A DNA stretch of 64,000 bases from NCBI GenBank assembly GCA_026421245.1, contig JAPKDJ010000005.1, positions 1-64,000 on the forward strand, read 5' to 3'. The position numbers and the translations under genes are program-made. This DNA is from Akkermansiaceae bacterium (GTDB lineage: Bacteria > Verrucomicrobiota > Verrucomicrobiia > Verrucomicrobiales > Akkermansiaceae). The notes under the pieces are model-generated. The model did not search any database, was not told the origin of the DNA, and saw only the letters and a list, made by a program, of their open reading frames with translations. Below, one piece after another: positions 1-64,000 of this stretch. Each line of letters begins with the position of its first letter. Within the stretch, counting starts at the first letter, position 1.

Positions 1-101
1 GAGGTGGAGTGCGGTTGATCTAGCGATTGGCTTTTAGGGACCGGTTGGTGGGCTAATTGCGAAAATCGAATCGCCAATTTCCGGGTGCTTTGATGGGGTT
101 C

Positions 102-929
102 TTATGAGCTTTGTTCGTCAAAATGACTGAGCTTTTGGTGTCGTTCACGGATGAGGCGGACAACGAGGGCGATCCAGCCGGTTTGGTGGGAGGCGCCAAG
201 GCCCTTGCCGGTTTCGGCGTGGAAGTACTCGTGGAAGAGAAGGTGGTCATCTTCCCGTTCGATGTTGGGCTTCGCCAGGTTCGCTTCAGTGCCGGTCCCT
301 TTGCGCCAGGTGTTGCGAAACCACACCGTTGGGAGAATGTGGAGCGGGGCATCGTCCGGACCGTGATTGGTGACGGTGATGCGCCAGAGGAGGTCGTTGT
401 CGTTTCGCTTGGCAACCTCCTGAACGATGTCGAAGAACCGGTCCTCCTCGAAAACGCCGGTGTCCTCCAGTTCGTATTCGCTCTCATCACGGCTCCGGCG
501 ATCGTTTTCTTCCCGGAGACGAGTGTAGGGGTAGCGCGCCTGCGGGTATCGATAAAGCGCCTTGGTATACGAGTGAGTGGGGGTGCTGTCTTTGTAGTAG
601 TAGCAATCTTTGACGTCTTCTCCGTGGTTTCCCTGGTGACCGGTGAGGCCGTAGAGGCGTTCCTTTAGAATGGAATCGTTGGTGTTCCAAAGGGCGACAG
701 AAAAACACAGGCGGCATTTGCGATCAGACCATCCCTGAAGACCGTCTTCACCCCAGCGGTAGGCGCGGCGGCGGGAGTCGTCGTGGCTGAAAGTGTCCCA
801 GCTATTGCCATCGCCTGAGTAGTCTTCACGGACCGTTCCCCACTGTCGTTCGGCGAGGTAGGGCCCCCAGCGTTTCCAGTTGGCGGTGCGGGCAATGTCC
901 TCTTGAAGACGTTACTTTTCGGAATTCAT
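102..929 (-). pseudogene. MGH1-like (GH63-related) glycoside hydrolase remnant
   Basis: Frame starting at ATG 929 reads [37 protein letters not shown]...[13 protein letters not shown], then jumps to [32 protein letters not shown]- and C-terminal signatures of a ~850-aa family are joined in ~275 codons, with an in-frame TAA at codon 6 (912-914). Confidence 0.75.
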
Positions 930-983
930 TGGCGGCGTTCTATCAGAAAAATCCGCTTTGTGTGAATTGATTGGGAAGGAATC

Positions 984-2387
984 TTAAGTTCCACAGAAAG
1001 TCGCACAGACGACCTCATCGGGAGTTGGCGTTTTTTGATAGTCTTCAAATTCGGGCTGCTCTTGATAAGGCTGTTGCAGCACGCGGTGGAGTTTCATAAA
1101 GGTGGAAAAATCTCCCTTTTTGGCGTCCTCGATGACTTCTTCGACGCGATGATTTCTAGGAATGAAAGCAGGATTCACCCGGTTCATGACTGAAACGTCG
1201 GCTTGTCCCGCAGCCTCCCAGCGCTCAAGCCATTCTCGCGCAGGTGCGTCGTCGTTGAAGTTTGAAAGGAAAGGTTGTTCGCCGCGACCAAGGCTTCGAA
1301 AAACAAGAGTGAAGTCGGCTTTTTGCTCTGCCATCAGATCAAGAAGAGATTGGACCAGATCCCGGTTTTTGTTTTCCGGGAGGCCGATTTTTTTGGAGAA
1401 GATTTCGAGATGAGCTGTTTCGAAAATTGCCGGAAATTTTTCCAATTCAGCTTTGGAGAGTTCGATTGCTTTTTCTTGATCCTTATCGATCTGAGGAAGG
1501 AGCGCTTCTGCGAGGCGGGTGAGGTTCCATTGGGCGATGCCCGGTTGATTTTGATAAGCATAGCGACCTTGTCGATCAATGGAGCTGAATTTTTGGGCGG
1601 GATTAAAGCGATCCATGAAGGCGCAGGGGCCGTAGTCGATGGTCTCGCCGGAAAGGCTCATGTTGTCGGTGTTCATGACGCCGTGGATGAATCCGACACC
1701 CATCCATTGAGCGACGAGCTTGGCTTGGCGAACGATGACATTGCGGAGGAGATCTCGGGCGTTTTTTGCGTCGGGGTAGTGACGTTGGTTTGCGTAATCA
1801 ACCAGGGCCCTGAGACTTTCAAGGTCTCCCCGGGCTGCGAAAAACTGGGCTGTGCCAATCCGGAGGTGGGAGCTGGCGACACGGGTGAAGATCCCGCCTT
1901 TTTCGGGTTTTTCACGGAGGACTAATTCGCCACTGGAAATGGCGGCGAGGGCCCGGGTGGTGGGAATTCCCATGGCGGACATCGCCTCCGAGACGAGATA
2001 CTCACGAAGGACGGGGCCGAGGGCGGAGCGTCCGTCGCCCCGACGTGAATAGGGTGTTGGCCCGGCTCCTTTGAGCTGAATGTCTTTTCCTGAAATCTCT
2101 CCGAGAAGGATGGCGCGCCCGTCGCCAAGCTGCGGGACGAAGTGTGCGAATTGATGGCTGGCATAGGCCATGGCAAGTGGTTCGGCCCCGTCGGGGATGG
2201 CATTGCCGGAGAGGATGGCGAGTCCTTCCTCGGAGTGGAGGAAATCCGGGTCGATCCCGAGTTCGCGAGCGAGTTCCTCATTGACGGTGATGATCGAAGG
2301 TTGGATGACCGGGGTGGGGTGGACGCTCTCGAAGAAGCTGGCAGGGAGATTGGCGTAGGTGTTTTGGAAAGGCAGCTTCATCAGCAC
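984..2387 (-). CDS. selO: SelO/YdiU family protein adenylyltransferase
   Basis: 467 aa; ASHQFAHFVPQLGDGRAILLGE, LKGAGPTPYSRRGDGRSALGPVLREYLVSEAM, GFIHGVMNTDNMSLSGETIDYGPCAFMD; C-terminal CGT. Confidence 0.93.
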   Translation of the reverse strand: MLMKLPFQNTYANLPASFFESVHPTPVIQPSIITVNEELARELGIDPDFLHSEEGLAILSGNAIPDGAEPLAMAYASHQFAHFVPQLGDGRAILLGEISGKDIQLKGAGPTPYSRRGDGRSALGPVLREYLVSEAMSAMGIPTTRALAAISSGELVLREKPEKGGIFTRVASSHLRIGTAQFFAARGDLESLRALVDYANQRHYPDAKNARDLLRNVIVRQAKLVAQWMGVGFIHGVMNTDNMSLSGETIDYGPCAFMDRFNPAQKFSSIDRQGRYAYQNQPGIAQWNLTRLAEALLPQIDKDQEKAIELSKAELEKFPAIFETAHLEIFSKKIGLPENKNRDLVQSLLDLMAEQKADFTLVFRSLGRGEQPFLSNFNDDAPAREWLERWEAAGQADVSVMNRVNPAFIPRNHRVEEVIEDAKKGDFSTFMKLHRVLQQPYQEQPEFEDYQKTPTPDEVVCATFCGT

Positions 2388-2537
2388 CTATCCTAGACCG
2401 GATGCCAAACCGTGCGACCTTCGAATCGCGTTTTGGTTGGATCAACGTAATGAGGGAGCTTGTGACAAATATGTTTTCTGTAAGAAAGAAATGCTACGGG
2501 TGAAGACAAAACTCCCAGGATTTTTAGTTGGACCGAA

Positions 2538-2750
2538 TTGCTGATCCAGGACTTGGAGGCGATGGAGATGCCAAATGGAACCTCCGACAGGATCATGGCG
2601 GGTGATCGTCCGGTTGCCGAGCTGGTGAATCCAGCGACCGCCGAAGTTCCTACGCAATGGAACAGCGATGTCACTGGCGAAGATCTAGGCGCTTCGGTGG
2701 CTAAGGCTGAGGAACTTGGTGCGGCGATTGCACTTTGGGAGTTTGCTTAG
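2538..2750 (+). pseudogene. Possible VOC/glyoxalase-like protein fragment
   Basis: GDRPVAELVNPATAEVPTQWNSDVTGEDLGASVAKAEELGA resembles the ...GRPVAG...P..W...V.DVDAAVAKAEELGG segment of VOC-family proteins; short, with no complete domain. Confidence 0.4.
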
Positions 2751-4288
2751 TCGGCCGTTTTTAAGGCGCCCCACCAAGTTTTGTTGGGTTGGTAGTCGGG
2801 CTTGAGGAAATTGGCATGCTGTTTTTCAAGCTTGGCCTTGGTGGCTGAGTGGAGGTATTTCAACTGCTGTGCTTTCTTGGCGGCGTCAAACCGGGGGTCG
2901 GGTTTTGGGATGATGGCCCCGACTTCGGTGAGATGGGCAGTGAGTTTTGCGGAGAGCTTTTTGACAAGATCAGGCTGTTCTTTGGCAAGATTCTTTTCTT
3001 CGCCAATGTCTTCCTTGATATTGTAGAGCTCTTCGCGGCCGTCTTCGTAAGAGCGGATGAGTTTGTAGTCGCCTTCGCGGACAATGCTGGAAGGTTCGCC
3101 GCCTTGGTTCCCATAGTGTGGATAGTGCCAGTAGAGGACGCGCGCGGAGTGACCTCCTTTGAGAGCGGGGACGAGTGAGATGCCATCGACGTGATGAGTG
3201 GGGAGTTTTTCAAGTCCGGTGAGTTCGAGGAGAGTGGGGAAGAAGTCGGTGCCAGTGGCGAACTGGCTTGAGGTGGTTTCTGGCTTGGTCACGCCCGGAG
3301 CGACAATGTAGTAGGGCTGGCGGATGCCCCCTTCCCATTGCCGGCCTTTGCCTCCGCGTAAGGGCAGGCAGGCGGTGGCGAAGGCATCGCCGGAGGAGAC
3401 TCCGCCGTTATCGGAGGTGAAGATCACGATGGTGTTCTTATCGAGGTCGTGCTGCTTGAGGTGCTCGGTGACGATGCCGACGGCGTCATCCATGGATTCC
3501 ATCATGCCGCCGTAGATGGGGCAGTCCTGAACCTGGCGGACGGGCATGGTGCGGTCGTTTTTAAAGCGCTCCTTCACAAGGCCGGCGGCGGTGGCTTTCT
3601 TACGGTATTTCTCCCAAAGGTCAGGCGAGGTCTGGATGGGGCCGTGGACGGAGTAGAAGGAGAGGAAGGCGAAGAAGGGTTTCTTGGAATCCTGCTTGAT
3701 GAAGTTGACCGTTTCCTGTGCAAGGCGGGTCGGGAGGGCTTCGCCATTGGGGCCATCTTCGAGCTTGGGGTTGTTGTAGGGGGCGAAGTAGCCACCGCGT
3801 GGTGATCCGGAGCTATAACCGCCTTTATTGACATCAAAGCCGTGGGCCTCGGGGCCGGAGCCTTCGCCGCCGATGTGCCATTTCCCGGCGAAGAAAGTAC
3901 GATATCCACCGGACTTGAGAGCCTCGGCAACGGTGGTGATTTTGGCCGGGAGACGGTCGCCATTTTTGGAAGGAAGGACTCTGTCATTGCGTTTCCATTT
4001 CATACCGGTGGCGGCCCCGATCCAATCGGTGATGCCGACACGTGCGGGGTATTGGCCGCTCATGATGGAGGCGCGGGAAGGGGAGCAGACCTGGCAGGTC
4101 GAGTAGCCGTTGGTGAAACGCATTCCGCCTTTGGCGATAGCATCGATGTGGGGAGTTTCGTGGAAGGTGGAGCCTTCGATGGCGAGATCCTTGATGCCAA
4201 GATCGTCTGCGAGGATGAAGAGAATGTTGGGCTTTTCTGCCGCCAGGATGGGCAGGGTGAAGAGGAGGGAGGCGATGAAATTCCGCAT
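2747..4288 (-). CDS. Secreted sulfatase (arylsulfatase family)
   Basis: 513 aa; signal peptide, NILFILADDLG, canonical CSPSR (CQVCSPSRASIMSG), GKWHIGG. Confidence 0.95.
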   Translation of the reverse strand: MRNFIASLLFTLPILAAEKPNILFILADDLGIKDLAIEGSTFHETPHIDAIAKGGMRFTNGYSTCQVCSPSRASIMSGQYPARVGITDWIGAATGMKWKRNDRVLPSKNGDRLPAKITTVAEALKSGGYRTFFAGKWHIGGEGSGPEAHGFDVNKGGYSSGSPRGGYFAPYNNPKLEDGPNGEALPTRLAQETVNFIKQDSKKPFFAFLSFYSVHGPIQTSPDLWEKYRKKATAAGLVKERFKNDRTMPVRQVQDCPIYGGMMESMDDAVGIVTEHLKQHDLDKNTIVIFTSDNGGVSSGDAFATACLPLRGGKGRQWEGGIRQPYYIVAPGVTKPETTSSQFATGTDFFPTLLELTGLEKLPTHHVDGISLVPALKGGHSARVLYWHYPHYGNQGGEPSSIVREGDYKLIRSYEDGREELYNIKEDIGEEKNLAKEQPDLVKKLSAKLTAHLTEVGAIIPKPDPRFDAAKKAQQLKYLHSATKAKLEKQHANFLKPDYQPNKTWWGALKTAD

Positions 4289-4580
4289 GGGGTGGAGTTT
4301 GCTGATGAGAGGATGGGATTTCCAGCAAAAGCGTAGGAATGGTTGAGTGGATGACTTGTGACGATCTTTTGGGTGATGCTGATGCTGCCGGTCGTGAAAG
4401 TCGCGGGAGGGATCACCCCGTATCGGGGCCGGAAACGGGTGAAGTTGTATCGGAGCGGTCAGGGGTAAACCTACAATCGTGGGCTATGAAAAGTCCTGAG
4501 AAGTCAGAATCTGATCGAGGGTCTGCCGCTTTCGCTTTTCGGGAATTGACCCGGATAGTGGAACTGCCGGGCTGGGGAAC

Positions 4581-5900
4581 CTACCGATTCTCAATCCGAT
4601 AGACGTGGGATTTGGTGCGGAGGTAGATGGCTTTACCATCGGGGGCAGGGGAGGCCATGCAACCGTCGTCGAGTTGATTGGTGGCAATGACTTCGAGTTT
4701 GAGTCCGGGTTTGACGACGAAGGTTTTGCCTTTCTCATCGGCAAAGTAGAGGTGTCCATCGGCAAGGACGCCGGAGGCCGAGAAGTTTGTTTTGAGGGCG
4801 GAGTAGCCATCGATACTGCCTTTGTCGCTATTGACGCAGCTAAGGATACCGGATTCGGAGGTGAAGTAGGCCTTGCTTCCGACGACGACGGGTGAGCAAC
4901 GGCCTGGGATTCGTTTGAAGATGTCCCATTCGATGTGAGTCTTGGTGACGTCGCCGGTGAGCTTGTCATCGAGCCGGAGTCCGAGAAGGTGGGCCTTGCC
5001 GAGGCCGGTGTTGATGAGGGCCATTTTATTGCCGATGAAGACGGGAGCCACGGCGTTTGAGAATCCGTTGTAGGTGATTTTCCAGAGTTCTTTTCCGGTG
5101 TCTGCGTTGTAGCCGTAACAGGCTTTGGCGCCCGGTGAGACGAGCTGGCGGACACCGTTGAGGGTGACAAAGCTAGGGGTGGAATAGGATTTACGGAAGT
5201 CGCCATCACCCCGGATTTTTCCGCCCGGTTCGACGTCTCCGAAATCCGTCGTCCGGGGAGTTTTCCAGACCTTCTTTCCGGTCTTTCGGTCGAGGGCGAC
5301 GAGGTATTGCACGTCAATGCCATCCATGGAGAGGATGACGAGATTCTTGTGAAGGACGACCGAGGAGCCGGGACCGCGGAAGTGGCGGCAGGGGAGATCG
5401 CGGCGTTCCCAAACCTTTTTACCGGTTTTGCGATCGAGGGCGGCGGTGCCGTAACTGCCAAAATGGATGTAGACGTGGTCGGCGTCGATTGCAGGGGAGC
5501 AGGAGCCGTAGCCGTTGACGTGGTTACTGAGGGGTTCGGGGTCTTCGTTTTCGAAGAGGAGGAGGTCGTGGATCTTCTTGCCGGTGGCTTTGCCGAGGCA
5601 GACGGCATACATCTTTTTGCCGTCAGGGGTGGCGTTGGTGATCCAGACCTGATCACCCATCACAACCGGAGTGGACCAGGCGCGGCCGGTGACGGGAGTT
5701 TTCCAGACGATGTTTTTGGTCTCGCTCCATTCGGTGGGGAAGCCGTGGGGGGTGCCGTCGAGTCGGGGCGGAAAGATACCATCGTTGTTGGGTCCCCGGA
5801 AGGTGGGCCATTCCGCAAACGCGGGTGTCACAAGAATGAGCGTAAAAAGAAGTCGTAAGAGCATGAGAGATGAGTTTGACAGTTGGGGAAGGTGCATCAA
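4581..5900 (-). CDS. Secreted PQQ-like beta-propeller repeat protein
   Basis: 439 aa; signal peptide, WPTFRGPNNDG, repeated A.D..TGK..W motifs. Confidence 0.9.
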   Translation of the reverse strand: MMHLPQLSNSSLMLLRLLFTLILVTPAFAEWPTFRGPNNDGIFPPRLDGTPHGFPTEWSETKNIVWKTPVTGRAWSTPVVMGDQVWITNATPDGKKMYAVCLGKATGKKIHDLLLFENEDPEPLSNHVNGYGSCSPAIDADHVYIHFGSYGTAALDRKTGKKVWERRDLPCRHFRGPGSSVVLHKNLVILSMDGIDVQYLVALDRKTGKKVWKTPRTTDFGDVEPGGKIRGDGDFRKSYSTPSFVTLNGVRQLVSPGAKACYGYNADTGKELWKITYNGFSNAVAPVFIGNKMALINTGLGKAHLLGLRLDDKLTGDVTKTHIEWDIFKRIPGRCSPVVVGSKAYFTSESGILSCVNSDKGSIDGYSALKTNFSASGVLADGHLYFADEKGKTFVVKPGLKLEVIATNQLDDGCMASPAPDGKAIYLRTKSHVYRIENR

Positions 5901-6170
5901 GGGGGAAGTTTGGGATTGGAGAGGCGGTGGGTGGTGAGATCAGATGTTTCTGAGAATTGCTCTTTTAGGGTTAGGGGGAGGATACGCTGAGCTATCCCTA
6001 AAGATCGCTCTGAAAATCCTCAAATCTAATCATTGATCTTTCGAAGACCGAACTGGCCGACCTCGCAAAAGGGTTCTTCCGCGTAGAAGTGCAGCCAGCG
6101 AGATTGTCTGACAAGCCCCCCTTCAAACCGGGTCGCGAATTCCTCTCGACACACTGGTCGGGAGAGCGCC

Positions 6171-6866
6171 ATGCTGGTCGCCATGAAAGTTCTTGCTCTT
6201 TTTCTACTGACCCTTCCGCTGTCCGCTGATCATCATAAATCAAACGAACTCACTGCTGCCGAGGAAAAGGCGGGCTGGACTTTGCTTTTCGATGGTAAAT
6301 CGACGGAGCACTTCCGGAACTACAAAAAGGAAGGAATCTCTCCAAAGTGGGAAGTGAAGGATGGCGTGCTGGCTCTGACCGGCAAGGGTGGGGGCGATAT
6401 CATCACAAAGAAGGAATATGATGCCTTTGAGTTTTCGGTGGACTACAAGATTTCGAAAGGCGGAAATTCCGGCCTCATGTTCCATGTGAAGGAGACCGAA
6501 GGAACGCCATGGCGGACCGGCCCTGAAATCCAGATTCAGGACAATGTCGGTGGGCATGATCCGCAAAAAGCAGGGTGGCTTTATCAGCTCTATAAGCCTG
6601 CCAAGGACGTGGACACCACCAAGCCAGCAGGAGAGTGGAATACGCTTCGAGTCCTGATCACGCCGGAGAAGTGTGTGCAATGGATGAACGGAACGAAGTA
6701 TGTCGAGTATGTCAAAGGCTCGGACGATTGGGACAAGAAAGTGGCTGCTTCGAAGTTCAGCAAGTTTAAGAATTTCGGGAAAGCAACGAAGGGCCACCTT
6801 TGCCTCCAGGATCATGGCAATCTCGTGTCCTTCCGGAACATCAAGATCCGCGAGGTGAAGAAGTAA
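6171..6866 (+). CDS. DUF1080 (3-keto-disaccharide hydrolase) domain protein
   Basis: 231 aa; GWTLLFDGKSTEHFRNYK, FEFSVDYKISKGGNSGLMFHV, PAGEWNTLRVLI. Confidence 0.93.
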   Translation: MLVAMKVLALFLLTLPLSADHHKSNELTAAEEKAGWTLLFDGKSTEHFRNYKKEGISPKWEVKDGVLALTGKGGGDIITKKEYDAFEFSVDYKISKGGNSGLMFHVKETEGTPWRTGPEIQIQDNVGGHDPQKAGWLYQLYKPAKDVDTTKPAGEWNTLRVLITPEKCVQWMNGTKYVEYVKGSDDWDKKVAASKFSKFKNFGKATKGHLCLQDHGNLVSFRNIKIREVKK

Positions 6867-6870
6867 TCGG

Positions 6871-8274
6871 TTACTTTTTCAACCAAGGTGGGCGTTGATT
6901 TTTGGTGATCTCAGCGTCGAGTTCCTTCATTCGCATTCCGAGTTTGGCAACAAGTTCGGGATTTTTTTCGGCGATGTTGTTTTTCTCGCCAAGGTCGGCA
7001 TCGAGCTCGAAGAGCATGATCTGACTCTTTGGCGCGGGCTGGTTTTTTGGGGCTTTTCTGGGGCGACGGCCCTTCTTGATTAAGAGTTTGTATTTGCCCT
7101 GGCGGAGGCCCTCGAGAGCTCCCTGGGAAGTGTAGTAAACGAATTCGTTGCGGGGGCTTTTGTCGGATCCGGTGAGAAGGGCGGAGATATCGAGCCCGTC
7201 GATTTTTTTGTCCTTGGGAAGGGGAGTTTGGGTGAGACCGGCGATGGTTGGGAGGAGATCGATCGTTCCGCAGAGGGCATTGCACGTCGTGCCGGCGGGG
7301 ATGCGGCCGGGGGCCCACATGACGCAGGGAACACGTTGCCCGCCTTCAAAGGTGGTGCCTTTTCCTGCGCGGAGGGGACCGGCGGAGCCGCCGTGATGCT
7401 TGAACTGGAGCCAGGGTCCGTTGTCGGTGGTGAAGATGAGGTAGGTGTTTTGATCGAGCTTCAGATCGCGGAGGAGATTGGCAATGCGGCCAACCTCGGC
7501 GTCGATGTGTTCGATGACGTTGGTGTAGGCGTTCAGCGGGTTGGGGTCGCGGACATCATCGGGCACGTAGAGTGGGATGTGCGGCATGGAGTGGGGAAGG
7601 TAGAGGAAGAAGGGCTTTTCCTTGTTGGCTTTAATGAACTCGATCGACTTGTCGGTGTAGCGTCGGGTCACGGTGCGTTGGTCGACGGGAACCTCGATGA
7701 TTTTTTCGTTCTCCATGAGAGGAGTGTTCCACTTGGTGAGGGTGGACCCGGGATTAGCCCAGAGGGCGTCCATGCCGCCGTGCCCCCCCTTGGGTTTCCC
7801 CTTGTTGTCGGGGTGGTTCATGTCGTTCGAGTAGGGGATGCCGAGGTAGGTGTCGAAGCCGTTGCTGGTGGGGAGGGTTTCGGGGTGATGGCCGAGGTGC
7901 CATTTGCCGAAGCAGGCGGTGGCATAGCCCTGCCCCTTGAGGTGATCGGCGATGGTGTGCTCGTCAGGATTGAGGCCTTTTTGGGAAGAGGGGAAAAGGA
8001 CGTGCTGGTGCATGCTGACGCGCTTGGGGTAGCAGCCGGTAAGAAGAGCGGCGCGGGAGGGGGAGCAGACCGGGGAGGCCACCATGAAGTTGGTGAACTT
8101 GCGGCCTTCCTTGGCGAGGCGGTCGATGTTGGGAGTCTTGATTTTGGTGGAGCCGAAACAGCCGAGGTCACCGTAGCCTTGGTCATCAGTGAAGATGATG
8201 ATGAAGTTGGGCTTGTCGGCGGCGCGCGCAACGAGGCTGGTGCCCAAAAGAACGAGGAGGAGGATCTTGCTCAT
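6871..8274 (-). CDS. Secreted sulfatase
   Basis: NFIIIFTDDQGYGDLGCFG, CSPSR (SPVCSPSRAALLTG), GKWHLGH; start placed at MSKILLLVLLG, giving a signal peptide. Confidence 0.95.
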   Translation of the reverse strand: MSKILLLVLLGTSLVARAADKPNFIIIFTDDQGYGDLGCFGSTKIKTPNIDRLAKEGRKFTNFMVASPVCSPSRAALLTGCYPKRVSMHQHVLFPSSQKGLNPDEHTIADHLKGQGYATACFGKWHLGHHPETLPTSNGFDTYLGIPYSNDMNHPDNKGKPKGGHGGMDALWANPGSTLTKWNTPLMENEKIIEVPVDQRTVTRRYTDKSIEFIKANKEKPFFLYLPHSMPHIPLYVPDDVRDPNPLNAYTNVIEHIDAEVGRIANLLRDLKLDQNTYLIFTTDNGPWLQFKHHGGSAGPLRAGKGTTFEGGQRVPCVMWAPGRIPAGTTCNALCGTIDLLPTIAGLTQTPLPKDKKIDGLDISALLTGSDKSPRNEFVYYTSQGALEGLRQGKYKLLIKKGRRPRKAPKNQPAPKSQIMLFELDADLGEKNNIAEKNPELVAKLGMRMKELDAEITKNQRPPWLKK

Positions 8275-8593
8275 GAAGCGTGATCCTGCCTCCCCGGTGG
8301 AGATTGTGAAGTTTTTAAGCTGAAAGCCTTGGGCGATGGGGGGCAATACTTACTCCCCGACGCGATTGGTAGAATGGAGGGGCGTGATGGTTTGAGAAAA
8401 CTACGCTTCGCGAGGAAGAAAGAAGCCGGGGGCCTTCACGAAATCTCTTCGGTGTTCATCAGTTACGGTGCCCGCACCACGCCTTGATCTTACCTGAAAT
8501 CACGCCGGCTATTCCACCAGTCGGTCCGGCTCCTTGGTATTAGCTGAAGATCCGAAAGCAGGAACTTTCGGCTACCCTCGACGGGCGCGATCT

Positions 8594-9745
8594 TTAGGCG
8601 CGTTTCACGTCAACCCATTGGCCGGTTTTGGCGGACTCGAGGACGGCGTCGCAAACGTATTGGGTGCCGAGGGCGTTGCGGAAGTCGGGGAAGGCTTTCT
8701 TGGCGCTTGGGTCGTCGAGGCTCTTCATGAACTCGACAGCTCCGTGGACGAAGGAATGCTCGTAACCAAGGCAGAGTCCGGGGACCCACCAGTTTCCGGT
8801 GTAGGGGTGGTCGCCGTCCGAGACATGGACGCTGGACCACCCTCGGGTTTCGCCGGGGACGTCGTGATCGAAGTAGGCGAGACGGTTGAGGTCGTGGAGG
8901 TCCCAGGAGAGCGACTTGTCGTGGCCGTTGATTTCGAAGGTTTTGAGTGCTTTGTGTCCACGGGCGTAGCGGGTGGACTCGAAGATGGCGGTGGAGCCAT
9001 TTTCAAAGCGGGCGAGGAAAGCGCAGGCGTCATCGATCGTGACAGGGTGGACTTCTCCGGTGTCCTGGTGGACGCGTTCTTTAATGAAAGTTTCGGTCAT
9101 GGCGGAGACGGAGACGATGTCGCCATTGATCCAGCGCGCGCAGTCGATGTTGTGGGCAAGGAGGTCTCCGGTGACGCCGGACCCAGCGGAAGCGGCATCG
9201 AGTCGCCAGAGAGCGGCGCCCCCTTGGGGAAGGTCCTCAGACATGGTCCAGTCCTGAAGGAAGTTGGCGCGGTAGTGGTAGATACGGCCAAGGTCGCCCC
9301 GGTCGACGATCTGCTTTGCAAGGGTGACGGCGGGAAGGAAGCGGTAGTTATACCAAACGAGGTTGGGAAGGCCGGCGGCTTCGATCGCTTCGACCATCTT
9401 GAGACCTTGCTCGCCGTTGAGGGCGAGGGGCTTTTCGCAAAGGATCATTTTGCCATTCTCGATGGCAGCCAAGGCGATGTCATAGTGCGAGTTATTGGGC
9501 GTACAGATGTCGATGGCATCGACGTCGTCACGTTTCACCAACTCGCGCCAGTCAGTTTCGGTATCGGCGTAGCCCCATTTTTCGGCGAATTCTTTTACCT
9601 TGTCCCCAGACCGGCCGCAGATGACCTGTTTGACGGGGACGTGTTCGGTTTCGAAAAAGTGCTCAAGCTGGGAGTAGGCATTCGAATGGGTGCGCCCCAT
9701 GAAGCCGTAGCCAACGACGCCGATGCGGACAGGTTTTTTGCTCAT
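8594..9745 (-). CDS. Gfo/Idh/MocA family oxidoreductase
   Basis: 383 aa; [41 protein letters not shown]. Confidence 0.95.
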
Positions 9746-10029
9746 CTGTGTGACAGGTTAGGAAAGGGAGGTAAGTGGGCAAGGATGAACCTTTCTATTC
9801 TTCATTGAGGGCAGGTTGTTCGGTCAGTGCTTTGGCTCAAGAATTCCCCAAGACTGTCTTCGTAACACTGATTGGCAAAGGGCTCGATTGAGATCCTTGT
9901 TGAAGGCTCTGATCGATGATGCCATGAGTGCTACAATCTGGCTGGCCTCAGCTCAAAGTGGTGAACTGCGTCGCTGTTTTAGGGTTGAATCAGGCCAATT
10001 TGGAATTGGCAACGAATCTAAGTGATTCA

Positions 10030-10311
10030 TCACGTTTCCAGCGAAGGGAGAAACGTTCCGCTTTTTTGACGGCAGCGGGCTAATCGTGTTAGGTTAAGGA
10101 GTTGATGGTTGATCATTCCCGCGAGGGCCAAGGCGCTCATGTGGTGTTCATTGCCTTTGCAGTTGAGAGCTTTGCTGAGATTGTTGGATTGGTTCCCCGC
10201 CCGAAACTGAATTGCCACCGCCCAGCGCGCCCAGTAGATTTTCATGAATTGGGTCGGCGTGCATTGCTCGCAGGTGAGATTGCTCCGTGACGCAGGCTGG
10301 GCTTTCGGCAC
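10030..10311 (-). mobile_element. Degraded transposase C-terminal fragment (IS4-like)
   Basis: QFMKIYWARWAVAIQFRAGNQSNNLSKALN...HHMSALALAGMINHQLLNLTRLAR resembles the Y..RW.IE..F..WK...L terminal region of IS4-type transposases; no N-terminal part or terminal inverted repeats seen. Confidence 0.5.
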
Positions 10312-12398
10312 TATTCCTTGGGCAGATGGGGTTCCAGGGAACTGGAGCGGGCCTGTTGAGCGGCGGCGGCTTTGCGGGCGAAGAGTTGGGCGAGGTGATC
10401 CTGCATGCGGAAGCGGCGTTCGCCTTTTTCGCGTTCGATTCGTTTTGAGGAACCGTCGGTTTGGATGAGGTAGGCATTTTGATTGTCGCGAAAGCAGCTT
10501 TCGAGGATGCCGATGAGGAGTTTTTTGGAGGCGGAGTCTACGATGGGTGTCATGAGCTCGACACGTTTTTTGAGGTTCCGGGTCATCCAGTCTGCGGAGG
10601 AAATGAAGACCTCGTTGTCGCCTCCCTGATAGAAGTGGAAGATGCGCATGTGCTCGAGTTGCTGGTCGATGATGGAAACGACCTCGATGTTTTTGGCCTC
10701 TCTTCGTTCGCCAGGCTTGAGGCAGCAGATGCCGCGAATGTTCAATTTAATTTCGACGCCGGCCTTGGATGCGGCGTAGAGAGCGTTGATCATATCGACA
10801 TCCTCGAGGGAGTTCATCTTGGCCGTGATGCGGGCTTCTTCGCCTTCGAGGGCTCGGGCGGTTTCTTCCTCGATGAGGCTGATTAAGGTGCGTTTGATTT
10901 GGGTGGGTGCGGGGATGAGGGTGCGGAAGTTTTCAAGCTTGGAGCGACCGGTGACGGCGTTGAAGAAAATGGATGCATCAGTTCCATATTCGGGTCGGCA
11001 GGTGAGGTAGGAAATGTCGGTGTAGAAGCGGGCAGTGACCTCGTTGTAGTTCCCGGTTCCAAGATGGACGTACCGTTTGAGGTGGCCGTCTTCGTTGCGG
11101 ATGACGAGGGCGATTTTGGCGTGTGTTTTCAGGCCCTTGACTCCGTAGAGAACCTGGGCACCGGCCCGCCGAAGCTCCTCGGCGCGGTCGAGATTGTGGG
11201 CTTCGTCGAAGCGGGCCTTGAGCTCAACGAGGGCGGTGACCTGTTTGCCGGATTTGGCGGCATGGATCAGGGCATCGACAACCTGGGAATTGTTGGCGGT
11301 GCGGTAGAGGGTTTGTTTGATTGCGAGGACGTGGGGATCGCGGGCGGCTTCTTCAATAAAGCGAATGACCGGACGGTATGTCTGGTAGGGGTGGACGAGG
11401 ATGAGGTCCTGTTCTTGATCGAGGATTTCAAAAATGCTCCGGGTGGGATCGATTTTTGGGGATTCTGCTCCGGAGATGGGAGCGGTTCGGAGGTGGTTGA
11501 AGCCGTCCGCCATCGCGAGTGAGAAGAGATCTGCGAGGGCGAGAGGGGCATTTTTGGTGAGGAAGACTTTGTGGTGATCGAGGTCAAGGAGCTCGATGAG
11601 TTTGCGGGTGAGATCGTTGTCTTGTGAAGTCTGAAGGCGAACGGGAAAGGACTGGCCGCGCGCGGTGACAACGTGATGGATCTCTTCCGCGAAGTCGTGG
11701 GCTTCGTCTTCGTTTGCTGGGATATCGGTGTTGCGAGTGAGGCGGAAGGTGGTGTGGGCCGTGATTTCTTCGCCGGGAAAAAGAGTTGCACAGAAGTGGG
11801 CGATGAGGTCCTCGAGGAGGACAAAGCCGCCTTCGTTGACGAGAGCAGTGCGAGGAACGGCGGAGGGGAGGGGGAGAATGACGATGCGCTCATCGGCCCC
11901 GACGACTGGATCGAGAACGGAAAGGGCGAGGCAGACATTGAGGGAAGGGATGATTTGGCGCGAATTTTCGGGCGTGATCAGAAGGGGTGAGAGAAGGGGT
12001 TCAATGTTGGCCTCGTAATAGTGGGCGAGGTTTTCGAGTTGATACGGCTCCAGATCTGAAACGGTGTGGAGGGGAAGGCCTTCCTTTTCGAGGACGGGGA
12101 GAAGTTCTTTTTGAAAGAGGCGTTCCTGATCCTTTTTGAAACGGCGGACCCGTTTCTCAATGGCATCAAGCTGCTCGCCGACATCCCGGCCGGAGATGTC
12201 CTGCACAGTTGGAGCGGAGGCGTGCAAGGTGTGAAGGCCTCCAATGCGGACCTGGAAAAACTCGTCGAGGTTGGAACCGGTGATGGCGAGGAACTTGATT
12301 CGGTCCAGGATTGGGAGATCTGGTCGCAGGGCTTCGTTGAGGACCCGCTGGTTGAATTCGAGCCAGGAGAGTTCGCGGTTGATGTAAAGGGGCTTCAT
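10311..12398 (-). CDS. ppk1: Polyphosphate kinase 1
   Basis: 695 aa; YINRELSWLEFNQRVLNEA, LKARFDEAHNLDRAEELRRAGAQVLYGVKGLKTHAKIALVIR, YVHLGTGNYNE. Confidence 0.97.
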   Translation of the reverse strand: MKPLYINRELSWLEFNQRVLNEALRPDLPILDRIKFLAITGSNLDEFFQVRIGGLHTLHASAPTVQDISGRDVGEQLDAIEKRVRRFKKDQERLFQKELLPVLEKEGLPLHTVSDLEPYQLENLAHYYEANIEPLLSPLLITPENSRQIIPSLNVCLALSVLDPVVGADERIVILPLPSAVPRTALVNEGGFVLLEDLIAHFCATLFPGEEITAHTTFRLTRNTDIPANEDEAHDFAEEIHHVVTARGQSFPVRLQTSQDNDLTRKLIELLDLDHHKVFLTKNAPLALADLFSLAMADGFNHLRTAPISGAESPKIDPTRSIFEILDQEQDLILVHPYQTYRPVIRFIEEAARDPHVLAIKQTLYRTANNSQVVDALIHAAKSGKQVTALVELKARFDEAHNLDRAEELRRAGAQVLYGVKGLKTHAKIALVIRNEDGHLKRYVHLGTGNYNEVTARFYTDISYLTCRPEYGTDASIFFNAVTGRSKLENFRTLIPAPTQIKRTLISLIEEETARALEGEEARITAKMNSLEDVDMINALYAASKAGVEIKLNIRGICCLKPGERREAKNIEVVSIIDQQLEHMRIFHFYQGGDNEVFISSADWMTRNLKKRVELMTPIVDSASKKLLIGILESCFRDNQNAYLIQTDGSSKRIEREKGERRFRMQDHLAQLFARKAAAAQQARSSSLEPHLPKE

Positions 12399-12442
12399 GA
12401 ATGTTGAGAATTGAAAACGGGATGGCGAATGGGAGGAGAATG

Positions 12443-13978
12443 TTAGGAGGTCTCGTTGAGGACGAGTTTCAGGCCGTAGAGGTTTTCAAAGAGATTGGCC
12501 TTGGAGGGGAGGGCGAGTCGTTCGGCTGAGGCATCGACAATGCCCTCGAGGTTGAGCGTGGCCTTGCCTTTGGCAATCGTGACGGTGAGGTTTTTGACCC
12601 GTTGCGAGTGGGTTCGTTCGAGGGCGTCGGCGACACGGAGGAGCGCGGAGAGCTTGGCCACCCGGATGCGATCGTCAGAGCTGAGTTTGTTGTAGAAGGG
12701 ATGGGAGAGCTGGGGGGTGGCGTTGCGGTGGTAGCGGGTGATCAGGGCAACAAGGAGACGGTCGGGGTCGCTGAGTCCGAAGATTTCAGAATGGCGGATC
12801 ACGTAGAGGCCATGCAGTTCGTGGGACCGCGAAGAGATATGGTTGCCGACCTCATGAAGGATGGAGGCAACTTCCAGAAGGACGGCGTCGTGTTCGCTGA
12901 GTTGGTGAAGGTCTCGCATCTCCTCGAAAAGACGGCCGGTGAGGTGGGCGACATGACGGGCGTGACTCATGTCGGCACCGAATTTTTTCGCGATGAGTTT
13001 AGACGAGTGAAGGAGCTGGGATTTCAGCTCATCGTGAACTCTGGTGGGGTTGGCGAGGTCGGTGAGGAGTCCTTCCTCATAGTCTGACGGCGAAACGCGG
13101 AGGGAGGTGAGTTCGAAAGATTCAGCGATGGCGGCATTGATGACGAGGGCGGGGAGGGCGGAGCCGGCAGTCTGGTAGTCGAGGTTGAATTTTTTGACAC
13201 GTTCGGGTTCGGTCAGGGCTGCGATATTCGAGGTGAGTTGCCGGAGGATGTGGTAGCGCGATTTGGTTTTGTCGGGTTTGGACAGGTAGGGGGCGAGCAT
13301 CTGGATCTCGGTCCCAATCATGACGAGGTCCTCGATTTCTTCGTCGCGGAAGTCGTAGTGGATTTGGGCAATGAGTCCGGAGATTTCTTCGCGAATGAGA
13401 CGAATAATGGGCTCACCGGTGAGGTCTGGAGCCTGAAGGCGTTCCCAGCACCGGTGGGTGCCCAGCCGGTATGACTGGTATCGGACAATGCGGCCCTTTT
13501 TGGAGAGAATGAGGCGGGCGTTACCCGGACCGACGTGGGCAACGATGGTGTTGCGCTTCTGCATCGAAGGTGTGTCGCGGAGTCGACGGCGGGTCTTCAG
13601 GAAGACGAGGCGGGTCATTTCACCATCATCGAGGGGTTCGAATCTCCATTGGCAGGCGATCTGGAGGCGATTGAGGAAGACTTCGGCGTTGGAAGCTTCG
13701 TAGAGGGTGTTGGTTGTGACGGCGCGAATGGGGATGTCGCCGATGCCCAGTTCATTGAGAGATTCCTGGAAGCCACGCATGACCTTGACCGCTTGTTCGA
13801 TGGTGGAAGGTTGGATTTGTCCGTAGCCGAAGATGTCACGCCCGAGGGGGATATTCTTTTCGAGGAAGTCGATGCATTCCCCGCTGCCATCCTTTGAGAT
13901 GCGGATGACGATCATGGAAGCGTGACTTGCTCCGATATGAACTGCGGCACGAAGCGTTTCGGAGGAATCGGGAGACAT
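12443..13978 (-). CDS. ppx: Ppx/GppA-type exopolyphosphatase with C-terminal HD-like region
   Basis: 511 aa; AVTTNTLYEASNAEVFLNRL, LVMIGTEIQMLA; C-terminal HARHVAHLTGRLFEEM...LLEVASILHEVGNHISSRSHELHG. Confidence 0.85.
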   Translation of the reverse strand: MSPDSSETLRAAVHIGASHASMIVIRISKDGSGECIDFLEKNIPLGRDIFGYGQIQPSTIEQAVKVMRGFQESLNELGIGDIPIRAVTTNTLYEASNAEVFLNRLQIACQWRFEPLDDGEMTRLVFLKTRRRLRDTPSMQKRNTIVAHVGPGNARLILSKKGRIVRYQSYRLGTHRCWERLQAPDLTGEPIIRLIREEISGLIAQIHYDFRDEEIEDLVMIGTEIQMLAPYLSKPDKTKSRYHILRQLTSNIAALTEPERVKKFNLDYQTAGSALPALVINAAIAESFELTSLRVSPSDYEEGLLTDLANPTRVHDELKSQLLHSSKLIAKKFGADMSHARHVAHLTGRLFEEMRDLHQLSEHDAVLLEVASILHEVGNHISSRSHELHGLYVIRHSEIFGLSDPDRLLVALITRYHRNATPQLSHPFYNKLSSDDRIRVAKLSALLRVADALERTHSQRVKNLTVTIAKGKATLNLEGIVDASAERLALPSKANLFENLYGLKLVLNETS

Positions 13979-14068
13979 AGCTGGATGTTAATGAGACCTA
14001 AGCGGGAGGGGAGGGCAACTTGGAAATTGTGACCTTTTCCTTGCAAGATCGAGTGAGAGGTAGATTCA

Positions 14069-14902
14069 TTGGAAATGCTTGGAGAGAAATACACCCAGCG
14101 ATGTAGGGTGAAGCCCGGTGAGGAGGTTCGTTTGGATGACTTTTCGACGACGACTCTGGGGATTTCGGGGAAACCGGAAGAGGAAGAAGAAGCTGTTCCG
14201 GTTTTTCAAGAATTGAGGAGCAAGCTCGCAAACCAGCAGCGCATTCTATATGCTGAGGGAAAAAAGAAGCTGCTCATTGTGATGCAGGCAATGGATACCG
14301 GCGGTAAGGACGGATGTGTGAGGAAGTTGTTTTCGCGCGTGGATCCGCAAGGGGTGAGGGTGACTCCGTTCAAGGCCCCTTCGACACGCGAGTTATCCCA
14401 TGATTTTTTGTGGCGGGTGCACAAGGTTGTGCCCGCAAAAGGGGAGATCGCGGTTTTTAATCGAAGTCACTACGAGGACATTGTTGCAGTGAGGGTAAAG
14501 AATCTCGCTCCGGAGGATGTTTGGGAAAAACGTTACAAGCATATTGTCGACTTCGAGCAGATGTTGGTGGATGAAGGCACGACGATCTTAAAATTTTTTC
14601 TTCATATCTCAAAGGATGAGCAGAAGCGGAGATTGCAGTCTCGGCTGGATCGTCCGGAGAAGCACTGGAAGTTTTTTCCGGAGGATTTGGCGGATCGGGC
14701 CCGTTGGGATGATTTCCAGACGGCCTATGAGGATGTTTTTGCCCGGACGAGCACCAAGGAAGCTCCATGGTTTGTTATTCCGGCTGATTACAAGTGGTAT
14801 CGTGACATGGCGGTTAGCCAGATTGTGACCCATGCGTTGGATGGTATGGGGCTCGATTTTCCCAAGGTGGAATGGGATCCGAGTAAAATCGTAGTAGAGT
14901 AA
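14069..14902 (+). CDS. Polyphosphate kinase 2 family protein
   Basis: 277 aa; [71 protein letters not shown]. Confidence 0.95.
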
Positions 14903-15018
14903 AGAGCCAAAAGTCTCCGAAAAAGGTTGAGTTATTCCCAATCCTCACCTATTTCCCGCGCGTCGAAGGACGGTTTGGCTGCGATAAAGCGGCTCGACCT
15001 ATCCCGATTACCATTAAA

Positions 15019-15279
15019 ATGACCAACGATTACGGAATCAAGCTTGCTGACTTCAAGCAAAGCGACAATGACACCGGAAGCGCCGACTTCCAGATTGCTC
15101 TCATGACCCAGCGGATCAAGCATCTGACTGATCACATGAAGGATCACAAAAAAGATTTTGCCTCACGTCGCGGACTTCTCCGTCTCGTGGCGCGCCGCCG
15201 CAAGCTCCTTGATTACCTCAAGAGTAAGTCGGAGGACCGATACGAGTCCGTGTTAAAAGCACTGGACCTGCGTAAGTAA
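15019..15279 (+). CDS. rpsO: 30S ribosomal protein S15
   Basis: 86 aa; [51 protein letters not shown]. Confidence 0.97.
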
Positions 15280-15287
15280 AACAATCT

Positions 15288-15329
15288 GCAAAAGGCTCCG
15301 GTGATTTTCACTGTGGCCCTTTTGCTTTT
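15288..15329 (+). terminator. Hairpin terminator/attenuator between rpsO and pnp
   Basis: GCAAAAGG...CCTTTTGC stem followed by TTTT. Confidence 0.55.
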
Positions 15330-15464
15330 GAGAGCTGTCGCAATTTGATAGCGGCGACCTCAGCGGAGCGGGATTCCCACCCAAGAATAAGACCGGGAAA
15401 ACCACTTCGTTTTCAAACAAAAATCGCCCGGGAGGGTCCCGATGCGATCTACCAAACAAAGAAA

Positions 15465-17654
15465 ATGAGTATACAAAATGTAACGGCCAATATTGGGCCG
15501 AGTCCGCTGGTCATCGAGACCGGTAAGTTTGCCAAATTGGCCGACGGAGCAGTCACCGTCCAGATGGGTGAAACCATCGTGATGGTCAGTGCTGTTTCAC
15601 AAACGAAAATCCGTGAGGGCCAGACCTGGTTTCCCCTCTCGGTGGAATACAAGGAGCGCGCTTCTGCTGCCGGAACTTTCCCCGGTGGTTACTTCAAGCG
15701 TGAAGGCCGCCCGACTGAGAAGGAAATTCTCACCTGCCGTATGACGGATCGCCCATTGCGTCCGCTCTTCCCGAAAGGTTACCTTTACGACACCCAGATC
15801 ATCGCGCTCCTTTTGAGTGCCGATCAGATCCATGACGCCGACGTCCTCGCGATGAACGGTGCTTCTGCTGCTCTTGCAATTTCCGACATCCCCTTCGCCG
15901 GCCCTATTGGTGCTGTCCGTGTGGGTCGTGTCGACGGTGAGTTCCTCATCAACCCAACCTTCGAACAGCGTGAAGATTCCGATCTCGACCTCATCTACGT
16001 GGGGAACAAGACCGACGTCATCATGATTGAAGGCGCGGCTGACGAGATTCCCGACGCTGAGTTTAAAAAGTCTCTCTACTTCGCTCAAGAAGCAGTTGCC
16101 AAGGTCGTCGAAGCTCAGGAAGAGCTCGTCAAACTCGCTGGCAAGCCCAAGCGTGACTACGTGGTTACCGTGGCCAAAGAGGATCTCCTTGAAATCGGAT
16201 ACGCCGTCGCCGGTGACCGTATCGAGGACGCCATCTACGCTGCTTCCAAAGTGGAGCGCGGCAAAAAAGTTGGAGCACTTCGTGACGAAGTGGAAGCTGC
16301 CATTAAGGAAAAGTTCCCTAAAACGACCGAGTTCGAAATCGAGCAGGTCTTCGAATACATCCAGAAGAAGGCCTTCCGTCTATCCATCATGGAAAAAGGA
16401 GTTCGTGCAGACGGTCGTGGCCTCCGCGACCTTCGCGAACTCTACGGTGAAGTCGGGACCCTGCCACGTGTGCACGGTTCTGCGATTTTCTCCCGTGGTG
16501 AGACCCAGGCTCTCGGAATTTGCACCCTCGCACCTGCCGACGAGAAACTCTACGTCGATAACTACGCTGGTGGTGAAGATTCGAAGAACTTTTTCCTTCA
16601 TTACAACTTCCCACCATTCTCGGTTGGTGAAACAGGTCGCTTCGGCGGCATGAATCGTCGTGAGATTGGTCACGGTGCATTGGCCGAGCGTTCCATCGCT
16701 CCCATGCTTCCTTCCACCGAGGACTTCCCATACTCCATGCGTATCTCTTCCGAGGTCATGGAGTCCAATGGTTCGACTTCGATGGCGACTGTTTGTGCCG
16801 GCACCATGGCTCTCCTTGACGCCGGGGTTCCCATGATTCGCCCTGTTGCGGGTATTTCCTCCGGTCTTGTGACCGAGCAAGATGCTGATGGAAATATGAC
16901 CAAGCACGTTGTCATTCTCGACATCATTGGTTCTGAAGACTTCTACGGCGACATGGACTTCAAACTCTGTGGAACCAGCGAAGGGGTCACCGGTTACCAG
17001 CTTGACCTCAAGCTCCCCGGCATTCCTCTCTCCATCCTCGAAGAAGGCATCGACCTTGCCATCGAAGGCCGTGGCGATGTCCTCGCCAAAATGGCTGAGT
17101 CTATCACCGGACCTGGTGAGTTGAGCCCGTACGCTCCACGCATCGAGACCGTCACCATCCCACAAGATCGCATTGGCGAGCTCATTGGACCTGGCGGGAA
17201 GAACATCAAAGCCATCCAGGCTGAGTCTGGTGCTGAACTGAACATCGAAGACGATGGCACCGTTCACATCTATGCTTCCAAGCAGGAAGGTCTTGAAGCT
17301 GCCAAGAACATGATCGACATGATGTTCGCGGAAGTGGAGATCGGAAAAACCTACACGGGTAAAGTCATGAACGTCACTACTTTCGGAGCCTTCATGGAAG
17401 TGCTTCCCGGTAAGGACGGACTCGTCCACATCTCCGAGCTTGCAGAAGGCCGCGTGAACCAGGTGGAAGACGTCTGTAAGAAAGGCGATATCATCTCCGC
17501 CAAGTGCGTCGGTATCGACGACAAAGGTCGCGTGAAGATGTCCCGCAGAGCCGCCCTCCGCGAGGGTGGTGGTGAAGCTGCTCCCGAAGCTGCCGCATCA
17601 TCCGATGACGACGAAGTTCCTCCCAGCGAGGAAGAAGTCGTGATCTTCGGCTAA
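15465..17654 (+). CDS. pnp: Polyribonucleotide nucleotidyltransferase
   Basis: Start [46 protein letters not shown]-type region, KH ([12 protein letters not shown]) and S1 ([28 protein letters not shown]) domains; downstream of rpsO. Confidence 0.97.
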
Positions 17655-17679
17655 GGCAAACTGGCTTCAAAAAAATCAC

Positions 17680-17714
17680 AAAGCGCCCGGCCTGAAGAGG
17701 TCGGGCGCTTTTTC
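17680..17714 (+). terminator. Rho-independent terminator after pnp
   Basis: AAGCGCCCG-gcctgaagaggt-CGGGCGCTTTTT. Confidence 0.85.
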
Positions 17715-17972
17715 GTAAAGGAGTTGCGGAGCCCTCGCCGCTTCGCTTCGTAAGGTTCCTCCGACTGGGCTTGATAAGCGGCGATGACTCCGGAGATGGT
17801 TCTGAAATTTGAGTCGGAAAGTGTCTTTGAGACCGGTCCAGATGGAAAGGGGCTGGAGGCGCTTCGTCTTGAAAGAAAAGCCACTAGTATTTTTGAAAAT
17901 GACTTTAGCCGTTACGCGGTTTCCGAGTGGTATGCTTGGGGCTCGTGAAGATCGAGCATCTGACTGACCGGG

Positions 17973-18116
17973 TTATTCCTCCGCTGGAGTTTCTTGGGCC
18001 GGTTGATCCAGTCGCTCGAAGCGGGACCCTTTTGAAATATCCCAAAAGAAGAACGCTGCGCCTCCGAAGATCACAACGATCAGGAGGGCAAAGAGCAGGA
18101 GGAGGAAGTTCTTCAT
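17973..18116 (-). CDS. Small membrane protein
   Basis: MKNFLLLLFALLIVVIFGGAAFFFWDISKGSRFERLDQPAQETPAEE, a clear single TM helix; downstream of efp. Confidence 0.45.
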   Translation of the reverse strand: MKNFLLLLFALLIVVIFGGAAFFFWDISKGSRFERLDQPAQETPAEE

Positions 18117-18152
18117 TGAGAAGAACTTACTGGACTGGATGCGGATGCAAAA

Positions 18153-18187
18153 CAAAAAAGCCCTGCCGCAAATTTCTGCGACAGGGC
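18153..18187 (-). terminator. Rho-independent terminator after efp
   Basis: Minus strand GCCCTGTCGCAgaaaTTTGCGGCAGGGCTTTTTTG. Confidence 0.8.
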
Positions 18188-18206
18188 ATTAGGGAAGAGT
18201 GGGTGT

Positions 18207-18767
18207 TTAGGCGCGGCCGAGGTAGTTACTATCCTTGGTACTGACCTTGATGACGTCGCCTGGTTTGACGAAGAGGGGAACCTGAACGGTGAGTCCGGTT
18301 TCGAGCACTGCGGGTTTGGTGGGGTTGTTGGCGGTGTCGCCTTTGATGCCCTCGGAGGACTCGGTGATCTCAAGCTCAACGTTGTCGGGGAGGTCGATGG
18401 AGACAGGATTATTCTCGATGAAGAGGATCTCGACGATTTGGCCTTCTTTGATGAAGTTCTTGGCGTTTCCTACGAAACTTTCATCGATGCCGATGGATTC
18501 GAAGGAGACAGGATCCATGAAGTGGTAGGTGCCGGGCTCTGAGTAGGAGAACTCAAGCTTCTGGCGGTCGGTATCGACAATGTCCACCTTTTCACTGGAA
18601 GCGAAGCGGATGGTCTTGGTCTTACCGGTTTTGAAAGAGCGGATAGTTGCCGCGATGAGGGCGTTTCCTTTTCCAGGGGTGCGGTGTTCGAGTCCGAGAA
18701 CGACTCCACGGTCTCCTTCGTATTGGATACACTGCCCTTTTTTGAGGTTTGTTGCGACGATTGCCAT
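18207..18767 (-). CDS. efp: Elongation factor P
   Basis: 186 aa; LEHRTPGKGNALIAATIRSFKTGKT, C-terminal GDVIKVSTKDSNYLGRA. Confidence 0.96.
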   Translation of the reverse strand: MAIVATNLKKGQCIQYEGDRGVVLGLEHRTPGKGNALIAATIRSFKTGKTKTIRFASSEKVDIVDTDRQKLEFSYSEPGTYHFMDPVSFESIGIDESFVGNAKNFIKEGQIVEILFIENNPVSIDLPDNVELEITESSEGIKGDTANNPTKPAVLETGLTVQVPLFVKPGDVIKVSTKDSNYLGRA

Positions 18768-18820
18768 GATGTGAAGGAGGTAAGGGAGTCGAGGGGCCGG
18801 GTCAAGTGGGGACTTGATGA

Positions 18821-19297
18821 TCAGAGAGTCTCGAACTTCCCGGCATCGCAGTTTTTACGAACTTTTCCTGCTTCGAAGATATTGCCATTCATGGCGATGT
18901 AAACGCCGTTTGCCATGCTCTGAAGAGCACCCACAGCGGTGCCAACATTGAAGATGGCATCGGTGACCCGAAATCGTGAGGGTGCCATCGCTCCGGTGAG
19001 GACGATGATTTTTCCCTCCAGGTTACGAAGCACTTCGGCGGTCATGGCCATGGTGTCGGTGCCGTGGGTGATGAGGATCTGTCGATGAGACGTGTCTGCG
19101 CAGTTTTGTCGGATTTTTTCGCGATCCTCGTCGGTCATTTCCAAGCTGTCTTTTCGAAAAAGAGAAATGAGTTCGTAGTCGATCTCGGCACCGACGTCTT
19201 CGAATATGTGAGGGACGGTGGGGGCTCCGACTTCGAACTGCGAGGAGGCGTCAAAGTAGATCTTATCAATCGTTCCGCCGGTGGTGAGAATGAGCAT
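18821..19297 (-). CDS. Short single-domain asparaginase-like protein
   Basis: 158 aa; ILTTGGTIDKIYFD, ILITHGTDTMAMTAEVL, KIIVLTGAMAP; only the N-terminal asparaginase domain. Confidence 0.85.
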   Translation of the reverse strand: MLILTTGGTIDKIYFDASSQFEVGAPTVPHIFEDVGAEIDYELISLFRKDSLEMTDEDREKIRQNCADTSHRQILITHGTDTMAMTAEVLRNLEGKIIVLTGAMAPSRFRVTDAIFNVGTAVGALQSMANGVYIAMNGNIFEAGKVRKNCDAGKFETL

Positions 19298-19515
19298 GAT
19301 GGGAGGGCCTGGTTTTAGGGAAAGAGCTTCAGAAGGGACTTCTCTCCGGCTGGAGTCTGCCCAATTTCTCAGATGATGACTCCTGCTAGTTTTTCTTTTT
19401 TGGCAGGCGATATCTCGGGGAGATAGCCGATCACTTTTGGTTTCCGCTTTTATTCTCCGGTCGTTTCTGAGGTCTGGATTCCTGGGCGGCCCTTATGGAA
19501 TTGATGACTGGTCGC

Positions 19516-20385
19516 TTAACCTGGAATTGTTGCGACAACGCGGATCATTTTCTTTTGGGCGGAGGCTTTTGGAATTTTCAGGGAAATAGCACTGGATGAA
19601 TTGATAATTTCTGCATCTGAATTGGCTGGATCGATGTCAGTCCATTCGCTGCCTTTGAGTGTGGACGATTCCTGAAATTTGATCATTTCTCCGGCGTCGG
19701 GATTGAAGGGAAGAGTATAGGTGAACATGGTTTCATCCTCGGGATCGGACCTGAACGAGCCTGGGGTGGACTCCTTTTGTGTGGGGTTCAGATTGAATAC
19801 AAATTCGAGAAGGTTCTCAATGCCGTCATGATCGGGATCGGCATTGGGGCCTGAAATGTCAGGGTTGGATAAATCAGAGCTATTCCAGAAAGACTCGGTC
19901 CAGATCTCCAGCGGGGTGGAGGGCTCATTGATGGCGAGATTGAAGGTATAGGTCGGAGTTCTTTCCCCGCGTTGGTTTTCATCTTCCCATCCTATAATCT
20001 GAATTTCGAACGAACCGCCAGTGGTTGGGATACCTGTGATCGAGCTGACGGGTTTTCCAAACGTGTAGGTGAGGCCTGGAGGGAGGGTTGAAATGTCGTA
20101 AGACTTGGATTTTTCTCCGTTGGTTCGGAAAAGCCAGACAAAGGTTTCTCCGAGATTGGCAGTCGCCGGGTTCGTTGAACCTCCGGTTGTGCTTACTTTT
20201 GGTGAAGCACCGGAAAGACTGTCAATGCCGATAACTGAGACGACAAGTGGTGCCGCGAACTTGCCACTGGGGGCGGCAGAAAGCAGGGGGCTCAGGTGCT
20301 TAAGAAAGGGCAGGCGCTGTGCCGCGACGGAAAGTCCGCTGGCGAAAAGGTGAAGTGCTCTTTGGGCGAAAATTTTTCGGGTCAT
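19516..20385 (-). CDS. Secreted protein with putative Ig-like domain
   Basis: Start set at MTRKIFAQRALHLFASG; YDISTLPPGLTYTFGKPVSSITGIPTTGGSFEIQI Ig-like motif; DPDHDGIENLLEFVFNLNP calcium-binding-type linker. Confidence 0.7.
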   Translation of the reverse strand: MTRKIFAQRALHLFASGLSVAAQRLPFLKHLSPLLSAAPSGKFAAPLVVSVIGIDSLSGASPKVSTTGGSTNPATANLGETFVWLFRTNGEKSKSYDISTLPPGLTYTFGKPVSSITGIPTTGGSFEIQIIGWEDENQRGERTPTYTFNLAINEPSTPLEIWTESFWNSSDLSNPDISGPNADPDHDGIENLLEFVFNLNPTQKESTPGSFRSDPEDETMFTYTLPFNPDAGEMIKFQESSTLKGSEWTDIDPANSDAEIINSSSAISLKIPKASAQKKMIRVVATIPG

Positions 20386-20410
20386 GGTTCTAGTTTTGGG
20401 GGCTTGGGTT

Positions 20411-20617
20411 CTAGTTGCATCCACATCCTCCGCCTCCTACCCCGTTCCCTCCCAAGGATGCTTCGCGGGAGAAATACATATGCTCGGACATGGCGGTGCC
20501 GAGCGGATCACGATCTGGGGTCATGGATTTTTTTGACAAATTTCCGCGTTCCCAAGGGGAGACCTTGGCACACGAGGGGAGAAAAATGAGAGAGGGAAGA
20601 AGGAGTAAATATTTCAT
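20411..20617 (-). CDS. DUF4266-like small lipoprotein with GGGGCGCN tail
   Basis: MKYLLLLPSLIFLPSCAKVSPWERGNLSKKSMTPDRDPLGTAMSEHMYFSREASLGGNGVGGGGCGCN; lipobox LPSC. Confidence 0.85.
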   Translation of the reverse strand: MKYLLLLPSLIFLPSCAKVSPWERGNLSKKSMTPDRDPLGTAMSEHMYFSREASLGGNGVGGGGCGCN

Positions 20618-20621
20618 GGAA

Positions 20622-21094
20622 TTATTTGAGAGCGGCTGCGATTTGAACTTCTAGGGTTTTGATCGTTTTGTTTCCTCTGAATCCAGTATGGATGTGAATG
20701 ATCCTGCCGTTCTTTCCGACAAGATAGGCGGTGGGCATTCCCTTCGGTCTGACTTTGGCAACGATTTTTTGAGTATGGTCCAAGACGACAGGGAACGTTG
20801 TCTTGAGCCCTTTGAGAAATTTTGCAGAATCGGTTGGTTTCTTGGCAGTGCTTACTCCAACGACAATGAGGCCGTTTTTTTATATTTTTTGTACAGTTTT
20901 TCGTAGGCGGGAAATGCCTGACAACAGGGAGCACACCAAGATGCCCAGAAGTCGTAGAGGACAACTTTGCCATTGGTCGCGGGCATTTCCCCAGTGACTC
21001 CGAAGGATTTTGGATTGGGAAAGGTTGAGCCTTTAGCGAGTTGGGCGTGGCTTGTCGAAATGGTGAAGAGGAGAGAGAGGGTTTTGTTTTTCAT
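20622..21094 (-). pseudogene. TlpA-like thioredoxin, frameshifted (single A deficit in A7 run)
   Basis: Frame 1 MKNKTLSLLF...VVLYDFWASWCAPCCQAFPAYEKLYKKYKK; a -1 shift at 20875-20881 continues NGLIVVGVSTAKKPTDSAKFLKGLKTTFPVVLDHTQKIVAKVRPKGMPTAYLVGKNGRIIHIHTGFRGNKTIKTLEVQIAAALK*. Confidence 0.85.
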
Positions 21095-21112
21095 GGGGTG
21101 GACGGGTTCGGG

Positions 21113-22279
21113 TTAGAATTCCCACTGGAGGCCCAGTGAAACGACATTGGCGGAAGGGAAAAAGATGTCAGGGGTTGTCGAGTCCCGGCCTGACATTTCG
21201 TAGCGCTCAAGCTGGAAATCGATGGTGATCTCGTCTACTGGGTAATAGCTGAATTGTACTCCGTAGGTGATGGCATCGAGAGCCGAAAGTCTGTAGTCAG
21301 AGGAATAGTGGGCGCCTTTTCCATCATTTCCGCTGTGTCCATCAATCCCGGTTCCTGTGAGGGAGGAATGATAGAAATCGGTACCTGATTGCTGATAGTA
21401 GCGGAAGTAAGGGCTGACGTTGAATTGATCGGTGACCTCCTGAACCCATTTAAGTTCGAAGGTGTGCCCCGTGATGGAATGGCTGTTCGTAAAGAAGCGG
21501 TAGGAGCCATGGAGAGCACCATCGAGCGGCTGCAAATAGTGCTTCGCGGTGACCTTGGCAACCCATCGGTCAATACTGTCGGGACGGTTTTCAGGATAGT
21601 CGAAGGTGTCCGTGACCGGGAATGTCCCCACAGGAGTGCTGACGAGGATTGTTGATGTTTGAGAGATTTTGCGGTAAGGATCGGCGAGGAAGCCCGAGCT
21701 GTGCCCATAGCCGAGATTGACATCGAGAATCGTGTTTGGGCCAAGAAGTTGGGAAATCCCGAGAGAGAGGTCGATAGAGTCCTTATCTTGGTCGCTCATA
21801 ATGGTGGTAAATGGCGTGCTAAGAACTTGATCAAAGGCATAGGAAATACCACCGGTGACGGTGGTATTTTTATTAAAGAACTCTCTGCTAAGACCAAGTG
21901 CGAGAGCGTTGGAGGCGTAATCTGATTCCTCGCTATGGGCGTATTCAAAGCTTAGGCTGTAATCATCGATTTCATGTTCCAGAGTGATTACCTGCACAGT
22001 GCGTTCGTCTGAAATTTCTTGGAAGAGCCAGTCTGTGTCATCGAGACTCGCGTGGGTGCCCGTAGGGGTTTGCCCACTGAGGCTATCGATGGCGAGGCGA
22101 ATCCCGAGAGTGGTTCCAAATTCGAAACTGTGCTTGTAGTCGAGGTAGTGGGACTCGACATTGATACGCCCGTCTTCCTCATCATAAATTTGGCCTCGAT
22201 AGCGGAGGATATCCTGACCATCGCTCTTGGTGGCGGATAGCAAAGGGAGAGAGGCGAAGAGTTTTTGCCGAAGGGACAT
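21113..22279 (-). CDS. DUF3570-like outer-membrane beta-barrel protein
   Basis: 388 aa; DILRYRGQIYDEEDGRINVESHYLDYKHSF, LAIDSLSGQTPTG, terminal aromatic (LGLQWEF); adjacent to DUF4266 and TlpA genes. Confidence 0.85.
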   Translation of the reverse strand: MSLRQKLFASLPLLSATKSDGQDILRYRGQIYDEEDGRINVESHYLDYKHSFEFGTTLGIRLAIDSLSGQTPTGTHASLDDTDWLFQEISDERTVQVITLEHEIDDYSLSFEYAHSEESDYASNALALGLSREFFNKNTTVTGGISYAFDQVLSTPFTTIMSDQDKDSIDLSLGISQLLGPNTILDVNLGYGHSSGFLADPYRKISQTSTILVSTPVGTFPVTDTFDYPENRPDSIDRWVAKVTAKHYLQPLDGALHGSYRFFTNSHSITGHTFELKWVQEVTDQFNVSPYFRYYQQSGTDFYHSSLTGTGIDGHSGNDGKGAHYSSDYRLSALDAITYGVQFSYYPVDEITIDFQLERYEMSGRDSTTPDIFFPSANVVSLGLQWEF

Positions 22280-22922
22280 TGGAATTGAAGTTGTAAATGT
22301 TCGTTGAAAGGGGCTTGGTTATGATGAACTCATTGGTGGATAAATTAGAAATGAGGTTACCGGAAGTACCCTAAACCTGCGCCTAAGTTGATCTGAAATG
22401 GCTGATGCTCCTTCATGCTCGATAATCATACCTAACCTAGATGAGAAAATGATGAGAAATCGAAGCTTTTACAGGGGGGGATTGCACTACCACCCCTGCC
22501 GGTGTTTCGACCATGCTGGTGAGGGCCTCCGTTTTAGCTTTGCCCTCGGGAGGGCGGTGACCCCACTGGAAAGCTTCTGCGGGAGCAATGAGCGACCATT
22601 CACTGGCGATGCGACGAGGGGCGCCTGAAAATTCGGAGCGACCCCAAGTTGGGGTGTTCAATAACCGCCTCCTCAATCAGCTGAATTCCGCCCTCGACAT
22701 CAACTTGGCTCACTTTAAGTGCTTCATGCTTGCTGCGACACCGAACCGTTATCTTCACCATTGGAGTTGTCTGGAAAGGCCTTCTCCAAAAGGAGCAAAC
22801 GAGGCCACTTTGACACAGAACAACAAATCGCTCTGCTCAAAAATCTCCTCTGAATCATGCCCCCTAAAGAGATTCATGTCCTGACGATGGATCGTGAGTT
22901 CAGCGGAAGAAAGGTCAAAGAG

Positions 22923-24383
22923 TCACTCCCGATCCATTGGGATGGGATCGGTAGGGAGGACTTTCTTGCCCTCCCAGATGACTTCCTTGGTTTCGGAGTC
23001 GTAGGTGAGGATGCGGGAGTGGCTGCCGGGGGCGGGTTGGCGGCTGACTTTGGGGATCCATTTTTTGTGTTCGGTGATGATTTCTTCGTAGCCGGGTTTG
23101 CCAATGAGGTTGTCCCACTCATTGGGATCCTTTTTCATGTCGTAGAGTTCTTCGCTGCCATCGGCGTAGCGGATGTAGCGCCAGTTCTCGGAGCGGATGC
23201 CATGGTTGTTATGATTGTGAGTGGTGATGGCAGGGCGCTCGCGTTTGGCTTTGGCGTTTTTGAGCTGAGGCATGAGGCTGATGCCTTGAAGGTGGGGTGG
23301 TGATTTCGCTCCGACAAGTTGGCAAAGGGTCGGGTAGATATCAAGAAGCTCGGCGGGTTGGCTTGAGCGCCCTTTGTTAATGCCGGGGCCAGCGAAGATG
23401 AGGGGAACACGGGTGCCATCATCCCAGAGGGTGTTTTTTCCGGTGATGCCTTTCTCGCCGATGTGCCAGCCGTGGTCGGACCAGAGGATCACGATGGTGT
23501 TGTCGGCGTAGCCGTTTCTTTTAAGGGCCTCGAGGAGGCGGCCGACCTGGGCATCGACAAAGCTGGTGCAGGCGAGGTAGCTGCGGGTCAGGTTCATCCA
23601 TTCGTTGTGCTCTTCGAGCCAACGGAGGCGAGGCTCGGGAAGGGCCCAGTGCATGTACCAGGAGAACCGGGGAGTGTCGGCGCGGTCTTTGCGCTTGATG
23701 AGAGGGAGGGTGGTTTCGGATTCAGGGTGGAGATCATACCACTTCTCGGTGGCGAAGCAGGGGACGTGGGGGAGGAAAAATCCGGCGGAGAGGAAGAAGG
23801 GGCCTTCGGGTTTGGAATCGAGCGTTTTGACGGCCCAATCGGCGATCTTGTAGTCACCTTTGTCTTCGTCCTTGTGCGGAAAGAGGCCCCAGTCAACGAG
23901 CTTCATTTTACTGGGGGTGTCGACGAGTTTCTTCTTTGGGAAGGGGGCGCCGGTGGCACCCGGGCCGAGGTGGTCGAACTCCTGGTCCTTGGGCTTGCGG
24001 CCATATCCTCCGTGGTAGATTTTTCCGCCGGAGTAGGTGGTGTAACCGTGGCTTTTTAGGTGTTGGGGGAGTGCGGTGAGGTCTTTGAACTCATCGAGCT
24101 TGCGGAACCAGGGACCGAGTCCGTAAATGCCGGTCGAGTCTGGGCGCAGGCCCATCATGAGGCTGGCGCGTGAGGAATTACAGAGAGGGGATTGGCAGTG
24201 GGCGTTGGTGAAAAGAGTTCCGCGTGAGGCGAGCTTGTCGATGTGGGGAGTTTTGGCATCGGGATGTCCACCAAGGCATCCGATCCAGTCGTTCTGGTCA
24301 TCGATGGCGATGAAGAGAATGTTGGGCTTTTCGGCGGAGAGTCCGACGGCGGCCAGAAAAAGAGAGAGGAGGAGGGTTCGCAT
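22923..24383 (-). CDS. Secreted sulfatase (iduronate-2-sulfatase-like), non-canonical CNSSR motif
   Basis: 486 aa; NILFIAIDDQNDWIGCLGGHPDAKTPHIDKLASRGTLFTNAHCQSPLCNSSRASLMMG. Confidence 0.93.
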   Translation of the reverse strand: MRTLLLSLFLAAVGLSAEKPNILFIAIDDQNDWIGCLGGHPDAKTPHIDKLASRGTLFTNAHCQSPLCNSSRASLMMGLRPDSTGIYGLGPWFRKLDEFKDLTALPQHLKSHGYTTYSGGKIYHGGYGRKPKDQEFDHLGPGATGAPFPKKKLVDTPSKMKLVDWGLFPHKDEDKGDYKIADWAVKTLDSKPEGPFFLSAGFFLPHVPCFATEKWYDLHPESETTLPLIKRKDRADTPRFSWYMHWALPEPRLRWLEEHNEWMNLTRSYLACTSFVDAQVGRLLEALKRNGYADNTIVILWSDHGWHIGEKGITGKNTLWDDGTRVPLIFAGPGINKGRSSQPAELLDIYPTLCQLVGAKSPPHLQGISLMPQLKNAKAKRERPAITTHNHNNHGIRSENWRYIRYADGSEELYDMKKDPNEWDNLIGKPGYEEIITEHKKWIPKVSRQPAPGSHSRILTYDSETKEVIWEGKKVLPTDPIPMDRE

Positions 24384-24386
24384 GGG

Positions 24387-24764
24387 TTATTTCAGGTAAA
24401 CTTCGGCGCTAAAGTCGACACGCGAACTCATTTCAGCTTCGCGAATCTTGTGGTTTTGAATGACGCCGGGGCGCTTCTTTTCCCACTCGTCGATTTTCTC
24501 GAGCCAGGTGTCGAGGGTCTTGGTGGGGCCGCTGAGGGCGAGGATGACATCGACGAATTGACGATCCTCGGACCGGTCGATGGTGGCATGGCGGATGGTG
24601 ATTTCCCTGGGGATCTCAGGGAGATTGCAGATGGTGGTGACCTGCGCGGCAATCTGGCGGAGGCCTTTCTGCTGCTGAAAGCGTTGGAATAGGAACATTG
24701 CAACCAAGGTGGCGAGAATGACCGTGAGGTAGGTCAGAGTTTGGCGGAGGCGGCGAATGGACAT
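24387..24764 (-). CDS. Hypothetical membrane-anchored protein
   Basis: Start at MSIRRLRQTLTYLTVILATLVAMFLF; one N-terminal TM, no recognised domain. Confidence 0.6.
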   Translation of the reverse strand: MSIRRLRQTLTYLTVILATLVAMFLFQRFQQQKGLRQIAAQVTTICNLPEIPREITIRHATIDRSEDRQFVDVILALSGPTKTLDTWLEKIDEWEKKRPGVIQNHKIREAEMSSRVDFSAEVYLK

Positions 24765-24811
24765 GAGGGGATCGACTTGCCGAAAGCTAGGGGGTAGATA
24801 AGATCTCTTCA

Positions 24812-25993
24812 ATGATCTATCTCGACAACCACGCGACGACGGCGGTGCATCCCGAAGTGGTAGAGGCCATGATGCCTTTCTTCACGGAGCATTATCACAA
24901 TCCTTCGAGTGGCTATCGGGCGAGCCGGGTGGTGAAAAAGGCCCTCGCGGAGGCGAGGGGCGAGGTGGCCGAGCTTATCGGAGGAAAGGAAGAGGAAATC
25001 GTGTTCACCGGTTGTGGGACGGAGTCCAACAACATGGTGCTCAAGTCATTGGCACGGATCTTCGGGAGAAAGACGTCACGTGTCATCACGGGTGAAATCG
25101 AACATAGTGCAGTCTTGCGTCCGTGTCAGGCGATGGAGGATGTGGGTTTTGAGGTTCATCGCTGTGGAGTTGATGTGGAGGGAAGGATGAAGGTTGATCA
25201 ATTTCGGGATGCCTGCGAAGGCGCGGAGACGGGATTTGCCAGTGTGATGTGGGCAAACAATGAGACGGGTGTGATTCAACCGATTGCCGAACTTAGTGGG
25301 ATCGCGCGGGAGAATGGCATCGCCTTTCATACTGATGCCATTCAAGCGGCGGGAAAGATTCCCATTGATGTGCGTGAAGTGCCGGTGGATTTCCTGAGTA
25401 TTAGCGGACATAAATTCCACGCCCCAAAGGGAATTGGAGCGCTTTACCTTCGCGAGGGAGTTCGCTTTGAACCACTCATTCGCGGAGGAGGCCAGGAAGA
25501 CGGTCGCCGAAGCGGAACGGAGAATGTTCCTTATATTGTGGGTCTTGGAAAAGCGGCTAGCCTGATGCGGGCGGCGCTGGCAGAAGATCGGCACGCAGGG
25601 ATTACGGCAAACCGTGATCACCTTGAGAAGCGACTGGGCGACGAGATCGAAGGGGTGACTTTCAATGGCTCCCGTGACCACCGCGTGCCAACGTGTGCGC
25701 ACGTGTCCTTCGACGGGTGTGAAGGGGCGGGGCTTCTGATTCTTCTCGATGAATCCGGTGTGCAAGTCTCGACCGGGAGTGCCTGCATGACCGGTAAGCA
25801 ACAACCCAGTCATGTACAAAAGGCGATGGGCATCTCTGATGAGCAGGCGAAGAGTAGCTTGAGGATCTCCTTTTCTTCATTCACGACCCGGGAAGAGACC
25901 GACGAAGCAGTCGAGAAAATCAAGAAAGCCGTGACCAAACTCCGCCAGGTTCAGGGCGGTAGCGGGGTGGGGCCGGTGGTGGTCTATTCGTAA
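24812..25993 (+). CDS. Cysteine desulfurase (NifS/IscS family)
   Basis: 393 aa; MIYLDNHATTAVHPEV, FTGCGTESNNMV, SGHKFHAPKGIGALY, VSTGSACMTGK. Confidence 0.96.
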   Translation: MIYLDNHATTAVHPEVVEAMMPFFTEHYHNPSSGYRASRVVKKALAEARGEVAELIGGKEEEIVFTGCGTESNNMVLKSLARIFGRKTSRVITGEIEHSAVLRPCQAMEDVGFEVHRCGVDVEGRMKVDQFRDACEGAETGFASVMWANNETGVIQPIAELSGIARENGIAFHTDAIQAAGKIPIDVREVPVDFLSISGHKFHAPKGIGALYLREGVRFEPLIRGGGQEDGRRSGTENVPYIVGLGKAASLMRAALAEDRHAGITANRDHLEKRLGDEIEGVTFNGSRDHRVPTCAHVSFDGCEGAGLLILLDESGVQVSTGSACMTGKQQPSHVQKAMGISDEQAKSSLRISFSSFTTREETDEAVEKIKKAVTKLRQVQGGSGVGPVVVYS

Positions 25994-25994
25994 A

Positions 25995-26032
25995 TCAAAA
26001 AGGCGGTGCAGTTTCCTGCACCGCCTTTTTGA
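25995..26032 (+). terminator. Strong Rho-independent terminator
   Basis: TCAAAAAGGCGGTGCAGtttcCTGCACCGCCTTTTTGA. Confidence 0.9.
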
Positions 26033-26056
26033 TGTTAAAATGTTTTCATTGATGAA

Positions 26057-26143
26057 CTAGCGACGTCGGCTGAAGCTGGCCAATCCGAGGAGAACGATTG
26101 ACGAGGGCTCGGGAAGCACTTCGGCGCCATCGCGTCGGGAGAA
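26057..26143 (-). pseudogene. Orphan PEP-CTERM-like tail
   Basis: Minus frame ...DGAEVLPEPSSIVLLGLASFSRRR*; no upstream coding domain found in the frame. Confidence 0.6.
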
Positions 26144-26458
26144 GTGAAGTTTTAGACACACCAAGCCTGCTCGCTAGATCAACTTGAGAAAGGGGATTTT
26201 GTATTTAAAGATCTCTCTCTAAAAATTTTAAATCATTAAGATGACGCCAATGATCGATCTCCTTAGCTTTTTTAGTGATCATTAGGAGAGGGCGCAAATA
26301 TTTAGATGAGAGAATGATGAAAATACTAATTTTTAATTAGGGTGTTTGATGCAGGCTAAAACTGAATGATTCCTTCGGTTTAAAGCGGGGGAAAGCCGGT
26401 TTCACGATCCAACTTGAAAGAAATGAGTTTTAGGGCCACGTTTTCTTTTTAGATTACC

Positions 26459-27181
26459 ATGAAGATTCACACACGTTGCGTTGCTATTGCCACCTTCCTT
26501 TCTGCTGCATTTCCTGCTTTTTCTGAAGAGGAACACAAATCAGTGGCCCTTTTCAACGGGAAGGATCTCACCGGCTGGCATTCCGATGTGCCAGCCGCTG
26601 ATAAAAATCCTGACATCAAGCCCAGCTTTATCGCTCGTGGAGGTATGTTGGTGAGTCTCGGGAATCCAGGCGGCCACCTGATCACGGACAAGATCCACCA
26701 AAACTACCGGCTGGAATTGGAATATCGCTTTGCCAAGGAACCCGGGAACTGCGGCGTCCTAGTGCATGGTTCGACTCCTCGTGCACTGTATGGAATGTTT
26801 CCGGCCTCCATCGAGGTGCAGATGAATTCCACTCACGCGGGGGATTTTTGGTGCATCGCGGAGAATATTGAGGTTCCCGACATGGAGAAGCGCCGTCCCA
26901 AGGGGAAGAATCAGAAGTGGGGTGGCAATCAAGGTGACTCACGTCGAATTCTGAATCTCACCGACGGTTCCGAAAAGCCGGTTGGGGAGTGGAACAAGAT
27001 GGTGATCGAGTGTCAGGGGAACGAGGTGAAAGTCTGGGTTAATGGTGATATGGTGAATCACGGAAAGAATTGCACCAAAGGCAAGGGGCAGATCGCGTTG
27101 CAGGCCGAAGGCGTTGAGGTCGAGTTCAAAGGCCTCTTACTGACTCCTCTCAAGGTGGAGGCAGGAAAGGAGAAAAAGTGA
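26459..27181 (+). CDS. DUF1080 (3-keto-disaccharide hydrolase) domain protein
   Basis: 240 aa; KSVALFNGKDLTGWHSD, YRLELEYRFAKEPGNCGVLVH, PVGEWNKMVIECQGNEVKVWVNG. Confidence 0.93.
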   Translation: MKIHTRCVAIATFLSAAFPAFSEEEHKSVALFNGKDLTGWHSDVPAADKNPDIKPSFIARGGMLVSLGNPGGHLITDKIHQNYRLELEYRFAKEPGNCGVLVHGSTPRALYGMFPASIEVQMNSTHAGDFWCIAENIEVPDMEKRRPKGKNQKWGGNQGDSRRILNLTDGSEKPVGEWNKMVIECQGNEVKVWVNGDMVNHGKNCTKGKGQIALQAEGVEVEFKGLLLTPLKVEAGKEKK

Positions 27182-27300
27182 TCGGAAAGCCATCGGATGA
27201 TCAGTGCCGCGATTCCGGCCGAGTCTGGCTTGCCTCTGCTTTGCCTTCCTCCGACCAAGGAGCCTGATTTGGAATGACCCAAGATTTTTGGTAAGAACTT

Positions 27301-28746
27301 ATGACAAAGACACTGATTTTTGTGATCTTCCTAGCTCCAGTCTTGCTTTTTGCCGAGGCGGGGTCGGCGACTGTTGCGGCTGAGCAAAGGGGATGGAAAG
27401 AGCGTCGTGCTGAGAAAACAGGGGTGATCAAGGAGCGGCAGTTTGATTTGTTCATGATCGGTGATTCGATCACACATAATTTTGACAAGCCGGCGTATCG
27501 GGAAGTCTGGGACCAGTTCTATGCTCCGCGCAAGGCCCTCAATTTAGGATACAGCGGTGGCCGGACCGAGAACACCCTTTGGAACCTCACTCATGGAGAG
27601 TTGAAGGGGCAATCGCCGAAAGTAGTGACTCTTCTGATTGGAACCAACAACACGGACGATGCCAACTATCCGGTGGTGCACTCGGCGCAAGAGGTGTTTG
27701 AAGGGACCAAGGCGATTGTCCAATTATTGAGGAAACGTCTTCCAAGCACGAAGATTCTCCTCCTTCGCATCTTTCCGAGAACTAATGTCTATCGGACCAA
27801 GAATGGCAAGGAGCGCGGAAGTGCCGCGAAGCGGTTTGCGGTGAATCACCGTGCCGGGGAACTGGCCTCGGCTTTGGCTGATGGAGAATGGGTCCACTGC
27901 CTTGATGTGAATCATGTCTTTTATCGTGCGGACGGGTCCTTGGATCCCAAATTGATGCCGGACCAGCTCCATCCATCGCCGGCTGGTGCCCGGGCATGGG
28001 CGGAAGCGATGGAACCCAAATTGGCGGAACTTTTTGGTGATGAACCGAAGTCGCCCAAGCTGACGAATAGTGCTTTGGTTCCTCTTCCGAAGATTGAGAA
28101 TGATTTCTACGACTGGTGGAAGCGCCATGAAGCGGTGATGAAGATCAAGGACGAGCTCCATCCCGAGATCGTCTTGCTGGGTGATTCAATCACCCATCTT
28201 TGGGGAGGGTTGCCCGAATGGAAGGGGCGGAAGGCGATGGGGCCGAAGTCCTTTGCGAAGACGTTTGTAGGAAGACGGGTGCTTAATCTGGGATATGGAT
28301 TTGACCGAATCCAGAATGTGCTTTGGCGGCTTGATCATGGTGAGGTGCGGGGACTGAAGCCGAAGCATGTGATCCTGAACATAGGCACGAATAATCTTTG
28401 GCCGACCAAGAACGCGCGCGGGAATACACCGGAGGAGATTGCCGAAGGAATTCGAGCAGTGATTCAGCGGTTGCGGGCGAAACTTCCCGAAACCCATCTC
28501 ACGTTGATGGGGATTTTCCCCCGTGGCCAAAAAGCAGATGATCGCTCACGCGCCAAGGTTGCCAAAGTGAACGAATTGCTGATTCCGCTGGGAAAGGAGA
28601 ATGGCATTACTTTTTTGGATCTCGGAGACAAGCTGATTGAAGCGGACGAGACCATTCGTCGTGAGGTGATGCCGGACTTTTTGCATCCGGCCGAAGCTGC
28701 CTATGAAATATGGGGAGAGGCCTTGCAGAACATCATTACGGAGTAG
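27301..28746 (+). CDS. Tandem SGNH/GDSL hydrolase (two domains)
   Basis: 481 aa; two GDSIT blocks (FMIGDSITHNF, VLLGDSITHLW), two GTNN blocks, two D.LHP ends. Confidence 0.92.
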   Translation: MTKTLIFVIFLAPVLLFAEAGSATVAAEQRGWKERRAEKTGVIKERQFDLFMIGDSITHNFDKPAYREVWDQFYAPRKALNLGYSGGRTENTLWNLTHGELKGQSPKVVTLLIGTNNTDDANYPVVHSAQEVFEGTKAIVQLLRKRLPSTKILLLRIFPRTNVYRTKNGKERGSAAKRFAVNHRAGELASALADGEWVHCLDVNHVFYRADGSLDPKLMPDQLHPSPAGARAWAEAMEPKLAELFGDEPKSPKLTNSALVPLPKIENDFYDWWKRHEAVMKIKDELHPEIVLLGDSITHLWGGLPEWKGRKAMGPKSFAKTFVGRRVLNLGYGFDRIQNVLWRLDHGEVRGLKPKHVILNIGTNNLWPTKNARGNTPEEIAEGIRAVIQRLRAKLPETHLTLMGIFPRGQKADDRSRAKVAKVNELLIPLGKENGITFLDLGDKLIEADETIRREVMPDFLHPAEAAYEIWGEALQNIITE

Positions 28747-28783
28747 CGGGAAACGGGTTCAGATTTTTTTTGAGAAAGAAGGT

Positions 28784-28828
28784 AACCAACTTTGAAGTTG
28801 GTTCCTCGATTCGAGAAGTCGAACCAAC
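28784..28828. repeat. Mutually exclusive inverted repeats (AACCAACTT/AAGTTGGTTC/GAACCAAC)
   Basis: AACCAACTT-tg-AAGTTGGTT hairpin; GTTGGTTC (28797-28804) also pairs with GAACCAAC (28821-28828). Confidence 0.6.
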
Positions 28829-28960
28829 CCTCCGGCAAGGGAGCACCGCTCCGAAGCGATTCGACCGGGTGGCGAGTGAATAAATTGTTTTTCTGAATGC
28901 TTGAAAGAACGATTCAAACTTTATACCGGCAACATTTTGGGATTCTGCTAATAGTAAGGG

Positions 28961-29905
28961 GTGCAATTCAAACAAGCTCTCGGATTGGTCATTGGCCTTG
29001 TCGTTGGGATTACCGGAGGGATTCTTTTTTCAAAGAGTCTCCGCCCGGAGCCCGGGTCGATGCAGGAAAGGCTGGAGGTTGCAGAGGAGCAATTGGCTCG
29101 TTCGAATCGTAGACTGAAAGCGATGGCGCAACACGTTGCGAGGTACAGAGGGTCATCGAAAGGAGAGATTCAGAGGATGGCGCGGGATTTTAAGGATGGG
29201 AAGGAACTCAGCTTTGACGACATTCTGGGGAGTGCGAAGCCATGGATGCGACAGGTGGCTCCGGTGATGGAGCGGGTGCGTAAAGTCAGTGAGGCCGATT
29301 GGGCCGATGCCCGGGTGTCCGAGTGGACGAGGAACTACAATCTCAGTGAGGCCGAGCAGGAGGAGCTGAAAGAGTATTTCAGTGAGCAAAGCAGGAAGAA
29401 TGCGGAACGAATCACCGAGGTGATTAATAGTGATGAAAGTGGCTTTGTGGATTTTGTGCAGGCAACCGACAATGATTGGCGTGATTTCGATGGCGTCGAA
29501 ACGGTCATGGAGGGGTTTCTTGAAGGGGAGGAGCTGGAGAAGTTCCGGGCTGAGCAACTAGACAAGCGGATCGAGACGGTGCAAAATGAGGCAGATCGTA
29601 AATTGAAGGTGCTCGATGATATCGTGTCGCTGGATGACGCGCAGCACCAGCAGCTCTTTGGAGTGATGGTGCGGGGAAGTGAAGACTATCGGCCCGAGGT
29701 GAAACCCGAGGGATTCACGGGACAAGCCACGCCTCTTGACCGGACGGCCCGGGATTCGGCAATTGAGGCGGTTCTTCGACCCGACCAAAAACAGGCCCTC
29801 GATAAACACCGGGACGAGAGGGTCCAGAAGGTTACGGAGCAGTGGGAAAAGTATCAGCTGTCACCGCCAAAGAAGTTTGATGCGCTGGAGGGGGATGTTT
29901 TTTAG
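28961..29905 (+). CDS. Hypothetical membrane-anchored coiled-coil protein, upstream of ABC genes
   Basis: 314 aa from GTG; N-terminal TM LVIGLVVGITGGILF; followed directly by ATPase gene. Confidence 0.75.
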   Translation: MQFKQALGLVIGLVVGITGGILFSKSLRPEPGSMQERLEVAEEQLARSNRRLKAMAQHVARYRGSSKGEIQRMARDFKDGKELSFDDILGSAKPWMRQVAPVMERVRKVSEADWADARVSEWTRNYNLSEAEQEELKEYFSEQSRKNAERITEVINSDESGFVDFVQATDNDWRDFDGVETVMEGFLEGEELEKFRAEQLDKRIETVQNEADRKLKVLDDIVSLDDAQHQQLFGVMVRGSEDYRPEVKPEGFTGQATPLDRTARDSAIEAVLRPDQKQALDKHRDERVQKVTEQWEKYQLSPPKKFDALEGDVF

Positions 29906-30853
29906 ATGAGCGAAGCGGCAATTGAGATCAAGGATCTCCGCGTGGATTATGGGGATTTTGTGGCGGTGCAGGATATTAGTTTGAGCATTCCCTACGGTCA
30001 GGTCTTCGGGCTGGTTGGTCCGAACGGAGCTGGGAAAACGAGCACCTTCAAAGTACTCACCACACTCATGGAGCCGACTTATGGCGAGGTGACGGTGGCG
30101 GGTTTTGATATTTTTGAATCAGCCGAGGAAGCTCGCCAAGTGATGGCTTACATGCCGGATCTGGCGCCGGTACCATCGGACTTGAAGCTTTGGGAATTCC
30201 TCGATTTCCACGCTGACACTCATCGGCTGGGAGGACGCTCCGCGCGACGCGAGCGCGTCGAGGAGTGCCTCCGGACGGTCAATCTTTTCGAGAAACGAAA
30301 CGCCTGGTGCAAAGAACTTTCTCGTGGACAAACCCAGCGACTCGTTCTGGCAAAGACTCTTCTCCACCGACCCAAGGTTCTCATTCTTGATGAACCGGCG
30401 AGTGGGTTGGACCCGCTTTCCCGCCGGGAGATGCGTTTTGCGCTTCAGGGGCTCGCGAACGAAGGAGCGACCATTGTGGTGAGTTCCCACATTTTAAGTG
30501 AACTGGCGGAGATGTGCTCGTCGCTTTGCGTGATGAATCAAGGGCGCTTACTTGCGAGCGGGAGTGCCGAGGAAGTGCGTCGTGAGCTGGGCCGGACCGA
30601 GCGACATCTGGGCGTGGTGACCTTTGGCGACCCACATGAAGTTGTGTCCTGGTTGGGAGATAGGCCCGGAGTGAGTGAAGTGAAAGTTGATGGCTGCAAG
30701 GTGGGTTTTCAGTTTCAGGGAGAGGATGTTGCTCATGAAAAATTATTGATGGAACTTGTGAATGCAGGGCTAAGAATTCGCTCGTTTGAAGAAGAGAGCT
30801 CTTCCTTCGAGGACATTCTGGTCCGGGTGGCAGAAGGGAATCGTGCAGAATGA
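29906..30853 (+). CDS. ABC transporter ATP-binding protein
   Basis: GLVGPNGAGKTSTFKVL (Walker A), ELSRGQTQRLVLAKTLLHRPKVLILDEPASGLDP. Confidence 0.97.
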   Translation: MSEAAIEIKDLRVDYGDFVAVQDISLSIPYGQVFGLVGPNGAGKTSTFKVLTTLMEPTYGEVTVAGFDIFESAEEARQVMAYMPDLAPVPSDLKLWEFLDFHADTHRLGGRSARRERVEECLRTVNLFEKRNAWCKELSRGQTQRLVLAKTLLHRPKVLILDEPASGLDPLSRREMRFALQGLANEGATIVVSSHILSELAEMCSSLCVMNQGRLLASGSAEEVRRELGRTERHLGVVTFGDPHEVVSWLGDRPGVSEVKVDGCKVGFQFQGEDVAHEKLLMELVNAGLRIRSFEEESSSFEDILVRVAEGNRAE

Positions 30854-32523
30854 ACAAGGTGATGAGAAAAAAACCACACCCGGCATGGATGCTTTGGGCG
30901 AATCCTATTTTGAAGAGGTATGCTCGCAGTCGATTGCGTCCGACCGGTCTGGGCGTGGCACTGCTTATGACAATTCTTGTGGCAGGGTTCTTTTTCTTTC
31001 TGATGAGGGAGGGATTTGGCCGCTCGGCGTTGAGTGCCTCGGATGTGGCCCGGGCTCCCTTGATTCCCTTGTTGATCATTCAAGGGCTGATTCTTTTTGG
31101 ATTGGGAACCGGGCAGGCCTCGGCAGGAATCTCGATGGAGGCGGACGAAGGTGTTATCGACTACCAACGACTGGCTCCCATGACTCCCATGGCCAAGGTG
31201 CTGGGCTACCTATTTGGTCTTCCCATCCGCGAGTGGATCCTCTTTTTCTCGACGCTTCCCTTCACTGCTTTTTCAGTGTGGAAAGGTGAAGTCCCTCTTG
31301 CTGGAATTCTGCAGCTTTATGCGGTTTTTGTCATGGGGGCGTTACTTTATCATCTTACTGGGGTTCTGGCGGGATCGGTCATGAAGAATCGTCGTTGGGC
31401 CTTTTTGACATCGACCGGTTTGGTGATTCTTCTCTACCTGGTGATTCCGCAGGCCGCCAAATTTGGACTTGTCTATCTGAAGTATGTTACGATCTACCCG
31501 GTTTTTTACGAAGTCTACCCTCAGCTCTTGGCCCGGCCCTTGGAGGAGTTGGCAGCGGGTTATCAGGAGGTCATTCCACCGGCGCGATTCTTTGGGCTTA
31601 ACTTTCCCCAGTATGTTTTCACTTTGATTTCTCAGGGTGTTTTGAGTCTGGCAATGGTCATGATGCTTTGGCGTCGCTGGAAAAAGGTGGATTGTCACCT
31701 TCTCGGGAAAGTGGGGGCAACGGGCCTTTTTGGTTGGTTGCAGCTGATGCTTCTCGGGAATGCCCTTCCATTAATGGAGTCCGGAGATCTCTTTCCAACC
31801 CGTGAGTTTAGCCGTCGGTTCGGTCGGCTGATCAATCCAAATAAGACGAGTTGGTCTCCGGAATCATGGGAACCTACCATCATGATCGGGCTCTACGGAG
31901 CCGTGACTTTGGGGTTTCTCTGGTGGCTCACTTTTGTGATTTCCGCCGAGAGCAATGGACAGGTAAGGGGGTGGCGGCGGGCGCGTAAATTTGGCAATTC
32001 CAAGCTTCCAGTCTTATCGGATGCAGCGACCTCGGTCCCCTGGACACTCGTGATGGCCGGGATGGGGACCATTGGTTGGTTCATCTTCGCCGATTCGCTC
32101 GCAACGTCTCATTGGTTTCCCGCGCTTTCATTGCTCGCAGTGACTCCAGGGGCGATGTTTTTGATCCTGGCTTGCGGGGGACTTGGACTAAATGCCTTGT
32201 TGGAATGGATTGGGAGGAAGGGGACGGGAATCGTGGTGATTTTGGCCGGGATTCTTCCGATCATGTTGGGGGTGATTTTTGCGGTGAGTAGGGATGAACT
32301 CATCGCACCCGGGGTTTGGTTGGCGGGGATCTGTCCGCTTTCCTGGCCAATTTATGGATCGGGAGTTTTCTTTTCCCAGGAAGGAATGCCGCGCGATGTC
32401 GCTAGAGCGGTGCCCAATGCCTATTGGTTTTGGCAGGGCGTGGCGGTTCTCGCCGTGATTTGGCTTGTGACCAAACTTCGTGAGTCCCGTAAGCGGATCT
32501 CAGAACTCTCGAAGGAATTCTAG
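30850..32523 (+). CDS. ABC transporter permease
   Basis: 557 aa; many TM segments; 4-nt overlap with ATPase gene. Confidence 0.85.
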   Translation: MNKVMRKKPHPAWMLWANPILKRYARSRLRPTGLGVALLMTILVAGFFFFLMREGFGRSALSASDVARAPLIPLLIIQGLILFGLGTGQASAGISMEADEGVIDYQRLAPMTPMAKVLGYLFGLPIREWILFFSTLPFTAFSVWKGEVPLAGILQLYAVFVMGALLYHLTGVLAGSVMKNRRWAFLTSTGLVILLYLVIPQAAKFGLVYLKYVTIYPVFYEVYPQLLARPLEELAAGYQEVIPPARFFGLNFPQYVFTLISQGVLSLAMVMMLWRRWKKVDCHLLGKVGATGLFGWLQLMLLGNALPLMESGDLFPTREFSRRFGRLINPNKTSWSPESWEPTIMIGLYGAVTLGFLWWLTFVISAESNGQVRGWRRARKFGNSKLPVLSDAATSVPWTLVMAGMGTIGWFIFADSLATSHWFPALSLLAVTPGAMFLILACGGLGLNALLEWIGRKGTGIVVILAGILPIMLGVIFAVSRDELIAPGVWLAGICPLSWPIYGSGVFFSQEGMPRDVARAVPNAYWFWQGVAVLAVIWLVTKLRESRKRISELSKEF

Positions 32524-32528
32524 GTGCC

Positions 32529-32915
32529 TTATGCCACGACAGCGTCGGGCTGGCCGGCGCGCTCGAGGCTTTGGCGGAAGTTGTCGAGCATTTTGGACTC
32601 GCGTTTGAGCATATTGACGAGAGTGGCTTCCTCCACTTCGGTGACGAGATCGCGCTCACCAAAGAAAATGACGAGGTTGGCAAGCTCGAGCGCCGCGCCG
32701 CGGGCCCGGCCGACGAATTCAGAAAACTCGATCTTGGTGGGACAGTTGCTGCCTTCGGCAAGGATGCCGGAAATGCTATAGCTGCCTTCGCGGAGGCGGT
32801 TGGCGAAGGTCGTCTTGCCCAGAGCTTCGACGGCGTCAGCGAGATCGGCAATACGATGTCCGATCTCGGTTGCCATTTTCCAGACCTCTAGGTTTTCAAA
32901 TCGAAAGTCAGCCAC
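32529..32915 (-). CDS. Four-helix bundle protein (S23/IVS-type)
   Basis: GTG start at 32915: VADFRFENLEVWKMATEIGHRIADLADAV...REGSYSISGILAEGSNCPTKIEFSEFVGRARGAALELANLVIF. Confidence 0.85.
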   Translation of the reverse strand: MADFRFENLEVWKMATEIGHRIADLADAVEALGKTTFANRLREGSYSISGILAEGSNCPTKIEFSEFVGRARGAALELANLVIFFGERDLVTEVEEATLVNMLKRESKMLDNFRQSLERAGQPDAVVA

Positions 32916-33003
32916 ACCGGGGGGACTAACGGGGATTGGAGTTGTTGACAAGTGCCATTTGATATTTGCGAAGATCGTTCGATTGAGTATTTTCACGAAA
33001 GAG

Positions 33004-33924
33004 ATGGGTGGACGATTAATAGCGGCGTTGGAATCGGGAGGGACGAAGATGGTGGCTGCCCTTGCGTCAGGCCCATCGGATATTTTGGTGCGCACACGGA
33101 TTCCGACCACTTCTCCGGAGGAAACAATGGCGGGATTGATCCGATTTTTCTCCGAGGCAACAAATGTTCATGGCCAACCTGACGCTCTGACGGTGGGAAC
33201 GTTTGGGCCGGCCGATTTGGATCCGGACTCTGAGAGTTATGGTCATATCACGGCAACCCCCAAGGCGGGCTGGGCGCAAACGGATCTTCTCGGTCCACTC
33301 CGGAAAGCTCTGGGTGGAATCCCGGCGGTTTTTGAAACCGATGTGAATGCCGCTCTCTTTGGTGAGGCAAGCAGTGGCGCGGCCAAGGGTTTGAAGCATA
33401 CCGCCTATTTTACGGTTGGAACTGGAATCGGAGGAGGATTGATGATCGGAGGTGATTTGGTCCATGGATCCGGTCATCCCGAAATGGGGCACATGAGGGT
33501 GTCCCGGCATCCGGACGACAAATTCGAAGGGGCGTGTTCCTTTCACAAGGATTGTCTGGAAGGGATGGCCTGTGGACCAGCACTTGAGAAAAGATGGGGA
33601 AAGTCAGCCGAGGAGTTGCCAGCGGATCATCCGGCATGGGAGATCGAAGCCCATTATTTGGCGCAGGCGTGTTTGAATGTCCTTATGATTGCGCCTCCTG
33701 AGAGGATTATTTTTGGAGGAGGAGTGATGCACCAGGAGCAGCTTTTCCCGCTGATCCGGAAGAAGCTTTCGGAGCTTTCTAATGGGTACCTCCCTTTGCC
33801 CGAGCTTGATGGCTTTGTGGTGTCACCGGAGCTGGGGGACGATGCCGGTCTTTTGGGGTGTGTGGCATTGGGACGGCAGCTCCTTCGCGATCAAGAAAGG
33901 ATCGGGCAAACAAAGGGATCTTGA
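33004..33924 (+). CDS. ROK family sugar kinase (fructokinase-like)
   Basis: MGGRLIAALESGGTKMVAALA, FETDVNAALFGEASSGAAKG, YFTVGTGIGGGLMIGG, GHPEMGHMRV. Confidence 0.95.
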   Translation: MGGRLIAALESGGTKMVAALASGPSDILVRTRIPTTSPEETMAGLIRFFSEATNVHGQPDALTVGTFGPADLDPDSESYGHITATPKAGWAQTDLLGPLRKALGGIPAVFETDVNAALFGEASSGAAKGLKHTAYFTVGTGIGGGLMIGGDLVHGSGHPEMGHMRVSRHPDDKFEGACSFHKDCLEGMACGPALEKRWGKSAEELPADHPAWEIEAHYLAQACLNVLMIAPPERIIFGGGVMHQEQLFPLIRKKLSELSNGYLPLPELDGFVVSPELGDDAGLLGCVALGRQLLRDQERIGQTKGS

Positions 33925-34598
33925 AAGTCGGGGATGCCGTTGATCTTACGGACGGTGCGCTCGTTGACGTGGGAGAATTTTCCGTTCGAACGATAGGTCA
34001 AGTCGGCGGAGGCGAAGTGGGTAGCAAGGGCGCGGCGTGGTTGGTCGCCGAAGTTGGGAGGATTCCCATGGAGGGTGCGGGAGTCGAAGAGGACGAGGTC
34101 TCCGGCGTTGAGGACCATGCGGCGTGGTTGATCATCCGCCATAATGGTGATGGGGCCCATTTCGGAGGTGAAGTCGATGAGGGGAATCCAGGCGGTGAGC
34201 ATTTTGGTGGCGCGGCAGGTGAGCCAGCGGCTTTGCTCTCGGTGCCAGTGGTAATCGATTTTGCCAGAAGGACGAGGCTCTTCGTAGAGGAGTTGGTCGT
34301 GCCAGAAGCGGATTTGTTTGAGCGCGAAGGTTTCGTGGAGGAGGGTTGCGAGGCGACCGTCGCGGAGGAGGGTTTCAAACTCAGTGCGGAAGAAGGAGGC
34401 GTAGGGGTGTTTGCGGGTGCGTGCTTTGCAGGGGCGAGGGTGGGGCCACTGAAAGTCCGGGGTGCGGTTTGACTCTCCTTGGTAGTAGTCGTTCTGGGCG
34501 GTGCGGGCCCGGGTGATTTCTTTGACCGGGAAAAAATTCTGGACGATGAGGTAGCCTTCAGAGTTGGGAAACTCGCGACGTCTTTTCTTGGGGAGCAT
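33891..34598 (-). CDS. Phytanoyl-CoA dioxygenase family protein
   Basis: 235 aa; YHWHREQSRW, AWIPLIDFTSEMGPITIMADD, GDLVLFDSRTLHGNPPN. Convergent 3' overlap with ROK gene. Confidence 0.8.
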   Translation of the reverse strand: MLPKKRRREFPNSEGYLIVQNFFPVKEITRARTAQNDYYQGESNRTPDFQWPHPRPCKARTRKHPYASFFRTEFETLLRDGRLATLLHETFALKQIRFWHDQLLYEEPRPSGKIDYHWHREQSRWLTCRATKMLTAWIPLIDFTSEMGPITIMADDQPRRMVLNAGDLVLFDSRTLHGNPPNFGDQPRRALATHFASADLTYRSNGKFSHVNERTVRKINGIPDFQDPFVCPILS

Positions 34599-34631
34599 GA
34601 GGCAGGGGGGGCTTAGGCTCTGCGGCTCAGA

Positions 34632-37328
34632 CTAAAGTCCAAGCTGCGAGTTTGCTGCTGCTGCGAGGTCGGCAAGTTTGTGACGTTCGGGGGCAGCGCC
34701 CCGGGCCATGTCTGGCTTGCCGCCGCCTTTCCCGCCGGCGATGGGGCCGAGGTCCTTGATGAGGTTTCCAGCGCCGTGACCAGCGTTGTTTCCGTCTTCA
34801 CCACAAAGGGCTCCGAGGTGAAGCTTGGAGCCGTCATCGACGATGAGGAAAGCGGCTTGGGAGAAGTGGATCTTCTTCAGGCCGTTGAGAAGCTCCTGAA
34901 GGAGGGAGGGAGAGCCTTCGGTGGCGATGACGATGTTGCCGGTGATGTTTTGGTCGGCGATGAGGGCATCGGCCATGCGGGCGGCACCAGCAGACTGGGC
35001 CTTTTTGAGGGCTTTCTCGGCTTCGATGGCTTGGGCTTTGATCTCAGCAGCGGAGGCGTCGTCAGCGACGGAGAAGGTGTCGGCTTCGAGTTTGGTGAGA
35101 GCTTCGTTGGCAGCAGTGAGCTTGGCGAGAGCCTCGTTTTTTTCAGTGGTTTCCTTTTCCTGCTGTTCGGCGAGGAAAGCTTCGGCAGCGGGGCCGCAGA
35201 GGGCTTCGATGCGGCGGACGCCGGAGCCGGTGGAGCCTTCCGATTTAATTTTGAAGAGGCCGATGTCGGAGGTGTTGCGAACGTGGGTGCCGCCGCAGAG
35301 TTCCATTGAGTAGCTGTCGAGGGTTTGGTTGCCGCCGCCGATTTGGACGACGCGAACCAGGTCACCGTATTTGTCGCCGAAGAACTGCATGATGTCGGCG
35401 CGATCCTTGACGTCGGCGTGGGGGACCTCGATCCAGGAAACGGTGTCGCTGGCCTGGATGGAGGCGTTGACCTTTTCTTCGATGGCGGTGAGTTGCCCCG
35501 GGGTGACGGCTTTGGAGTTGAAGTCAAAAGTGAGACGCTCATGCGTGACGCTGGATCCTTGCTGGGTCGCATCTGACGAGACGACTTCGTGAAGGGCCCA
35601 GTGGAGAAGGTGGGTGGCGGTGTGGTGAGCCTCGATGGGAGCGCGGAGGCGGCGGTCAATGGTGAGAGTCACGGTATCGCCGACGGAGGGGAGGTCTCCT
35701 TTGACTTGGTGGGCGACAGCGGATCCGATTTTTTGAGTGCCGGTGATTTTGGAATCGTTGAGGGATCCGGAGTCACCTTCCTGGCCACCCATCTCGGTGA
35801 AGAAGACGGTCTTGTCGGTGATGACGAGGTCGTCGTGGATTTCGAGAGCGGTCGCTTCGCAGGTGTCGTTTTCGAAGCCCACGAATTCAGTGACGGCCTC
35901 GGTGGAGATGTCGGTGGCGCGGATGACGGTTTTCTTTTGAGCACCGCGGGAGAGTTCGCGGGCTTCTTCCATACGGGCTTCGACTGCAGCTTCGTCGAGA
36001 GAAATGCTCCGCTCGCGGCAAAGGAGAGCGGTGAGGTCGAGAGGGAAGCCGAAGGTGTCGTAGAGCTGGAAAGCGTCTTCGGGCGGGAAAACTTCGCCGT
36101 CGGCGGCTTTCTCGAATTTCTCCAGTCCACGGTCGAGGGTCTTGTTGAAAGAGTCCTCTTCGGAGGCGAGGGTTTCTTTGACGATTTCGGTGCGGGTTTT
36201 GATCTCGGGGAAGACGTTACCGAATTCGGTAACGAGGGTGTCAACGAGGTCGGGAAGGAAGGGTTTTTCGCCGGTGAAGCCGAGAGCCCGGCCGTATTTG
36301 ACGCCGCGGCGGAGGATGCGCCGGAGGACGTAGTTGCGGCCGGTGTTGCCGGGCATGATGCCGTCGGCGATGGAGAAGGAGAGAGTGCGGATGTGGTCGG
36401 CGATGACGCGGAAGGCGATGGCTTCTTCGAGTGCTTCGTGATCTTCGCCGGGGTAGACATCGACATACTTTTTGCCGCTGAGTTCTTCGAGTTTTCGGAA
36501 GATGGGCTGGAAGACGTCGGTGGCGTAGTTGGTGGGCTTTTCCGAGAAGTCGGTGAAGCCTTTGGTGTTTTGGATGAGGGAGCAGACGCGCTCGAAGCCC
36601 AAGCCGGTGTCGACGTGTTTGGCGGGGAGGTCGCGGTAGGTGCCGTCTTCTTCGGCGTTGTATTGGATGAAGACGAGATTCCAAATCTCGATGCAGAGGT
36701 CGGAGTCCATGTTGACGAGCTTACCGCCGGTGTCGCCGTTGGGGGTCATGTCGACGTGGAGTTCAGAGCAGGGACCGCAGGGGCCGGTGTCGCCCATCTT
36801 CCAGAAGTTGTCTTCGACGTTGCCGTTGACGATTTGGACTTTGGGATCGAGTCCAGCTTTCTCAAAATGGGCAGCCCAGAGGTCCCAGGCTTCCTGATCG
36901 AACTCGGAGGGGTCGCCTTCGGACGGCGCGTAGACGGTGGCGTAGAGTCGGTTGGCGGGGAGGCCCCAGCGTTCGACGATGAGTTCCCAGGCCCAGTCGA
37001 TGGCTTCTTTTTTGAAGTAGTCGCCGAAAGACCAGTTTCCGAGCATTTCGAAAAGGGTGTGGTGGTAGGTGTCGTAGCCGACGTCCTCGAGATCATTGTG
37101 TTTTCCGCCGGCGCGGATGCACTTCTGGGTGTCGGTTGCGCGGGGAGGATCGTAGGGAGCTTTTTCGGTGCCGAGGAAGTAGGGGATGAATTGGTTCATG
37201 CCGGCATTCACAAACATGAGTGTGTCCCGGGCCGCAGGAGCTGGAAGAAGCGACGAAGCAGGCACGATGGTGTGCTGCTTTTCTTTAAAGAAGTCGAGGA
37301 AGCTATTGCGAATCTCTGCCGAAGTCAT
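34632..37328 (-). CDS. alaS: Alanine--tRNA ligase
   Basis: 898 aa; SAEIRNSFLDFFKEKQHTIVPASSLLP, FVNAGMNQFIPYFLG, CGGTHVRNTSDIG. Confidence 0.98.
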   Translation of the reverse strand: MTSAEIRNSFLDFFKEKQHTIVPASSLLPAPAARDTLMFVNAGMNQFIPYFLGTEKAPYDPPRATDTQKCIRAGGKHNDLEDVGYDTYHHTLFEMLGNWSFGDYFKKEAIDWAWELIVERWGLPANRLYATVYAPSEGDPSEFDQEAWDLWAAHFEKAGLDPKVQIVNGNVEDNFWKMGDTGPCGPCSELHVDMTPNGDTGGKLVNMDSDLCIEIWNLVFIQYNAEEDGTYRDLPAKHVDTGLGFERVCSLIQNTKGFTDFSEKPTNYATDVFQPIFRKLEELSGKKYVDVYPGEDHEALEEAIAFRVIADHIRTLSFSIADGIMPGNTGRNYVLRRILRRGVKYGRALGFTGEKPFLPDLVDTLVTEFGNVFPEIKTRTEIVKETLASEEDSFNKTLDRGLEKFEKAADGEVFPPEDAFQLYDTFGFPLDLTALLCRERSISLDEAAVEARMEEARELSRGAQKKTVIRATDISTEAVTEFVGFENDTCEATALEIHDDLVITDKTVFFTEMGGQEGDSGSLNDSKITGTQKIGSAVAHQVKGDLPSVGDTVTLTIDRRLRAPIEAHHTATHLLHWALHEVVSSDATQQGSSVTHERLTFDFNSKAVTPGQLTAIEEKVNASIQASDTVSWIEVPHADVKDRADIMQFFGDKYGDLVRVVQIGGGNQTLDSYSMELCGGTHVRNTSDIGLFKIKSEGSTGSGVRRIEALCGPAAEAFLAEQQEKETTEKNEALAKLTAANEALTKLEADTFSVADDASAAEIKAQAIEAEKALKKAQSAGAARMADALIADQNITGNIVIATEGSPSLLQELLNGLKKIHFSQAAFLIVDDGSKLHLGALCGEDGNNAGHGAGNLIKDLGPIAGGKGGGKPDMARGAAPERHKLADLAAAANSQLGL

Positions 37329-37553
37329 GACGGGGGCTTTAGGACCACATTTTGGGGAAAGGGGGAAGTTTGAAGTTCGAAGTGTTGGAGGAAGAGCTCA
37401 CGCTGAGGAGCGGAGGGTTATGGGGCTTGGGGGGCTTGGCTAAGGAGGGGGGAGGCGCAATTTTTACAAATGAGCACAGATTTTGGACGGGGTTAAGGGA
37501 GATTTGGGAAAGGGGGCATTGGCAAGGTGGGTTTGAGTGACTAAGGTGGTCAA

Positions 37554-38705
37554 ATGTCCGATGAACCTGCGCTACCCTTTGTTTCAGCTCCTTCTTCAAG
37601 ATTGGTTTCGCTGGATGCTTTTCGGGGGTTTGTGATGTTTTGGATCGTGGGGGGAGAGGCGATTGCACATGCGCTGGCGCATCTGGAAGGGATGAAGTCG
37701 GAGGCGCTGGATACGGTTGTGCTGCAGTTGACTCATGTGGAGTGGGAAGGGTTTCGGTTTTATGATCTGATTTTTCCGTCCTTTATTTTTATTGTAGGGA
37801 CATCGCTGGTGTTTTCACTCAGCAAGCTGGGGGATCGAAGGGATGCGACGCGTCGGGTGATCCGACGGGGATTGTTGCTCTGGTTGATCGGGATTATTTA
37901 TTACGGAGGGGTTTCGAAGGGGTTTTATAACGAAGAGGCGCATGAAGGGGTTCGTTTGCTTGGAGTGCTGCAACGCATCGGGATCTGTTATCTGGTGACG
38001 GGGTTGTTGTTTCTTTACGTGCCGCTGAGAGGACTGGTGTTTTTGTTTGTGGCCTTGCTCGCAGGGTCGTGGGCCTTGCTGACTTTCGTGGCGGTTCCGG
38101 GGCAGGATGCAATCAGCTTTGAAGAGGGGAAGAATTTGACAAACTGGTTTGATTCGAAATATTTGCCGTTCTTCAAGTGGAATGGTCCTCATGATCCGGA
38201 GGGGATTCTTTCGACGCTTCCAGCGATTGGGACGTGTTTGCTCGGAGTTTTTGCGGGCTTGTTTTTGAAGGGAGTAAGGCTGTCGCAGGCGAAAAAATGT
38301 GGTCTACTCCTAGTGGCCGGAACGGGGTTGATTTTCCTTGGGAATTACTGGGGGCAATCATTTCCTGTGATTAAGAATTTGTGGACGTCAAGCTTCGTGC
38401 TGGTGGCGGGTGGATGGAGCTTGGTTGTTCTTGGAATGTTTTATTTGCTCGTGGATTGGGTCGGTTTCAAAGGCTGGGCGATGCCGTTTGTGTGGATCGG
38501 GATGAATCCGATTACGGTTTATCTCCTGACCAGCGTGATTAATTTCAACGAGATTGCATCGCGGGTTTTGGGTGGGCCGGTGGCGGAGTGGGTTGATGGA
38601 TTGGTGCCGGGGCTTGGCGCCTTATTGATTGCCCTTGCGGGAATGGCGCTCGTTCTTTTGCTCTGCCGGTATCTCTATAAGAAAGATGTGTTCATTAAAA
38701 TCTAG
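37554..38705 (+). CDS. Membrane acyltransferase, HGSNAT/DUF5009-like
   Basis: 383 aa; RLVSLDAFRGFVMFWIVGGEAI, FIFIVGTSLVFSL, VLQRIGICYLVTGL, WIGMNPITVYLL. Confidence 0.9.
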   Translation: MSDEPALPFVSAPSSRLVSLDAFRGFVMFWIVGGEAIAHALAHLEGMKSEALDTVVLQLTHVEWEGFRFYDLIFPSFIFIVGTSLVFSLSKLGDRRDATRRVIRRGLLLWLIGIIYYGGVSKGFYNEEAHEGVRLLGVLQRIGICYLVTGLLFLYVPLRGLVFLFVALLAGSWALLTFVAVPGQDAISFEEGKNLTNWFDSKYLPFFKWNGPHDPEGILSTLPAIGTCLLGVFAGLFLKGVRLSQAKKCGLLLVAGTGLIFLGNYWGQSFPVIKNLWTSSFVLVAGGWSLVVLGMFYLLVDWVGFKGWAMPFVWIGMNPITVYLLTSVINFNEIASRVLGGPVAEWVDGLVPGLGALLIALAGMALVLLLCRYLYKKDVFIKI

Positions 38706-38823
38706 CAGCCTCTCGGACTTGCCCAATCCGGAAAGTTCATTTTATCAATTGGTTCAAATCGTCCTAAGTCCGACAAACTGCTAGGGCCCCTTGAAACGCG
38801 GTGGGGTCATCTTTCTACGGAAT

Positions 38824-38859
38824 GTACAAGCACTCGAGTGCTTGTACTCTCGAAAGAGT
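38824..38859. repeat. 24-bp perfect palindrome with adjacent hairpin
   Basis: GTACAAGCACTCGAGTGCTTGTAC (38824-38847) followed by ACTCT-CGAA-AGAGT (38846-38859). Confidence 0.8.
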
Positions 38860-38951
38860 TCCGGGTTCTTTGTCGATCTCGTGTTCCACCAGAACTTGGA
38901 CAGGCCGGGGGGGATCCTTTCAAAACTGAAGGAGGACACCGTGATTGAACT

Positions 38952-39596
38952 TTAGTCCTTCGGGAAATCGATACGCATTTGATCTTCTTCGAAGATGATG
39001 CGGCCGCCGGCGCGGGTGGTGATGTCTTTTTCCATCCACTTGAGTTCTTTTTCGAAGAGATTGCCGAGGGAGGAGAAGGCGTCTTGAGTGAAGAAAAGGA
39101 AGCCCTGGGGAACGCGGGCCCGACCGAGTTTTCCACCAACGGCGAGGAGGCCCCAGAGGCGACCGCCGTCTTTGTGGATGTAGGTGGTGAAGGAGCCGTC
39201 TTCTTTTTTCTTACGTTCGATGCGGACGAACATGGAGACGGTCTGGGGGTGGCCTTTGATTTCGCGCTCGATGATGATTTCGACGCGGCCGCCTTCTGCT
39301 TCATCGAAGCGGACCCAGACGCCTTTCATTTCAACGTGGTCGGCGAGCGTGCCTTCCTGGCGGGCCTTGAGGGTGTTGGCAAGCCAGGTATTGATCTGGC
39401 GTTCGGTGATGGTGATGGGGTTGCGGCTTTTGGCTGCGAACTCGATCATTCCAGGGACGCTGGAGGGATTGCTTTGGCGGTCAGCTTCTTCACGTCCGGC
39501 AATGTCGTCGAGGTCCTGAGATTGGAAGCTGAGATAGATTCCAAATCCCAGACCGCCCACGAAAGCGAGGGTGAAGAGGAAGAAATAGCGTTTCAT
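38952..39596 (-). CDS. Hypothetical membrane-anchored protein
   Basis: 214 aa; N-terminal TM YFFLFTLAFVGGLGFGIYL; no recognised domain. Confidence 0.7.
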   Translation of the reverse strand: MKRYFFLFTLAFVGGLGFGIYLSFQSQDLDDIAGREEADRQSNPSSVPGMIEFAAKSRNPITITERQINTWLANTLKARQEGTLADHVEMKGVWVRFDEAEGGRVEIIIEREIKGHPQTVSMFVRIERKKKEDGSFTTYIHKDGGRLWGLLAVGGKLGRARVPQGFLFFTQDAFSSLGNLFEKELKWMEKDITTRAGGRIIFEEDQMRIDFPKD

Positions 39597-39766
39597 GGTG
39601 CTAGCTTCGCGAAAGTTACGGGCTCTGACAAGCTCTCAGGAAGGGATTGAACTGACGGGGGCAAAAGGGCGGAGCGCCACTTCGCTTTTGGTTTTTGGCG
39701 GTTGGTTTTTAGCTCCGGTGAGGTGGGAGGTGGAGGCGGGGCGACCGGGAATAGGTTCCTGAGAGG

Positions 39767-40045
39767 TTAGTCTGAGGATTTGGAGGGTTTGGTCTCCTTT
39801 TTCTCTTTCTTGGGAGCGCTGGATTCGGAAGCTTTTTTCTCCCCGGCTTTGTAGGATTCGGAGCGGTAGTCGGTTTGGTAAAAGCCTGAGCCTTTAAAAA
39901 TGATGCCCGCTCCGGTTCCGAGGAGGCGTTTGACCGGGCCGTCGCAACCTTCCTGAGGGCAGTCGGTGAGCTTGGGGTCGTTCATACTTTGAAAGACCTC
40001 AAAGAGGTGGTCGCACTTTTCGCACTTATAGTCGTAGTTGGGCAT
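39767..40045 (-). CDS. FmdB family zinc-ribbon protein
   Basis: MPNYDYKCEKCDHLFEVFQSMNDPKLTDCPQEGCDGPVKRLLGTGAGIIFKGSGFYQTDY. Confidence 0.95.
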   Translation of the reverse strand: MPNYDYKCEKCDHLFEVFQSMNDPKLTDCPQEGCDGPVKRLLGTGAGIIFKGSGFYQTDYRSESYKAGEKKASESSAPKKEKKETKPSKSSD

Positions 40046-40057
40046 TTTGGCTGGATG

Positions 40058-41137
40058 TTACGCTTGTTCTTCGGGGAAGTTTTCGAGTTCCCACCCGGAG
40101 TGGCCGACTTCGTCGGCGAGTTCCTTGAATTCGGCAAGTTCGGCGGCCGAGAAGAGTAATCCGCCGGTGGCATCGGTGCGCTTGCGGAAGCCCGCCTCGA
40201 TTTGGCCGGGGAGGAGGCATTTGTCGTTGCCGTGGCCGAGGACGTCATCGAGGACCGCCTTCATGTTGGCGGACTGGGAGCCGTGGACGAAAGAGCCGCT
40301 GCTCCAAGCATCGGGGTGAATGACCTGAAAGTAAAAGCATGAAGTTGTTTTGGCCCCTTGGCGTCCGCGTTCGGTGGGGATGTTTCCTCCGATGAAGCCG
40401 CCGACGAGTTCATTGATCAAGGACATGCCGTATCCTTTGTGTCGGCCAAAGGGGAGAAGGGCTGCGACTTCATTGGGGTCGGTGGTTTCGTTCCCGTTTT
40501 TATCAACGGCGGCACCGGGAGGGAGGGGCTTTCCTTCGCGTTTGAGTTGTTGGACACGGCCCATGGCGATCGTCGAGGTGGCCCAGTCGATCACGATGGG
40601 GAAGCCGTTGGCTTCCTGGGTGGGGAAGCCCCATGAGTGGGGGTTGGTTCCAAGGGTGGGGTATTTGCCGAAGAAGGGAATGACTTCGGCGAGGGTGGAG
40701 GTGCAGTTGGTGTAGGCGATGTAGCCTTTTTCGGCGGCCTTCATGACATAGCCGCCGCCCCAGAGGTAGTGGAAAGCGTTGTCGATAGCGACCTGCCCGA
40801 CGCCGTATTCGTCGGCCATTTCGATGCAGCGATCGATGGCGGAGACGGCAACAGCCTGCCCGAGTTTTTTGTGGGCGTTCCAGACTTCGGAGGCTTTGAA
40901 GCGATCATTGACGACCTCGATTTGAGCGCCGGGGACGCAACCACCGGCGGCGGAGCCGAAGAGGTGGTCGAGGTGAAGGGCTTTGAGAGCGTTGTGTGTT
41001 CGGATTCCGTGACGGGTGGCATCCTGGCAGACTTGAGCGGCGATGATTGATTCGTCGGCATCATAGCCACGAGCCTGATAGGCGGCGGCGACCAATTCAT
41101 CATGTTTGCTGGCTGGGACTACGTGGAATTCGCTCAT
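40058..41137 (-). CDS. Ldh family (malate/L-lactate-type) dehydrogenase
   Basis: Start at MSEFHVV; GVGQVAIDNAFHYLWGGGYVMKAAEKGYIAYTNCTS, LGTNPHSWGFPT, FGRHKGYGMSLINELVGG. Confidence 0.92.
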   Translation of the reverse strand: MSEFHVVPASKHDELVAAAYQARGYDADESIIAAQVCQDATRHGIRTHNALKALHLDHLFGSAAGGCVPGAQIEVVNDRFKASEVWNAHKKLGQAVAVSAIDRCIEMADEYGVGQVAIDNAFHYLWGGGYVMKAAEKGYIAYTNCTSTLAEVIPFFGKYPTLGTNPHSWGFPTQEANGFPIVIDWATSTIAMGRVQQLKREGKPLPPGAAVDKNGNETTDPNEVAALLPFGRHKGYGMSLINELVGGFIGGNIPTERGRQGAKTTSCFYFQVIHPDAWSSGSFVHGSQSANMKAVLDDVLGHGNDKCLLPGQIEAGFRKRTDATGGLLFSAAELAEFKELADEVGHSGWELENFPEEQA

Positions 41138-41525
41138 TTGTATGACTGGTTTTGGTGGGCTGGAGACTGGCTTTTTTCGTGGAGTTGGCAAGTGTCAAGA
41201 GAACGAGGCGGCCTTTGAATTCTCGAAAGTTTTTTTAAGCCCTCAAGAATATCTTCGATATTCTAAAAATGATGACGATCGAATATTAAGGATTAATTAG
41301 TTTGCGGTCTTCGGTATGAACAGCTTTGGCAAAGGACGACTGCCGTTTCTGGTGGTTTTGATCGAGCGTCTCGCGACTGATCACGCGGAGCTGATGCTCC
41401 CTTCGTTCCCGTGGAGAGGGGAGGAGGTCCGGGAACCGCGAACGGTCACTGGGACGAGGGGGATTTAGGAGGAGCGACAAGGCGCATTTCAAAATCAACA
41501 GGATTGGATATGAAATTTTGAATTG

Positions 41526-41693
41526 ATGACCGGTTGGATTGGTGAGGGGCCGGTTTTCATTTCCGATGTCACTCGCGGAAGTCTGCGTGATCTTGGATAC
41601 AATGTAGAGTTGATCAATGTTCCAGGACCAGGACCCGCGATGCTACTTTTCGGGGGGCTTGCAATGATGATTGGTTGTCGTAGGCGCCCCTAA
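41526..41693 (+). pseudogene. Orphan C-terminal fragment with PEP-CTERM-like tail
   Basis: MTGWIGEGPVFISDVTRGSLRDLGYNVELINVPGPGPAMLLFGGLAMMIGCRRRP*; the VTRGSLRDLGYNV segment resembles C-terminal ends of secreted metalloprotease-type proteins. Confidence 0.55.
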
Positions 41694-43534
41694 AGAAGTT
41701 TCAGGCTTTCGGCGAGAGTGCCAAGGCGTGGGTTGGCACCTTTGTTTTTTTTGGCTCGTTTGATCCAGGATTCGGGAACGGCCTTGGTCTCGCGCATTTG
41801 CATGAGGGTATTGACGATGAGGGCTTGATCGAGGTTGGGAAGTGACTCGTCGTTGAGGCCATCAATGAGGGTCTTGAGGGAGAGGTCTTTGGAGCCGATG
41901 CGGTAGAGGGCGTGGGCGGCTTGAGCACGGTTGATGGTTTCTGAGTCGGTGAGAGCCTTTGTTAGAATATCTTTGGCTGGGCCGGCTTTTTCACCAAGAG
42001 TCACGAGGCCGCTGAGACCCCAGTAACGAATGACGGGGTCTTTTGAGGAGGCCGCTTTCTGGAGAACGGGGAGGTTCTTTTCGTCCCGCGAAGATGCAAG
42101 GAAGGCGAGGTCAAGAAGTTGCTCAAAAGGGAAGTCTTTGGCCGAGACGGCGGTGGCGATGGGTTTGTCGCCGGAGACTGACTTAAAGAGAGGTTCGGGG
42201 ACGACCGCGGTATCCCGAATTGCGATCATTTGCTTGCGGAGGGCTTTACGCATTTCGGCGATGCGATTGGCGTGAGCGGGATCCGAAGCGAGGTTTTTGA
42301 TTTCGGAGGGGTCATTTTTAGTATCGTAGAATTCCTCGGTAGGTTGGTCGTTCTCCCAGATTGAGGCTTGGACGCCGGTGAGCTTACCGTCTTTCCAGGC
42401 TTTCTGCCAGGCGGGCCAGGAGGGCATTTGGAATTGGTAGAAGGAGTAGGGTGCGGCCCAAACGTGGGGGGTGAAGTGACGGACGTACTTGTGGCGACCA
42501 TCGGTGAGCCCGCGACGGAGGCCGTAGATTTCATCGAAGCGATCGGCGAAGAGGAAGGCGTAGTCGTTTTCTTTAGGCTCGGTGCGGTTCTTTCCGAGGA
42601 AGGGGCGGCCTTGCATATTGGCGTCGTTGTCGAGTCCGACGAGAGAGAGAAGGGTGGGGGCGAGGTCGACAAAGGCGACGATTTCGTCGCTGGGCTTTCC
42701 GGCAGGGAAGGGGGAGAGGGCCTTCCATTTTTCAGGAACGTGCACGATCATGGGGATGCGGACACCGGAATCGTGGAGGTAGCGCTTTCCGCGCGGGGTG
42801 GGGCCACCGTGGTCTCCGTAATAGAAGATGATGGTGTTTTCGGCGAGGCCGGCTTTCTTGAGTTGAGCGAGGATGTTGCCGATCTGTTTGTCGGTGGCGG
42901 TCATGATGTCGTGGTAGCGGGCGACATCGCGGCGGACTTCAGGGAGGTCGGGGAGGTGGCCGGGGAGGTTAAGCTCCGAGGGATTGAGGCGGGTTTTTTT
43001 CGGGACGATGCCGGCCGCGCGGGTTTTGTTGAATTTGGAGGGGAAGAGGGAGCTTTCGTGACAGGTGGTGAGGTTAAAAATTGAGAAGAAGGGAGAGTCG
43101 TTGGGGCGGTTTTTGTAGTGGGCCTTGCGGGAGCAATCGTCCCAATAATTCTTGTCGTTGCCTTCGAAGTTGTAGTCGGTCTTGGAGGCATTGGAGCAAT
43201 AGTATCCCGCTTTGCGAAGGTGGTGGACGTAGGTTTTGAGGTTCGAGGGGATGGCGTGGCGGCTGCGCATGTGCTGGGTGCCCATGGAGGGGGAGTAACG
43301 TCCCATGAGGATGGTGGCGCGGGCGACGGCGCAGACCGGGGCATTGGAATAAGCAGCGGTGAAGCGGGTGCTGCGGTTGGAGAAGGCGTCGAGATTGGGG
43401 GTTTGGGCATCTTCATTACCGTAGCAGCCCAGCCAGTGGGAGGCATTGTCCTCGGTGGTGATCCAGAGGATGTTGGGGCGGTCTGCTGCAATTGCAGAAA
43501 AGGGAATGAAGAGGAATAGGAAGAGGCGGATCAT
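41690..43534 (-). CDS. Secreted sulfatase with C-terminal HEAT-like repeats, non-canonical CAVAR motif
   Basis: 614 aa; NILWITTEDNASHWLGCYGNEDAQTPNLD...SNAPVCAVARATILMG; C-terminal helical repeats (VIRYWGLSGLVTLGEKAG, RAQAAHALYRIG). Confidence 0.93.
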   Translation of the reverse strand: MIRLFLFLFIPFSAIAADRPNILWITTEDNASHWLGCYGNEDAQTPNLDAFSNRSTRFTAAYSNAPVCAVARATILMGRYSPSMGTQHMRSRHAIPSNLKTYVHHLRKAGYYCSNASKTDYNFEGNDKNYWDDCSRKAHYKNRPNDSPFFSIFNLTTCHESSLFPSKFNKTRAAGIVPKKTRLNPSELNLPGHLPDLPEVRRDVARYHDIMTATDKQIGNILAQLKKAGLAENTIIFYYGDHGGPTPRGKRYLHDSGVRIPMIVHVPEKWKALSPFPAGKPSDEIVAFVDLAPTLLSLVGLDNDANMQGRPFLGKNRTEPKENDYAFLFADRFDEIYGLRRGLTDGRHKYVRHFTPHVWAAPYSFYQFQMPSWPAWQKAWKDGKLTGVQASIWENDQPTEEFYDTKNDPSEIKNLASDPAHANRIAEMRKALRKQMIAIRDTAVVPEPLFKSVSGDKPIATAVSAKDFPFEQLLDLAFLASSRDEKNLPVLQKAASSKDPVIRYWGLSGLVTLGEKAGPAKDILTKALTDSETINRAQAAHALYRIGSKDLSLKTLIDGLNDESLPNLDQALIVNTLMQMRETKAVPESWIKRAKKNKGANPRLGTLAESLKLL

Positions 43535-43585
43535 GGTTTTGGTGATTGTGCAAAAAGAGGGGAGGGACGGTAGGAGAAAAAGAAT

Positions 43586-44767
43586 CTACTTGAGCTCTTT
43601 GATTCGCACGTTGCGATACCAGATGCGTTTGGCTTCATCCTGGAAGCTGATGTAGCCTTCGGCGAGACGGTCTTTCATGTCTGTCTTACTGAGATCGAGG
43701 TCTTGAATGAGTTCGCCGTTGAGGACGACTTTCAGGTGGCTGTCTTTCAGGGCGATGGTGTAGCGATTCCACTCGCCGGCGGGTTTGACCGCCATTGTTT
43801 TGGGGGCTGAGGTGCGGATGACTCCGCCGCAGTCGTGGTGGCCGAATTTCTTTTTCCCATGAGTGTCGAGGATCTGGACTTCGAAGCCGCTTGCGACGTG
43901 GTCGTTGAGATCGCCGATGCGCATGAAGACGCCGGAGTTGCCTGTGGCGTTAAACTTAAATTCGAGATCTAATTCGAAGTTCCCGTATTTACGGTCGGTG
44001 GTGAGGTAGTCGGAGTAGCGTTTCCAGCCGCTTTCGCCGGGGCGGGGTTTGAGGGTGATGACGTTGTCTTTTTCGACGACCCAGTTCCCGTTAGTTTTCC
44101 AGCCGGTGAGGTCTTTGCCGTTGAACATTTCGACGAAGTCCGAGTCTTCTTTGATTTCTCGGATACTGATGTCCTTGTATTCGACGTGCATGTCCTGACC
44201 ACCGTGGAGTTGGAGACCGAAGTGGCCCTTAAGGCGGCCTTTGTCGTTGGTGAGTTTTGAGGAAACGACGCCATTGATTTTGATTTCGATATCGCGACCG
44301 ACCGCGCGGAGTTCGAGAGTGGTCCATTCGCCGGGTTTGTAGGCACGCTTTTCGGTCACTTTCTTGGAGGGTTGGTTTACCCAGGCGCGTCCGCCGGTTT
44401 CATAAAGGCCACCGGTTTCTTGGGTGGTGTCGATCTCGACCTGGAAGCCGTTGACGCTGACATTGCTTTTGACACGTTCGGAGCGGAAATAGAATCCGCT
44501 GTCGCCGGAGTGGACGCGGAATTTGGCGGTGGCGACGAAGTCGGAGTATTGCTTTTCTGAGAGGAGCATGCCGTGTCGCTTTTCGCTCTTGGGACTCTTT
44601 CCGACGATCGCTCCGTTTTCGACCGTCCAAGCCCCACCGGGGAGAGCGGTCCAACCGCCGAGTGATTTTCCGTCGAAGAGGGGAGTGCTTTTTTGATCTT
44701 CGGCCTGAGCGAGAGGCGTGAGCAAAAGGGAGTAGGCAGCGATGAAGAGTCGTCCTGATGTTTGCAT
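43586..44767 (-). CDS. Tandem DUF1080 protein (two domains)
   Basis: 393 aa; TPLFDGKSLGGWTALPGG... and VEMFNGKDLTGWKTNGN... domains. Confidence 0.93.
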   Translation of the reverse strand: MQTSGRLFIAAYSLLLTPLAQAEDQKSTPLFDGKSLGGWTALPGGAWTVENGAIVGKSPKSEKRHGMLLSEKQYSDFVATAKFRVHSGDSGFYFRSERVKSNVSVNGFQVEIDTTQETGGLYETGGRAWVNQPSKKVTEKRAYKPGEWTTLELRAVGRDIEIKINGVVSSKLTNDKGRLKGHFGLQLHGGQDMHVEYKDISIREIKEDSDFVEMFNGKDLTGWKTNGNWVVEKDNVITLKPRPGESGWKRYSDYLTTDRKYGNFELDLEFKFNATGNSGVFMRIGDLNDHVASGFEVQILDTHGKKKFGHHDCGGVIRTSAPKTMAVKPAGEWNRYTIALKDSHLKVVLNGELIQDLDLSKTDMKDRLAEGYISFQDEAKRIWYRNVRIKELK

Positions 44768-45195
44768 GTTGGGAGAGACTACTCCCTTGAGAACACCGTT
44801 TCTGTCACCAAGATCGAATCTCTGGTTGCTCCCTTCGACTAGGATTTGGCTTTCGTGGAGCTTGAGTAGATGACTACGCTAAGTGCTCTTGTAAGTAGAC
44901 AGAGGACAATTGTTCCAGATGTCAGCCAACATTAGCCCCATGATGACGTTCCCAGGGCTCTGCCACTCAGTGGGAGTGACGAAGCGGAAAAATTTAAGCT
45001 AGAGGATAAATCGGAACTCGGGAAGCGAGGTCATTTTTCTCGGAAAGAGCACAAGAAGGATGAAGGGAAGTTGGACGAACAATCCGGAAATGAGAAACCA
45101 CGGAATGAGTCGGGATTGCATGATCGGAGGAGACCTTCGTCGGAGAATGCGAAGGCCTGGAGAAGTGGGGGTGAAATAAGCGTGAAAATATTCAG

Positions 45196-46626
45196 CTACT
45201 TCTGATTCCAAAGTGGATACGGATCGTGGAGACGTTCCATTTCGACTTTGAGGAGGGCTTCCATTTCGGCGAGTTTTTTGGCGTGAGCGGGGTCCTCGGC
45301 GAAGTCAGTGAGTTTGGGATCTTTTTTACCGTGTTCGGAGAGAAACTCGTTGGGGTTCTCTTTGAGATTGAAGAGTTGGGTTTCGCGGACGGTGCCGTCG
45401 AGGACGTCGAATTTCACGAGCTTCCAGTCGCCTTTTCTGACGGCGCGCATCCCAGGCTTGGTGCCTCCGGCGTAGACTCCGAAGAGGGTGTCGCGGACGG
45501 TCTTCTTTTCGCCAGTGAGAACGGGTTTGAAACTCGTGCCTTCGTTGGTCGCGGGGGCTTTGATTCCGGCGAGATCGCAGAGAGTGGCGAGAGTGTCCAT
45601 GAGGTAGATGTTGCCCTGCACACGGCCTTTCTTGATGCCGGGGCCGGTGACGATGTAGGGGACGCGCCAGGTGTGCTCATAGAGGTTTTGTTTCCCTTGG
45701 AGTCCGTGGCGGCCGATGGCCATGCCGTGGTCGGAGGTGTAGATGATGTAGGTGTTGTCGAGTTCCCCCATCGCTTCAAGTTTTTTGAGGACTTGACCGA
45801 TTTGGATGTCGATGTTTTCGGAGCAGGCGAATTCGCGGCCGAGTTCGTTGCGGATGGTGGCTTCATCGCGGTTCTTCCAAACGCCAGGAACTGAGACTTC
45901 GTCACGAAGACTCGGGTGGCCGTGGGAGAAGGGATGCTTTTCGAGGTAGTTGATCGGGAGGGCGGGTTGCTTCGGGTCAAGGGCGGGGAGGGAGTTTTTG
46001 TCGCGATGGTTCTTGGCTCCGTATTTAGAGAGGAGCTCGGGCTTGCCGTTTCGCTCGTCATGAGGGTGGGAGAAGCCGAAGTAGATGAGGAAGGGCTCCT
46101 CGGTTTTTTGGGACTCGCGGCCATTGAGGTAGTCGAGAACCTGCTGGCCGTGCCAGTGGGAGCCGGTTTCATCGGTGCCGCCGCGTTTGGTAGCGTCTTT
46201 GATAATTTTAAATTCCTTGTTTGCCAGTGGGTAGCTGTTTCCCCGCTTGCAGGTGCGCATGGTCTCATAACCGGCCTGATTGAAAATAGCAGGGAGGGTT
46301 TGAGGGGTGGGCTGAGCTGTGCGGTTCTTCTTATTGGAAGGGTTTCTTTTTTGTTTTTTTGGAATTTTCCAGATGCTTTGACCGGTCATGATCATCGTCC
46401 TGGAGCACGTGCAGACCGCTCCGCTCCATGAGCCCATGTGGTAAGAGCCATCGAAAACGAGGCCATTCTTGGCAAGGCGGTCGATATTTGGGGTGTCGAG
46501 GGGGGACTTGGGATTGTAAATCTTCAGATCGAAGGGCGACTGGTCGTCGGCGATGATGAAAAGAAAGTTGGGCTTCTTGGCGAAAGCCAGCGAAGTGAGA
46601 GCGAAGAGGAGGACAAGAATCGTCAT
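45196..46626 (-). CDS. Secreted sulfatase, non-canonical CTCSR motif
   Basis: 476 aa; NFLFIIADDQSPFDLKIYNPKSPLDTPNIDRLAKNGLVFDGSYHMGSWSGAVCTCSRTMIMTG. Confidence 0.93.
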   Translation of the reverse strand: MTILVLLFALTSLAFAKKPNFLFIIADDQSPFDLKIYNPKSPLDTPNIDRLAKNGLVFDGSYHMGSWSGAVCTCSRTMIMTGQSIWKIPKKQKRNPSNKKNRTAQPTPQTLPAIFNQAGYETMRTCKRGNSYPLANKEFKIIKDATKRGGTDETGSHWHGQQVLDYLNGRESQKTEEPFLIYFGFSHPHDERNGKPELLSKYGAKNHRDKNSLPALDPKQPALPINYLEKHPFSHGHPSLRDEVSVPGVWKNRDEATIRNELGREFACSENIDIQIGQVLKKLEAMGELDNTYIIYTSDHGMAIGRHGLQGKQNLYEHTWRVPYIVTGPGIKKGRVQGNIYLMDTLATLCDLAGIKAPATNEGTSFKPVLTGEKKTVRDTLFGVYAGGTKPGMRAVRKGDWKLVKFDVLDGTVRETQLFNLKENPNEFLSEHGKKDPKLTDFAEDPAHAKKLAEMEALLKVEMERLHDPYPLWNQK

Positions 46627-46672
46627 ACCCTGAGCGGTAACGAAATCCCGAATCTTCGGCGATCACAAAAAG

Positions 46673-46704
46673 AATCGGGACACGAACTTGGTCGTGTCCC
46701 GATT
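46673..46704 (-). terminator. Rho-independent terminator
   Basis: 13-bp perfect stem AATCGGGACACGA-acttgg-TCGTGTCCCGATT; on the minus strand followed by CTTTTTG. Confidence 0.85.
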
Positions 46705-46736
46705 GAAATGGAAAGAGTGGGTCTGTGTGTGTTTAC

Positions 46737-48368
46737 TTATTTCGTCCGTGGACGAAATTCCGCCTTTGTTTTCACGCTCGTCGTGCTGCGCATTTTGGTT
46801 TGCCACTCCTTGGGCTTTGTGGGGAGAACGGTGTCGTCTCCGTAACCCTCCTGCAAGGAAATGAGCTGCTTGCGAATGTCTTCGATGAGTTCCTTTTTCT
46901 CGGGGTTTCCGTAGAGGTTCGTTAATTCGTCGGGATCTGTTTTGAGATCGTAGAATTCCCACTCGCCGAACTCATAGAAGTTGATGAGTTTGTAGCGATC
47001 GGTCCGGATGCCGTTGTGGCGGGGAACCTGGTGGTAGGAGGGATACTCGTAGTAGTGGTAGTAGATGGATTTTCTCCAATCGGTGGGCTTGTTTCCTTTG
47101 AGGAGTGGGACGAGCGATTGGCCTTGCATGTCGGAGGGAATTTTAGCTCCCGCCATGTCGAGAAAGGTCTGCGCATAGTCGAGGTTTTGGACCAAGTCGG
47201 TGTTGCGTGATCCGGGCTTGATGACGCCGGGCCAAGAAACGATGAGGGGCATTTTGAGGGACTCCTCATACATCCAGCGTTTGTCATACCATCCGTGGTC
47301 GCCGATGTAGAAGCCCTGGTCGGAGGAGTAAACGAAGATGGTGTTGTCGGCGAGGCCCTCGTCTTCAAGGGTTTTGCGGAGGCGGGCGAGGTTTTCATCG
47401 ACGCCCTTAATGCTGCGGAGGTAGTTCTTGGCGTAGCGTTGGAATTTCCAGCGGACGAGGTCGCGGCCGGTGAGCTTGGCTTCGCGGAAGGCCTTGTCCT
47501 TGGGCCCGTAGGCCGCGCGCCAAACTTTGAGTTGTTCCGGAGTCATGCGCTTCATGTTGTTGTAAGCGGAGCGGTCTTCGCTGGGGCGCCGTTGTTTTGG
47601 AATCTCAAGATCGGGTGTTAGGTCGGTGAAGAGGTCGTGGTCGAGATACATGTGGCGATCGATTTCCATCTCCTGATGCTGCGCGGGAATGCGGCCTTCG
47701 TATTGGTCGAAAAGGGTGGTGGGCTCGGGGATTTCAATGTCGTCGTAGAGATGCAGGTGGCGCAAGGCGGGCATCCAGGTCCGGTGCGGAGCTTTGTGTT
47801 GGCACATGAGCATGAAGGGCTTACCGAGTGCTTTTGATTCTTTGACGAACTCGATGGCCATGTCGGTGACAATGTCGGTGCAGTATCCCGGCATAATCTT
47901 GCGACCTTCGGGGGTCAGCATGGCAGGATTGTAGTAATCGCCTTGTCCGGGAAGGACGGCCCACGAATCGAACCCTTGGGGTTTCCCTTTGAGGTGGGAC
48001 TTGCCGTAGAGAGCGGTGTGATAGCCGGCGGCACGGAGAATTTTCGGGAAGATTTGTTGTTTCCAATCGAAGCTGTTCCCGTTGTTCATAAAGCCGTTTT
48101 TGTGGCTGTGTTTGCCACTCATAATGACAGCGCGGGAAGGGCCACAGATCGAGTTGGTGCAGAAGGAGTTTTCAAAGAGCATGCCGTCGGCCGCAAGCTT
48201 GTCGATTTCCGGGGTGGGGTTGACGGATTTGAGCCAGCCGTTGTAGGCGCCGATGGCGTGGGGTGCGTGGTCGTCGGTGAAGAAAAAGACGATGTTGGGA
48301 GCCTTCTTTTTTTCGCTTGTTTGAGCGAAGGCTACAAGGGGTACCAGGAGGAAGAAGAGGAACTTCAT
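46737..48368 (-). CDS. Secreted sulfatase (canonical CGPSR)
   Basis: 543 aa; NIVFFFTDDHAPHAIGAYNGW, NSICGPSRAVIMSGKHSHKNGF. Confidence 0.95.
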   Translation of the reverse strand: MKFLFFLLVPLVAFAQTSEKKKAPNIVFFFTDDHAPHAIGAYNGWLKSVNPTPEIDKLAADGMLFENSFCTNSICGPSRAVIMSGKHSHKNGFMNNGNSFDWKQQIFPKILRAAGYHTALYGKSHLKGKPQGFDSWAVLPGQGDYYNPAMLTPEGRKIMPGYCTDIVTDMAIEFVKESKALGKPFMLMCQHKAPHRTWMPALRHLHLYDDIEIPEPTTLFDQYEGRIPAQHQEMEIDRHMYLDHDLFTDLTPDLEIPKQRRPSEDRSAYNNMKRMTPEQLKVWRAAYGPKDKAFREAKLTGRDLVRWKFQRYAKNYLRSIKGVDENLARLRKTLEDEGLADNTIFVYSSDQGFYIGDHGWYDKRWMYEESLKMPLIVSWPGVIKPGSRNTDLVQNLDYAQTFLDMAGAKIPSDMQGQSLVPLLKGNKPTDWRKSIYYHYYEYPSYHQVPRHNGIRTDRYKLINFYEFGEWEFYDLKTDPDELTNLYGNPEKKELIEDIRKQLISLQEGYGDDTVLPTKPKEWQTKMRSTTSVKTKAEFRPRTK

Positions 48369-48433
48369 TTGGCGAAGCTAGAGAAGTGAGAAAGACTTGT
48401 CGAGCGGAGGTGACATGATTGACTCTGGGCACG

Positions 48434-49504
48434 ATGGTGAAGGTTTTCGTTTCCGGTTGTTATGATATTCTGCATGCGGGGCATTTGCAGTTTTTTGAAG
48501 AGGCGAGTGCTTTGGGCGATTATTTGACGGTGTCTTTTGCGAATGAGAGGATTCTTTGGAAACATAAGGAGCGGAGGCCGTCGTTGCCGGATGAGCACAA
48601 GATTGCGCTCCTGAGGTCGCTTGAAATGGTGGATGAGGTGGTGGCTGGGGACGGAGAGGTGAAAGGGTTGGATTTTGAGCCGATTTTTCGTGAGCTGAAG
48701 CCGGACATTTTGGCGGTGACGGAGGATGACCAATATGGGGAGATTAAGGAAAAGCTGTGTGCGGAGCTGGGATGCCGGTATGTGCGGCTTCCCAAGACCC
48801 CGCCGAAGTTTGAGCCGGTCTCGACGACCGAGATCCGAAATCGGGTGAGTGGGCAGGTGGAGGCTCCTCTGCGGGTGGATTTTGGTGGCGGGTGGTTGGA
48901 CGTCCCGGCCCATGCGCGGGAGGGCGGGGTTATCGTCAATTGTGCGATATCGCCGAAGGTGAGTTTGAAAAATTGGCCGTATGAGAAGAAGGCAGGGCTT
49001 GGAGGAAGCGGTGCGTGGGCGCTCTTGAATGGTCGTGATCCGGTGCAGGCGGAATTGGATCTTGGTGTGGGTTGGCAGGATCCGGCGGTGATCCGGGAGA
49101 CGGGGGTGTGTGTTTGGAAGAGTGGTCCGCGGCCAAAATTGGACTTTAAGAGGGATGGGTCGTTTTTAGCAGGAAAGATGGCGCTTTTATGGACAGGGAG
49201 TCAGCATGACACTCCGGGGTCGGTTGATTTTGAACGTGCCTACGACCTCATCGAGAAGGCAGGGGCAACGGCCAGGGAAGCTGTGATGGAGGAGTCGGTC
49301 AGCCGATTGGCCGAGGCAATCGCGATGTCTTATGACGTGCAGTTACAAGAGGGGATGGAAGAACTTGCGGAGGTGCCCGGGAGTGTGGGGAAGAAATACT
49401 GCGGAGGGGGACACGGCGGATATGCGCTCTATCTTTTTGAATCACGGGAAGACCGTGATTTGGCATCTGGTTTAAGACCAATTGAGCCATGGTGTGATCG
49501 CTGA
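48434..49504 (+). CDS. Bifunctional cytidylyltransferase-like / GHMP kinase-like fusion
   Basis: N-term MVKVFVSGCYDILHAGHLQFFEEASALGDYLTV; C-term APLRVDFGGGWLDVPAHA, GLGGSGAWALLNG, KYCGGGHGGYALYLF. Confidence 0.8.
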   Translation: MVKVFVSGCYDILHAGHLQFFEEASALGDYLTVSFANERILWKHKERRPSLPDEHKIALLRSLEMVDEVVAGDGEVKGLDFEPIFRELKPDILAVTEDDQYGEIKEKLCAELGCRYVRLPKTPPKFEPVSTTEIRNRVSGQVEAPLRVDFGGGWLDVPAHAREGGVIVNCAISPKVSLKNWPYEKKAGLGGSGAWALLNGRDPVQAELDLGVGWQDPAVIRETGVCVWKSGPRPKLDFKRDGSFLAGKMALLWTGSQHDTPGSVDFERAYDLIEKAGATAREAVMEESVSRLAEAIAMSYDVQLQEGMEELAEVPGSVGKKYCGGGHGGYALYLFESREDRDLASGLRPIEPWCDR

Positions 49505-49556
49505 GAGATCGACAGGGGGATCTTTTTCCGAGTAGAGCCTCTCTTCAAGATGAGCG

Positions 49557-49675
49557 ATGTTTAAAAAAATATCAAGAAACAGTCGCTGTTCATGGGGGCA
49601 CTGGGGGTGGCCGTTTTTCTGGGGAGGAATTTTATCGAAAGGAAGATTAGTTCGGTGAACAAACGGATCAACTAG
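49557..49675 (+). pseudogene. Possible small membrane protein, frameshifted at A7 run
   Basis: ATG TTT AAA AAA then A7 (49563-49569); a -1 shift gives MFKKNIKKQSLFMGALGVAVFLGRNFIERKISSVNKRIN*. Confidence 0.3.
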
Positions 49676-49741
49676 GCGAGCGCGGCTTCGTTGCGAGTGA
49701 AGACAGACTTACGCAGTGTGGAGCGATCAAATTGGCGGAGA

Positions 49742-50194
49742 TTAGTTTCCAGGGCGGGTGAGGGTCATGGTGCCCTTATCTCCATTTCCGCGGTAACGAA
49801 CGCCGAACTTCACTGGATTGGCGTCCCCGTCCATTGCATAGGTGCCGAAGTTGTTCGGAAGGGTCATTGTTCCTTTCAATGGTAGGTTGCCGTTGCGCTT
49901 TAGCGTGGCGGGGATTTGATGGTTATAGTCGCCAAATTTAAGAATTCCCCAACCGGCCCGGTAGCGAAAATTCCAAAGAGCAGGATTTTCCTCATCCTGC
50001 GAAACCATGCACCAAAGCGGACCGTGATGGCCGTTAATTTCACTTTTCCAAGTTCCTTTCCAAGGGCCGGATGGGGTGGAGGCAGGTTTGGTGAATTGGT
50101 TGAAAACATTCGTGGCGGCCCGAAAATCGCCCGAGTAACTGGAGCATGAGGCCAGTAGAACAGAAGTCAGAATTCCAAGCCACGCGAGTTTCAT
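49742..50194 (-). CDS. Putative lipoprotein, hypothetical
   Basis: MKLAWLGILTSVLLASCSSYSGDFRAATNVF; lipobox LASC; 150 aa. Confidence 0.75.
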   Translation of the reverse strand: MKLAWLGILTSVLLASCSSYSGDFRAATNVFNQFTKPASTPSGPWKGTWKSEINGHHGPLWCMVSQDEENPALWNFRYRAGWGILKFGDYNHQIPATLKRNGNLPLKGTMTLPNNFGTYAMDGDANPVKFGVRYRGNGDKGTMTLTRPGN

Positions 50195-50198
50195 CTTC

Positions 50199-51029
50199 TT
50201 ACAGGCAAGTGCGCTTGAAAAGTTCGTTAAGAGGCAGTTGCATGCCGATGTAGAAGTCACCAAAGTCGGCGTAGCGGGCCGAGACTTCATCGAAGCGCAT
50301 TTCGTAAACGATGTTTTTGATTTCGAGTGTGTCCTTGGCGAGGAGGGTGACGCCCCATTCGTGCTCGTCGAGGCCGGTGGAGCCGGTGATGAGTTGGAGG
50401 ATTTTTCCGGCATATCTGCGGCCGGTCTTGGCGTGGCCCTTCATGAGCTTGGCGCGCGCGTCGTGCTCGAGCGAATACCAGTTGTAGTCGTCATGCGGAG
50501 CCCGGCGTTTGGACATGGGGTAGAAACAGATTACAGGCCAGTCCGGAAGGACCGGATACATACGGTGTTTCAAGTAATGAACCATGCGCTCATCGAATTC
50601 CTTTAAGGCGGCCTCGAACTCCTCGCTGCCTTCGGTCAGACCGTCTTCACCAATGAGGGTGTCTTTGCCATACTGCTCACTGGAGGTGGTGTATTCCGAA
50701 CGCTCGGTTTGTGAGAGATAATAGTAAGTGGGGTTGAGGACATCGGGTCCGAGTCCCAAAGTGAGCCGTTTCTCGAAGGCGGTGGCGTCATGCAGATCGG
50801 GAGTGAGGAGCATGAATCCAATGTCGGCCTTTGGCGTGGCAACCGCGAAAATGAGAAGCTGGGTGTCCGGATGTGAGCGGATTTCCTGAACTAATTCGGT
50901 GAGGTCGGTTTTGGCTTGGCGCTGTTCGCTCCCTGAAAGCATGGACCACTGGCCGTGGTCGATGGAGTAATACAGGTGTATGACATGCCAGCCTTCGGCG
51001 GGCACAAGAGGAGTCGGGGAATCGGACAT
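50199..51029 (-). CDS. hemQ: Chlorite dismutase-family heme protein (HemQ/ChdC-like)
   Basis: 276 aa; TYYYLSQTERSEYTTSSEQYG, PVICFYPMSKRRAPHDDYNWYSLEHDARAKLMKGHAKTGRRYAGKILQLITGSTGLDEHEWGVTLLAKD. Confidence 0.92.
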   Translation of the reverse strand: MSDSPTPLVPAEGWHVIHLYYSIDHGQWSMLSGSEQRQAKTDLTELVQEIRSHPDTQLLIFAVATPKADIGFMLLTPDLHDATAFEKRLTLGLGPDVLNPTYYYLSQTERSEYTTSSEQYGKDTLIGEDGLTEGSEEFEAALKEFDERMVHYLKHRMYPVLPDWPVICFYPMSKRRAPHDDYNWYSLEHDARAKLMKGHAKTGRRYAGKILQLITGSTGLDEHEWGVTLLAKDTLEIKNIVYEMRFDEVSARYADFGDFYIGMQLPLNELFKRTCL

Positions 51030-51037
51030 GGGTCTTT

Positions 51038-51874
51038 CTAGTTGTCTTTAGAGGAGGCGGAAATTCGGGCCTTCACGAGTGGGTCGGAATCTGAATCGAT
51101 GTTGTTGCTCTCGATGATGGCAAGGGACCAGGGAGCAATGTCCTCGTTCGCGTAGGCATGAATGCGGGAGGGATTATTAAAGCCCGAAGTGGAGTTGATT
51201 ACGATTTCATCGCTGTCATTGCGGGAAAATTTTCCGTTTACCACCGAAAGGTTGATGGTGTCTCCGATGAGGTTTTGATCACCATCACGGAAGGACACCT
51301 GAAGGGTGGTCGAGGCGCCTTCGGACAGTTTGATCCGGGCGCAGGGAATAAGATTGGAATCAATCACCACTCCGACATCGGTCTCGTCTCCGGAACGAAC
51401 TGGTTTTCGCCACCAAGTTTCAACTGTTTCAATGGTGACGTCTTCTCCTTTGATTGGAAAGTCTTCGATGAATTTGACGAGTTCTCCTTCGGGGGCATCG
51501 TGATAGAAGAAGGAAATTCCCCATGCAAACGCGCCCACGAGGCAAGCGATTACCGCAATGAGGCTGATTTTTTCGACCGTCGAGACGGTGGTGGCTTCCT
51601 TTCTCGATTCATTGATACCGACGAGCTTGGGTTTGGTCGGGCGTGCTGGGCGCTCCTCTATGGCTTTCTCTTCAATAGGGTCATCATCAAGGTCACCGAT
51701 ATTAGCTTTTTCCGACTTTTCCTTTTTGGGAGGATCTTCGATCCGCTTGTCGCCGTCCTCTTTTCCCTCCTCTTCAGGCGCTTCCCCGGAAACCTCCCGG
51801 TTGAGATCATCGTCGCCGAGATCCCAAAAATCATCGTGAGTTTCGTTTTTGGAGTTGGAGGACTTGTTGCTCAT
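51038..51874 (-). CDS. Hypothetical acidic membrane protein
   Basis: 278 aa; acidic N-terminus, one TM (ISLIAVIACLVGAFAWGISFF). Confidence 0.65.
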   Translation of the reverse strand: MSNKSSNSKNETHDDFWDLGDDDLNREVSGEAPEEEGKEDGDKRIEDPPKKEKSEKANIGDLDDDPIEEKAIEERPARPTKPKLVGINESRKEATTVSTVEKISLIAVIACLVGAFAWGISFFYHDAPEGELVKFIEDFPIKGEDVTIETVETWWRKPVRSGDETDVGVVIDSNLIPCARIKLSEGASTTLQVSFRDGDQNLIGDTINLSVVNGKFSRNDSDEIVINSTSGFNNPSRIHAYANEDIAPWSLAIIESNNIDSDSDPLVKARISASSKDN

Positions 51875-51987
51875 AGTTGGTGTGCAAAGAGATAATCACC
51901 GGAGGGGGCTCTTGAAAAGCGTGAATCAAGGGAGGAAAAAGTGATTGCATCTTTCGGGGAGGGAGCGAACAGTTTGCTCAACAAGCC

Positions 51988-52227
51988 ATGGCTGATCTCG
52001 AAGACAAAAATCCAGAAAGCGTTGCAGGGAAATTCTACGTCGATTCCCAGTGTATTGACTGTGACCTCTGCCGCGAAACTGCCCCCGAAAATTTTCAGCG
52101 CTCCGACGACGAAGGATACTCCTACGTTCACAAGCAACCAGGGAATGACGAAGAAGTAGCACTCTGTATGGAGGCCCTTGAAGGCTGCCCTGTTGAAGCT
52201 ATTGGTGATGATGGTGGCGAAGGCTAG
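51988..52227 (+). CDS. Small ferredoxin
   Basis: 79 aa; CIDCDLCRETAPENF ... CMEALEGCPVEAI. Confidence 0.93.
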   Translation: MADLEDKNPESVAGKFYVDSQCIDCDLCRETAPENFQRSDDEGYSYVHKQPGNDEEVALCMEALEGCPVEAIGDDGGEG

Positions 52228-52237
52228 GGATGACGTC

Positions 52238-52633
52238 ATGAATCGTAAGCCGGGTTCCAGGAAAGCGAAGCCTCTCGCCCGACGGAACATGCGGGCTGAT
52301 ATTGTCAGGCAGTGGGTGGGCGCGGGCAGGCCTCTGGATCTTAATAAAAATATTTCCGAGGCCTCGGCTCATATTGAGTCCATTCTTGAGACGATTGGAG
52401 TGCGTGGAGGGCTCGACGAGGATCGGGTCAAAGAAGCTTGGGGTACCCTTGCCGGTGAGTTGGTGGCCAAGCAGACTGAGCCTGTTTCCCTCCGGAAGGG
52501 GTGTCTTACCCTCAAAGTTCTACAGCCTGCGATGCGTTACCACCTTGAGCAGCTCAAGCCTGGGCTCCTCCGTAAACTCCAGGCTGAGTTGGGAGAGGAT
52601 CATGTCACCTCCCTTCGCCTGACCATTGGCTGA
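52238..52633 (+). CDS. DUF721/DciA-like protein
   Basis: IGVRGGLDEDRVKEAWGTLAGELVAKQTEPVSLRKGCLTLKVLQPAMRYHLEQLKPGLLRKLQAELG. Confidence 0.8.
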   Translation: MNRKPGSRKAKPLARRNMRADIVRQWVGAGRPLDLNKNISEASAHIESILETIGVRGGLDEDRVKEAWGTLAGELVAKQTEPVSLRKGCLTLKVLQPAMRYHLEQLKPGLLRKLQAELGEDHVTSLRLTIG

Positions 52634-52647
52634 GTCCATCCGGCTAC

Positions 52648-53286
52648 ATGAAATATCGCTCCCTTCTCTTCGACTGGTCCGGCACTTTGGTCGATGATCT
52701 TCCTCCCACCCTTCATGCGACTAATGCCGTCCTTGGCGAATATGATGTGCCTGCGATGAGCCGGGAGGAATTCCGCCTCCGTTTCCGCCTCCCTTATCCC
52801 GAATTCTACGAAGAAGTCCTCCCCGGGGTCCCTATTGCGGATTTGGAGGACACTTTTCGGACCTCTTTTAGACAATCCCCTCAGGGAGTCACGGTTCTTC
52901 CTCACGCTCGAGAGATGCTCAGCTGGTGTCGCGAGCAAAAGATCCGCTGCTTCGTTCTCTCCAGCATGGACGTGGGCCTTTTCACCCAGCAGGCCCATGA
53001 CTTTGGGCTCCATGATCATTTTGAGGCCATTTACGCAGGCGTCATCGACAAGCGTGACCGGATTGGCGAAATCCTCTCCAACCACAATTTGTGTGTCGAT
53101 CAGACGGCTTTCGTGGGCGACATGGTCCATGATATTCATACCGCCAGTCATGGCGGGATTGCTTCCGTGGCAGTTGCGACCGGATATGACCCCGTCGATC
53201 AGCTGACTCAAAGTGACCCCAGCCATTTTTTCGAGCACCTCGGCGAATTTCGCCAATGGCTTGAGAACTCGGCCAAGCAGCTTTAG
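52648..53286 (+). CDS. HAD family hydrolase
   Basis: LLFDWSGTLVDDLPPTLHATNAVL; C-terminal FVGDMVHDIHTASHGGIASVAVATGYDP. Confidence 0.92.
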   Translation: MKYRSLLFDWSGTLVDDLPPTLHATNAVLGEYDVPAMSREEFRLRFRLPYPEFYEEVLPGVPIADLEDTFRTSFRQSPQGVTVLPHAREMLSWCREQKIRCFVLSSMDVGLFTQQAHDFGLHDHFEAIYAGVIDKRDRIGEILSNHNLCVDQTAFVGDMVHDIHTASHGGIASVAVATGYDPVDQLTQSDPSHFFEHLGEFRQWLENSAKQL

Positions 53287-53294
53287 TTTGCGGC

Positions 53295-53651
53295 ATGAGC
53301 GACCAGATAATTATTCGCGGGCTTCAGTTTTCGTGTCGGATCGGCGTGCCGGTGGAAGAACGGGCCAACCCGCAGGAGCTGCGGGCTCATCTGGTCATGG
53401 ACGTCGAGCCATTTCCCAAACACGATCGCATTGATGGAACCGTGGATTACAAAGCGGTTTCTGATCGCGTTCGAGAATTGGCCGGGCAAGGGGAGAGGCA
53501 GCTGATTGAGACTCTGGCCCAAGACATTGCATCACTTATCTTGAATGAATTTCCTGTCTCGGAAGTCCGGGTAGAGCTCGAAAAGTATATTCTCCCGGAG
53601 ACCGACTGGGTTGGGGTTGTCATCAAAAGAACTTCTTCAAAGAGAAATTGA
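53295..53651 (+). CDS. folB: Dihydroneopterin aldolase family protein
   Basis: 118 aa; IIIRGLQFSCRIGVPVEERANPQELRAHLVM, VDYKAVSDRVRE. Confidence 0.88.
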   Translation: MSDQIIIRGLQFSCRIGVPVEERANPQELRAHLVMDVEPFPKHDRIDGTVDYKAVSDRVRELAGQGERQLIETLAQDIASLILNEFPVSEVRVELEKYILPETDWVGVVIKRTSSKRN

Positions 53652-53721
53652 ACGTGCAGCGGGTCATCTTGTCCCTAGTGTTAAGTCCGAAGGGTCTTCG
53701 CCCGCCTTTCTTCCCTGTCCA

Positions 53722-54321
53722 ATGTCCACCGAGCCCGTTAAAGAGCCCGCTACCGATTCTGATCGCGAACTTGTCCGCCGTGCCCAAGCCGGGAATACCC
53801 AAGCTTTTGACGAGTTGGTCGTGAAATTTAGTCCCCGACTCTATGGAATGGTCTACCACATGACCTCTAATAAAGAGGACACCCACGATCTCCTTCAGGA
53901 AATCTTCGCAAAAGCATATCACTCCCTGAAGCGATTCCGCGGAAAATCTTCTTTTTACACTTGGATCTACTCCATCGCGACCAATATGACGCTTAACTTC
54001 CTGAAAAAGAGGAAGCGGCGCGCTACCTGGAGCCTCGATGACGTTGATTCGGGCATTCAGAACGACGATGCCATGGTCGATATAGGGCGCGCCGCAAATC
54101 CCCGTCACCAAAGCGGCGTGAACGAACTTCAAAAAAAATTGAACGAAGCCATGCAATCGCTGTCAGAAGACCACAGAGTAGTTGTGACTATGTTTGATAT
54201 CCAGGGAATCCCCCATGCCGAGATCGGCAGAATCCTTAAGATATCAGAAGGAACCATCCGCTCCAGGCTCTTCTACGCGCACCAGCAATTACAGGGGCAC
54301 TTGGAAGAATTCATCCGGTGA
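53722..54321 (+). CDS. ECF-type RNA polymerase sigma factor
   Basis: Start at MSTEPVKEP; DELVVKFSPRLYGMVYHMTSNKEDTHDLLQEIFAKAYHSLKRFRGKSSFYTWIYSIATNMTLNFLK; SEGTIRSRLFYAHQQL. Confidence 0.95.
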   Translation: MSTEPVKEPATDSDRELVRRAQAGNTQAFDELVVKFSPRLYGMVYHMTSNKEDTHDLLQEIFAKAYHSLKRFRGKSSFYTWIYSIATNMTLNFLKKRKRRATWSLDDVDSGIQNDDAMVDIGRAANPRHQSGVNELQKKLNEAMQSLSEDHRVVVTMFDIQGIPHAEIGRILKISEGTIRSRLFYAHQQLQGHLEEFIR

Positions 54322-54372
54322 TTATTGGTTTGTGAAAATTTATAACTCACGAAAATATTCAAAATTCCCATT

Positions 54373-54753
54373 ATGAGTAACTACGAGGAACAAGTCCAAA
54401 AAATCGTTAGCTTGAAGCGCTACGAGACTCCGCGCGATGGTTACTTCGAGGATTTTCTAGAGGAATTTCAGGAACGTCAGCGCAGCGAGCTTCTCCAAAA
54501 GTCGTCTATCTCCCTTTTCTTTGAGCGCTTTGCCGCTTGGTTTCGTGAAGTTGGATCTGTCAAGTGGGTGGCCGGTGCCGGTCTTGCCTACGCCGCAGTG
54601 ATGGCTGCAATTCTCCTTTGGCCGGGTGGTCCGGGAACAACTCCGGACCCAAATTCAAACCGACAGCCGGCCTCATTTGAGCCGGACGTGAAATCGTTCA
54701 CTCCTCCTGCTCCTGTGAAGGAGGATCCCGAGATTGATGGTCAGAAGCTCTAG
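54373..54753 (+). CDS. Putative membrane protein cotranscribed with sigma factor (possible anti-sigma)
   Basis: 126 aa; N-terminal soluble helix, one TM, immediately downstream of sigma factor. Confidence 0.55.
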   Translation: MSNYEEQVQKIVSLKRYETPRDGYFEDFLEEFQERQRSELLQKSSISLFFERFAAWFREVGSVKWVAGAGLAYAAVMAAILLWPGGPGTTPDPNSNRQPASFEPDVKSFTPPAPVKEDPEIDGQKL

Positions 54754-54843
54754 GCTGGCTTCGCTGCGATAGCAAAATGCGGCTCGTTGGCGTCACCGCG
54801 ATTTTCGTCGCGCTCGTTTTAGGCTTTGTGCAAAACTTGCCTC

Positions 54844-55263
54844 ATGCCAAGCCACTCTGCTAGTCTCTCAGTCCGTTCTTCTGGAAAGGGAACCTATGAA
54901 ATCACCCGTCAAGTCGAGGACCTTGTTTCCGAGGTAGGGATCACAACCGGCACCGTGACTGTCTTCGTTCAGCACACCAGTGCCAGTCTCGTCCTCATGG
55001 AGAATGCCGATCCCAGTGCTCGGACCGACTTGCATGCATTCTTCGATCATTTGGTTCCCGAAGATACACCTTACTTCGTTCATACTTACGAGGGACCCGA
55101 TGACATGCCCTCTCATATTCGTACGGTTCTGACGCGCACCAGCGAAGTGATCCCAATCGTCGAGGGTCGTATGACCCTCGGAACCTGGCAGGGACTTTTT
55201 CTCTTTGAACATCGTGATCAGCCACACTCACGGAGAATTGTGGTCATGGTGCAGGGGGATTAG
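54844..55263 (+). CDS. YjbQ family protein
   Basis: VFVQHTSASLVLMENADPSARTDLHAFFDHLVPED, GRMTLGTWQGLFLFEHRD. Confidence 0.95.
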   Translation: MPSHSASLSVRSSGKGTYEITRQVEDLVSEVGITTGTVTVFVQHTSASLVLMENADPSARTDLHAFFDHLVPEDTPYFVHTYEGPDDMPSHIRTVLTRTSEVIPIVEGRMTLGTWQGLFLFEHRDQPHSRRIVVMVQGD

Positions 55264-55300
55264 CTCATTCCAGCGAGTCAAGGTAGTCAGCGAACTCGAA

Positions 55301-55527
55301 TTATTTGGCAGAACGGGCCGAATCACTTGCCGTTCCCTGCTTCTGCCCGGTTTCCCGAAGATGAGGGCCTGCACCCTGTTTAATGGAGACCTCGCAAATA
55401 TCGTTTCGGCGCGCTTGTGTTGCCAGTGTTCCGGCGTTGGGCCAGAACAAGAAGATTGCGGCCACTAAAATCAAAGCGATTAGGGAGCGAAGAGGATTCT
55501 CCGGATCCTAGGATTCGGTATCGTCAT
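55301..55527 (-). pseudogene. Small membrane protein, translationally coupled, single-base frameshift
   Basis: ATG overlaps upstream TGA (ATGA). Frame 1 MTIPNPRIRRILFAP*; one missing base near CCC restores LIALILVAAIFLFWPNAGTLATQARRNDICEVSIKQGAGPHLRETGQKQGTASDSARSAK*. Confidence 0.5.
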
Positions 55528-58502
55528 TTTGATGCTTTGAAAAGTCGTTCGACTTCTCCTTGTGACAGAGGGTTGGTGAACCATGTTCCACTCATGGGCG
55601 GGGCAAAGTGGTGGAGTTGGGTTGCGTTGGCGTTTTGGAGCGCCTGCCAGTCTTGCAAGATCGTCGCTGTCGAAATCTCTCCGCGGTAAATCGTGAGGGC
55701 CCGATTATTTGGATCCAAAAGAATGGCGAGCGGCACCGAGGACGGTGGCGTGTGGTCGAAGAGTTTCTCTTGAAATTTGTGGATCCGGTTGGCTGATTCG
55801 GCATCGATAAGTCCCCACGGAAATGGAAATTTGGTGCGATCAATGAGATTGTATGCGGGAGAAATATCGGCGGCAGGTCCGCCGATACCATTGATTGCCA
55901 GAGCCAAAATCTCCAGATTTGCGGCGCGGATTTTGTCCGCATTGGAGGTGAATTCCTCGAGGGAGTCTTTGCACGAACTGCAAGTCCCGGACCAAAGAAC
56001 GAGAAGACGTGCCTTACCGTTGGCCGCCAACAACTGCTGTTTGGCCGCTTGATCCCGGAACGTGAGCAAGGGGAAGGGAACCCGAGCCGGAAGGATGATA
56101 CGGGCCTGACTCTTTGTTCCCGCGGCCTCCAATGGGTGTTGTTTTAAGGTCACCGTTTTCCGTTTCTTCATCGCGGTTGCCTTGCCGGTGCCTTGCTTCA
56201 AAAGGAACCGGCCGCCATCGCCGTTGAGGCCCTCAAAAAGCTCCTTCCCTCCTCCCGGCCAAGTGACCTTGGCCTGACGGTATCCTTGCCTGTTGCCCAT
56301 ACCGAAGTGCAACCACTTACTGGACTGGGAGAGGAAGAGGTCGCCCGCCTTAACTGATCGGACCAAGTGTTTGTCCCCTTGAGAGGGAAGGAGTTCGACG
56401 ACAGCGCCAATGGCATCGCGGTTGCTGCTGGTGCCTTCAAGTTTGATCGAAACTGACGGCGGGCTTTTGCGCTGATTCAGCATGAGCCGAAGTCGTGGGC
56501 CACTGCGGTTACGATACCAAAGATCGAGTCGGCCATCTTGATCCCAGTCCACAATGGCAAGCCCGCGTCCATCCTCAATGTGATCTAGCCCGGCAAGGTG
56601 GGACATCTCATGAAATCGACCTTTTCTACCATTTAGGAAAAAGCGATTTCGCTCGCTCCCACTCCATGAATGTCCGTTGCGGACCAGTTTCATCAGGTCC
56701 GTCCAGCCGCGGGCATAGTCATTAATCTTTTCTGAGGGCGACACGACCTGTCGCCAAAAGAAGCTTCACAAATCATCATCGCGCGTATTCGTCAGATAAC
56801 CGTTGGCGACAACGAGGTCCTGCCATCCGTCGTTGTTTAGATCCGCGAAACCCGAGCTCCAGGCCCAACCACCATTGGTGACGCCGCTCTCCAAACTATG
56901 ATCCTGAAATACTCCATCGTTCGCTGAAAAAAGAGTGTTGCCTCGCGCCATCCGGGTTTTGCCATCGCTAAACTTCCGCTGAAAAGCGACCCGTTGTCCG
57001 GCCGACGAGAACATGTTTCCGACGAAGAGATCGGCCTCGCCATCTCGATTAAAGTCCCCCCACGAAACTGACATTCCGGCAGCCATATCTTCGGCGCCAA
57101 CTTCCGGGGCACTATTGACGAATTTTCCGTCATCATTTCGATAGAGGCAGTTTCGTCCGAAATCGTTTGCGACGTAGAGGTCCGGATCACCATCCCGATC
57201 GAAGTCCTCCCATGAAGCGGCGAAACTCCAGCGGGTGTTGTTTTGATCCATGCCTACCTGCTTCGTGACATCGCCGAATTTGAAGTCACTCAGATTTGCG
57301 AGGAGCACGTTACGGCCTCCATTTTCGGCGTCATTGAATGGCGTGGGTGAGGAGGCCTCGAAGCCGCGTTTCCCGGAGACTGAGTCATCGTCCGCGCTGT
57401 AAACGCAGGTGTAAATGTCGAGGTCTCCGTCACTGTCGAAGTCTGCCGCACTCAGCGAAAAGGGGTAGGGGGCTCCGGGGAATCCTCCCCTTAACTCGAA
57501 CTTGCCGGTTCCGTTGTTTTCCGCGAAAGCAATCATCGCGATGGTCGCCACGACAAGATCCTGATCCCCATCGTTGTCGAGATCGACCAGCAAGGCGCTT
57601 CGCGAATCTTCCAGCCACGCGACGCCCCATTTAGAAGCGACTTCTTTCGCAGTGCCATCTGCCTGTTGGAGGTAAAGTTGGTTTGGCAGACTCCCTCCAT
57701 CGCAGACGTAAATATCCTCGAGACCATCACCATTCACGTCTCCCACGGCGATTCCGTGGTGACCGGTCATGGCGAGGTCTCCGATGCGGGTGATTCGTTG
57801 GGACCAGGATCCAATCCCGCGGAGGACCTGCGCTTCGAAGCGCGGGTTCTTCTCGAGAGCCGCTTTCGTGACATCCTGAAACCAAGATCCCTCTGCGCGA
57901 ATTTTTTCGAAGTTTGCGACCTCTAATCGCTGTAATTTTGGTGGTGATTCGTCTGTCCAAGAACAAAGCCAGGTTGCCGAATACTCTCCGTCCCCGCGGT
58001 TTGCTTCCACATGAACCCGTGTTGTCAGATTTTCGACGCCGATGACTTTGAGTTTCAGTTCACCCAGGGCGTGAATTTCTTCGATAAGAATTTTTGGACT
58101 TATTGATCTTACTTTCCCGCCGGTTCCCACCCGAACGGCAACACTGTGGACGGTATGTATTGGTCCTGGGGTTTCGAATTCGGAACAGAGGAATCCTGGG
58201 GCAAGAAGAGAGGTGGCTTCCTCTTCATTTTGAGCTTTCGCAAGTCGGTTGAGCTGAGAGAGGGCCAGAATTGAGAACTTTTCACCGAGCCAAGAGTCGC
58301 TAGCTTCTGCCACGGGGAGGTTGAAGTTGAGAGGGACTCCGGTAAGGGGTGTTTTGGATTCTACAGGAACCGGCAAACGGTCTGGGCGCGCCATTTCTTT
58401 GAGTCGAAGTTTGACCAATTCATCGTCTACAACGATTGGCTCGGCAATGGCCGTGGTCGACAGAGCGGAAAATAGGAACAGTAAGTGGCGGGTTAACCTC
58501 AT
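55524..58502 (-). CDS. CRTAC1-like FG-GAP/VCBS + ASPIC/UnbV + redoxin protein, interrupted by in-frame UGA (56766-56768)
   Basis: ORFs 56766..58502 and 55524..56744 share one frame (start separation 1758 = 3x586). Joined: ...NGYLTNTRDDDL-(UGA)-SFFWRQVVSPSEKINDYARGWTDLMKL...; VCBS repeats N-terminal, SVSIKLEGTSSNRDAIGAVVEL...SSKWLHFGMG (ASPIC/UnbV), LLVLWSGTCSSCKDSLEEF (TlpA-like). Confidence 0.75.
56737..56755 (-). promoter_or_regulatory. bSECIS-like hairpin downstream of in-frame UGA (candidate)
   Basis: GGCGACA-GGUCG-UGUCGCC, starting 10 nt after the UGA codon end; apical GGUC at nt 21-24 counting the UGA as 1-3. Confidence 0.4.
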
Positions 58503-58676
58503 CGGAATGCGATTGGAAGTTAACCTGAGTGTTGTCCCGAGTCTTGCTTAAAGAGTGTGAGGTTGTCTCGCCGAGTATTGGTTTCGAGCGACAGAGATCT
58601 TTCTTAGGTCAAGAAGGTGCCCAGAAGTTTGGATGAGCAATGATTTCAATCACTGGTCTCTTTAACAATTCCGGCG

Positions 58677-58918
58677 CTACTCCTTTTTCTGAAGCTTCTC
58701 AATGTGTTCGATTCGTCCGAGGGTGTCTTTTTTAGCAACCCTCTTAAATTGGAGCGTTCTGCTGCCTCCTTCGGCGGTCATGATGAGCCTGTCCCCCTCT
58801 ACGACAAAGGTACTTTTTTCGACACCAAACTCTTTGCTCACGATCTTTCTTTTTGTGTCTCTTGGGCATTCACAATCGGGAAAGCGAGAATCAGGGAAAA
58901 GACAAGAAGGATTTCCAT
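58677..58918 (-). pseudogene. Small secreted protein, frameshifted at A5 run
   Basis: Frame 1 MEILLVFSLILAFPIVNAQETQKERS* (signal peptide); one added A at 58850-58854 gives ...ETQKKKIVSKEFGVEKSTFVVEGDRLIMTAEGGSRTLQFKRVAKKDTLGRIEHIEKLQKKE*. Confidence 0.5.
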
Positions 58919-58993
58919 GGGTGTTGCAAAGGCTTACTGGGTTGGGCTGAAAAGCTCCAGCGTATCAAGAGAGCCAATTGAGGCGTCTCAGAA

Positions 58994-60463
58994 CTAACTG
59001 AAGAGCTCGAGCACAGGCTTTTCCTTCACGAGTTCCCTGGGTTGGTTGAGGTGGTTCATGACCATGGTTTCGGAATCGATCCCGAAGGCATGGTAGATCG
59101 TGGCAAGTAACTCGCCGGGGTGAACGGGGTCTTCGGTTGGGGCGGAGCCGGTTTTGTCGGACTTCCCGTGGACGTAGCCTTGCTTGATTCCAGCTCCTGC
59201 GATGACGCTGGTGTAGCAGTAAGGCCAATGGTCTCGGCCATCGGCGCTGTTGCCGTTGCCCGAGGTACTGACGCCCTTTTGCGGGCTACGGCCAAATTCA
59301 CCGACGGCAACGACGAGGGTTTCGTCGAGGAGCCCGCGGTCATCGAGATCCGAGATGAGGGTGGAGAGGCCATTGTCGAGCATGGGACCTCCCTGATTTT
59401 TGATGCGCTTGGTGAGGTCCTTGTGAGTGTCCCACGAGTGGTTGTCGGAGTTGGCGACTTTTGGCCAAATGACTTCGACGACACGAGTGCCGGCTTCCAC
59501 CAATCGTCTGGCGAGAAGGCAACTGTCGCCAAAGGTATTTTTGCCATAGGCTTCGCGGGTTTTGTCGCTCTCTTGTTCGAGAGCGAAGGCTTCGCGCGCC
59601 CTTCCGCTGACGATGAGATTGAGGGCCCGGTCGTAATATTCATCGAGCGAGTAGTTTTCGACCGCTTTGTCGATGGTGGGCATTTGCGCATTGATGGCCG
59701 TGCGGAGGCTGGCGCGTCGTTTGAGCCGCAGTGAAAATACGTCGGGGCGCAACTGGAGGTCATCGATTTTGATGCGGGCCATTTTGGCCATGTCCATGTC
59801 ATCGCCACCCGGATAGAGGGTGTAGGGATCGTAGGATTTTCCGAGGAAACCGGCGCTTCCACCTTTGCCGACCACGTTGCTTTCCTGAAGAGGGCGCGGC
59901 AGCATCACGAAGGGCAGCATGGGCTCCTCCATCGGGCGCATTTTGACGAGGTTGGCTCCGAAATTTGGAAAATCCTTTGGGCTGGGTGGCTCGAGTTGGC
60001 CGGACGGGCTCACCTTGTCCGTAGTGTAGCCGGTCATCATTTGGTAAATCGCAGCAGTGTGATTAAAGAGGCCGTTGGGCGTGTAGCTCATCGACCGGAT
60101 CATGGTGAACTTGTCGTTGATCTTGGCGAGGTTCGGAAGGACTTCGGTGAAGTTGATCCCCGGGATTTTGGTCGGGATGGACTTGAAGGAACTCCGCACG
60201 TTGTCGGGCACGTTCTCTTTCGGGTCCCAGAGATCGAGGTGGCTTGGTCCTCCTTGAAGATAGACCATGATGATGCTTTTGGCTTTTCCCCAACCGGGAG
60301 CGCCAGATTCCTTCTTTTCCTCGGCGAGGGCCTTGGCCTGAAACATGGTGCCAAGCGACATGCCCAGCATGCCCGCTCCTCCAACTCTTAATACGTCACG
60401 GCGACTAGGGCCGGCGGAGGGATCGCAGACGTCTTTTCCTATTTGTCCTGGAATTCTAAACAT
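58994..60463 (-). CDS. DUF1501 domain-containing protein
   Basis: 489 aa; [78 protein letters not shown]. Confidence 0.95.
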
Positions 60464-60487
60464 GGCTTTGTTTTTGGTGGTTGGAGA

Positions 60488-63400
60488 TTAGTGGTTGAAG
60501 AGGAAGGCGGGGGTGTTGATCAAGGCCCAGGCGAGATCCTGGGCGCCGGTGAGCCGACGTTCTGTGAGTTGCTTCGTACTGAGAGCTAAATCATTTCTAA
60601 GAAGATCGTGCCCTGGGTCGGCGCGAGGAACTTTTTCAAGCATTACTGCTTTGTTGCGAAGGTCATTCAGGATTGGATCAACGGGGAGAGGCTTCTTCGC
60701 TTGGGCGAGGCTCTGATCCAGGGTCTTGAGAGTTACGTCATTCTCGTGGAAGTATTTCGTGATCTCCCCAGTTTGCTTTTCGTTACGCTTCTCTTTGGTA
60801 AGGGCGAGAACGTTTTTAATGTTCTCCGGAATGGCGAAAGGCAGGGGCCCTTGCTTTGTCGTGACCGAAAGCCGAAATTTTCCAAGCGTGTGTAAGTCGT
60901 CGTAAGGCTGCCTGAGAGTGAATCGAAGAATGCTGCCTTCTCCGTTTCCGACGGGTTGCTCGCTTCCAAAGGTGGCCGTTTGGTTTTTGCCAACCTGCGG
61001 AGAAATCGCCCAACCGGCGTTTGGTCCGCCGGGCTTTCCATCGATGGCCTTTGCGACCTCGTAGTTCGCTTGGCTAAAGCTGGCCTTGGCGGTGTTAAAT
61101 TTGACCCGTTGGAAGTTCTTTGGATCGGACGCTGGTGCGACCTCCAACTCAATTTCACCGAGAACGAAGTTGCCGGCCTGCCGCCCAGGGCCTTTTCCGG
61201 GGAGTCGATCGTCAGTAAGCATCTCAAGCCGAACGGCGGTGATGCCGCTGAGTTGAGTGTGCGCGGAGAAAGTGTAGTCGGTCTTCCCATTATTGCCCGT
61301 GGCGATGATGGCCTGGTCGGCTTCAAGGGTCAGAATAGCTCCATTGGTGGATTTGAGATCGACGGGCTGAAGGGGAGTCCAAGGGGTGCCTCCTGCGGCA
61401 AGTCCCTTTTCCCATCCTGAGATTTTGGCGGGAAGGGCAGCGTCGTAGGCCTTCTTGTCGCTCTCGAGTTTGGCGATTTGATCCTGGCGCTTCTTTTCCT
61501 CGGCATCAATGCGAGGTTTGATCGCTTTTTCATGTGCAGTGACCGCCGACTTCGCGCCAGCGATATCGGCTTCGCGTTTTTTCTCAGCAGCGGCGAGAGC
61601 GGGATCGCGCTTTGTGAGATGTTTCGCCAAGGCCTCCTCGAGCGTGGCGTGATCTTGATCAATGTCGGTGCTAAAGGCTTTCAAGGTGGCCGCGATTTCG
61701 GCCTCTAAAGGAGGTCGGTTAAGGATGCGGTAGAACAATTCCGCAATCAGTTCGCGATCGTCTTTTGATTCCTTGGCGAGCTTGGTGATGGCGTTGTTGG
61801 GATCGGCGATGGCGTCGCCCACGGTGGGGCCACTGAGGAGAGCCATGATCGGCCCCAGTTGCATGTCGCTGTTTCGTTCGCATTCGCACGAGCTTTCGCG
61901 AACCGGGCGCCCGAAGTTGGCGAGGAAACTATCGGGGAGTTTCACTCCGACATCAGGGAGTGAGGAGGCGCGGGTGCCCTTGGGAACACCGGGGAATCGG
62001 CTACTGGCTCCAGTGACGGAGTGAATGGAATCGTAGAGAACTTCAGCGGGAAGGCGACGGGCCTTGGCGTGGGAAAAGTTGATGGTGTCATCTTCATTCC
62101 ACTTGTGGGTCTCGATGGAGAGTTGGTAGGTGCGGGATTTGACGATGACCCGCATGAGTTCACGGACGTTGAAACCGCTCTCGATGAAGTATTTGCTGAG
62201 CCAATCGAGAAGCTCGGGGTTGGAGGGAGGGTTGCCGGCGCGGATGTCGTCGAGGGGTTCGATGATGCCGGTGCCCATCATGTATCCCCAGACACGGTTG
62301 GCGTAGCTGGAGGCAAAATAGCGGTTGTCGGGCGAGGTCATCCACTCTGCCAGTTTATCGCGACGGCTGGCGTCTTTCTTTTCCGGGTGGTCGGCCTCGT
62401 AGGGGAAGGACGGCGCGGTCACCTCTCCGGTGCGCTCGTGCGTGACTTCTGCGTCGTTCTTTTGATAGATGATTTCGTAGAGTGGCTTGGCTCCTTCGAC
62501 TGCGGTGCCACCGATTTTGTCTTTGCCGCTCGCGGGATCTGCCTTGAGTCCGACTTGAGCGAAGAAGGCGGCCATTTCGTAGTAGTTGTCCTGCGTCCAT
62601 CGCTCAAAGGGATGGTCGTGACACTTGTTGCAATTAAAACGAGTCGCGAGGAAAAGGTGGGTGGTGTTTTCCATGGTGTCCTCCGGGGTGCGGAGGATTT
62701 TGAAATACGAGGCAGGAGGATTGTCCTTGTTGGAGCCGGTCGCGGTGATGACCTTGCGGGCAAACTCATCGTAGGGGGTGTTGTCGGTAACTTCCTTGCG
62801 GATCCAGTCGCGGAAAAGCAGGGCTCCCTGTGGGGCGAGAAACTTCCGATTCACCTGCAACATATCGGCCCACTTGTTTGTCCAAAATTCGATGAATTCC
62901 GGGTTGCCAATCAAGGAGTCGATCAAGGCGTCACGCTTCACTTGTGAATGACGCGTGTCGGCGAGAAACGATTTCACTTGGTCGACGGTGGGCGGGAGCC
63001 CGGCGAGGTCGAGGTAGATGCGACGAACAAAGTCGAGATCGGTACAAACCTCCGAAGGGAGGGTTTTTATCCGTTTCCATTTCTCCGCTACCAGATTGTC
63101 GATCTCATTGAACTTGGGTGGATCGGCCCACTCGAATCCACTGCGGTCGCCCATCGCGGTGACTGTGGTGGCGGCGTAGGCTCCTTCGTAGCGGACGAGA
63201 ATGGGGGCTTCGCCCCGGCGCACGACTTTGATGAGGGCGGGATATCCTTTTACGGTTTCCGCCACTTCGCTGTTGCCACTGGTGAGGACTGCTTCGGAAG
63301 TGACGTCGCGAGTTTCGCCGCCGGGATAGGTTGCGATCACCCGCATTTGCTGCATGGAACCAATGTTTTGGACGACGGGGTTGAGGGGGAAGACATCGAT

Positions 63401-64000
63401 CTTTTCGGCCTTGATTTGCTTCTCCTCAAGCTTGGCGCCGTTGGCAATCCAGGCGCGCACGATCTCGTAGTAGTCATTGCCGGGCTTGGTTAATTGACCT
63501 CCTTCGTGAGGCACGGCGGAGGTGGACTTGAGAAGCATCAAACTATCATCGGGTGAGGCCAGATTGACGCGGCGTGAGGCGATGTCATCGGTGAAGGCCC
63601 GGACATCGTAGAGAGGGTCGTAGCCGCGAAGGGAGAGTTTGAAGCCATTCTTGCCATCCTTGGCTCCGTGGCAGGTTCCGGTATTGCAACCCATGCGGGC
63701 GACGACCGGGTTGACGTCTTTTGTCCAAGCCGGAATATACTCCTCTTGCATGCGTGACACCTCTACCGCAATTGCCGCGGTTTTCCCGCCGATGGAGAAT
63801 TTGAGGCTGGAATTTCCATCGGAGATTCCGCGGATCACTCCGGTTTTGGAAATGGTGACATTCTTACCTTGGACACTTTTTTCGGCAATGCGGGTGACGT
63901 CGATGATGTCTCCGGAATCGAGCTCGGCGGATACGATGACTTGAGCGTATTGATAGGGGCTATCGATCGTGACGATGCCTTTGGTGCCTCGTGGAAGAAC
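60488..64000 (-). CDS. DUF1549/DUF1553 (PSD1-type) protein, 5' end beyond window
   Basis: Frame open to the window edge (...VLPRGTKGIVTIDSPYQYAQVIVSAELDSGDIIDVTRIAEKSVQG...); GCNTGTCHGAKDGKNGFKLSLRGYDPLYD, FVRRIYLDLAGLPPT, FNCNKCHDHPFERWTQDNYY. Confidence 0.94.
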   Translation of the reverse strand, partial: VLPRGTKGIVTIDSPYQYAQVIVSAELDSGDIIDVTRIAEKSVQGKNVTISKTGVIRGISDGNSSLKFSIGGKTAAIAVEVSRMQEEYIPAWTKDVNPVVARMGCNTGTCHGAKDGKNGFKLSLRGYDPLYDVRAFTDDIASRRVNLASPDDSLMLLKSTSAVPHEGGQLTKPGNDYYEIVRAWIANGAKLEEKQIKAEKIDVFPLNPVVQNIGSMQQMRVIATYPGGETRDVTSEAVLTSGNSEVAETVKGYPALIKVVRRGEAPILVRYEGAYAATTVTAMGDRSGFEWADPPKFNEIDNLVAEKWKRIKTLPSEVCTDLDFVRRIYLDLAGLPPTVDQVKSFLADTRHSQVKRDALIDSLIGNPEFIEFWTNKWADMLQVNRKFLAPQGALLFRDWIRKEVTDNTPYDEFARKVITATGSNKDNPPASYFKILRTPEDTMENTTHLFLATRFNCNKCHDHPFERWTQDNYYEMAAFFAQVGLKADPASGKDKIGGTAVEGAKPLYEIIYQKNDAEVTHERTGEVTAPSFPYEADHPEKKDASRRDKLAEWMTSPDNRYFASSYANRVWGYMMGTGIIEPLDDIRAGNPPSNPELLDWLSKYFIESGFNVRELMRVIVKSRTYQLSIETHKWNEDDTINFSHAKARRLPAEVLYDSIHSVTGASSRFPGVPKGTRASSLPDVGVKLPDSFLANFGRPVRESSCECERNSDMQLGPIMALLSGPTVGDAIADPNNAITKLAKESKDDRELIAELFYRILNRPPLEAEIAATLKAFSTDIDQDHATLEEALAKHLTKRDPALAAAEKKREADIAGAKSAVTAHEKAIKPRIDAEEKKRQDQIAKLESDKKAYDAALPAKISGWEKGLAAGGTPWTPLQPVDLKSTNGAILTLEADQAIIATGNNGKTDYTFSAHTQLSGITAVRLEMLTDDRLPGKGPGRQAGNFVLGEIELEVAPASDPKNFQRVKFNTAKASFSQANYEVAKAIDGKPGGPNAGWAISPQVGKNQTATFGSEQPVGNGEGSILRFTLRQPYDDLHTLGKFRLSVTTKQGPLPFAIPENIKNVLALTKEKRNEKQTGEITKYFHENDVTLKTLDQSLAQAKKPLPVDPILNDLRNKAVMLEKVPRADPGHDLLRNDLALSTKQLTERRLTGAQDLAWALINTPAFLFNH

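Follow-up and report, generated by a model that had tools for sequence, protein, structure and literature searches.

The window analysed here is a 64,000-nucleotide stretch of an Akkermansiaceae bacterium (GenBank assembly GCA_026421245.1, contig JAPKDJ010000005.1, positions 1–64,000). On its reverse strand, an open reading frame (ORF) of 578 codons runs from 58502 to 56766 and ends at the TGA at 56766–56768, beyond which the same frame stays open as far as the TGA at 55524–55526. A preliminary description of this DNA had proposed that the two ORFs are one frame parted only by the first TGA, and the frame was confirmed on both sides. As that description had also stated, the first start listed for the downstream ORF is a GTG at 56744, which lies within a hairpin. 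With the internal UGA read as selenocysteine (Sec), the locus would comprise the following features.

55524..58502, minus strand: complete putative selenoprotein gene, with 992 sense codons (UGA counted as Sec) and a terminal TGA at 55524–55526
58443..58502, minus strand: putative signal peptide (MRLTRHLLFLFSALSTTAIA), from the appearance of the sequence
56475..57755, minus strand: FG-GAP/VCBS beta-propeller, residues ~250–676, with repeated DxDxDG-type motifs (Pfam, AlphaFold, 9etn)
56766..56768, minus strand: in-frame UGA, predicted to encode Sec579 in the motif DDDL-U-SFFWRQVV (homologous sites and model)
56737..56755, minus strand: candidate bSECIS hairpin, nt 14–32 counted from the U of the UGA, with the loop GGUCG at 56744–56748 (folding, covariation)
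56223..56414, minus strand: UnbV_ASPIC domain, residues 697–760 (Pfam PF07593, 2.3e-10, above cut-off)
55638..56111, minus strand: C-terminal ResA/TlpA-like thioredoxin-fold domain, residues ~798–955 (Foldseek, weak Pfam match)
55971..55982, minus strand: CxxC motif CSSC of the redoxin domain, residues 841–844 (sequence)

Comparison with the relative G026 suggests that the DNA beyond the 3′ end of the gene, previously read as a coupled downstream ORF that is also broken, is ordinary intergenic sequence. This relative has no co-oriented ORF downstream; instead, a convergent UPF0047 gene starts 8 nt past the gene end, and a broken downstream operon partner is thereby ruled out. No conserved partner gene was found among 59 upstream and 59 downstream neighbours of family members, in which the commonest domains occurred only 5–6 times. 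Upstream in the window, co-oriented DUF1501 and PSCyt2/PSD1 genes occupy 58994–63838 (minus strand), an association that is not general in the family.

Compared with G026, the gene shows similar conservation on either side of the UGA, with 72% identity upstream and 71% downstream, and in both halves the differences are dominated by third codon positions, as expected under coding constraint. This similarity is one of four lines of evidence that the internal TGA is not a real stop. Coding sequence likewise flanks the UGA on both sides in homologs, as in other bSECIS selenoproteins. The preliminary description had suggested inspecting the same position in homologs, and UGA was confirmed there: it occupies precisely this codon (DL-U-SFFWRQVV) in more than 150 homologous genes from Verrucomicrobiota, Planctomycetota, Acidobacteriota and Myxococcota, and at each of the 97 distinct sites extracted from homologs, although these and the other genome and sequence counts are not independent and carry no phylogenetic correction. 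Each of the long homologs listed from 115 related genomes had exactly one internal TGA.

Across GTDB genomes, at least 112 stretches match the DNA pattern of the site, and nearly all of those listed encode the same protein. The listed matches come from Verrucomicrobiota (Roseibacillus, Akkermansiaceae, Rubritalea and others), Planctomycetota, Acidobacteriota, Myxococcota and one MAG labelled Proteobacteria. A search of plasmids gave five distant matches only, at ~30% identity. The source genome itself holds 11 further family UGA sites, or about a dozen copies in all. Three family UGA sites lie within 11 kb of that genome (G000:C4:67000-77941); one of them, a member of the second clade described below, has only 48 open codons upstream and may be frameshifted or decayed.

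A plain nonsense mutation, which would leave a pseudogene or a truncated 578-residue propeller and was the main alternative in the preliminary description, could draw on the lack of an intact co-oriented gene in the neighbouring downstream sequence and on the errors that MAG assemblies contain, but it is refuted by the recurrence of a conserved UGA at the same codon across many genomes from several phyla and at no fewer than 11 other sites of the source genome, by the coding constraint on both gene halves and by the intergenic nature of the downstream gap, so that its probability is negligible.

The hairpin begins 10 nt 3′ of the UGA and has the form previously described, GGCGACA-GGUCG-UGUCGCC, with a 7-bp stem and GGUC at nt 21–24. 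Pairs 15–31 to 20–26 close the GGUCG at 21–25, and the outermost pair, 14–32, is present in the window and not general. An extension of the stem through the flanking CUUUU/AAAAG, suggested earlier, did not hold up: it is unconserved, with pairs 11–35 and 12–34 found in 15–20% of sequences. Published constraints for bSECIS elements are a loop of 3–9 nt, a stem of 4–16 bp, G in the first two loop positions, a spacing of 16–37 nt and an MFE <= -7.5 (PMC13188914). The corresponding values here are a loop of 5 nt, a stem of 7 bp, GG, a spacing of 17 nt and -13.5 kcal/mol. A search of Rfam with the hairpin returned no matching family.

The RNAfold energy has a z-score of -1.71, and 15 of 200 shuffled sequences fold equally well; by itself, the hairpin energy is therefore not beyond chance, and the MFE was rejected as weak stand-alone evidence. 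Comparison across genomes, unlike the lone hairpin, places the pattern beyond chance. The combination of UGA and hairpin has one match in the window and none in 100 shuffles, and a similar pattern occurs in 26 of the 115 related genomes, with no matches to a reversed control pattern. The GGU loop is kept in homologs, in which G22 and U23 are invariant (82 sequences). Across 51 distinct hairpins, 28 cells had both sides changed, compared with 3.0 in shuffles; 91.5% of cells were paired, compared with 83.4; and the covariation score was 0.301, compared with 0.132. None of 500 shuffles reached any of these three values.

The covariation can be followed at the level of codons. The third base of an Arg codon (nt 16–18) tracks the first base of its partner codon for Ser, Pro, Ala or Thr (nt 28–30), giving the pairings CGA/CGG-UCG (Ser), CGC-GCG (Ala), CGG-CCG (Pro), AGG-CCU (Pro) and CGU-ACG (Thr). 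The change from CGG..CCG to AGG..CCU alters both bases of a pair and leaves the amino acids unchanged, and is thus a fully synonymous compensatory pair. As a control, UGA forms carrying WRQV retain a mean of 5.8 of 6 pairs (n=144), whereas sense-codon forms with the same residues retain 3.6 of 6 (n=20).

The genes for Sec synthesis and insertion, which the preliminary description had proposed to look for, are all present in the source genome: selA (407 bits), selB (299.5 bits), selD (387.8 bits) and a tRNA-Sec gene (selC; 55 bits) with a UCA anticodon. The selD gene (G000:C68:142009-142938, G000 being the source genome) contains one in-frame TGA, so SelD is itself probably a selenoprotein. A selA gene is present in each of the 33 related genomes that carry UGA copies, compared with 61 of 115 overall (p 2.7e-12, ignoring relatedness). 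Similarly, among Acidobacteriota genomes a strong SelA match was found in 42 of the 43 that carry UGA forms, as against 8 of the 20 with sense-codon forms. No convincing selA was found in three non-verrucomicrobial MAGs that carry UGA copies (G487, G488 and G492), likely owing to the incompleteness of these MAGs. Each of the three has 4–13 matches to the site pattern.

Nearby downstream stem-loops can generally stimulate readthrough, and the close stem-loop found here could act in this way if the UGA were decoded without Sec, by near-cognate Trp or Arg insertion or by programmed leaky termination. This explanation is very unlikely given the full Sec machinery of the source genome, the presence of selA in every relative with UGA copies, the agreement of the hairpin with bSECIS constraints and the invariant GU core of its GGU loop. 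Furthermore, the listed family matches show neither UAA nor UAG at the site, and close sense-codon homologs show no Trp there, both of which speak against it. Sec insertion at the UGA at 56766–56768 is, on these comparisons of sequence, almost certain.

The predicted protein begins with the putative signal peptide, and in roughly half of the family a Cys lies near the N-terminus, as in lipoproteins; export from the cytoplasm is very likely. Pfam matches to the propeller lie above cut-off (PF13517, 2.7e-43; PF01839, 2.3e-22). The C-terminal domain matches PF00578 (AhpC/TSA) at 0.0011, below cut-off, and Foldseek aligned it with ResA structures (E ~1e-8, TMt ~0.8). The AlphaFold model, for which 39 family members were used, has a pLDDT of 87.1 and a pTM of 0.89, with the pLDDT falling to 77–85 near residues 570–620. 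Its best fold match in the PDB is mouse CRTAC1 (9etn); next come thioredoxin domains of the ResA/TlpA type, which match the C-terminal part.

The CSSC redoxin motif noted earlier was recovered at residues 841–844, and its CxxC is conserved in the family, with C841 kept in 97% and C844 in 93% of 73 members; P924 of the same domain is invariant in alignment A1. Around the Sec, residues D577, L578, U579, S580, W583, R584 and V586 are invariant. The preliminary description had placed Sec in a redox protein, which remains plausible; the Sec itself, however, lies outside the redoxin domain, at the end of the propeller region and ~260 residues upstream of the redoxin motif. In the model, a short helix spanning residues 579–587 begins with Sec579.

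Further clades share the Sec site. In a second Sec clade, with the motif VDL-U-S-x-[LF]W-[RS]-x-VV, the 3′ side of the hairpin has moved by 1 nt, and GGUC is still found at nt 21–24. Members of this clade (VDLUS[CSD][LF]W[RS][ST]VV) form convergent neighbouring gene pairs in three genomes (loci L292, L295 and L296); in the L292 pair, at 262–3264 (+) and 3259–5538 (-), only one of the two proteins contains a redoxin domain. A third clade, from Acidobacteriota, carries KDT-U-SxFWRxVV. CRTAC1-like forms with DL-U-[LA], also from Acidobacteriota (loci L348, L363 and L364), have GAVA after this motif and GGUC at nt 24–27, and apparently represent a further Sec clade.

Close homologs with a sense codon at the site, mostly 43–63% identical in the Sec region, have Ala, Ser, Gly, Asn, Gln, Asp or Glu in place of Sec, and keep the neighbouring amino acids while much of the hairpin pairing is gone. 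Cys was found at the site only in a distant clade (DYC-xxFW/DYC-xxYW) of ~30–35% identity, on scoring at most 10 candidates per genome, a procedure by which rare Cys paralogs could be missed. According to the preliminary description, a residue unrelated to Cys at this position in homologs would speak against Sec. Such residues do occur in some close homologs, but these have lost hairpin pairing and so provide no argument against Sec in the UGA versions. At one site (L330, G808:C9:28600-29200), Ser (TCG) replaces Sec and 5 of 6 hairpin pairs are kept, as if it had been recently converted from a UGA form; its genome also has UGA forms. In a tree of the Sec region, based on a short alignment with a midpoint root and many open forks, main-clade sense-codon forms fall into roughly three groups, each nested among UGA forms, a pattern that suggests an early origin of Sec in the main clade and several later losses.

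The same replacements bear on what the Sec does. The retention of the surrounding motif with A, S, G, N, Q, D or E at the site implies that the fold needs no chalcogen, and such residues would be unusual substitutes for a catalytic redox residue. Sec could instead be inserted as a metal ligand or in a structural or regulatory capacity, with the UGA mainly coupling full-length expression to selenium supply. Propeller proteins bind metals and ligands, and a truncated propeller would arise under Sec shortage. Such a non-catalytic role is possible but rather unlikely, as nearly all members, in several phyla, retain Sec despite its cost, the CxxC redoxin domain is retained alongside it in the main clade, and the modelled helix N-terminus suits a reactive selenol.

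It is proposed, with a probability of roughly 0.88 for the reading as a whole, that the gene encodes an exported CRTAC1-like protein with Sec at the UGA; an exported oxidoreductase is the best guess at its function. SelA would make Sec-tRNA(Sec) using selenophosphate supplied by SelD, and SelB would deliver it to the ribosome on meeting the hairpin with its GGUC loop, yielding an exported protein of ~110 kDa. Sec579 may then attack an oxidised substrate (a peroxide, an S-oxide or a disulfide) and be re-reduced by the fused CxxC domain or by a partner. A position at a helix N-terminus usually raises the reactivity of a selenol or thiol. Redox catalysis in which the fused domain recycles the Sec is about as likely as not. 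One member of the second clade lacks a redoxin domain, so recycling through a fused domain cannot be universal.

The decoding arrangement resembles that of the E. coli formate dehydrogenases, the bSECIS prototype, in its UGA, adjoining hairpin with a GGUC apical loop and SelA/SelB/SelC/SelD. In contrast with known bSECIS selenoproteins, the protein is unrelated to them and its close non-Sec homologs, among the candidates scored, carry residues other than Cys at the Sec position. The architecture meanwhile follows that of the CRTAC1 family, which is defined by an FG-GAP/VCBS propeller followed by UnbV_ASPIC: the domains PF13517, PF01839 and PF07593 are found here, and CRTAC1 is the best non-TPR sequence match in the PDB as well as the best fold match. 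Unlike CRTAC1, the present protein has a Sec helix after an NG motif and a C-terminal ResA/TlpA domain, and many family members have TPR repeats. The ResA-like WAxxUGC (NF041054) and UGC-type TlpA selenoproteins share a thioredoxin-like domain; by its family name, however, the NF041054 type has Sec within the redoxin motif, whereas here the redoxin domain keeps CxxC and Sec lies far upstream. The NF041054 profile scores 20.4 bits against a cut-off of 300, which places the protein, with its CSSC rather than UGC, outside that family.

A 2026 list (PMC13188914) of 119 prokaryotic selenoprotein families does not include the present one, with the families of Haft and Tolstoy 2025 compared as they are tabulated there, and no NCBIfam 20 model scores above cut-off for it. 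Planctomycete selenoproteins reported in PMC4807772 also illustrate Sec use in the PVC superphylum; those named in the main text are FdhA and FmdB, and further candidates from that study may overlap with the present family. According to the deep-Sep paper (PMC12013277), every known selenoprotein now seems to have homologs with Cys, and selenoprotein families lacking such homologs may be filtered out. The scarcity of Cys homologs may thus be why methods based on Cys/Sec pairs missed the family, which, judged from the open-licence PMC literature and NCBIfam 20, is apparently large, secreted and so far uncatalogued.

It seems reasonably probable that these proteins constitute an uncatalogued selenoprotein superfamily whose members are exported propellers of the CRTAC1 type and carry Sec at a single fixed position; those of the main clade would also have a fused thioredoxin-like recycling domain. 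The superfamily would span at least four phyla, and genomes of marine Verrucomicrobiota would each hold about a dozen of its genes. On this broader reading, Sec, where lost, would have given way to residues other than Cys, so that it would do a job that Cys cannot fill.

Present surveys lean largely on Cys/Sec pairs, and a widespread, multi-copy family whose near homologs are not Cys proteins is of the sort that they can miss. Many of these genes are likely annotated as two fragments or as pseudogenes in such genomes and are probably intact. The replacements by Ala, Ser, Gly, Asn, Gln, Asp and Glu offer a natural experiment on the respective roles of Sec and Cys. Sec use would extend to large exported propellers in environmental Verrucomicrobiota, Planctomycetota and Acidobacteriota.
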